Translations under genes and position numbers: made by a program | The notes under the pieces: generated by a model | Seen by the model: the letters and a program-made list of their open reading frames with translations, nothing else | The model's database searches: none | Told to the model about the DNA's origin: nothing | From: Alphaproteobacteria bacterium | GTDB taxonomy: Bacteria > Pseudomonadota > Alphaproteobacteria > UBA2966 | Assembly (NCBI GenBank): GCA_030740435.1 | Contig: JASLXG010000139.1 | Span: 1-39,419 of the forward strand | Length of the DNA stretch: 39,419 nt | Direction: 5' to 3' | Part shown: positions 1 to 39,419 of the stretch, piece by piece | Numbering within the stretch: position 1 is the first letter of the stretch | Layout: the number at the start of each line of letters is the position of its first letter

Positions 1-1388
1 CCGGCCACCCTCACCACCATGGCCACCGGCACTTCGCCCTTGATGTCGTGGGGCACCGAGACGACACAGACGTTGGCCACGTCGGGATGGCGCAGCAGCA
101 AGTTCTCGACCTCGATGGGATAGACGCTTTCGCCGCCGCACTGGAACATGTCGTCGGTGCGGCCCTTGAAATGGAAAAAGCCCTGGGCGTCGATCTCGAA
201 GAGATCGCCGGTGCGCAGCCAGCCGTCGACGATGCGCTGGCGGTTGACCTCGGGCAGGTTGTGGTAGCCAGGCGTGACGCCCGGGCTTTTCATCCAGAGC
301 TCGCCGAAGGAAGCGTGCTCGGCGCCGTTCTCGTCGATGAGTTTGGTATCGCAGCCGGGCACCGGGGTGCCGCAGCTCGAGTGCGGCGGGCGCGGCCCGG
401 AAAGCTTGACGCCGTGTGAAATGGGGCCGGCCTCGGTCAGGCCGTAGCCCTGGTAGACGGGCACGCCGAAGGCCTCCTCGACGGCCTACAGCAGCCACGG
501 CAGACACGGCGCCGAGCCCACCAGCAAGCCCTTGAGGGCGCCATAGTCGCAACTTTCGACGACGTCGCGGTGCTCGAGCAACAGCGCGAAGATCGAGGGC
601 ACAGTGATAGTATAGCTGCAGCGCTGTTCGGCCAGTGCCCGCAGGAAGGCACGGGGCTCGAAGCTTTGCATGATGACCATCGAGGCACCCAGCCGCAGCA
701 TCGGCTTGACCACGCCCGAGAAGGCGTTCTTGTGGTAGAGCGGGTTGGCGGTGAGCGCACGGGCCTGGCCGCTGAACACGGGTTCGAACTGGCTGGCGCA
801 GGCCTCCAGATTCCAGGCCTGGCCGGCGTGGCTCAGCGGCACCCCCTTGGGCCGGCCGGTGGAACCCGAGGTGTAGGGCTGCATGAGGATGTCGTCGCCG
901 CCCACGTCCAGCGGCGTGAAGGCCGGAGCCGCCGCCATCAAGATCTCGAAGTCCTGCCAGCCCTCTGCGGCCTGACCGACGCTGATACGCAGCTCCAGCC
1001 CGGCCTCGACCACCGCGGCCAGGGCTGCGGGGCTGACGCTGGGCTCGACGAAGGCCGCCCGGGCGCCCGAATCATTGATAATGAAGGCGATGGTCTCGGC
1101 CCCCAGGCGATTGTTGACCGGCACCGGCACGACGCCGCTGCGCATCGCCCCGATGACGATCTCGATGTATTCCAGGCGGTTGCCGACGCAGATCGCGAAG
1201 CGCTCGCCAGGCTTCAGGCCCAATTCCTGCAGCAGTGCCGCCACTTGGTCGAAGCGGCGCTGCAGCTCGCCATGGCTGCGCCGGCGCACGGCCTCGCCGG
1301 CCAGTTCGATGATCGCCACCTTGTCGGGCCGGCGCCGCGCCTCGGCCGCCCCCAGGTAGCCCAGATTGTCCACCCTTATTTCGGCCAT
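1..1388 (-). pseudogene. AMP-dependent acyl-CoA synthetase, interrupted by an in-frame TAG, 3' end outside window
   Basis: This is an ANL-superfamily acyl-CoA ligase, which would activate a carboxylic acid to acyl-AMP and then to acyl-CoA. The ATG is at 1388, 17 bases after the ketosynthase stop. The first 300 codons contain the P-loop-like motif YTSGSTGRPKG. Codon 301 is TAG (488-486). Reading on in the same frame to the window edge there is no further stop, and the family motifs continue: YQGYGLTEAGP, GWLRTGD and KGRTDDMFQCGGESVYPIE. A single base change or a sequencing error therefore interrupts an otherwise intact gene; GAG or CAG is the likely original codon. If real, the product lacks the adenylate-binding YGLTE motif and the C-terminal lid and would be inactive. 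The substrate cannot be told. Confidence 0.8.
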
Positions 1389-1405
1389 CCCAGCCTGCCC
1401 GCGGC

Positions 1406-2635
1406 TCAGTTCCGGGTCACCACCAGCGAGGCGTTCTGACCGCCGAAGCCGAAGCCGTTGACCTGCACGGCGGCGATGGGCCCAGCCGCCGGTTGGCCGA
1501 TGACGACCTCGAATTCGGCCTCGGGATCGATCTCGGTGGTACCCGCCGTGGGCACCAGGGCCGCCTCGTTCATGCTGTGCAGCCCGGCCAGCAGGCCCAT
1601 GACCCCGGCGGCGCCGGCGGTGTGGCCGACATGGCCCTTGATGGAAGCCACGCGTAGCGGCTTTTCGCGCTCGCCAAAGACCCGGTTGATGGCGCGGATC
1701 TCGGCCGTGTCGCCGACCTGCGTGCCGGTGCCGTGGGCGATCAGGGCGTCGATGTCGCCGGCCCCCCCGGGCAGGCCGGCATCGGCAATGGCCAGCTCCA
1801 TGGTGCGGCTCTCCCAGCGCCCGTCGGGGTGCGAGGACGAGGGGTGGTAGCCGTCCGAGAGGCAGGCATAGCCGCGCAAGTAGCCGTGGATGGTGGCGCC
1901 GCGGGCTTGGGCCCGATCTGCGCGTTCGAGGATCACCATGCCGGCGCCCTCGCCGCCCATGACGCCGAAGCGTTCGGTGTTGAAGGGGCGGCAGGCCTTG
2001 AGAGGATCGGGCTGGGGCTGGAACATGCCGTAGAGCCCGGCGGCGATCAGTGTCACCTGGGTGCGGGCGGCGTCGCAACCGCCGGCGATGGCGACATCGG
2101 CCTCGCCGCGCTCGATCAAGCGCGCCGCCACGCCCATGGCGTCGATCGACGAGGCACAAGCCGTCGAGACCGTGAGCAGCGGCCCGTGCAACCCCCAGCG
2201 CAGTGCGATCTGCCCCGCCGCCATGTTGGGCCAGGCCTGGATCTGCAATTTTCGCGAGACTCCCGACGGGCCCTCGAGATCAAGGCCGCGTTGCGATTCG
2301 GCGATGCTCTCGACGCCGGCGCACGAGGTGCCGACGACCACGGCCGTGCGCTCGGCGTCGAGCTCGGCAATACCCGAGGCCTCCACCGCCTGCACCGCGG
2401 CGGCAATGGCGTACTGAGCGAAGCGGTCGGTGCCGGCGGCGACGCGCTCGTCCATCCAGTCCTGGGCTCGGAAATTCTCGACCCGCGACATCCAGGCGTT
2501 CTCCAGGCCCGGCTCATTGTTCCAGGGCGTCGGCCCGACGGCAACACGGGCGGCCGACAGGTTTTGGCAAAATTCCTCGACGCTGTGACCCAGCGAAGAC
2601 ATCACACCCAGGCCGGTAATGGCAATGTTTTCCAA
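1406..2635 (-). CDS. beta-ketoacyl-ACP synthase II-like (FabF/KAS family) protein
   Basis: A thiolase-fold condensing enzyme of about 409 residues, the usual length for FabF. From the TTG start the catalytic triad reads C160 in TACASS, H301 in AHGTGTQVGD and H338 in KGHVGHTAGAAG. I chose TTG at 2635 because GGGAGG lies 5 bases upstream and the conserved first strand (NIAITGLG) begins right after it; an upstream GTG at 2671 is in frame but has no ribosome site. It is followed by the acyl-CoA ligase, and the pair looks like an operon. No acyl carrier protein, ketoreductase or malonyl transferase is visible beside it, so this is probably a secondary KAS for a special acyl chain and not the housekeeping fabF. 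That last point is inference. Confidence 0.88.
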   Translation of the reverse strand: MENIAITGLGVMSSLGHSVEEFCQNLSAARVAVGPTPWNNEPGLENAWMSRVENFRAQDWMDERVAAGTDRFAQYAIAAAVQAVEASGIAELDAERTAVVVGTSCAGVESIAESQRGLDLEGPSGVSRKLQIQAWPNMAAGQIALRWGLHGPLLTVSTACASSIDAMGVAARLIERGEADVAIAGGCDAARTQVTLIAAGLYGMFQPQPDPLKACRPFNTERFGVMGGEGAGMVILERADRAQARGATIHGYLRGYACLSDGYHPSSSHPDGRWESRTMELAIADAGLPGGAGDIDALIAHGTGTQVGDTAEIRAINRVFGEREKPLRVASIKGHVGHTAGAAGVMGLLAGLHSMNEAALVPTAGTTEIDPEAEFEVVIGQPAAGPIAAVQVNGFGFGGQNASLVVTRN

Positions 2636-2752
2636 AGCAGCCTCCCGATATGGTTTTTTTGCCCCTACCACCCCTCGGGGAATAGAATAGTGGCGAATCG
2701 GCGCTATGTGAATGCCGCCGCCCCGTCGTGCAATACCCGTCCGGAATGGCCG

Positions 2753-6519
<3,767 letters not shown>

Positions 6520-6520
6520 G

Positions 6521-8326
6521 CTATATCGGCGCGCAGGCCCCGGCTAGCCACTCGGCCGTGGCCGTATCCAGCAACGGCGCGATCTCGGCCAGCACCTCGG
6601 CGTGGTAGGCGTCGAGCCAGGCCGTCTCCTCGGAATTCAGCAACTCAGCCTCGATCAGGCGGCGGTCGATGGGCGCCCGGGTCAGGGTCTCGAACCCGAG
6701 ATACGATTTGCCCTCGGGATAATCGCCGGCGATTTCGACCACGGCCAGCAGGTTTTCGATGCGGATGCCGAAGGCGCCGGGGCGGTAATAACCGGGCTCG
6801 TTGGAAACGATCATGCCGGGCCTGAGCGGCGTCGCGCTGCCGGTTTTGGCGATGCGCTGGGGCCCCTCGTGGACGCCGAGATAGCAGCCCACGCCGTGGC
6901 CTGTGCCGTGGTCGTAGTCGAGCCCGGCCCGCCATAGCGGGCCGCGCGCCAACGAGTCGAGCTGGGCCCCCGTGGTGCCGGCGGGAAAGCGCGCCCGGGC
7001 CAGGGCGATGTGGCCCTTGAGCACGTGCGTGAAGCAGGCCCGCATCTCGGCCTCGGGCCGGCCGATGGCCACGGTGCGGGTGACGTCGGTGGTGCCGTCG
7101 AGGTACTGGGCCCCGGAATCGACCAGATAAAGGCTGCCGGCCTCGAGCCGGCGGTTGCTGGCCGGGCTCACCCGGTAGTGGACGATGGCGCCGTTGGCCC
7201 CGGCGGCCGAGATGGTGTCGAAGGAGAGGCCGCGGAAATGCTCGCCCCCGGCGCGCCAGGCCTGCAGCCGCCGGGCGGCGCTCAGCTCGTCGATGCCGCG
7301 GCCCGGTGCCTCGGCCTCGAGCCAGGCCAGAAAATGCACCAACGCCACGCCATCACGGCGGTGGCAGCTCCGCATGCCGGCCAGTTCGACATCGTTCTTG
7401 CAGGCCTTGGGCAACTGGCAGGGGTCGGGGCCGGGCTTTATCTCGGCGCCGGCCTGGCGCAGTTGCTGGAAGATCCAGGCGGCGGCGCTGGTGGCATCGA
7501 CGCGCACGTTTTGACCGGCCAGCGCCGCCAGGCCGGCCGCCAGTTCGGCCGGCGGCCGCGGGCGCACGCCGTTGCCCAGGTGGCTGCGGCTCTCCGGCCC
7601 GAGCTTTTCCTGCACCGCGAAGAGCTCGACCTCGCCGTCCGCATGCAGGATGGCAAACGATAGCGGCAAGGGCGTGTGCGCCACGTCGCCGCCCCGCAGG
7701 TTCAACAGCCAGGCGATCGAATCGGGCGCCGTCAGCACCGCTGCCGCCAGGTCCTCTTGCTCCAGCTCGGCCGCCAGGCGCTGACGCTTGGCAGCGGCGC
7801 TTTCGCCGGCGAAGCGCTCCTCGTGGGGCACCATGGGTTCGGCCGGCGGCCCTGGCCGGTCGGGCCAAATGGCATCTAGGGGATTGTCGGCTGTTGCCAC
7901 CAGTTCGCCGCCGGCCTCGGCGCAAGATTTGACTAAGCCTTCGACGGCGCGCTCGCTGTGCAGCCAGGGGTCATAGCCCAGCCGGCCGGCCGCCAGGTGC
8001 TGCCCGATCCATTCGCCCGGCGGCGCGTCGATCAAGTGGCGGAGCTGATAAAGCCGGGCGTCCGTCTGCTGGCGCAGTTGCAGCGTATAACGGCCGTCGA
8101 CAAAAACCGCGGCCTGCTCCGCCAGCACCACCGCCAGGCCGGCCGAGCCGCTGAAACCGGTGAGCCATTCCAGCCGCCGGGCATGGGGCGGAATGTATTC
8201 TCCCCCGTGTTCATCGGCCCGGGGCACCAAAAAACCCTGCAAACCCCGTCCGGCCAATTCCGCGCGCAAGGCCCGCAAGCGCTCCTCGGAGACCCCCTCG
8301 GGGGGCTTCTTGTTCTGCTTTCTCAT
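6521..8326 (-). CDS. Xaa-Pro aminopeptidase (aminopeptidase P, M24B)
   Basis: A metallopeptidase removing N-terminal residues that precede proline. At about 601 residues it is the long, eukaryote-like three-domain form with two creatinase-like N-terminal domains, not the 440-residue E. coli PepP form. The dinuclear metal ligands are all visible: D403 and D414 (VDSGAQYLDGTTDVTRT), H477 (HGTGHGVG), E510 (SNEPGYY) and E524 (GIRIENL). I chose the ATG at 8326 because the protein family begins there (MRKQNKKPPEG); the frame is open to 8557 but that extension is low-complexity and overlaps the divergent DUF1127 gene. The stop is 1 base from the ligA stop, so the two genes converge tail to tail with no room for a separate terminator. 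Confidence 0.94.
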   Translation of the reverse strand: MRKQNKKPPEGVSEERLRALRAELAGRGLQGFLVPRADEHGGEYIPPHARRLEWLTGFSGSAGLAVVLAEQAAVFVDGRYTLQLRQQTDARLYQLRHLIDAPPGEWIGQHLAAGRLGYDPWLHSERAVEGLVKSCAEAGGELVATADNPLDAIWPDRPGPPAEPMVPHEERFAGESAAAKRQRLAAELEQEDLAAAVLTAPDSIAWLLNLRGGDVAHTPLPLSFAILHADGEVELFAVQEKLGPESRSHLGNGVRPRPPAELAAGLAALAGQNVRVDATSAAAWIFQQLRQAGAEIKPGPDPCQLPKACKNDVELAGMRSCHRRDGVALVHFLAWLEAEAPGRGIDELSAARRLQAWRAGGEHFRGLSFDTISAAGANGAIVHYRVSPASNRRLEAGSLYLVDSGAQYLDGTTDVTRTVAIGRPEAEMRACFTHVLKGHIALARARFPAGTTGAQLDSLARGPLWRAGLDYDHGTGHGVGCYLGVHEGPQRIAKTGSATPLRPGMIVSNEPGYYRPGAFGIRIENLLAVVEIAGDYPEGKSYLGFETLTRAPIDRRLIEAELLNSEETAWLDAYHAEVLAEIAPLLDTATAEWLAGACAPI

Positions 8327-8461
8327 CGCCGAATTATGCGCCGGTGCCGGCCCGGGCCGCAATCGGAAGCCTTGATTGGGTCCCGCACGGATCTCCTTCA
8401 GGCATGCGGAATCGGCATTGCTGCGGTGCAAAATCATCACCCCAAAACCCCCTCCAAAAGC

Positions 8462-8490
8462 TTGAAAAGGCCATTGTGCAGCGCAATATC
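8462..8490 (+). promoter_or_regulatory. possible sigma-70-like promoter for the DUF1127 gene
   Basis: TTGAAA at 8462-8467 and AATATC at 8485-8490 are separated by 17 bases and lie 54 bases before the ATG of the small DUF1127 gene. The -35 is good and the -10 poor, so this is a suggestion only. It sits in the 217-base divergent spacer between aminopeptidase P and the DUF1127 gene. Confidence 0.25.
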
Positions 8491-8543
8491 CAGAGAACAA
8501 CCAGAGGGCTGCGGGCGCTCCCCCGAATGCAAGGAACGAGAAC

Positions 8544-8786
8544 ATGACCACTTCCACCTATTACGGCCACACGCCCGGCCACCACGGCGGCCTGATTGCC
8601 ACCGTCGTCGAGCACATTGGTGGCACCCTGAGGACGCTCAAAACTGTCGTCCGCAACCGCTACCACCGCCATCTCGCCTATCAGGAACTGATGGTACTCG
8701 ACGATCGCATGCTGCGGGACATCGGCCTCAATCGTGCCGACATCGGGGCGGTGGTCCGGGGCGACTGGTACGATCCGCGCAAGTAG
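8544..8786 (+). CDS. DUF1127 (YjiS-like) small protein
   Basis: An 80-residue basic protein with the DUF1127 signature LDDRMLRDIGLNRADI in its C-terminal half, preceded by a typical amphipathic basic helix (RNRYHRHLAYQEL). The ATG follows AAGGAACGAGAAC, a reasonable ribosome site. The N-terminal 30 residues are rich in His, Gly and Thr and are variable in the family. Family members are abundant in alphaproteobacteria; some have been shown to bind RNA and affect RNA turnover or stress responses, but nothing in this sequence fixes a role here. It stands alone between a divergent peptidase and the repeat element at 8803. Confidence 0.9.
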   Translation: MTTSTYYGHTPGHHGGLIATVVEHIGGTLRTLKTVVRNRYHRHLAYQELMVLDDRMLRDIGLNRADIGAVVRGDWYDPRK

Positions 8787-8802
8787 CGCGGGTCGCTTTT
8801 TG

Positions 8803-9080
8803 TCGCTCACGGCGGCGGACCTGCGGTCCGCAGCCTGCGCGGGCGCGCCGCAGTAGCGGCGGGTCGCGTTGCTCCCGTTGGCTTTTGTCGCTCACGGCGG
8901 CTCCGCTACGCTCCGCTGCCTCCGCGGGGGCACCGCAGTAGCGGCGGGTCCCGGTCGCTCCCGTTGCACAAAAGGACCAAGCAGAAAAAGGAACAAACGG
9001 CGGCCGCGCTAAGCCGCCCCCGGCACGGGGGCGGAGGCCAAGCGCGCGGAGCGCGCGCCCGGTGAGGGTCTAACAAAACT
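8803..9080 (+). repeat. structured intergenic repeat, copy 1 (two A units plus one B unit)
   Basis: Two tandem A units begin at 8803 and 8888, each opening with TCGCTCACGGC and closing with GCTCCCGTTG; the second is followed by CACAAAAGGACCAAGCAG. A B unit follows at about 8998-9080. The A unit at 8803 has a hairpin GCGGACC-TGC-GGTCCGC (8815-8831). The B unit has two hairpins: 9014-9034 (9-base arms, loop GCA) and 9042-9056 (GCGCGC-GGA-GCGCGC), then GCCCGGTGAGGGTC. The same A and B units recur at 39155-39352. The element fills the space between DUF1127 (plus) and prmA (minus) and its B unit lies inside the prmA reading frame. I see no transposase in it; it resembles REP-type elements, but I do not recognise the family. 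Confidence 0.85.
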
Positions 9081-9992
9081 CGTTGGTACAAGTACCAACG
9101 TGCTCCAGCCCTCCAGCCGGTAGCGCCGCCGCAGGCTGAGCCCGGCCCGCAGGTAGGCGGCGATGACGCCGCCTTCCTGGCGCTGCAACAAACCCGACAG
9201 CACCACACTCGCCCGCCGCCCCAGGTGGGCCGCCAGATCGGCGGCCAGAGCTTTTAGCGGCTGGGCCAGGATGTTGGCCACGATCAGGTCATAAGGGGCA
9301 CCACGCCGCACCTCGGCGTGGCCGAAGCCGTCGGCATTGAGGCATCTCACCAAGCCGCCAACCCCGTTCAGATCGGCGTTGTCGCGGGCGATGGCCACGG
9401 CGCCGGCGTCAATGTCGACGGCCAGCACCGGCCGGGCCCAGGTGCGGGCCATGGCCAGGGCCAAGATGCCGCTGCCACAGCCCAGGTCCAGGGGCCGGGA
9501 AAAGTGCTGGCCGCCGGCCAGGCCGTCGAGGGCCAGCAGGCAACCCAGCGTACTGGCATGACCGCCGGTGCCGAAGGCCGGGCCCAGGTCGATCACCAAA
9601 TCGGTGACGGCGTCATCGCTGGCCACGGTGTGGTGGCTGCCGCGGATGCGAAAGCGCCCGGCCCGCACCGGCTGGTGGCTGGCCAGGGCGCGCTTGACCC
9701 AGTCCTCGGCCGCCAGGAGGGAGAGGCTGAATTCGAACCTCCGGCCCGGCAGCGCCGCCAGCGCCGCCGCCAGCCGGCGGCGTTGCGGCCGTTGCTCGGA
9801 CAGGGCGCTGACCTGCCACCGCCCGGGCTCGACTTCGAAGCTCGAGATCGAAACGCCGGCACCGGGCCAGGCGCCCTCGATTTCAGCCGCTTCCAGGGCA
9901 CTCGCCAGCGCCGCCTCGACGGCCTCGACGGCCGCCGCGGCAACCGTCACATCGACCTGCCAGAGCCCGCCCCCGCTATCGCTGGGCGCCAT
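9009..9992 (-). CDS. prmA: ribosomal protein L11 methyltransferase PrmA
   Basis: An S-adenosylmethionine-dependent methyltransferase that trimethylates lysines of ribosomal protein L11. Motif I DLGCGSGILALAMA is at about residues 169-182, the PrmA-specific GPAFGTGGHAST lies before it, and IVANILAQPL is the NIL-type motif IV. The ATG at 9992 overlaps the uvrD TGA by one base, so the two are co-translated. The fold ends near residue 301 (EGWSTLVLV). The last 25 residues (303-327), Pro/Ala/Arg-rich, are encoded by the inverted B unit of the repeat element, and the TAG at 9011-9009 is also inside the repeat. The tail is therefore an acquired extension, probably neutral. Confidence 0.94.
   Translation of the reverse strand: MAPSDSGGGLWQVDVTVAAAAVEAVEAALASALEAAEIEGAWPGAGVSISSFEVEPGRWQVSALSEQRPQRRRLAAALAALPGRRFEFSLSLLAAEDWVKRALASHQPVRAGRFRIRGSHHTVASDDAVTDLVIDLGPAFGTGGHASTLGCLLALDGLAGGQHFSRPLDLGCGSGILALAMARTWARPVLAVDIDAGAVAIARDNADLNGVGGLVRCLNADGFGHAEVRRGAPYDLIVANILAQPLKALAADLAAHLGRRASVVLSGLLQRQEGGVIAAYLRAGLSLRRRYRLEGWSTLVLVPTSFVRPSPGARSARLASAPVPGAA
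9081..9100. repeat. perfect inverted repeat at the prmA / repeat-element junction
   Basis: CGTTGGTAC and GTACCAACG flank AA, giving a perfect 9-base palindrome exactly where prmA coding sequence meets the B unit. It encodes part of the strand TLVLV followed by PT, so it may be a by-product of the event that placed the repeat, or the terminal hairpin of the element. No copy of it is seen beside the repeat at 39265-39390. Confidence 0.6.
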
Positions 9993-12280
9993 CAGGCCGG
10001 ACTGACGAAGCTGTCGACGACCTTCTTGGTGCCGGCCTTGTCGAAGTCCACCTGCAACCGGTTGCCTTCGACCGCCATGACCCGGCCGTAGCCGAATTTC
10101 TGGTGGAAGACGCGGTCACCGGTGTTGAAGGCGGCCGTGGCCTGGCGCACGGGCAGCCGTTCGGCCCGGCCCTCGACGATCAGGCCGCCCGAGGTGGCGG
10201 CGGGATCGTATGGCCTCGGCCCGCCACCCGTGGTGGCGAAGAAGCTGGTCTCCTCGGCCTCGGCACGGCCGGCGTGGAAACCGGTATCGGAGCGCAGCTC
10301 GAGGTGCTCGGGCGGCAGCTCGTCGATGAAGCGCGAGGGCAGGCAGGAGCGCCACTGGTTGTAGACGCGGCGGTTGGCGGCGAAGCTCAGCTGCACCCAG
10401 CGTCGCGCCCGGGTCAGACCGACGTGGGCCAGGCGGCGTTCTTCCTCCAAGGCCTTCGTGCCGCCTTCATCGAGGGCGCGTTGGTGGGGCAGCAGTTCCT
10501 CCTCCCAGCCGGGCAGGAAGACGCAGTCGAATTCCAGGCCCTTGGCGGCGTGCAGCGTCATGATGTTGACCTTGTCGTTGTCGCTGGCCTCTGTGTTTTC
10601 CATCACCAGGCTGACGTGTTCGAGAAAGCTCTCCAGGCTCTCGAACTCCTCCAGGGCGTGGATCAGCTCCTTGAGGTTCTCCAAGCGCCCCGGTGCGTCG
10701 GGCGCCTTGTCGTGCTGCCACATGGCGGTGTAGCCCGATTCGTCGAGCACCAGTTCGGCCACCTCGACATGGCTGAGCTCACCCAGGCGGCGGCGCCAGC
10801 GCTCCAGCGATTCCAGGAATCCGGCCAGCGAGCGCCGCGCCTGGGGCCGCAATTCATCCGTCGTCACGACCTCGCGGGCGGCCTGGTCGAGCGACACGCC
10901 ACGAGCCCGGGCCAGACCGTGCAGCGCCCGCATGGTGGCGTCGCCGAGGCCGCGTTTGGGGTTATTGACGATGCGCTCGAAGGCGAGATCGTCGTGGGGC
11001 TGCACGACCAGGCGGAAATAGGCGTTGGCGTCGCGGATCTCGCGGCGCTCATAGAACCTGAGGCCGCCGATCACCCGGTAGGGCAGGCCCAGCGTCAGGA
11101 ATCGGTCCTCGAACTCGCGCATCTGAAAGGCCGCCCGCACCAGGATGGCGATGCCGTCAAGGCTCTGGTGCTCGCGCTGCCGGGCCTCGATCTCTTCGCC
11201 CACCACGCGGGCTTCGTCCTCGCCGTCCCAGACGCTGCGTACCACCACACGGTCGCCCTCGCTGGCCTCGGTCCACAGCGTCTTGCCCAGGCGTCCCGCG
11301 TTGTGGGCGATGAGGCCGGCGGCGACGGCCAGAATGTGCGGCGTCGAGCGGTAGTTCTGCTCCAGGCGGATGACCTGGGCGCCGGGAAAGTCGCGCTCGA
11401 AGCGCAGGATGTTGCCGACCTCGGCACCGCGCCAGCCGTAGATCGACTGATCGTCGTCGCCGACGCAGCAAATATTGCGGTGCTTCTGCGCCAACAGGCG
11501 CAGCCACAGGTACTGGGCCACGTTGGCGTCCTGGTATTCGTCGACCAGCAGGTAGCGGAAGCGTTCCTGGTATTGGGTCAACACCTCGGGGTGGCGGGTG
11601 AAAATCGTCAGGCAGTGCAGCAAAAGATCGCCGAAATCGGCAGCATTCAGGGTCGTCAGGCGCTGCTGGTAGGCAGTGTAAAGGGCCGGCGCCTTGCCAT
11701 AGGCGAAGTCGCCGCCGTCGTCGGCAGCCAGCTTTTCCGGGCTCAGGCCGCGGTCCTTCCAGCGCCCGATGATGATGGCCAAGACCCGTGCCGGCCACTG
11801 CTTTTCGTCGACATCGGCGGCACTGATGACCTGTTTCATGAGCCGCACCTGGTCGTCGGTATCGAGGATGGTGAAGTTGGACTGAAGCCCCACCAGTTCG
11901 GCGTGGCGGCGCAGTATGCGCGCCGCCATGGCGTGGAAGGTGCCGAGCCAAAGGCTTTCCACCGGCCGTCTCAGCAGGCCCTCGATGCGGCCCTTCATCT
12001 CGATCGCCGCCTTGTTGGTGAAGGTCACCGCCAGCACCTCGCCGGGCCGGGCCAGGCCACAAAACAGGATATGGGCGAGCCGCGTGGTCAGGGCCCGAGT
12101 CTTGCCCGTACCGGCCCCGGCCAGCACCAGCACCGGCCCCTCGGTGGCCTCGACGGCTTGGCGTTGCGGCTCGTTGAGGGCCGCGATGTAGGGCGGCGGG
12201 GCGGCGGCAGCCGGCGCCGCCGGTTCCGGCTCGGGCTCATATTCGGCAAGGTCGAAGGGATCAGTCATGACTAACGACAT
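9992..12280 (-). CDS. uvrD: ATP-dependent DNA helicase UvrD/PcrA (superfamily 1A)
   Basis: A 3'-5' helicase of nucleotide excision and mismatch repair. The 762 residues include the Q motif LNEPQRQAV, Walker A GAGTGKT (54-61), motif Ia TFTNKAA, Walker B DEYQDANVAQ, motif III GDDDQSIYGWRGA, motif IV QNYRSTPHIL, motif V TLHAAKGLEFD and motif VI VGLTRAR. The C-terminus (GDRVFHQKFGYGRVMAVEG onward) is the Tudor-like domain that in PcrA and UvrD binds RNA polymerase. An acidic Pro/Ala-rich segment precedes the helicase core. A second ATG at 12268 is an equally possible start; neither has a clear ribosome site. Its stop overlaps the prmA start. Confidence 0.96.
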   Translation of the reverse strand: MSLVMTDPFDLAEYEPEPEPAAPAAAAPPPYIAALNEPQRQAVEATEGPVLVLAGAGTGKTRALTTRLAHILFCGLARPGEVLAVTFTNKAAIEMKGRIEGLLRRPVESLWLGTFHAMAARILRRHAELVGLQSNFTILDTDDQVRLMKQVISAADVDEKQWPARVLAIIIGRWKDRGLSPEKLAADDGGDFAYGKAPALYTAYQQRLTTLNAADFGDLLLHCLTIFTRHPEVLTQYQERFRYLLVDEYQDANVAQYLWLRLLAQKHRNICCVGDDDQSIYGWRGAEVGNILRFERDFPGAQVIRLEQNYRSTPHILAVAAGLIAHNAGRLGKTLWTEASEGDRVVVRSVWDGEDEARVVGEEIEARQREHQSLDGIAILVRAAFQMREFEDRFLTLGLPYRVIGGLRFYERREIRDANAYFRLVVQPHDDLAFERIVNNPKRGLGDATMRALHGLARARGVSLDQAAREVVTTDELRPQARRSLAGFLESLERWRRRLGELSHVEVAELVLDESGYTAMWQHDKAPDAPGRLENLKELIHALEEFESLESFLEHVSLVMENTEASDNDKVNIMTLHAAKGLEFDCVFLPGWEEELLPHQRALDEGGTKALEEERRLAHVGLTRARRWVQLSFAANRRVYNQWRSCLPSRFIDELPPEHLELRSDTGFHAGRAEAEETSFFATTGGGPRPYDPAATSGGLIVEGRAERLPVRQATAAFNTGDRVFHQKFGYGRVMAVEGNRLQVDFDKAGTKKVVDSFVSPA

Positions 12281-12311
12281 ATAGCACGGACGGGCGCCGG
12301 CTGATCGCCGA

Positions 12312-14093
12312 CTAAACGTTGTCGTGCTCCTCGTCGTGGGCTTTCAGAAGCGCGCGGTTGTATTCGCGCAGCACGGTGCGGTGGTGCAGGATGCCGATGA
12401 CGTGGCGGTCGGCGATGTTGTCGACCACGGCCAGGTGATCGTCGCCACTGGCTTCCATCAGGGCCAGCGCTCGTTCCAGATTATCGCTGGCCTCGACATA
12501 GGCGGGGTTGGCGCGGGCCGCGTCACGGGCGTTGATGAGGTCGTCGAGGCCGGCCTCGAAGGCCACGTCTTTTACGTCGGCGAAGGACAGCGTGCCCGAG
12601 AGGCGGCCCTCGTCGTCGATGACGAAGAAGCCGGTCTCGGGCGAGTTCTGGAAGTGCCGGCGGATCGAGGTCATGGTGGCGCTTTCGGAGATGGTCACGA
12701 ATTCCGCGCTCATCAGGTCGCGAGCCCGGGCCGAGCGCAGGAGCTGGCGGGCGCGGCCGCCCTTGATGCTCAAGCCGCGGCGTTCCAGGAGCCAGATGAA
12801 GAAGGACTTGCCCAGCACCTCGTGGACCACGACGCTGGCCACCGAGACGGAGATCATGGTGGCCACGGTGACGCCATAGTCGCCTGTGAGTTCGAAGACG
12901 ATGAGAATGGTCGAAATGGGCGCCCCCAGCACCGGCCCCGCCACTGCCCCCATGCCGACCATGGCGTAGAGCCCGGGGCTGCTGGCCAAATCGGGCCGCA
13001 CGGCCGCCGCCACCAGGCCGAAGGCGGCACCGGTCATGGCGCCGATAAAGAGCGACGGGCTGAAGACACCGCCGCCGAAGCCCGAGCCCAGCGTGATCGC
13101 CGTGGCCGTGGTCTTGGCCACCACCAGGGCGATCAACAGCCAGAGCGGAAAGGCCGCCTTCAGGGCCCCGTCCGTGGCCTCGTAGCCGACGCCCAGGACC
13201 TGGGGAAAAAAGATCGCGATGGCGCCCACCAGCAGGCCGCCGACGGCCGGGCGCAGCCAGATCGGTGTTTGGGAACGTTCGGCCACGTCCGTGGCCACCA
13301 TGATGCTCCACATGAAAATGAGCGCCACCGTGGCGCAGACCAGACCGAGCAAGAGGAAGGCGGGGAACTCGAGGAACGAGGCGATGCTATATTCCGGCAC
13401 GATGAAGGCGGGAAAATCGCCAAGGTGCAGCCTGGACACGATGGTGCCGACGACCGAGGCGATGACGATGGGCGAAAAGGCGTGCAGCGCGTAGTGCCCG
13501 ATGACCACCTCGAGGGCGAAGAAGACGCCGGCGATGGGGGCGTTGAAGGACGCCGCCACGGCCGCGGCCACGCCGCAGCCCAGCAGCGTCAGCGCCAAGG
13601 AGGGGCTGAGGTGGGTGCGCCGCGCGATGGCCGAGGCCAGCACGGCACCGAAATGCACCATCGGCCCCTCGCGCCCGGCACTGGCGCCGACGCCCAGCGA
13701 GGCCGCCGACACGGCTACCGCCGCCAGTCCCTGGTTGAGTGACATGCGGCCGCCCGAAAGCGCCCCGGCCTCGATCACCTGGGCCACGCCCTGGGCCTGA
13801 CGGCCGGGCATGACGTAGCGCAGGAATAGGCCGATCAAAAGCCCCCCCACGGTCGGCGCCAGCAACAGGTGCCACCAGTCGAGCTGGCTGGCCAGCGTGT
13901 GTACGCGCTCCGACGAAAAACCATAGAACAGGTACTGCACACCCTGCAGCGCCAGGCGAAAGCCGATGGCGGCATAGGCCGCGGCGGCACCGGCCAGGAT
14001 GGCAAGCAGCGACAGCACGACCTGGTCGTTGCGCCAGAAGCGGAACCAGCGGACCAAAAAGCGCCGCCTCAAGGCGCGACCGCTAATCTTCAT
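12312..14093 (-). CDS. CLC-family chloride channel with C-terminal CBS pair
   Basis: A polytopic membrane protein of 593 residues: a CLC core with many hydrophobic helices up to about residue 440, then two cytoplasmic CBS domains that usually bind adenine nucleotides. CLC motifs seen are GREGP with the external gating glutamate E142, FNAPIAGVFFALEV, and GSGFGGGVFSPSLF. Aligning FNAPIAGVFFALEV by eye with E. coli CLC-ec1 puts V196 at the place of the internal proton glutamate E203, and Q101 near Ser107. Val at that site is what channel-type CLCs carry, so a chloride channel is more likely than an H+/Cl- antiporter (inference). The ATG at 14093 overlaps the upstream gene by 11 bases; an earlier in-frame start at 14159 would lie wholly inside that gene. 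Confidence 0.93.
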   Translation of the reverse strand: MKISGRALRRRFLVRWFRFWRNDQVVLSLLAILAGAAAAYAAIGFRLALQGVQYLFYGFSSERVHTLASQLDWWHLLLAPTVGGLLIGLFLRYVMPGRQAQGVAQVIEAGALSGGRMSLNQGLAAVAVSAASLGVGASAGREGPMVHFGAVLASAIARRTHLSPSLALTLLGCGVAAAVAASFNAPIAGVFFALEVVIGHYALHAFSPIVIASVVGTIVSRLHLGDFPAFIVPEYSIASFLEFPAFLLLGLVCATVALIFMWSIMVATDVAERSQTPIWLRPAVGGLLVGAIAIFFPQVLGVGYEATDGALKAAFPLWLLIALVVAKTTATAITLGSGFGGGVFSPSLFIGAMTGAAFGLVAAAVRPDLASSPGLYAMVGMGAVAGPVLGAPISTILIVFELTGDYGVTVATMISVSVASVVVHEVLGKSFFIWLLERRGLSIKGGRARQLLRSARARDLMSAEFVTISESATMTSIRRHFQNSPETGFFVIDDEGRLSGTLSFADVKDVAFEAGLDDLINARDAARANPAYVEASDNLERALALMEASGDDHLAVVDNIADRHVIGILHHRTVLREYNRALLKAHDEEHDNV

Positions 14094-14487
14094 GACTATC
14101 CCCGGGGGCAACTTCACCGGTGATGCCGACGGGCGGTGGCGTGCCGCGGACCTGGGCATAGAGCCGGCCGTAGAGCTCCTGGAAGTTCCGCAGCTCGATG
14201 CCGGCGACCTCGGCGTTATCGCGCCAGGTGCGCTCGGTCTCGCGGGCCACGGCGGCGGCGATCATCTGGCCGGCACCGTAACAGGTGAAGCTGCGGCATT
14301 CGCTGTAGCCCTCGGCCTCGAGGCGCGACCACATGGTGCAGCGGAAATCGTCGTCGAGGTTGCGACAGGGCGCACCGGCCGACTTCTTGTAGTGCGGCCA
14401 GTCGAAAGCCGGGGCGTCGCAGCACAGCCCATGGCAGTTGGCGCAGTCGGGTTCCTGGATGCCGTTCTGGTTTGGGCTCAGTTGCAT
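14083..14487 (-). CDS. cysteine-cluster protein linked to pentapeptide-repeat protein
   Basis: A 134-residue cytosolic-looking protein with eight cysteines in two groups: DCANCHGLCCDAPAF (C15, C18, C22, C23) and C41, C50, C64, C69 around PCRNLDDDFRCTMW and CRSFTCYGAGQ. The pattern suggests a metal-binding site. From memory, the same cluster is found as the N-terminal part of single-chain proteins that continue into pentapeptide repeats; here it is a separate gene. The ATG lies inside the last codons of the pentapeptide-repeat gene (frames overlap by 10 bases), and its own end overlaps the CLC start, so the three genes form one translationally coupled operon. The function is unknown. Confidence 0.82.
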   Translation of the reverse strand: MQLSPNQNGIQEPDCANCHGLCCDAPAFDWPHYKKSAGAPCRNLDDDFRCTMWSRLEAEGYSECRSFTCYGAGQMIAAAVARETERTWRDNAEVAGIELRNFQELYGRLYAQVRGTPPPVGITGEVAPGDSHED

Positions 14488-14987
14488 TGCCCGTTCGAGC
14501 CCTCGGCGCAGGTCGTCTTGCCGTCTATCCAGGTGGCTCCCGAGAGATCGGCGTTGAGCAAATCGGCCCCGGTCATGTGGGCGCCCGTGAGGTCGGCGCC
14601 GCGCAGCTTGGCGCGAAAGAGGCGCGCCCGGCGCAGGTCGGCGCCCTGAAAACTGGCGCCCGTCAGATCGGCCTTGGTGAAATCGGTCTCGGTCAGGCGG
14701 GCGTTGTCGAAGCGTGCCCGGGCGACGTTGGCGCTGACGAACTTGGCCCGGTGGGCGTTGGCGCCCGAGAAATTGGCGCCCGAAAGATCGGCCCGGACAA
14801 AACGGGTCTCGCGCAGCATGGCACCCGAGAGGTCGACGCCGGGCAGCCGCCGTTCGTCGGCATAGCAGCGCCGCCAGTCGACGCTCGGCCGCGCCGGATC
14901 GGTGCAGGCGGCTAGCGCGGCGCCGGCCTGCAAGCAAGCCAGCGCCAGCAGCTGCATGACAAAGAGATTTATTTTCCTAATCCGCAC
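14478..14987 (-). CDS. secreted pentapeptide-repeat protein
   Basis: About 169 residues. The N-terminus has basic residues (MRIRK), a hydrophobic stretch and a probable signal-peptidase site at GAALA before ACTDP, so export to the periplasm is predicted. Residues from about 45 to 150 are A(D/N)Lxx-type pentapeptide repeats that fold as a right-handed four-sided beta helix (DLSGAMLRETRFVRADLSGA and onward). The end, DGKTTCAEGSNGQC, with two cysteines, is a common terminus in such proteins. I chose GTG at 14987, after GGGAAAG, because it keeps the charged n-region; GTG at 15008 and ATG at 14957 are alternatives. It is the first gene of the operon with the cysteine-cluster and CLC genes. The molecular role is unknown. 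Confidence 0.85.
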   Translation of the reverse strand: MRIRKINLFVMQLLALACLQAGAALAACTDPARPSVDWRRCYADERRLPGVDLSGAMLRETRFVRADLSGANFSGANAHRAKFVSANVARARFDNARLTETDFTKADLTGASFQGADLRRARLFRAKLRGADLTGAHMTGADLLNADLSGATWIDGKTTCAEGSNGQCN

Positions 14988-15056
14988 AGTGCTTTCCCAA
15001 CGATCCACGACTGCCCCAAGGCTAGGACGAATCGGGCCGCCGGCAAAGGGCCGTCG

Positions 15057-15542
15057 TCACGCCTTGCGCACGATGCCGATGCGGGCACAAGCCTGTTCGG
15101 GCCGGTCCAGTTCAGCGTGGGCGATCTTGATCTCGTCGAGCTTGGCCAGGGTGGCCGCCGGCAGGGGTGCCGAGCGCCGCGCCCCCAGGTCTACGTGCAG
15201 CGCCATCCATTCGCAACTGGCCGAGAGAAATCCCTCGTCGCGGTGATACATGCGGCAGAGGTAATGCATGCGCTTGGCATCGAAATCGAATAATTGCAAC
15301 TCGAACCGCAGTGGCGCGCCTGCCGTCACCTCTTGGAAATAATTGACGTGGCATTCGACCTGAAAGATCGAGCAATTGGTCGCCTCGAGGTATTTCTCGC
15401 CAAGGCCCAAGAGATCGAACCAGGCATCGGTGGCGTGATCGAAGGCCAGCACGTAATAGGCCACGTTCATGTGGCCATTGTAGTCGATCCACTCCGGCAA
15501 CACGGATTCTTCGTGGATCTGCAGCGGTGCGTCGATGGTCAT
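15057..15542 (-). CDS. 4HBT-type acyl-CoA thioesterase
   Basis: A hot-dog fold protein of 161 residues related to YbgC and 4-hydroxybenzoyl-CoA thioesterase. The active-site motif DYNGHMNVAYY is at residues 20-30 with D20 as the probable catalytic acid. It would hydrolyse a short-chain or aromatic acyl-CoA; the substrate is not evident. The ATG at 15542 is about 95 bases from the divergent FAD oxidase gene. It is probably transcribed apart from the pentapeptide-repeat operon that follows, since 69 bases separate them. Confidence 0.88.
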   Translation of the reverse strand: MTIDAPLQIHEESVLPEWIDYNGHMNVAYYVLAFDHATDAWFDLLGLGEKYLEATNCSIFQVECHVNYFQEVTAGAPLRFELQLFDFDAKRMHYLCRMYHRDEGFLSASCEWMALHVDLGARRSAPLPAATLAKLDEIKIAHAELDRPEQACARIGIVRKA

Positions 15543-15636
15543 GGCGGGTCACTAGAGCAAGGGCGCAGGCCATTTGCAAGACGCCCTGGCGCGGCCTAGT
15601 TTACTTGCCACACCCCCCTTTCGAGAGAACCCCGCC

Positions 15637-17019
15637 ATGAACGACGCCGCCCGCAACGACACCACCATCGACGAGCTCCGGGCGCTTTTAGGCGACCGCC
15701 TCAGCACCTCGGCCGCCGTGCGCGAGCACCACGGCCAGGACCTCTCTTATCACGAGGCCCATGCCCCGGATGCCGTGGCCTTTCCCGTGAAGGCGGACGA
15801 AGTCGAGGCCATCGTCGGCATCTGCGCCAAGTACCAGACGCCGATCGTGCCCTTTGGCGCCGGTACCTCGCTGGAGGGGCACGTGGCGGCCCTGAAGGGC
15901 GGCGTCTCGATCGACTTCGCCGAGATGAACGCCATCATCGAGGTCAACGCCGACGACATGGACGTGCGCGTCGAGCCCGGCGTGTTGCGCAAGCAGCTCA
16001 ACGAACACCTGCGCGACACCGGGCTTTTCTTTCCCATCGACCCCGGCGCCGACGCCTCGATCGGCGGCATGGCGGCGACCCGGGCCTCGGGCACCAATGC
16101 CGTGCGCTACGGCACCATGCGCGAGAACGTGCTGGCGCTGGAGGTGGTGCTGCCCGACGGGCGGCGCATCCGCACCAGCCGCCGCGCCCGCAAGTCGGCG
16201 GCGGGCTACGACCTGACCCGGCTTTATGTGGGCTCGGAAGGGACGCTGGGCGTTTTCACCGAGATCACGCTCAAGCTCTATGGCATCCCCGAGGCCATCA
16301 CCGCGGCGGTTTGTTCCTTCCCCGACGTGGCCAGCGCCGTGCAGGCCGTCATCAAGACCATCCAGTACGGTATTCCGGTGGCCCGCATCGAGTTGCTCGA
16401 CGAGGTTCAGATCAAGGCCTCGAACGCCTATTCCAAGCTCGACCTGACGGTGGCGCCGACGCTGTTTCTGGAATTCCACGGCAGCGAAGCGGGCGCCGCC
16501 GAACAGGCCGAGAACGTCCAGGCCATCGCCGCCGAACACGGCGGCGGCGACTTCCAGTGGACGGCCCAGGCCGAGGACCGCTCGCGGCTCTGGCAGGCCC
16601 GCCATGACGCCGCCTACGCCAGCATGGCCTACCGGCCAGGCTGCAAGGTCTGGGCCACCGACGTCTGCGTGCCCATCTCGCGCCTGGCCGAGTGCATCGC
16701 CGAGACCCAGGCCGACGTCGCCCAAGCCTCCATGCCGGTGCCCCTGGTGGGCCACGTCGGCGACGGCAATTTCCACCTCGCCTTCCTGCTCGATCCCGAC
16801 CAGCCGGCCGAGTGGGAGGAAGCCAAAGCCATCAACGGCCGCCTGATCGAGCGGGCGCTCGAGATGGAAGGCACCTGCAGCGGCGAGCACGGCGTGGGCT
16901 CGGGCAAGATCGACTACCTCGAGGCCGAGCACGGCGAGGCGCTCGAGGTCATGCGGGCGCTGAAGCGGACGCTGGACCCCGACAACCTGATGAACCCGGG
17001 AAAGATGGTGCGGGTCTGA
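15637..17019 (+). CDS. FAD-linked D-lactate dehydrogenase / GlcD-type 2-hydroxyacid oxidase
   Basis: A 460-residue flavoprotein of the vanillyl-alcohol-oxidase / PCMH family. FAD-binding segments are visible: VPFGAGTSLEGHV, ADASIGGMAATRASGTNAVR and GSEGTLGVFTEITL. The C-terminal FAD-linked oxidase domain carries HVGDGNFH, SGEHGVGSGKIDYL and PDNLMNPGKMV, where histidines bind metal and substrate carboxylate. The closest known groups are cytochrome-type D-lactate dehydrogenases and the glycolate oxidase GlcD subunit; as no GlcE or GlcF gene is next to it, a single-subunit D-2-hydroxyacid dehydrogenase is favoured. The ATG at 15637 follows CGAGAG. The MFS gene starts 29 bases after its stop and may export or import its substrate. 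Confidence 0.9.
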   Translation: MNDAARNDTTIDELRALLGDRLSTSAAVREHHGQDLSYHEAHAPDAVAFPVKADEVEAIVGICAKYQTPIVPFGAGTSLEGHVAALKGGVSIDFAEMNAIIEVNADDMDVRVEPGVLRKQLNEHLRDTGLFFPIDPGADASIGGMAATRASGTNAVRYGTMRENVLALEVVLPDGRRIRTSRRARKSAAGYDLTRLYVGSEGTLGVFTEITLKLYGIPEAITAAVCSFPDVASAVQAVIKTIQYGIPVARIELLDEVQIKASNAYSKLDLTVAPTLFLEFHGSEAGAAEQAENVQAIAAEHGGGDFQWTAQAEDRSRLWQARHDAAYASMAYRPGCKVWATDVCVPISRLAECIAETQADVAQASMPVPLVGHVGDGNFHLAFLLDPDQPAEWEEAKAINGRLIERALEMEGTCSGEHGVGSGKIDYLEAEHGEALEVMRALKRTLDPDNLMNPGKMVRV

Positions 17020-17048
17020 AGCGGCGCCGGACGCTTGGCGCCGGGCCC

Positions 17049-18263
17049 ATGACGCAGCGCCGGCCAGCTGCCGGACGCCGGGCCACCCTCGGCAGCTGCA
17101 GCCTGGCGCACTTTCTGCACGACGGCTTTTCCGACGTCATCTATTTGCTGCTGCCGCTGTGGCAGGCCGAGTTCGCCTTGTCACTGACTCAAGTAGGCCT
17201 GCTGAAATCGTTCTTTGCCGGGGCCCAGGCCGCAACCCAGGTGCCGGTCGGGCTGCTGGCCGAACGCCTGGGCGAACGCCCGCTGTTGGTGCTGGGAACA
17301 GTCGTGGCGGCGTCCGGCTTCCTGGCCTTCGGGCTGGCCGGCGGCATGGTGACGTTGGCGCTCTTGCTAATGCTGGCCGGCGCCGGTTCGGGCTGCCAGC
17401 ATCCGCTGTCGTCGGCCCTGGTTTCCAAGGCCTACGAGGACGGCCCCAGGCGGGCGGCGCTGGGCATCTATAATTTCAGCGGCGACCTGGGCAAGGCGGC
17501 GCTGCCGCCGCTGCTGGCGCTGATCGTCATCGCCTGGCACTGGCGCTGGGGCACCTTGGCCTTCGGTATGATCGGCCTGGCCTTCGCCGCCGGCCTGCTG
17601 GTGCTGCTCACCTGGCTGGCCGTGGGGGCGAGGGCTGGAGCGGAGCGGCCGGCGGAACGGCAAGGCGGCACGGCCATCTCCGGTTGGGGGATCACCGATC
17701 GCCGGGGTTTCGCCACGCTTTCCCTCATCGGCATCATCGACGGCGCCTCGCGCACCGCGTTCCTGACCTTTTTCCCCTTCCTGCTGCTGGCCAAAGGGGC
17801 CGGCGTCGATACCCTGGGGCTGGCGCTGGCGCTGGTCTTCGGCGGCGGCGCGGCGGGGAAATTTCTTTGCGGCGTGCTGGCCGAACGGCTCGGCATCATC
17901 CGCACCATTTGGCTCACGGAAGTTCTCACGGCGGGCTCCATTCTGGTTCTCATCCCAGCTCCGCTAGGGTTTTCGCTGGCCCTTCTACCCCTGGTCGGCC
18001 TCGCTCTCAACGGCACCTCATCCGTGCTCTATGCCACCATCGCCGATTTCGTGGTGCCGCAAAGGCGGTCGCGCGGGTTTGGCCTCTTTTACACCTTGGG
18101 CATCGGCGCCGGCGCCGTCTCCCCGGCCTTGTTCGGCTTGCTTAGCGACCAAGCAGGGGTGGCCGTGACCCTGGCGGCAGTGGCGCTCTGGGTCCTGCTG
18201 ATCGTGCCGCTCGGCTATCTTTTGCGCCCCTCCCTGGCGGCTCCCGAGGGGGCAGGAAAATGA
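17049..18263 (+). CDS. MFS transporter
   Basis: A major facilitator protein of 404 residues with about 12 hydrophobic segments split by a polar central loop (GARAGAERPAERQGG). The start AHFLHDGFSDVIYLLLPLWQ and LLKSFFAGAQAATQVPVGLLAERLGERP (the loop 2-3 motif) recall the fosmidomycin-resistance (Fsr) branch, but the substrate cannot be read from sequence. The ATG at 17049 is the first start giving a proper N-terminal helix. It lies 29 bases after the FAD oxidase and is likely in the same transcript. Confidence 0.88.
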   Translation: MTQRRPAAGRRATLGSCSLAHFLHDGFSDVIYLLLPLWQAEFALSLTQVGLLKSFFAGAQAATQVPVGLLAERLGERPLLVLGTVVAASGFLAFGLAGGMVTLALLLMLAGAGSGCQHPLSSALVSKAYEDGPRRAALGIYNFSGDLGKAALPPLLALIVIAWHWRWGTLAFGMIGLAFAAGLLVLLTWLAVGARAGAERPAERQGGTAISGWGITDRRGFATLSLIGIIDGASRTAFLTFFPFLLLAKGAGVDTLGLALALVFGGGAAGKFLCGVLAERLGIIRTIWLTEVLTAGSILVLIPAPLGFSLALLPLVGLALNGTSSVLYATIADFVVPQRRSRGFGLFYTLGIGAGAVSPALFGLLSDQAGVAVTLAAVALWVLLIVPLGYLLRPSLAAPEGAGK

Positions 18264-18352
18264 GTCGAAGGGTCGCGGGAAACTGCTACACTCGGCAGTC
18301 ATAAATCAATAATCGGATACCAACCGGCGGCGTTGCCGGATTGGGAGGACAG

Positions 18353-19351
18353 GTGCCGAGACTACTCGAAATCGAGGATCTGAAGACCCAGTTCTTCACC
18401 TCCGCCGGCACCGTGCGGGCGGTCGACGGCATCAGCTATGGTGTCGATGCCGGCGAGACGGTGGCGCTGGTCGGCGAATCCGGTTGCGGCAAGTCGGTCA
18501 GCGCCCTTTCCATCCTCAGGCTGATTCCCGATCCGCCCGGCCGCGTGGTGAGCGGCACCATCCGCCTCCTCGGCACCGACCTTTTGGGCTTGAGCGACGA
18601 GGAAATCCGCAAGATACGGGGCCAGCGCATCGCCATGGTGTTCCAGGAGCCCATGACGTCGCTCAATCCGGTGCTGTCGATCGGCCTGCAGCTCACCGAG
18701 ACGCTGCAACAGCATCTCGCCATGACGCCCGAGGCGGCGCGCGATCGCGCCCGCGAACTCCTGGGCATGGTCGGTATTTCCGATACCGAACGGCGTCTCA
18801 AGCAGTATCCCCACCATTTCAGCGGCGGCATGCGCCAGCGCGTGATGATCGCGCTGGCGCTTTGCTGCGAGCCCGAACTGATCATCGCCGACGAGCCCAC
18901 GACAGCGCTCGACGTCACCATCCAGGCGCAAATCCTCGAGCTGATGAAGGACCTGACCCGGCGCCTGGGCGTGGCCTTGGTCATCATCACGCACAACCTG
19001 GGCGTCGTGGCGCGCTATGCCGACCGGGTCAACGTCATGTACGCCGGCAAGATCATCGAGCGGGGCAGCGCCCACGATATCTACGCCCAGCCCCGCCATC
19101 CCTATACCGTGGGCCTGCTGGGTTCGGTGCCCCGGCTCGACCAGCCGCGGCGCAAGAAGCTCGAATCCATCGAGGGCCAGCCGCCCGACCTGGCCCGGCT
19201 CGACGACGGCTGCGCCTTCCGGCCGCGTTGCCGCCAGGCCCATGAGCGCTGCGCCGAAGCGATACCGGACCTCGAAACCGTGGGCGAGGGCCATCTCGCC
19301 GCCTGCTGGCGCTTGGCCGAGCTGGCGCCGCCGGCCCAGGCGGCCTCATGA
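18353..19351 (+). CDS. peptide-type ABC importer ATPase 1 (DppD/OppD family)
   Basis: The first ATPase of a five-gene importer. With GTG at 18353 (GGGAGG upstream) the protein is 332 residues. Walker A GESGCGKS is at 41-48, the Q-loop is in [12 protein letters not shown], the signature [15 protein letters not shown], Walker [13 protein letters not shown] and the H-loop IITHNLG. The C-terminal oligopeptide/dipeptide domain has the cysteine set [14 protein letters not shown] followed by a late AACW; in an OppD-type protein such cysteines hold an iron-sulfur cluster. Its TGA overlaps the ATG of the second ATPase. The 89 bases before it hold a short inverted repeat (CCGGCGGCGTTGCCGG) and no clear promoter. 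Confidence 0.94.
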
Positions 19352-20370
19352 ACGCGCCGCTGGCCACGCCGGAAGCTGGGCCACCCGAAGCGGCGGGCCA
19401 GGCCCTGGTCGAGGTCAGGGAGTTGCGCAAGTATTTCGCGGTCAGCGAGGGCCTGCTGATGTCCCGCAGCGTGGCCCAAGTCAAGGCCATCGACGGCATC
19501 AGCTTCCATATTCAGAAGGGCGAGACGTTGGGGCTGGTGGGCGAATCGGGCTGCGGCAAGACCACCACGGGGCGCTGCATCCTGCAGCTCGACCGGCCCA
19601 GCGCCGGCCACATCGTGTTCGACGGCGTCGACTTGACCAGCCTCGATCAGCGGGCCTTGAGCCCCTATCGGCAGAAGATTCAGGTGATCTTCCAGGACCC
19701 CTATTCGTCGCTCAATCCGCGCATGAAAATCGGCCAGATCATCGCCGAGCCGATGAAGGTGCACGGCATCGAACCAAGCCGCGAGGGACGGCGGAAAAGG
19801 GTCAGGGAACTGTTGGAGACCTGCGGTTTGCCGGCCCGCATGGCGGATCGCTATCCCCATGAGATGAGCGGCGGCCAGCGCCAGCGCGTGGGCATCGCCC
19901 GGGCGCTTTCGCTGAGGCCCCAATTCATCATCTGCGACGAGGCGGTGTCGGCGCTGGATGTCTCGATCCAGGCCCAGGTCATCAACCTCCTCGAGGACCT
20001 GCGCGACGAGTTCGATCTCACCTATCTCTTCATCTCGCATGACCTCAGCGTGGTGCGTCACCTCAGCCAACGGGTGGCGGTGATGTATCTCGGCAAGATC
20101 GTCGAGATGGCCGACTGCGACGCGCTCTACGACAACCCGCGCCACCCCTACACGCGAGCCCTCCTGGAGGCGGTTCCGGTGCCGGACCCGATGGTTGAAG
20201 GGACGCGGGCGCACGAGGTGATGGCAGGCGAAGTGCCCAGCCCCATCAACCCGCCGTCGGGCTGCGTCTTTCACCCACGCTGCCCGTTGGCCGTCGAGAG
20301 CTGCCGTACGCAGGTTCCAGAGTTCCGCGAAAGCGAGGCCGGCCACTGGCTGGCCTGCACCGAGGTTTGA
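19348..20370 (+). CDS. peptide-type ABC importer ATPase 2 (DppF/OppF family)
   Basis: The partner ATPase, 340 residues. Walker A GESGCGKT is at 65-72, the Q-loop [14 protein letters not shown], the signature [15 protein letters not shown], Walker [13 protein letters not shown] and the H-loop FISHDLS. The C-terminus repeats the four-cysteine arrangement ([14 protein letters not shown] and LACTE). The start codon overlaps the preceding stop (ATGA). With the first ATPase it would form the heterodimer that powers permeases at 22147 and 23136. Confidence 0.95.
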
Positions 20371-20459
20371 GGGCGCACGGCGGTGACGCAGGGCGCCCAT
20401 AGGAGCGTAGTTGGTAAAAGAACAACAGAAAACCTAGCATCAGGGGAAGGAGAAACGAT

Positions 20460-22076
20460 ATGCGAATCCGATTTGTGAAACACGCTATTCCGCTGGCCGC
20501 CGGCCTGGCCTTGGCGCTCGGCGCCATGGCTCCGATGGCGCCGCTGGCCCAGGCCGCCAAGAAGGGTGGAATCCTCAAGTACGTGGTGCCGGCGGAGCCG
20601 CCGAGCTTCGACGGACACCGCGAAACCACCTTCGCGCTGATCCATCCCATCGCGCCCTTCTACAGCGTGCTGATCCGGGTCAATCCCGACAACCCAAGCT
20701 CGCCCACGGATTTCGTCTGCGATCTCTGCACCGAAATGCCCAAGCCCAGCGCCGACAACAGCTATGTCTTCAAGCTTCGCAAGGGCGTCAAGTTCAGCGA
20801 CGGCTCGTCGCTGACGGCCCACGACGTGGTGGCCACCTTCAAGAAGATCATCTTCCCGGCGGCCGGCGTGGCCAGCGCCCGCAAGGCCTTCTACGTCATG
20901 GTCGACAGCGTCACCGCAACCGACGACCACACCGTGAAGTTCAAGCTCAAATACCCCTCCGGCGCCTTCATCCCGGCCTTGGCCAATCCCTACAACTTCA
21001 TCTACGCCAAGAAGATTCTCGACAAGGACATGCACTGGTATGAGAAGAACGTCATGGGCTCGGGTCCCTTCCGCCTCAAGGAACGCCAGGCCGGCGCCCT
21101 GATCAGCGGCACCCGCAACCCCGACTACTACCACTCCGGCAAGCCCTACCTCGACGGTTTCGAGGCCATCTTCGCCAAGAAGCAATCGCTTCGCGTGCAG
21201 GCCGTGCGCGGCGACCGGGCGGCCATCGAGTTCCGCGGCTTCCCGCCGAAAAGCCGGGACGATCTGGCCAAGGCGCTGGGCAAGGACATCACGGTCCAGG
21301 AGAGCAACTGGAACTGCGTCCTCATCGCCACACCGAACCATAAGAAAAAGCCCTTCGACAATCCCAACGTGCGCCGCGCGCTCAGCCTGGCCATCGACCG
21401 TTGGGGCGGCTCCAAGTACCTCTCGCGCATCGCCATCGTCAAAGCGGTGGGCGGCGTTGCCTTCCCGGGCCATCCCCTGGCGGCGACGAAGTCCGAACTC
21501 GAGCAGATCGCCGGCTACTGGCCCGACATCAACAAATCTCGGGCCGAGGCCAAGCGCCTGCTCAAGGAAGCCGGAGCTTCCAACCTCAAGTTCACCCTCA
21601 ATAACCGCGGCGTCGATCAGCCCTACAAGATCGTCGGCACCTGGCTGATCGATCAGTGGAAGCAGGTCGGGCTCACCGTCGACCAGCGGGTACAGCCCAC
21701 CGGTCCCTTCTACGCTTCGCTCCGCAAGAAGAAGGATTTCGACGTTTCCATCGACTTCAACTGCCAGGCCGTGGTCAATCCGCTGCTCGACGTGGCCAAA
21801 TACATATCCGACGACGTCTCGGGCAACAACTACGGCAACTACCAAGACCGCGAGATGGACAAGATGTTCAACGCCATGAACCAGGCGGCAAGCGTCAGCG
21901 AACAACGCTCCATCATGCGCAAGTTCGAAAAGCGTGCGCTCGACGAGCAGGCCAACGCCTTCATCACGCTGTGGTGGTACCGCATCATTCCTCACAGGTC
22001 CTACGTCAAGGGCTGGAAGATCAGCCCCAGCCATTACCTGAACCAGGACCTTTCAGGGGTTTGGCTGGAGCAATAG
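20460..22076 (+). CDS. ABC importer periplasmic binding protein (SBP_bac_5, peptide/nickel type)
   Basis: A 538-residue extracellular solute-binding protein of family 5. The signal peptide (MRIRFVKHAIPLAAGLALAL through PLAQA) ends before AKKGG. Family features are YVVPAEPPSFDGHRE near the mature N-terminus, LRKGVKFSDGSSLTAHDVV and GSGPFRLKERQAG. A strong ribosome site GGGAAGGAG precedes the ATG. Family members bind di- and oligopeptides, opines, sugars or nickel complexes; the ligand here is unknown. The gene order is ATPase, ATPase, binding protein, permease, permease, and a stem-loop follows this gene at 22106. Confidence 0.94.
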   Translation: MRIRFVKHAIPLAAGLALALGAMAPMAPLAQAAKKGGILKYVVPAEPPSFDGHRETTFALIHPIAPFYSVLIRVNPDNPSSPTDFVCDLCTEMPKPSADNSYVFKLRKGVKFSDGSSLTAHDVVATFKKIIFPAAGVASARKAFYVMVDSVTATDDHTVKFKLKYPSGAFIPALANPYNFIYAKKILDKDMHWYEKNVMGSGPFRLKERQAGALISGTRNPDYYHSGKPYLDGFEAIFAKKQSLRVQAVRGDRAAIEFRGFPPKSRDDLAKALGKDITVQESNWNCVLIATPNHKKKPFDNPNVRRALSLAIDRWGGSKYLSRIAIVKAVGGVAFPGHPLAATKSELEQIAGYWPDINKSRAEAKRLLKEAGASNLKFTLNNRGVDQPYKIVGTWLIDQWKQVGLTVDQRVQPTGPFYASLRKKKDFDVSIDFNCQAVVNPLLDVAKYISDDVSGNNYGNYQDREMDKMFNAMNQAASVSEQRSIMRKFEKRALDEQANAFITLWWYRIIPHRSYVKGWKISPSHYLNQDLSGVWLEQ

Positions 22077-22105
22077 CCCGAGCCCAGGTTTGTTGAGACC
22101 AAAGG

Positions 22106-22136
22106 CTCCCCGCCCGTAAGACAGGCGGGCGGGGAG
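22106..22136 (+). promoter_or_regulatory. intercistronic stem-loop after the binding-protein gene
   Basis: CTCCCCGCCCG (22106-22116) pairs perfectly with CGGGCGGGGAG (22126-22136) across a 9-base loop, in the 70 bases between the binding protein and the first permease. No T-run follows, so it is unlikely to be a simple terminator. In ABC importer operons such hairpins commonly protect the upstream mRNA and raise binding-protein levels over permease; that role is inferred. Confidence 0.65.
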
Positions 22137-22146
22137 TGATGGAGCC

Positions 22147-23118
22147 ATGTACCAGTACATCGTCAAGCGCATCCTGTTGATGATCCCGACGCTGCTTGGC
22201 GCCGCCGTGCTGGTGTTCTTTCTGCTGCGCCTGATTCCGGGCGACATCTGCGAGCTTAGGATGGCCGGGACGGGGGGGTATTTCGACAAGGAGGCGCTTG
22301 ATATCTGCCGCGCCGAGATCGGCATCGACCAGCCGCTCTTCATGCAGTTCATCGATTTCATCTGGGGTTTCATCCAATTCGACCTGGGCACCTCGATGTG
22401 GACCAACCGGCCCATCGGCGAGGAGATAGCGCTGCGCTTCGAGCTCTCCCTCCAGGTCGCCATCATGGCCACCCTCACGGCCACCTTGATCGCCATTCCG
22501 CTGGGCACCGTGTCGGCCATCAAGCAGAACACCTGGATCGACTATGCCGTCCGCATCTTCAGCATCGCCGGTATCGCCATGCCGTCCTTTTGGCTCGGCA
22601 TCCTCATCATCCTGGGCTTGCTGGTCTCGACCCAGGCCTTTTGGGGCACACCCTGGATGCCGCCCATCCAATACGTGCCGCTGTGGGTGGATCCCTGGCA
22701 AAACCTCAGCATGCTGATCTGGCCCACCGTGGCCACGGGCTATCGTTATTCCGCCGTGGCCACCCGCATGACCCGTTCGGCGCTGCTCGAGGTTCTGCGC
22801 GAGGACTACGTCCGCACCGCCCGGGCCAAGGGCCTCAGGGAAAAGCTCATCATCAACCGCCACGCGCTTCGCAATGCGCTGCTGCCGGTGGTGACGGTAA
22901 TCGGCATCGAGTTCGCCTTCCTGATGGGCGGGCTGGTGGTGACGGAACAGGTCTTCAATCTGAATGGCCTGGGCAAGCTGTTCGTCGAGGCGGTCACCAA
23001 CCACGACTACACCCTGACCCAGGCGCTGGTCATGGTCGTGGTGACGGTCTTCGTGGTGACCAACTTCGTGGTCGATATTCTCTATGCCTGGTTGGATCCC
23101 CGGATTCGCTACACTTAA
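22147..23118 (+). CDS. ABC importer permease 1 (DppB/OppB family)
   Basis: An inner-membrane permease of 323 residues with the DppB start MYQYIVKRILLMIPTLLGAA and about six membrane helices. The EAA loop that contacts the ATPases is seen in EDYVRTARAKGLREKLII. A segment after the first helix, RLIPGDICELRMAG, is the family's periplasmic helix region. It follows the stem-loop and is separated from permease 2 by 17 bases. Together with the second permease it forms the channel. Confidence 0.95.
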   Translation: MYQYIVKRILLMIPTLLGAAVLVFFLLRLIPGDICELRMAGTGGYFDKEALDICRAEIGIDQPLFMQFIDFIWGFIQFDLGTSMWTNRPIGEEIALRFELSLQVAIMATLTATLIAIPLGTVSAIKQNTWIDYAVRIFSIAGIAMPSFWLGILIILGLLVSTQAFWGTPWMPPIQYVPLWVDPWQNLSMLIWPTVATGYRYSAVATRMTRSALLEVLREDYVRTARAKGLREKLIINRHALRNALLPVVTVIGIEFAFLMGGLVVTEQVFNLNGLGKLFVEAVTNHDYTLTQALVMVVVTVFVVTNFVVDILYAWLDPRIRYT

Positions 23119-23135
23119 GTCAAGGACAGCCTGCC

Positions 23136-24032
23136 GTGACCTCCGAAATCCAAGTCGAAGCAGAAATCGAGGATTACGCCGAGAAGTCGCCGTTGGCGAC
23201 GGTCGTGCTCGAGATGATGCGCCGCCAGCCTCTCGGTGCCGCCGGAGCCTTGATCGTCATCGTCATGATCCTGATGGGGGTCTTTGCCGACGTCTTGACG
23301 TCCTACGACCCGACCGCCAACTCCTTCGCCGAAATGCACCTGGCGCCGAGTGCCGAGCATTGGCTGGGCACCGACCAATTCGGCCGGGACCTGTTGTCGC
23401 GCATCATCCATGGCGCCCGCACGGCGCTGTTCGTGGGTTTCGTCTCGGCCTTCATCGGCGCCACTCTGGGCCTCGTGCTGGGCGTCGGCAGCGCCTATTT
23501 CGGCGGCCGCATCGACCTCGTCTTCCAGCGCGTGATGGACGTCTTCATGGCCTTCCCGCTGATCATCATGGCGCTTGCCGTGGTTTCGATCTTCGGCACC
23601 GGAACCCAGAACGTGATCATCGCCATCACCATTCCCTTCATCCCGCGCTGCGCCCGCGTGGTGCGCTCATCCGCCCTGGCGATCCGCGAAATTCCCTACA
23701 TCGACGCGGCCCGGGCCTGTGGCTTCAGCCATAGCCGCATCATCTTGCGCCACATGGTGCCTAACGTCATGGCCTCGTTCCTGATCATGATCACGGCCTT
23801 CGTCGGCCAGGCCATCCTGCTCGAGGCCTCGCTCTCCTACCTCGGCCTGGGGGTCCAGGAACCGACCCCGGCCTGGGGCCTGATGCTGCAAGGCGGCGCC
23901 GAGGAATACGCCGAAAGCGCGCCCTGGATCGCCATCTTTCCCGGCCTCGCCATCAGCCTGGCGGTGTTCGGCTTCAACCTCTTCGGCGATGCCGTGCGGG
24001 ATACTTTGGATCCCCGCCTGCGCTCGGAATAG
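23136..24032 (+). CDS. ABC importer permease 2 (DppC/OppC family)
   Basis: The second permease, 298 residues. It starts at GTG 23136 after AAGGA, giving an acidic N-terminal segment (TSEIQVEAEIEDYAEKSP) before the first helix. DppC hallmarks are HWLGTDQFGRDLLSRIIHGA and the EAA loop IPYIDAARACGFSHSRIILR. About six membrane helices. The last 59 bases overlap the convergent small gene at 23974-24273. It is the last gene of the importer operon. Confidence 0.94.
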   Translation: MTSEIQVEAEIEDYAEKSPLATVVLEMMRRQPLGAAGALIVIVMILMGVFADVLTSYDPTANSFAEMHLAPSAEHWLGTDQFGRDLLSRIIHGARTALFVGFVSAFIGATLGLVLGVGSAYFGGRIDLVFQRVMDVFMAFPLIIMALAVVSIFGTGTQNVIIAITIPFIPRCARVVRSSALAIREIPYIDAARACGFSHSRIILRHMVPNVMASFLIMITAFVGQAILLEASLSYLGLGVQEPTPAWGLMLQGGAEEYAESAPWIAIFPGLAISLAVFGFNLFGDAVRDTLDPRLRSE

Positions 24033-24273
24033 CAGGCGCGGCCTGGCGTCCCGCCTGGGCCAACAGCTCCCGGCCGAGCGGCGTCACCACGACGAAGGTC
24101 GCCCCACCATTGCGGCGCTCGCGGCCGACCAGGCCCTGATCCAAGGCATCCTCCCAGATGGTCAGGTTCGGGCATGACGTGCGCCAAGCCGCCATGACCT
24201 CGTCATAGGGGCGCGGCCGGCCCGCCAGCCATTCCACCAGATCCAAAAGCAAAGCCTGTGTATCAGCGGCCAT
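23974..24273 (-). CDS. small conserved-looking hypothetical protein
   Basis: A 99-residue protein starting at ATG 24273, with AAGGAG seven bases upstream. The first 75 residues (LLLDLVEWLAGRPRPYDEV, then WRTSCPNLTIWEDALDQGLV) look like a compact helical, perhaps winged-helix, domain and end with VVVTPLGRELL, reminiscent of the wing of small DNA-binding proteins. The C-terminal 25 residues are low complexity and overlap the 3' end of the permease gene on the other strand. I believe similar small proteins occur in alphaproteobacteria, but I do not know a function. Confidence 0.6.
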   Translation of the reverse strand: MAADTQALLLDLVEWLAGRPRPYDEVMAAWRTSCPNLTIWEDALDQGLVGRERRNGGATFVVVTPLGRELLAQAGRQAAPAIPSAGGDPKYPARHRRRG

Positions 24274-24424
24274 CGCCGGCTCCTTGCGCCTGTGGCCTGC
24301 CATCATAGCAGGCTGCTGAAACACTCGATGGTGATGGTTTCAAGTGCCTTTTGGACAGCGTCGCGGATTGGTCGCCGCCCCTCTCTCTTTCTGCCTACGA
24401 TAGCGACCGGCTCCCTCCCTAACT

Positions 24425-24450
24425 AAAGTAGGGACAGGGACCCTTTTTTC
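24425..24450 (+). repeat. 18-base direct repeat, copy 1
   Basis: AAAGTAGGGACAGGGACC at 24425-24442 followed by CTTTTTTC. The identical 18-mer recurs at 24503, also followed by a T-run. On the other strand it reads GGTCCCTGTCCCTACTTT. It looks like a remnant of a REP-type or miniature mobile element. Confidence 0.75.
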
Positions 24451-24502
24451 CGCCGCGCCTGGTCGAAGCCAGAGCCGCAGCCAGTCACGCCTTTGCACCG
24501 AA

Positions 24503-24529
24503 AAAGTAGGGACAGGGACCACTTTTTGG
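24503..24529 (+). repeat. 18-base direct repeat, copy 2
   Basis: The second exact copy of AAAGTAGGGACAGGGACC (24503-24520), followed by ACTTTTTGG, 78 bases after copy 1 and in the same orientation. Confidence 0.75.
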
Positions 24530-24631
24530 GGTGAGGTGGGGGGCGGCGCCGGCCAAAGTTTACCGGGGCAACCTTGGTATGCTCTACGATCGACAAGTGC
24601 CGCCGCACCCACCATTTTTCCCGGAGATGAC

Positions 24632-26233
24632 ATGACGTTCTCCACCATCGATGCCGAAAATCTTGCCCAGGCCCTGACCGACGGCGGCGAAATCGCCTTT
24701 CTCGACGTGCGCGAGGAGGGCGAGCACGGCCAAAGCCATCCCATCCTGGCCGTCAACCTGCCGCTGGGCCGGCTCGAGATCATGGTCCGCGACCTGCTGC
24801 CCGGGGCCGCCAGCCGCATCGTCATTGCCGACGACAACGGTGCCGCCGACGGCGAAGCAGACCGCGCCGCCGAACGGTTGGGCGCCATGGGCTACGGCAA
24901 TGTGACTGTACTGGAAGACGGCTTCGCCGCCTGGGGCGCGGCCGGCCTCGAGCTTTACTCCGGCGTCAACGTACTCTCCAAGACCTTCGGCGAGTGGGTC
25001 GAGCTGGAATTCGCCACGCCCAGCCTGTCGGCCGACGAGGTCAAGGCCAAGCTGGACGCCGGCGCCGACCTGGTCATCCTCGACAGCCGGCCCTGGGGCG
25101 AATACCGCAACATGAACATTCCCTCGGGCATCAACGTGCCCGGCGGCGAGCTGGTCTTGCGTGTCGCTGATCTGGCGCCCGACCCCGAGACCCTGGTGGT
25201 GGTCAACTGCGCCGGCCGCACACGCTCGATCCTGGGCACCCAATCGCTGGTCAACGCCGGCCTGGTCAACCCCGTGGCGGCGCTGCGCAACGGCACCATG
25301 GGCTGGCAGCTGGCCGGGCACGAGCTCGAGTTTGCTGCCGGGCGCCGCTACGGCGAGGTATCGGGGCCGGCACTGGCTTGGTCGCGCGCGGCGGCGGCTC
25401 GCGTCGCCGAGCGCTTCGCCGTCGCCAGCGTCGACGCCGCCACCATTGAGGCCTGGCGGACCGACCGGGATCGAACCCTCTATCTGCTCGACGTGCGCTC
25501 ACCCGAGGAATACCTGGCCGGGCACTTGGCCGGCTCGCGCCCGGCGCCCGGCGGCCAACTGGTGCAGGCCACCGATCACTACCTGGCGACGCGCAACGCC
25601 CGCGTCGTGCTGCTCGACGACGACGGCGTGCGGGCCCGCTTGACGGCAAGCTGGCTCAAGCAGTTGGGCTGGGCCGACAGCTTCGTGCTGCAAGACGGGC
25701 TGCCGGACGGGCTGGAAAGCGGGCCCCATGTGCCCGACGTGGCGCTGCCCGGCGGCGTCGAGCCGGTACTGATCTCGGCCGGCGAGCTGGCCGGCCGGAT
25801 TGCTGAGAACGGCCTCACGGTAATCGACGTGGGCTCCAGCCAGGCCTACGCCAAGGGCCACGTGCCCGGCGCCTGGTGGCTATCCCGGGCCAGACTCGGC
25901 ACCTCGTTCGAGCGCTTGCCGCCGACTGATACCTATGTCGTCAGCGCCGGCGAGCCCGCCCTGGCGGCTCTGGCGGCCCACGAGATCGCCGCCCTTGGCG
26001 GCGTCCCCGCGATGGTTCTCGAAGGCGGCAGCACGGCCTGGCACCAGGCCGGCCTGGCCCTCGAAGAGGGCGCCACCAGGCTGACCAGCGAACCCGTCGA
26101 TGTCTATTACCGGCCCTACGAGCACGGTGCCGCCCCCGCCGACGCCATGCAGGGCTATCTCGACTGGGAGCTGGCCCTGCCCGGGAAGTTGGCCCGCGAC
26201 AAAACGCTCAGCTTTCCCCGCGTTGCAGGCTGA
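24632..26233 (+). CDS. four-domain rhodanese-like protein with one catalytic cysteine
   Basis: A 533-residue protein made of four rhodanese domains (roughly residues 1-108, 130-235, 265-365 and 375-475). Each shows the domain's FLDVRE, ILDSRPWGEY, LLDVRSPEEYLAGHLAG or VIDVGSSQAYAKGHVPGA strand. Only domain 2 has a catalytic loop cysteine, C193 in NCAGRTRSI. The matching loops in domain 1 (ADDNGAADG), domain 3 (LDDDGVRAR) and domain 4 (SAGEPALA) have none. It would transfer sulfane sulfur to cyanide or a thiol acceptor; the inactive domains may be structural. The C-terminal 50 residues hold a YYRPYE segment. The ATG at 24632 follows CGGAG. It stands alone. Confidence 0.9.
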   Translation: MTFSTIDAENLAQALTDGGEIAFLDVREEGEHGQSHPILAVNLPLGRLEIMVRDLLPGAASRIVIADDNGAADGEADRAAERLGAMGYGNVTVLEDGFAAWGAAGLELYSGVNVLSKTFGEWVELEFATPSLSADEVKAKLDAGADLVILDSRPWGEYRNMNIPSGINVPGGELVLRVADLAPDPETLVVVNCAGRTRSILGTQSLVNAGLVNPVAALRNGTMGWQLAGHELEFAAGRRYGEVSGPALAWSRAAAARVAERFAVASVDAATIEAWRTDRDRTLYLLDVRSPEEYLAGHLAGSRPAPGGQLVQATDHYLATRNARVVLLDDDGVRARLTASWLKQLGWADSFVLQDGLPDGLESGPHVPDVALPGGVEPVLISAGELAGRIAENGLTVIDVGSSQAYAKGHVPGAWWLSRARLGTSFERLPPTDTYVVSAGEPALAALAAHEIAALGGVPAMVLEGGSTAWHQAGLALEEGATRLTSEPVDVYYRPYEHGAAPADAMQGYLDWELALPGKLARDKTLSFPRVAG

Positions 26234-26267
26234 TCACGAATCTCCCCCTGCCTGCAAGCAATGTTTC

Positions 26268-26918
26268 CTAATCACCAGGAATTTCGATGCCCCCTTCGTC
26301 GAACACGCGATAGCTCTGCGATTTCGGTTTGGCTTGGTCTTCCTCGTTGACGTAGCGAATGGACGAGGTGCCCATCAGGGATCGCGGCAGCACCATGGCG
26401 CGGATGAAACGGCTGGCAATTTGCCCGTCGGCTTGCGCGAACACGGGCTCGGGGCCGGTCTCGAACCAGGGGCCGCCCGGGGCATAGGATGAGGAACGCC
26501 CTTCCGTATCGATACGGATCGTGCCCTCCCTGAGGCAGCGGGTACCGGGGCCACGATGGGTGTGCAAAAAGGCGCAACCGCCAGGGGGAAAGGCGACGCT
26601 GTCCAGGCGCAGCAGCAATTCGTCGGCGATCCGGTCGGGTTCGATGAAATGCGAGAGTTTCAGATGCCCACGGCCGGCCAGGGGTTCGGCCAGGCTTCCC
26701 GCCGAGACGATTTCCCAGCGCCACAATGTGGCGCCGCTGTCGGCGACCGCTAGCATCAGCTTGTCGGAGGTGACAATACCTTCGTCGGCCGGCAGCACGC
26801 TGCCATTGATCGTCACCTGCCCGGCGGCGACATAGATGGCCCGCGGAGACGCCGGCAATGCCACAGGATCGACGCCCGCGAACGGCGTGTCCTCGAACAG
26901 CCGCAGCTCGATCTCCAT
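26268..26918 (-). CDS. cupin-like hypothetical protein
   Basis: A 216-residue protein, mostly beta by its alternating pattern. HTHRGPG and the later TEGRSSSYAPGGPWFETGPEPV suggest a cupin or RmlC-like barrel with a possible metal site, but the canonical cupin motif is not complete. RBS GGAAGGGGA precedes the ATG at 26918. It begins 20 bases after the dehydrogenase stop and is the last gene of the hydantoinase operon, so it probably acts on or senses a small molecule of that pathway. No firm function. Confidence 0.7.
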   Translation of the reverse strand: MEIELRLFEDTPFAGVDPVALPASPRAIYVAAGQVTINGSVLPADEGIVTSDKLMLAVADSGATLWRWEIVSAGSLAEPLAGRGHLKLSHFIEPDRIADELLLRLDSVAFPPGGCAFLHTHRGPGTRCLREGTIRIDTEGRSSSYAPGGPWFETGPEPVFAQADGQIASRFIRAMVLPRSLMGTSSIRYVNEEDQAKPKSQSYRVFDEGGIEIPGD

Positions 26919-26938
26919 GGTTCCCCTTCCCGGCCCGC

Positions 26939-28012
26939 TCAGCCGAGCAAATTCTTGCCGCCGAAGCGCTCCAGCCAGGCCGGGATGACGGCCTTGTTGT
27001 AGACGTTGTCCGGAACCTCGCCGCGCAGCGCGCTAAGCAGCGACCGTGTCGCCCAGTCGAGGCCGGGCCCGAGGCCCGAGCCGTGGTTCATGGCCACGAT
27101 GTGGGACCACAGCAGCACCTTGTCGCCCATGCCCCTGAGCGGCGACTGCAGCGGCAGGGGCTCGACCTCGAAGACGTCGAGGGCGGCACCGGCGATCTGG
27201 TCCTTCAGCAGCGCCGCGATCAGCGCCTCCTCGTCGATGGCCGGGCCGCGCGAGGTGTTGACCAGCAGCGCCGTGGGCTTCATCAGGACGAGCTCCCTGG
27301 TGCTGATCATGTGGCGCGTCTCTGGGCTCAGCGTGACGTGCAGCGAGACCACGTCGGATTGGGCCAGCAGGGTGTCGAGATCGACACGCTCGGCGTTGTG
27401 GTGGACGAACTTGGAATAATCGACGTAAGGGTCGCAGGCCAGCAGCCGCACCCGCCAGGGTGCCAATAAATCGGCCAGGCGGCTGCCGATGCGGCCCAGC
27501 CCAATGATGCCGATGGTGATGCCGGCGTAGCCGTCGTGCCGCGCCCCCAGGTAGGTGCCAGTCAGCGCGGCATCTCGCCAGCCGCCTTCCTTGACGTAGC
27601 GGTCGCGCTCGCGCGATTTCTTGAGGACGTCCAGAATCATCGCCATGGTGCTCTCGGCCACACCGCCCCAGTTGGCCTCGGTGGGGCAGTGGCTGACGAT
27701 GATGCCGAGTTCGGTGGCCGCCTCGACGTCGACGTCGTCGATGCCGATCGAGCACTTCGAGACGATGCGCAGATCAGGCGGGATCTCGAGCACGCGGCGC
27801 GAAATGGGGTTGGGCCGGATGGTGGCGCCGAAAAAACCCGTGGCACCGGCGGCATTCTGGCAAAGCTCTTCTTCCGTGCCGCCCTCGGCCGAGATCCACG
27901 AGCCCTTGCCGATGACCAGCTCGCAGCCCGCCGCCTCGAGCCGGCCGTAATAGGAATCGGAATCCTCGACCGGCGCGAAGACGAAGATCTTGTGAGGCTT
28001 GGCAGCACTCAT
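26939..28012 (-). CDS. D-isomer-specific 2-hydroxyacid dehydrogenase
   Basis: An NAD(P)-dependent dehydrogenase of the phosphoglycerate / glycerate / formate dehydrogenase group, 357 residues. The dinucleotide motif GIIGLGRIGSRLADLL is at about 168-183. Catalytic residues are R255 (NTSRGPAIDE), E284 (DVFEVEP) and H304 (LWSHIVAMNH). The SKCSIGIDDVDVEAA segment is the substrate-domain loop. Compared with serine-pathway SerA there is no ACT domain. The ATG at 28012 overlaps the hydantoinase TGA (ATGA), so the two are translationally coupled, suggesting a degradative rather than a biosynthetic role. Confidence 0.92.
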   Translation of the reverse strand: MSAAKPHKIFVFAPVEDSDSYYGRLEAAGCELVIGKGSWISAEGGTEEELCQNAAGATGFFGATIRPNPISRRVLEIPPDLRIVSKCSIGIDDVDVEAATELGIIVSHCPTEANWGGVAESTMAMILDVLKKSRERDRYVKEGGWRDAALTGTYLGARHDGYAGITIGIIGLGRIGSRLADLLAPWRVRLLACDPYVDYSKFVHHNAERVDLDTLLAQSDVVSLHVTLSPETRHMISTRELVLMKPTALLVNTSRGPAIDEEALIAALLKDQIAGAALDVFEVEPLPLQSPLRGMGDKVLLWSHIVAMNHGSGLGPGLDWATRSLLSALRGEVPDNVYNKAVIPAWLERFGGKNLLG

Positions 28013-29496
28013 GATGGGCTTTCCCGTGGTTGGATGTGGGCCGCGAAATTGCGTTCGGGGTCGAGCTCGGGGACCGGCCGGCCCAGCGGCCGGGCCGCCG
28101 CGGCCGAGGCGCAAGGCTGGAATTCGCCCGAGCCGCGTTCGGCGCCGAGCTCGCCGTCTTCGACGATGACCTGGCCGCGGCGGATCACGGTCTCGGGCCA
28201 GCCCCTGACGCGGCGGCCCTCGTAGGGCGTGTAGCCGACGTTGTCGTGCAACATGGCGCTGCCTATTTCGACCTCGCGCTCGGGATCCCAGATGGCGATG
28301 TCGGCGTCGCTGCCCACGGCGATGGTGCCCTTTTTGGGATAAAGGCCATAAAGCCGGGCGGCGTTGGTGGCGGCCAGGGCCACGAAGCGGTTGAGGTCGA
28401 TGCGGCCCTTGCCCACGCCTTCCGAGAACAAGAGCGGCAAGCGCACCTCGACGCCCGGCACGCCGTTGGCCACGTGCTTGAAGTCGGGGTCGGGACCGTG
28501 CGCCAGTTTGCCGCTTTCGTCGAAGCGATAGGGCGCGTGGTCGGAGGAAAAAACCTGGAAGGTGTCGTTGGCCAGGGCCTGCCACATGGCTTCCTGGGCG
28601 GCCGCGTCGCGGGGCGGCGGGCTGCAGCAGAACATGGCGCCCTCGGCGCCCGGCCGGTCGAGATCGGCGGCCGTGAGAAAGAGGTATTGCGGGCAGGTCT
28701 CGCCATAGATCTTGAGGCCGCGGTCCTGGGCCCGGCGGATCTCGGCCGCCGCCTCGGCCGTCGAGACGTGAACCACCAGCAGCGGCACGTCCAAGAGCTC
28801 GGCCAGCGCGATGACCCGGTGCGTGGCTTCCTTCTCGGCCAGGCGCGCATGCGCCACGGCGTGGTATTTGGGGGCCCTATAGCCGCCCTCCAGCAGGCGT
28901 TCGCCCAACCAGCGGATGACCTCGTGGTTCTCGGCGTGCACCATCACCAGGGCGCCTTCGCGCCTGGCCAGCGCCAGCACCTCAAGCATCTGGTAGTCGT
29001 CGAGCCGGAGCATGTCGTAGGTGGTGTAGACCTTGAACGAGGTATAGCCATCCGCAATCAGGGCCGGCAGTTCCTGGCCCAGCACTTGTTCCGTGGGGTC
29101 CGAGATGATCAGGTGGAAGGCATAATCGATCACCGCCTTCTCGGCCGCCCGGGCATGATAGTCCTTGACCACGTCGCGCAGGGACTGGCCGTGGTGCTGG
29201 GCGGCAAAGGGGATGATGGTGGTGTTGCCGCCAAAGGCCGCCGAAATGGTTCCGGAATGGAAATCGTCGGCGTTCATCAGGCCCATGCCGGAAAGCTGCT
29301 CGATGTGCAGGTGGCTGTCGATGCCGCCTGGCAGCACCAGCTTGCCGGCCGCCTCGATTTCGCGGCCCGTGCTCGGATCCGCCGCCAATCCCTCGCCCAG
29401 CGCCGCCACGCGGCCCGCAGCTATGCCCACGTCGGCCCGGAAGCTGTCGGCCGCCGTCACCACGGTGCCGTTCCTGATCACCAGGTCATAGGCCAT
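28009..29496 (-). CDS. hydA: dihydropyrimidinase / D-hydantoinase
   Basis: A zinc amidohydrolase opening cyclic ureides such as dihydropyrimidines or 5-substituted hydantoins to N-carbamoyl acids. At 495 residues the full metal set is present: H62 and H64 (DSHLH), carboxylated lysine K155 (TSFKVYTTY), H187 (MVHAEN), H243 (VVHVST) and D319 (SSDHAPY). The C-terminal 40 residues are an Ala/Pro/Arg-rich tail of no clear role. No N-carbamoyl amidohydrolase or dihydropyrimidine dehydrogenase gene is next to it, so the physiological substrate is open. It is coupled to the dehydrogenase downstream. Confidence 0.93.
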   Translation of the reverse strand: MAYDLVIRNGTVVTAADSFRADVGIAAGRVAALGEGLAADPSTGREIEAAGKLVLPGGIDSHLHIEQLSGMGLMNADDFHSGTISAAFGGNTTIIPFAAQHHGQSLRDVVKDYHARAAEKAVIDYAFHLIISDPTEQVLGQELPALIADGYTSFKVYTTYDMLRLDDYQMLEVLALARREGALVMVHAENHEVIRWLGERLLEGGYRAPKYHAVAHARLAEKEATHRVIALAELLDVPLLVVHVSTAEAAAEIRRAQDRGLKIYGETCPQYLFLTAADLDRPGAEGAMFCCSPPPRDAAAQEAMWQALANDTFQVFSSDHAPYRFDESGKLAHGPDPDFKHVANGVPGVEVRLPLLFSEGVGKGRIDLNRFVALAATNAARLYGLYPKKGTIAVGSDADIAIWDPEREVEIGSAMLHDNVGYTPYEGRRVRGWPETVIRRGQVIVEDGELGAERGSGEFQPCASAAAARPLGRPVPELDPERNFAAHIQPRESPS

Positions 29497-29524
29497 GATT
29501 TCTCGTTTCCGCCGTTTTCGCCAA

Positions 29525-29556
29525 GATCTCCCCGGGCTGTGACTGTCGGGGAGATC
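29525..29556. promoter_or_regulatory. perfect inverted repeat upstream of the hydantoinase gene
   Basis: GATCTCCCCG (29525-29534) and CGGGGAGATC (29547-29556) form a perfect 10-base inverted repeat with a 12-base centre, 29 bases before the hydantoinase ATG on the minus strand and 65 bases after the hemerythrin stop. No T-run follows on either strand. It could be an operator for the hydantoinase operon or a hairpin ending the hemerythrin transcript. Confidence 0.55.
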
Positions 29557-29621
29557 GGCGCGGGAGGCAAGGGGGTTGTGGGGCGGGCGTGGGCCGCCGG
29601 GAATTCCGGGCTAGAGGCTTT

Positions 29622-30146
29622 TCAAAAACGCTGTTTTGAGCTGGGAAAGCTTTCCTGCACGAAAGACTTGAACTCCAGATCGTGCCGAACGACGTGATCC
29701 ATTACCAGATCATACAATTCCGAAAAGCAGCCCTCGGGCTTGGCTTCGATACAAGCTGCCGCGCACTGCCCGAACAATTCGTCCATCCGCTGATACAGGA
29801 TCCGGTGGTGCTCGGCGTGCGTATCGAGGCCGGGATATTGAATATCGCGAAGCAGGTTTTCCTCCCGGCGAAAATGGTTGCCAAGGCATTCCCGAAGTCC
29901 CCGGCACGAGACCTGGATGTGCTCCCCAAAGGCCCTGCCATCGGGCCAGAAAATGTCGTTGAAGTAGGCCAGGATCTCGCGGTGGTCAGCGTCGATATCC
30001 GGGTGGTCGATGGCCAGGGAGTCGAGCCATTTGATTGGAGCGCTTCGCAAGTTGGTCTCCACCTTCTCCCCCGCGGAAGCGGTCGATTGCAAGACCTTGA
30101 CATTGTGCACGCAGCCATGCCGGGGGTCAATTCGCGGGTTTCTCAA
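29622..30146 (-). CDS. bacteriohemerythrin
   Basis: A four-helix diiron protein that binds O2. All iron ligands can be placed (numbering from TTG 30146): H55 in DADHREIL, H91 and E95 in NHFRREENLL, H110 and H114 in DTHAEHHRIL, H151 and D156 in MDHVVRHD. The fold begins near KWLDSLAIDHPDID, about residue 39. The preceding 38 residues are not typical, so the true start may be GTG at 30110 or GTG at 30062. Single-domain bacteriohemerythrins serve as oxygen carriers or sensors in microaerobic bacteria. The protein is cytosolic, and 125 bases separate it from the hydantoinase gene. Confidence 0.88.
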   Translation of the reverse strand: MRNPRIDPRHGCVHNVKVLQSTASAGEKVETNLRSAPIKWLDSLAIDHPDIDADHREILAYFNDIFWPDGRAFGEHIQVSCRGLRECLGNHFRREENLLRDIQYPGLDTHAEHHRILYQRMDELFGQCAAACIEAKPEGCFSELYDLVMDHVVRHDLEFKSFVQESFPSSKQRF

Positions 30147-30235
30147 GGTTCTTGCGCTCGGCCAGATCAGGCTCCTCCGCCTCAGGCCCGATCTGTAGCG
30201 GCGACGGCGGGATTATCTTCGGTGCCGGCTCGCGG

Positions 30236-31783
30236 CTAGGGCATTATGCCGTGACGCAGCGCCACCTCGGCCGGGGCGTGGCGGCGGTTGAGGGCGCGCT
30301 CCAGCGCCGCGATCAGGCGCGGGCGGGTGTTGCGGGGGTCGATGATGTCGTCGATCTTCATCTGCTCGGCCGCCGGGAAGGCACCGCAAAGCTCGCCGAA
30401 GGCGGCCTCCAGTTCGGCCCGCAGCGCCGCCGGGTCAGCCGCCGCCTCCAGGTCGGCCCGGTAGGCTGCCTGGATGCCGCTTTCCAGCGGTATGGCGTTG
30501 AAGTCGGCGGTGGGCCAGGCCAGCACCGTCGACTGCCCGGCGCCGTAGCCGCCCATGGCGCAGGCGCCATAGCCGATGCCTTTGTGCAGCGCCACCGTCA
30601 GCAGCGGCACGCGAGCGAAGGCGAAGGAGTGCGCGATGGCCATGCCGGCCCGCAGCGCGCCCTCGCGTTCCGATTGCGGCCCGGTCATCACCCCCGGTGT
30701 GTCCATGAAGGAGACGATGGGCAGGTGGAAAGCGTTGCAAAGATCCATGAAATGGCGCTGCTTGGTCCCAGCGGCGGCGGTGATGGCGCCGGCCTGCACA
30801 CGGGGCTGGTTGGCGATGACGCCGATGGCGTGGCCGTTCAATCTCGCCAGGCCGGTGATCATCATGCGGGCAAAGTCGGGTTTGATGTCGAAGTAGCTCT
30901 GCCGGTCGACGATCAGCTCGATGGCGCGGTACATGTCGTAGGGCCGGCGCCGGTTCTCGGGGATCAGGTCCAGCAGTTCCTCTTCGCGCCGATCGGGGTC
31001 GTCCTCGGGGGAAATATCGGGCGGATACTGGTAGGCGTTCTGCGGCAGGTACGACAGAAACCGCTTGATCTGGGCGATGGCGTCGAGGTCATCCTCGGCG
31101 ACGTTGTCGGCCACGCCCGAGACGCGGCAGTGAACGTCGCTGCCGCCCAGCTCCTCCTTGTCGACGGTGTGGCCCAGGGCGCTATAGACCAGCGGCGGGC
31201 CGCCGGCCGCCAGCATGCCGGTGCCGCGCACCATGACGATGAATTCGATCATCGCCGCGATCAGCGCCGAATCGCCGGCCACCGGGCCCATCACGGCGCA
31301 GGCCTGGGGCACGATGCCGGAGAGCTTGGCGATGGCCATGAAATGGTGCATCGGCGCCAGGCCCTCGCCGATGGATTCGTCGGTGCGCGCGCCGGCGCCG
31401 TCGAACAGCCAGACCAGCGGCAGCTTGTCGCGGCCCGCCAACTCCACCATGCGGTTCTTCTTGATCAGGTTATTGAGCCCGACCGAGCCGCCGAGCACCG
31501 TGAAATCCTCCGACACCACGCCGACGGTGCGGCCGCCTGCGCGGCCAAAGCCGGTGATCACGCCATCGGCCGGGGTGCGCTTGTCGGCCGTCTTGGGTAC
31601 CGGGGTGTGGACGTGGCTGGCCAACTGCCCAAGCTCCTCGAAGCTGCCCGGCTCGAACAACGCATCGACGCGTTCACGCGCCGTCAGTTTGCCCTGCTTG
31701 CGTTGGCGCTCTATCCGACGTTCGCCGCCGAGCAGCAGACTGTCTTCGTGGCGCCGCGCCAATTCGTCGAGCAACTTGCGCAT
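30236..31783 (-). CDS. acyl-CoA carboxylase carboxyltransferase (beta) subunit
   Basis: A crotonase-fold carboxyltransferase of 515 residues, related to propionyl-CoA and methylcrotonyl-CoA carboxylase beta subunits. It shows the N-terminal RIERQRKQGKLTARERVDAL, DFTVLGGSVG, IPENRRRPYDM, and the oxyanion glycine runs GGPPLV and YGACAMGGYG in the C-half. The ATG at 31783 follows GGAGGG. The usual partner, a biotin carboxylase/biotin carrier alpha subunit, is not in the window, so either it is encoded elsewhere or the protein serves as a decarboxylase-type subunit. It is divergent from the OYE operon, 144 bases away. Confidence 0.92.
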   Translation of the reverse strand: MRKLLDELARRHEDSLLLGGERRIERQRKQGKLTARERVDALFEPGSFEELGQLASHVHTPVPKTADKRTPADGVITGFGRAGGRTVGVVSEDFTVLGGSVGLNNLIKKNRMVELAGRDKLPLVWLFDGAGARTDESIGEGLAPMHHFMAIAKLSGIVPQACAVMGPVAGDSALIAAMIEFIVMVRGTGMLAAGGPPLVYSALGHTVDKEELGGSDVHCRVSGVADNVAEDDLDAIAQIKRFLSYLPQNAYQYPPDISPEDDPDRREEELLDLIPENRRRPYDMYRAIELIVDRQSYFDIKPDFARMMITGLARLNGHAIGVIANQPRVQAGAITAAAGTKQRHFMDLCNAFHLPIVSFMDTPGVMTGPQSEREGALRAGMAIAHSFAFARVPLLTVALHKGIGYGACAMGGYGAGQSTVLAWPTADFNAIPLESGIQAAYRADLEAAADPAALRAELEAAFGELCGAFPAAEQMKIDDIIDPRNTRPRLIAALERALNRRHAPAEVALRHGIMP

Positions 31784-31927
31784 GATGGTGGACCCTCCGC
31801 GCTTTCCCCCCAACCAAACAAAGGCGAATTCTAGAGCATTTCAGCGCCGCCGTTTACCAGGGCGGCCAATGCTCGCTAATATCGGGGGCCGCCGGCCAGG
31901 GGTTGGCGGCTTGTGGGAGGATGGAGA

Positions 31928-33091
31928 ATGAGCGAACCGCTGCTGTTTTCAGCCATCGATTTGCGCGAGGTGCGGCTCAAGAACCGCGTCGTGGTGGCGC
32001 CCATGCACCAGTATTCCGGCGTCGACGGCTTTCCCGTCGATTGGCACCTGATGAACGCCGGCCGCTTTGCCGCCGGTGGCTCGGGCCTGGTGATCGTCGA
32101 ATCGACCAAGGTCGAACGCCGCGGCTGCGGCACGCTGGGGGATCTGGGACTGTGGCACGACGACATGGTGCCGCCCATGCGCCGCCTGGCCGACTTCATC
32201 CGCCAGTCGGGCTCCGTGCCCGGCATCCAGATCGGCCACTCGGGCCGCAAGGCGCGGCGCTTCCGGCCCTGGGAGGGCGCGGCGCCGCTGCAGCGCACGC
32301 CCGACATTAAGGACTGGGAGGATTGGGAGCTGGTGGCACCCAGCGCCTTGGCCGACGAGGGCGATCCCGAACCCCGGGCGCTCAGCCGCAACGAGATCCC
32401 CGATCTGGTCGAGGCCTGGGGCCGGGCCGCGGCCAGGGCCGATGAGGCGGGCTTCGATATGCTCGAAATCCACGCCGCCCACGGCTACCTCGTTCACCAG
32501 TTCCTCTCGCCCGTGGCCAACCGGCGCAACGACGACTACGGCGGATCGGAAGCGAACCGCATGCGTTTCGCCATCGAGATCGTCGAATGCGTGCGCCAGA
32601 ACTGGCCCGATGCCAAACCGCTCTTTCTCAGGCTATCGGTCGAAGACGACGCCGGCTGGGGGCCGGACGAAAGCGTCGCGCTATCCCGCCTGGTCGGGCC
32701 CAAGGGCGTCGACGTCATCGATTGCTCCTCGGGCGGCATCCTGGGGGCGCCGGTGGTCAGCGCCGGGCCGGTGGGCTACGGCTACCAGGTGCCCTACGCC
32801 GAACGCATCAAGACCGACACCGAGGTGCTCAGCATGGCGGTGGGTTTGATCGTCCATGCCGACCAGGCCGAGCGCATCCTGCGTGACGGCCGGGCCGACC
32901 TCATCGCGCTGGCCCGCGAGCTCTTGTTCAATCCCAACTGGCCCCTCGATGCCGCCCTCAAGCTGGGCTACGAAGGTGCCTATGATCTGATGCCCAGTCC
33001 CTACAGCTTCTGGCTCGAAAAGCGGGCCCAGTCGATCACCGACATGACGCCGTCCACCTTCATCAGCACCAGCGAGGCGGGGGGGGATTAG
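31928..33091 (+). CDS. Old Yellow Enzyme family NADH:flavin oxidoreductase
   Basis: An FMN-containing TIM-barrel ene-reductase of the YqjM (class III) type, 387 residues. Substrate histidines and tyrosine are seen in EIHAAHGYLVHQFLSP, followed by NRRNDDYGGS, and FMN contacts in QIGHSGRK. Where YqjM has the redox-tuning Cys26 (PMCMYS) this protein reads PMHQYS, a His. The ATG at 31928 follows GGGAGGATGGAGA. It opens a tight operon: the SDR starts 3 bases after its stop. It would reduce an alpha,beta-unsaturated carbonyl or enoyl compound. Confidence 0.93.
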   Translation: MSEPLLFSAIDLREVRLKNRVVVAPMHQYSGVDGFPVDWHLMNAGRFAAGGSGLVIVESTKVERRGCGTLGDLGLWHDDMVPPMRRLADFIRQSGSVPGIQIGHSGRKARRFRPWEGAAPLQRTPDIKDWEDWELVAPSALADEGDPEPRALSRNEIPDLVEAWGRAAARADEAGFDMLEIHAAHGYLVHQFLSPVANRRNDDYGGSEANRMRFAIEIVECVRQNWPDAKPLFLRLSVEDDAGWGPDESVALSRLVGPKGVDVIDCSSGGILGAPVVSAGPVGYGYQVPYAERIKTDTEVLSMAVGLIVHADQAERILRDGRADLIALARELLFNPNWPLDAALKLGYEGAYDLMPSPYSFWLEKRAQSITDMTPSTFISTSEAGGD

Positions 33092-33094
33092 GGC

Positions 33095-33979
33095 ATGGGG
33101 GAGGTGGCGCGCCTGGCGGGCAAGGTCGCCGTCATCACCGGCGGTGCCAACGGCATCGGCCGGGCCACCGTGTTGCGTTTCCTAGACGAGGGCGCCCGGG
33201 TGGTGGTGGCCGACCTCAACCTGGCCAACGGCCAGGAAACCCTGGATCTGGCGGCCGCCGCCGGCCACGCCGACGTCATCCGCTTCGCGCCCTGCGACGT
33301 GGCCCAGGAAGAGGACATCGCGGCGGCGGTGCAGTGGGCCGTCGACGATTTCGGCCGGCTCGATTGCATCTTCAACAACGCCGGCATCGGCGGTGCCTTC
33401 GGATCGATCGTCGAGACCTCGGTCGAGGACTGGGATTTCTCCACCGGCGTCTTGCTGCGCAGCGTCTTTCTCGGCATGAAGCACGCCGGCCGGGTGATGC
33501 TGGAACAGGGCGAAGGCGGCTCCATCATCTCCACCGCCTCGGTGGCCGGGCTGGGCGGCGGCGCCGGGCCGCACTGCTATTCGGCCTGCAAGGCCGGCGT
33601 CGTCAACCTCACCCGCACCGTGGCGGCCGAGTTGGCGGCCTTCCGCATCCGCGTCAACGCCGTGGCGCCGGGCACCATCATGACGGATCTCTTTCATGGC
33701 GGCGATCCCGAGGGCAAGCGCGCCCAGGTGCTCGACAATCAGCCCTGGCCCGAGCTTGGCGTGCCCGACAACATCGCCACGGCCGTGCTTTTCCTGGCCT
33801 CCGAGGACGCCGCCTTCGTGACCGGCGAGACCATCGTCGTCGACGGCGGCCAACTGGCCAAGGGACCCGAACTTTTCAGCCAGAAACCGGACAGCACAAT
33901 CTTCACCGCCATCGGCCTGAACAAGGGCTCGACCGGCGAGGAGATGAAAATCTACAAACGCATCCAGCGCGAGACCTGA
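33095..33979 (+). CDS. short-chain dehydrogenase/reductase
   Basis: A classical SDR of 294 residues with TGGANGIG at 15-22 (NAD-binding), D39 region ADLN suggesting NAD preference, FNNAG, the catalytic serine in STAS and YSACK. The core ends near VDGGQL; a further 45 residues (KGPELFSQKPDS to IQRET) form an extra C-terminal tail not usual in the family. It sits 3 bases after the OYE gene and 4 bases before the M24 gene. It is probably an alcohol or 3-hydroxyacyl dehydrogenase in the same pathway. Confidence 0.93.
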   Translation: MGEVARLAGKVAVITGGANGIGRATVLRFLDEGARVVVADLNLANGQETLDLAAAAGHADVIRFAPCDVAQEEDIAAAVQWAVDDFGRLDCIFNNAGIGGAFGSIVETSVEDWDFSTGVLLRSVFLGMKHAGRVMLEQGEGGSIISTASVAGLGGGAGPHCYSACKAGVVNLTRTVAAELAAFRIRVNAVAPGTIMTDLFHGGDPEGKRAQVLDNQPWPELGVPDNIATAVLFLASEDAAFVTGETIVVDGGQLAKGPELFSQKPDSTIFTAIGLNKGSTGEEMKIYKRIQRET

Positions 33980-33983
33980 GGCC

Positions 33984-35147
33984 ATGTACACCGTCCATAT
34001 CGATTACCAAAGCCGGCTCGCGGCCATGCAATCGGCCGTGCGTGAGGCCGGCCTGGCGGCGCTGGTGGGCACGCGCTTGAAGACCGTGACCCATGCTTTG
34101 GGCGCCTTCTGCCCCTGGCGCAGCACCGTGCTGGTGCCGGCCGAGGGCGAGGTCGAACTGATTTGCCCCGGCATGGATGCCATGCGGCTCGAACAGGAAG
34201 GCTGGCTCAGCCGCGTTTTCGGCTATTCGCGCCAGCCCATGATGGAGCTGGTGGCCGACCGCCTGCAGGCGCTGGGCCTGGCCGAAGCCCGCATCGGCTT
34301 CGAGGACGGGGCTTCGGTCTACCTGCCCGAGGGCTTCGTCAGCCGCGCCGAATACCAGACCCTGGCCTCGGCGCTGCCGGGCGCCAAACTGGTCGACGCC
34401 TACCAGATCATCGATGCGCTGACCATGGTCAAGGAAGACGCCGAGGTGCGCCTGATGCGCCAGGCCACGGCCATCGTCGACCACGGCCACCACGAGGTGG
34501 CCCAGGCGCTGCACGTCGGCATGTCGGAAAAGCAGGTGGCCGGGGTGGCCGAAAAGGCCATGCGCGATGTGGGCAGCGAGTTCGCCTGGACCTTCACCGG
34601 CGGCCAGGAGATCGCCTCGGGTCCGCGCACCTGGACCGGTGCCTGCACGCCGGCCAGCGACAAGCTGATTCAACGCGGCGAGAACGTGTTGCTCGATCTG
34701 CACGGCATGTACGGCCTGATGCTGGGCGACGTGGCCCACAACGCCGTCATGGGCCAGCCCAGTCCCGAGCAGCAACATGTCATCGACGCCTTTTGCGCCA
34801 CCTGCGAGAAGCTGGTCGAGACCATGCAGCCCGGCCGCACCCTGGGCGAGGTGGCGCGGATCGTACGCGGCTTCGTCGAGCGGCAGGGCTGGTCCGGCTT
34901 CGTGCGCGGCTTCGGCCACGGCATCGGCCATTTCGGGCACGAATGGTACCCGACGCTGACCGACATCGAGATCCCCCAGGTCTCACAACCCGATTACGTG
35001 CTGGAGACCAACTACATGCAGATGATCGCCGTCACCGCCAACCTGGTGGGGGTCGGCGGCCTGCGCATGGAACGGCCGCTGGTCATCACCCAGGGCGGCA
35101 ACGAGGTGCTTTCGAAGCTGCCTTTCGAACCCTATATCATCAACTGA
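33984..35147 (+). CDS. M24 family peptidase (Xaa-Pro dipeptidase / creatinase-like)
   Basis: A pita-bread fold protein of 387 residues with an N-terminal creatinase-like domain and a C-terminal M24 domain. The metal ligands can be assigned by eye as D238 and D249 (LLDLHGMYGLMLGDVAHN), H312 (GFGHGIGH), E341 and E363 (GGLRMERP). The usual NEPG or IEPG around the fourth ligand is LETNYMQM here, and the spacing of the two Asp lacks the DxTRT pattern, so its substrate may be other than Xaa-Pro peptides. Being in an operon with redox and CoA enzymes supports a catabolic amidinohydrolase or dipeptidase role, which is inference. Confidence 0.88.
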   Translation: MYTVHIDYQSRLAAMQSAVREAGLAALVGTRLKTVTHALGAFCPWRSTVLVPAEGEVELICPGMDAMRLEQEGWLSRVFGYSRQPMMELVADRLQALGLAEARIGFEDGASVYLPEGFVSRAEYQTLASALPGAKLVDAYQIIDALTMVKEDAEVRLMRQATAIVDHGHHEVAQALHVGMSEKQVAGVAEKAMRDVGSEFAWTFTGGQEIASGPRTWTGACTPASDKLIQRGENVLLDLHGMYGLMLGDVAHNAVMGQPSPEQQHVIDAFCATCEKLVETMQPGRTLGEVARIVRGFVERQGWSGFVRGFGHGIGHFGHEWYPTLTDIEIPQVSQPDYVLETNYMQMIAVTANLVGVGGLRMERPLVITQGGNEVLSKLPFEPYIIN

Positions 35148-35167
35148 TTCAGCCCGGAGGAACTGCC

Positions 35168-35962
35168 ATGAGCGATACCGTTCTCTACGCCAGCGACGGC
35201 GCCGTCGCCACCATCACCTTGAACCGGCCGGACCGGCTGAATGCCATGAACAACGAGCTCATCGGCGCCATGATCGAGACCCTGGAAGGCGCCGCCAGTG
35301 ATCCCGAGATCCGGGTGCTGATCCTGACCGGCGCCGGCAAGGGCTTCTGCGCCGGTGGCGATCTGGCTGGCTTCGCCGACGGCGAGTTCAAGGTGGAGCG
35401 GCCCATCCACAACGCCATCGCCAACTTGCGTACCTCCATGCGCACCTCGCAGCTTTTGCGCGAGAGCCCGATGGTCACCATCGCCGCCATCAACGGCGCC
35501 TGCGCCGGAGCCGGCATGTCGTGGGCCCTGGCCTGCGACCTGCGCTATGCCGCCAATACGGCCAAGTTCTCGACGGCCTTCCTCAACGCTGGCCTCTCGG
35601 GCGATTTCGGCGGCACCTACACGCTGACCCAGATCGTCGGCACGGCCAAGGCGCGCGAGCTTTACCTCCTGTCCGAGCGCTTCGATGCCCTCGAGGCCGA
35701 GCGCCTGGGCATCGTTTCCCAGGCGCTCGAGCCCGACGAGCTGATGGGCCACGTCGAGGGCGTGGCCCAGAGGCTCGCCAATTCGGCGCCCATCGCGCTG
35801 CGCTGCATCAAGCAGAACCTCAACGACGCCACCCGGCTGAGCTTTCCCGACGCCCTCGACCAGGAGGCCGACCGCCATTCGCGCTGCGGCACCACCGACG
35901 ACAATACCGAAGCCGCCAAAGCCTTTCTGGAAAAGCGCAAGCCGGTTTTCCTGGGGCGTTAG
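35168..35962 (+). CDS. enoyl-CoA hydratase/isomerase family protein
   Basis: A crotonase-fold protein of 264 residues. The CoA-binding and oxyanion motifs are TGAGKGFCAGGDL (54-66) and NGACAGAGMSWALACDLRY. At the place of the FGQPEI glutamate of rat crotonase it reads FSTAFLNAG, and the following loop is LSGDFGGTYTL, so the two usual catalytic Glu are not obvious; D146 may serve. Hydratase activity is thus less certain than isomerase or another crotonase reaction. The ATG at 35168 has a strong site, GGAGGAA. It ends the operon that begins with OYE at 31928. Confidence 0.92.
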   Translation: MSDTVLYASDGAVATITLNRPDRLNAMNNELIGAMIETLEGAASDPEIRVLILTGAGKGFCAGGDLAGFADGEFKVERPIHNAIANLRTSMRTSQLLRESPMVTIAAINGACAGAGMSWALACDLRYAANTAKFSTAFLNAGLSGDFGGTYTLTQIVGTAKARELYLLSERFDALEAERLGIVSQALEPDELMGHVEGVAQRLANSAPIALRCIKQNLNDATRLSFPDALDQEADRHSRCGTTDDNTEAAKAFLEKRKPVFLGR

Positions 35963-35977
35963 CCCGGATTCCCCGCC

Positions 35978-36007
35978 CGCCCGCCGCCTTGGCGGCGGCG
36001 GCGGGCG
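35978..36007 (+). other. GC-rich stem-loop after the enoyl-CoA hydratase gene
   Basis: CGCCCGCCGCC (35978-35988) pairs with GGCGGCGGGCG (35997-36007) across an 8-base loop. No T-run follows, so it may be a Rho-assisted end or a mRNA-stabilising hairpin between the hydratase and the ABC gene. Confidence 0.5.
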
Positions 36008-36061
36008 TTGCTATGGTGGGGGATCTTGAAGCGTTAATCCAACAGCATAAGTTGGTCGTTG

Positions 36062-39000
36062 ATGCCCCCACGCATTTTCCGCTACATCCGCATGTTCAGC
36101 CTGCGCCAGCAGTTCGCGGTGATCGTGCTGACGCTGGTTTCGTTTCCCTTCCTTTACGTTTCCCTGCAACTGCCCAAGACGATCATCAACGAGGCCATCG
36201 CCGGCGACGGCTCGGCGGTGGATGTGCTGGGCTTCGAGTTCGAACAGATCCCCTACCTGCTGTTGCTCTGTGGCGCCTTTTTGGCCCTGGTCTTCGTCAA
36301 CGGCGGCTTCAAATTCCAGATCAACGTCTACAAAGGAGTGATGGCCGAACGTCTGTTGCGGCGTTTGCGCTACATGCTGGTCGAGCGCGTCATCCGCTTT
36401 CCCCTGTCGCAGTTCCGCGTCACCTCGCAGGGCGAGCTGGTGGCCATGATCACGGCCGAGGTCGAGCCCCTGGGCGGCTTTTTCGGCGATGCCATCGCGC
36501 TGCCCATATTCCAGGGCGGCACCTTCCTGACCATCGTCGTCTTCGTCTTCATGCAAGACCCCTGGCTGGGTCTGGCGGCGGTGTCGTTGATCCCCATCCA
36601 GGGCTACGTCATCCCCAAACTGCAGCGCCGTGTCAACATGCTGGGCAAGGAACGGGTGCGCAACGTGCGCAGCCTCTCCGACCGCGTCGGCGAGCTGGTC
36701 TCGGGCATCAGCGAAGTGCGTGGCCACGATACCTCGGGCTACATCCTGGCGGATTTCTCGCAGCGCCTGGGCAAGATCTATGACATCCGCTTCGATATCT
36801 ACAAACGGAAGTTCTTTATCAAATTCCTCAACAATTTCCTCAACCAGTTGACACCGTTTTTCTTCTTTTCCATCGGCGGCTACCTGGTGATCATCGAAAA
36901 CCTGACCTTCGGCGCCCTGGTGGCGGCGTTGGCCGCCTACAAGGACCTGTCTGCGCCCTGGAAGGAGCTGCTGAGCTACTACCAGCGCATGGCCGATGCC
37001 TCGATCAAGTACGAGGACCTGGTCAGCCAGTTCCAGCCGGCCGGCATGACCGATCCCGAGATCATGTACAACCGGCCCGAGGAGCTGCCGGCGCTGGCCG
37101 GGCCGGTAAACATGAACGGCGTCAGCCTGGTCGACGAAAACGGCATCAAGACGGTCGACAACGCCTCGTTGGCGCTGGAGCCAGGCAGCCGGGTGGCACT
37201 GATCGGCCCGGGTGGCAGTGGCAAGGAGCAGATCGCCCGCCTGCTGGCGCGCTTGGCCTTGCCCACCTCGGGCAAGATCACCATCGGCGGCGAGGATCTG
37301 GCCAGCCTGCCCGAGGCCGCCGTGGGGGCGCGCATCGCCTATACTTCGGCCGAATCCTATCTCTTCAACGGCACCATCTTCGACAATTTGATTTTCGGCC
37401 TGCTGCACGACGTCGCGGAGGAAAGCGAGATGTCCTCGCTGCGTCGGGCGCAATACGACGAAGCCCTGGCCTCGGGCAACAATCCCGCCAACTTCGACCT
37501 CGATTGGATCGACTATGGCGGCGCCGGCGCCGCCGGGCCGGACGAATTTATGCAGCGCCTGACCCGGGTGGTGGCGGCGGTCGAGCTGGAGGACGATTTT
37601 TTCCGTATGGGCCTCAGGCAGACCATCGATCCCGAGGGGAATTCAGACCTGGCCCAGGGCATCCTTTGGGCGCGCCTGCGTATCCAGGACGACTTGGCCC
37701 AGCGAGGCATGACCGATCTGGTACGCCAGTACGATCCTGAATCCTTCAATCCTTACGTTTCGGTAGCCGAGAACATCCTTTTCGGGGTCTCGCGCGATCC
37801 CAGCTTCGCGGTCGACGAGATGGCCGCCAATCCGGTCATCACCGAGCTGCTCGGGGACGAGCAACTGCTCGACCGTTTCGAGGAGACCGGGCGCCGTGTG
37901 GCCGAGACCATGGTCGAGCTGTTTGCCAACCTGCACTCCGGCGATCCGCTTTTCGAACGTTACAGCTTCCTCGACGAGGATGCGCTCGACGACCTGCAGA
38001 TCGTGGTGCGCCGCCTGGGCTCGGGCGAGACCAAGGAGGCCAGCGAAGCCGACCGCGAAGTGCTGCGCAGCCTGGCCATGAAACTGGTGCCGCAACGCCA
38101 TCAGTTGGGCCTGATCGACGATACCTTCCAGGAGGCGGTGCTGCGGCTGCGGCTGCGTTTGCGCCAGGTCATCGACGAGGAGGTCGCTGACAGGACGGAG
38201 GCCCGGGTGACGTTTTTCGACCGCGCCGCCTACTCGAGCGGCCTGACCATCGAAGGCAATATCCTGTTCGGCTCAGTCGCCCACGGCCGCCCCGATGCCC
38301 CCGAAGAGGTGGGCGGCGTGATCGACGCCATCATGGACGACCTGGGGCTGCGCCAGGCCGTGGTGCAGGCGGCTTTGGATATCCCCAGCGGCATCGCCGG
38401 CGGCCGCCTCACGCCGGCCGTGCGGCAAAAGATCGCCCTGGCCCGGGCCGCTCTCAAGCAACCCAGGCTGCTGATCATCGACGAGGCCCTGACCGCCCTC
38501 GACGGCGCCTCGCGGGCCAGGCTGCTGGCCAGCCTGGGCGGCCTTTTGCCCGAGGGCACGATCCTCTGGATCGATAGCGAGCTCCCTGCCGAGATGGCCT
38601 TCGACCGGGTCATGAATGTCAGGGCGGGCCGGGTCGAGGATCTCGAGGCGGTCCCGGCCGAAAGGGCCGAAGAGATCCCTGGCGAGGCCGAGGGCGACAA
38701 CTTGGCCGCCATGGCAACGCGCCTGATGCGGGTGCCGATGCTGGCCGGGCTCGAGCATTCGCAGCTCAAGCTGCTGGCCTTCACCAGCGACACCCTGACC
38801 TATGACGTGGGCGAACGCATCATCCAGCAGGGTGATACCGGCGACTGTGCCTACGTCATCACCGGGGGCGAGGCCAAGATCGTGGTCGAGCGCGACGGCC
38901 AGGAGCGCTTCATCCGCACCTGCGGCGAAAACGAGATTCTGGGGGAGTTGGCGCTGCTCAACGACATCCCGCGCACCGCCAGCATCGAGGCGGTGACCGA

Positions 39001-39115
39001 ACTGACGGTGCTGCGTATGAGCAAGGACGTCTTCCTCGAGCTCTTGAAGGCCAACAACCACGCCGCCCACGCGGTAATGCGCGAAATCGCCCAGCGCCTG
39101 GCCAGCATGACCTAA
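36062..39115 (+). CDS. ABC exporter-like protein with degenerate, interrupted ATPase domain and C-terminal cNMP-binding domain
   Basis: 1017 residues. Residues 1-330 are an ABC type-1 exporter membrane domain (about six helices). The ATPase domain starts near 350, but most catalytic motifs are altered: Walker A is GPGGSGKE (382-389, Glu for Ser/Thr), the Q-loop glutamine is missing in AYTSAESYLFNGTI (426-439), the signature LSGGQ is LTPAV (783-787), and the H-loop is WIDSEL (836-841) with Ser for His. Walker B is kept: LLIIDEALTALD (803-814). About 280 residues (447-728) are inserted between the Q-loop and signature; similar NILFG segments occur at 442, 571 and 733. Residues 888-1017 are a cyclic-nucleotide-binding domain with E962 and R971 in GELALLNDIPRTA. 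I chose ATG 36062; no clear ribosome site. Confidence 0.92.
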   Translation: MPPRIFRYIRMFSLRQQFAVIVLTLVSFPFLYVSLQLPKTIINEAIAGDGSAVDVLGFEFEQIPYLLLLCGAFLALVFVNGGFKFQINVYKGVMAERLLRRLRYMLVERVIRFPLSQFRVTSQGELVAMITAEVEPLGGFFGDAIALPIFQGGTFLTIVVFVFMQDPWLGLAAVSLIPIQGYVIPKLQRRVNMLGKERVRNVRSLSDRVGELVSGISEVRGHDTSGYILADFSQRLGKIYDIRFDIYKRKFFIKFLNNFLNQLTPFFFFSIGGYLVIIENLTFGALVAALAAYKDLSAPWKELLSYYQRMADASIKYEDLVSQFQPAGMTDPEIMYNRPEELPALAGPVNMNGVSLVDENGIKTVDNASLALEPGSRVALIGPGGSGKEQIARLLARLALPTSGKITIGGEDLASLPEAAVGARIAYTSAESYLFNGTIFDNLIFGLLHDVAEESEMSSLRRAQYDEALASGNNPANFDLDWIDYGGAGAAGPDEFMQRLTRVVAAVELEDDFFRMGLRQTIDPEGNSDLAQGILWARLRIQDDLAQRGMTDLVRQYDPESFNPYVSVAENILFGVSRDPSFAVDEMAANPVITELLGDEQLLDRFEETGRRVAETMVELFANLHSGDPLFERYSFLDEDALDDLQIVVRRLGSGETKEASEADREVLRSLAMKLVPQRHQLGLIDDTFQEAVLRLRLRLRQVIDEEVADRTEARVTFFDRAAYSSGLTIEGNILFGSVAHGRPDAPEEVGGVIDAIMDDLGLRQAVVQAALDIPSGIAGGRLTPAVRQKIALARAALKQPRLLIIDEALTALDGASRARLLASLGGLLPEGTILWIDSELPAEMAFDRVMNVRAGRVEDLEAVPAERAEEIPGEAEGDNLAAMATRLMRVPMLAGLEHSQLKLLAFTSDTLTYDVGERIIQQGDTGDCAYVITGGEAKIVVERDGQERFIRTCGENEILGELALLNDIPRTASIEAVTELTVLRMSKDVFLELLKANNHAAHAVMREIAQRLASMT

Positions 39116-39155
39116 CCCGGATCTCATTTCATGAGATCCGGGTTAGGTTTTTTTT
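39111..39155 (+). terminator. Rho-independent terminator of the ABC-cNMP gene
   Basis: A perfect 17-base stem: 39111-39127 (starting CCTAACCCGG) pairs with 39131-39147 across the loop TTC, followed by eight T at 39148-39155. The gene's TAA stop (39113-39115) lies within the left arm. A minus-strand gene may end at about 39396. Confidence 0.95.
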
Positions 39156-39390
39156 CGCTCACGGCAGCGGACCTGACGGTCCGCTGCCTGCGCGGGCGCG
39201 CCGCAGGGGCGGCGGGTCGCGGTCGCTCCCGTTGCACAAAAAGACCAAGCAGCAAATAAACAAACTTGGTAGCGGCGGCGCTAAGCCGCCCCCCGGATGG
39301 GGGGCGGAGGCCAAGGGCGCGGATGCGCCCGCCCGGTGAGGGTCAACAAAAAGCCGCCTGTGGCGGCGCCCGCCCGGTGAGGGGTTTCAA
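39155..39390 (+). repeat. structured intergenic repeat, copy 2 (one A unit, one B unit, one partial B)
   Basis: One A unit (39155-39252) opens with TCGCTCACGGC, has the hairpin GGCAGCGGACC-TGAC-GGTCCGCTGCC, and ends in GTTGCACAAAAAGACCAAGCAG. The B unit (about 39265-39352) has hairpins 39286-39307 (9-base arms, loop GGAT) and 39315-39330 (GGGCGC-GGAT-GCGCCC), then GCCCGGTGAGGGTC. A third, shortened unit has GCCGCC-TGT-GGCGGC (39353-39367) and GCCCGGTGAGGGG. Copy 1 is at 8803-9080. The last bases of the window, read on the minus strand, could be the end of a gene (DPWQEA, stop at 39398-39396), but eight codons are too few to call. Nothing else is seen from 39116 to 39419. Confidence 0.85.
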
Positions 39391-39419
39391 AAAGTTCAGG
39401 CCTCCTGCCACGGATCGAG

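Follow-up and report, generated by a model that had tools for sequence, protein, structure and literature searches.

An ABC exporter is generally taken to require the hydrolysis of ATP at one or more of its sites. In the known heterodimers, the working site receives an intact signature from the degenerate half. A cyclic-nucleotide-binding (CNB) domain is linked to an exporter in HetC of Nostoc, where it is N-terminal, occurs together with a C39 peptidase, is required for function, and binds ppGpp in vitro; HetC also needs its ATPase residue (PMC10986499). The gene described here lies on the forward strand of the window (the whole stretch of 39,419 nucleotides that was analyzed), at 36062–39115. 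Its product of 1017 amino acids comprises a type IV ABC-exporter membrane domain (TMD), a split ABC ATPase domain (NBD), and a C-terminal CNB domain. Degeneracy of the catalytic motifs is a property of the whole family of this protein.

The frame is uninterrupted for 1017 codons from the ATG at 36062 to the stop at 39115. A strong intrinsic terminator (39109–39149, forward strand) overlaps the stop codon and consists of a 19-pair hairpin stem and a T-run, so that the open frame and terminator of the preliminary description are both confirmed. The TMD is ABCB-like, covers residues 1–325 (36062–37036), and is matched by PF00664 over residues 39–290 (2e-19, over the cut-off). The ATPase domain PF00005 is matched in two pieces (1.4e-17, over the cut-off) with its best stretch at residues 366–460, and the N-terminal half of the NBD core, also aligned with the ComA NBD, occupies residues 343–445 (37088–37396). 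The whole-chain AlphaFold2 model has a mean pLDDT of 90.6. It has the type IV ABC exporter fold, with the TMD followed by the NBD in one chain (Z about 24–25 to type IV exporters), and the top structural matches include TM287/288, TmrAB, and TAP. Taken together, its two NBD halves align structurally with the NBD of ComA (Z 25.1, rmsd 2.0 over 228 residues). The top NCBIfam match is MsbA (TIGR02203), which at 165.5 bits stays below the equivalog cut-off of 602 bits. No peptidase family was found in the Pfam scan of the window protein.

Walker A of the window copy (residues 382–389, 37205–37228) is the degenerate GPGGSGKE, the Q-loop region reads YTSAES and has no glutamine, the signature (38408–38431) reads LTPAVRQK, and the H-loop position (38576–38578) is occupied by Ser839. 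Walker B is intact as LLIIDE (38468–38485; LLIIDEAL in full), and the D-loop ALD is intact as well. All of these readings are as first described. Among the features of an active ATPase, the Walker B Asp-Glu is present, and a canonical Walker A, signature, H-loop histidine, and Q-loop glutamine are absent. Completion of the site from elsewhere in the chain was considered and rejected: the sequence contains no second GK[S/T] or LSGGQ, and the NBD core folds from two halves around an insert.

The same motifs were counted in 93 aligned members, all from Alphaproteobacteria, and at least one essential position is degenerate in every one of them. GK[S/T] is kept in 5/93, while aspartate or glutamate replaces the serine or threonine in 72/93. 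The lysine or arginine of the P-loop is retained in 90 members, and the P-loop is lost in some members of the clade with a fused CNB domain (L107, L112, and L119). LSGGQ occurs in none of the 93, the usual reading being LSxAQRQK. The Walker B aspartate is kept in 16/93 and lost in 77/93, with the Asp-Glu pair in only 5/93, the window among them, and the H-loop histidine is found in 31/93. The description of nearly all ATPase motifs except Walker B as degenerate holds for the window protein, but in the family an intact Walker B is the exception. Retention of GKE, LTPAV, and the CNB domain across genera had been named as support for a distinct family; a coherent degenerate family with a CNB module does exist in 71/224 genera, but GKE and LTPAV are not conserved in it. 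What is conserved instead is an acidic residue in place of the serine or threonine, a signature that in most members is of the LSxAQRQK type, and a triplicated module.

The relative L083 has GKT, the Asp-Glu pair, and the histidine, and only its LSGGQ is missing. The same-genus orthologue of the window protein has GSGKE, LSPTV, IIDEAL, and serine at the H-loop position. Six canonical ABC exporters of the window's own genome all keep GK[S/T], LSGG, and the Asp-Glu pair, which indicates that the motif loss is not an alignment artefact. Eight further members, obtained by a class- and phylum-wide search with the insert profile, are equally or more degenerate. A pseudogene or single decayed copy was rejected on the grounds of the open frame, an omega that is low in every domain, and a degeneracy that recurs in the same-genus orthologue and throughout the family. 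Homologues with canonical motifs at the same places, which by the preliminary description would have refuted it, did not turn up: the insert occurs in 31 of 398 genomes of the phylum, all of one class, and in none of these was it found combined with the complete set of canonical motifs. Judging by the substituted residues, canonical ATP hydrolysis has probably been lost across the family. In the window copy, which keeps the P-loop lysine, the D-loop, and the Asp-Glu pair of Walker B, ATP may still be bound, or slowly hydrolysed through atypical residues.

The NBD is interrupted by approximately 270 residues, a feature overlooked in the first reading, in which an "ENILFG" module occurring three times (Asn442, Asn571, and Asn733) was also missed. 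The insert (residues 446–716, 37397–38209) lies in the helical subdomain, between the Q-loop and the signature. Together with its canonical flanks, it yields three copies of the post-Q-loop exporter segment ("TIxENIxxG"). Module 1 (37334–37615) comprises the Q-loop strand, TIFDNLIFG with N442, and the helices after it. Module 2 (37709–37903) comprises YDPESFNPYVSVAENILFG with N571 and the helices after it, and module 3 (38207–38389) comprises VTFFDRAAYSSGLTIEGNILFG with N733 and G737, in canonical register with the signature. The three asparagines are present in 92/93, 93/93, and 93/93 members, respectively, and G737 in 93/93. HHalign gives E-values, each referring to a single pairwise comparison, of 6.2e-14 for modules 2 and 3, 1.2e-6 for modules 1 and 2, and 4.5e-5 for modules 1 and 3. 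These comparisons support mutual homology of the modules and triplication of the Q-loop module. Modelled alone, the insert region (residues 448–784) has a pLDDT of 94.2. The insert matches no Pfam family and no PDB sequence below E 0.6, and the best Foldseek match of its fold to the PDB (E 1.1) is not significant, which need not mean that the fold is new.

The fused CNB domain covers residues 896–1010 (38747–39091) and is matched by PF00027 over residues 913–998 (5.8e-21, 74.7 bits against a cut-off of 27.5). Its phosphate-binding cassette GELALLNDIPRTAS (38942–38983) contains G961, E962, and R971, which are present in 87/87, 81/87, and 87/87 of the CNB sequences. The C-terminal CNB domain with R971 and E962 is accordingly as first reported. 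A CNB domain adjoining or fused to the ABC gene was detected at 87 loci, and no CNB gene was detectable in the DNA examined at six loci. In most relatives it is encoded unfused, by a separate gene of approximately 155 codons that follows the ABC gene immediately and in the same orientation. In many members this gene is in another frame than the ABC gene, and the in-frame stops obtained in the genome search fall where the two distinct genes adjoin. Readthrough of the stop codon was set aside, as the stop codon and the linker vary among members and the CNB gene is often out of frame. In a quick, unrooted tree, a branch with an SH-aLRT of 99 separates the nine fused proteins, including that of the window, from all others; one fusion or fission event is enough to explain this arrangement. 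Of the fusion noted in the preliminary description, the CNB partner is the conserved part, and the fusion itself is confined to this clade of nine.

The CNB domain is predicted from its sequence to bind a cyclic nucleotide. The window's genome encodes 23 class III adenylate/guanylate cyclase domains, a large repertoire for cyclic-nucleotide signalling, which makes a supply of such nucleotides likely. By analogy with HetC, whose CNB domain binds ppGpp, the ligand may be other than cAMP or cGMP. No DNA-binding domain was found in the Pfam scan of a representative stand-alone CNB partner. The CNB partner on pSymB of S. meliloti (L143, 11410–11874) is annotated as a Crp/Fnr regulator; a homologue has no Pfam DNA-binding domain, and the label is likely a misannotation. 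The window's genome also encodes, around 5229–6716 of contig G000:C17 (L007), an ABC protein with an apparent N-terminal CNB domain and canonical GKS, LSGGQ, and Asp-Glu.

In the comparison with the same-genus orthologue, the TMD has an omega of 0.06–0.07, the CNB domain 0.07, the NBD core 0.13–0.23, and the insert 0.18–0.21, a contrast between domains that is modest and comes from one genome pair. For two canonical exporters compared between these two genomes, omega is 0.10 for the TMD and 0.11–0.16 for the NBD. In the family alignment, columns conserved at 90% or above are most frequent in the TMD (68/325) and least frequent in the NBD half that contains Walker A (6/106). Purifying selection is strong, and strongest on the membrane and CNB parts; the ATPase half is under looser constraint than either. 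By this measure the window protein is functional.

Relatives are present in 96/289 sampled genomes of Alphaproteobacteria, representing 71/224 genera. Among 398 genomes of the phylum, a whole-protein search matched 27 and an insert-profile search 31, all of the same class. The annotated relatives, e.g., those of Azospirillum, Ruegeria, Rhizobium, and Sinorhizobium, are likewise all from Alphaproteobacteria. Their database names are "ABC transporter transmembrane domain-containing protein" or "ABC transporter ATP-binding protein", and no description of this family was found among open-access papers. The family is widespread in Alphaproteobacteria and apparently undescribed. A scan of the genome contigs returned a sole close relative, in two pieces, and otherwise weak matches to the CNB domain only. 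The window's genome has the fused copy only, while a genome of the same genus (G655) has a fused copy and an unfused copy, the latter beside glycosyltransferases. Three genomes (G107, G616, and G619) that carry a full-length member also carry TMD-only paralogues of approximately 400–425 codons, which match TMD residues 5–320 only. Their loci (L161 at G107:C4:13623-30546, L162, and L163) have no NBD downstream and adjoin multicopper-oxidase-like and PCuAC-like genes, named by eye. These paralogues suggest that the TMD can act without an NBD of its own, possibly by pairing in trans.

The contig of the window ends 304 bases past the gene. The upstream genes on the same strand encode an FMN oxidoreductase, a short-chain dehydrogenase, an M24 peptidase, and an enoyl-CoA hydratase, with no evident link to it. 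Glycosyltransferases are found near 66/84 unfused loci, in contrast to 0/8 fused loci, with neighbouring open reading frames called by conservation and not by a gene finder. At unfused loci, the upstream, divergent genes encode two GT28-like and two GT4 glycosyltransferases, a histidine phosphatase, an oligopeptide-type ABC ATPase, and a polysaccharide-deacetylase-like protein, the last recognized by eye only and without a Pfam match. Downstream of the ABC gene are the CNB gene and a Methyltransf_17 methyltransferase. This cluster is exemplified by L052 (3–7861) and is the same at most unfused loci; no description of its product was found in the open-access literature. On p42e of Rhizobium etli, in R. 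leguminosarum, and on pSymB of S. meliloti, the gene occurs with three glycosyltransferases and an importer operon. A member from Azospirillum, annotated as a single long open reading frame, has importer and glycosyltransferase genes downstream, and the split of fused and unfused members by context is therefore not absolute. No close relative of the neighbouring glycosyltransferase is present in the window's genome, where the best match has 26% identity. The window also contains oligopeptide-type ABC importer genes with an SBP_bac_5 binding protein (18341–22073), whose ATPases are 46% and 40% identical to the importer ATPase of the glycosyltransferase cluster. No canonical exporter was found conserved beside the gene across the family in the neighbourhood survey.

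The reading favoured here, with confidence evenly balanced for and against it, is that the family represents a cyclic-nucleotide-controlled, non-hydrolysing pseudo-ATPase membrane protein of the exporter type. A functional exporter-type membrane domain would carry an NBD that has kept its fold, lost the residues for canonical hydrolysis, and been enlarged by triplication in its helical subdomain. The CNB domain, fused or separate and with an intact phosphate-binding cassette, would bind a cyclic nucleotide, and the membrane domain would receive this signal at its coupling helices by way of the pseudo-NBD. The protein may then act as a gated or passive flippase, or as a switchable scaffold. Ancestrally, it may have served an envelope glycan or glycolipid that the neighbouring glycosyltransferases produce. 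The copy in the window belongs to a separate fused clade outside the glycosyltransferase gene cluster, and the substrate of that clade need not equal that of the unfused clade. A constrained TMD and CNB domain, lost catalytic residues, and an enlarged NBD fold fit a signal-relaying pseudo-ATPase, and we infer both the signal relay and the substrate from such features. Gating or regulation by a cyclic nucleotide, as the preliminary description had proposed, would be part of this mechanism. It is also conceivable, though here we are more doubtful, that an ABC exporter lineage dropped ATP as its fuel and became a cyclic-nucleotide-gated channel, flippase, or scramblase in which the triplication-enlarged NBD relays the state of the CNB domain.

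Three other explanations compete with the pseudo-ATPase reading. The protein may still be an ATP-driven exporter, such as a lipid or glycolipid flippase, that hydrolyses slowly by substituted residues under cyclic-nucleotide regulation. The P-loop lysine or arginine kept in nearly all members, the Walker B Asp-Glu of the window copy, purifying selection on the NBD core, and MsbA as the best NCBIfam match, though far under its cut-off, are all consistent with this. It is nevertheless unlikely, because the Mg2+-binding serine or threonine is acidic in most members, the Walker B aspartate is usually lost, LSGGQ is lost in all, and the three fused-clade members named above lack the P-loop itself. 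Improbable as well is a degenerate half of a heterodimeric exporter, whose canonical half, encoded elsewhere, would provide a working ATP site as in TAP1/2 and TM287/288. The type IV exporter fold with its heterodimeric structural matches, and the canonical exporters in the window's genome, speak for such a pair, but the signature that a degenerate half would have to supply is lost here too, and the conserved neighbours of the gene include no canonical exporter. We know of no heterodimeric exporter pair with this insert. Finally, the protein may be a scaffold or regulator without transport, in which the membrane domain anchors glycosyltransferases and switches them on a cyclic nucleotide. The glycosyltransferase operon adjoining most unfused members fits this idea, and the triplicated modules could serve as extra docking surfaces. 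It remains distinctly improbable, as the TMD is the best conserved part, the TMD-only paralogues adjoin multicopper-oxidase-like genes and not glycosyltransferases, and the fused clade has no glycosyltransferase neighbours.

If the pseudo-ATPase reading is true, it suggests a transporter that is steered by a signal molecule and not driven by ATP. With both sites degenerate and a dedicated sensor, in about a third of the sampled alphaproteobacterial genomes, the family offers a natural test of an exporter TMD without its engine. It also provides these bacteria's many class III cyclases with a concrete candidate target and flags a conserved glycosyltransferase cluster on Rhizobium and Sinorhizobium replicons.

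Compared with known systems, the family has the TMD fold, NBD core fold, and domain order of MsbA, TM287/288, and TmrAB. It differs from them in its lost motifs, the insert of approximately 270 amino acids with duplicated Q-loop modules, and the CNB partner. A naturally degenerate NBD is shared with TAP, TM287/288, and MRP1, but these keep one canonical site, whereas a homodimer of the family would have both sites degenerate and has no conserved partner gene nearby. The HetC-type peptidase exporters likewise link a CNB domain to a type IV exporter, and HetC is the precedent for control of an exporter through such a domain. In contrast to HetC, the CNB domain of the family is C-terminal or separate, the peptidase is absent, and the NBD is degenerate, so the family is not of the HetC type. 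Stand-alone CNB proteins and Crp/Fnr regulators have the same GE...PRTA phosphate-binding cassette, while the partner of approximately 155 amino acids differs from Crp/Fnr in having no DNA-binding domain in the Pfam scan, despite one Crp/Fnr annotation. CFTR and SUR are ABC exporters with a changed job, and the ligand-controlled reading of the family, if true, would be a bacterial parallel to them.
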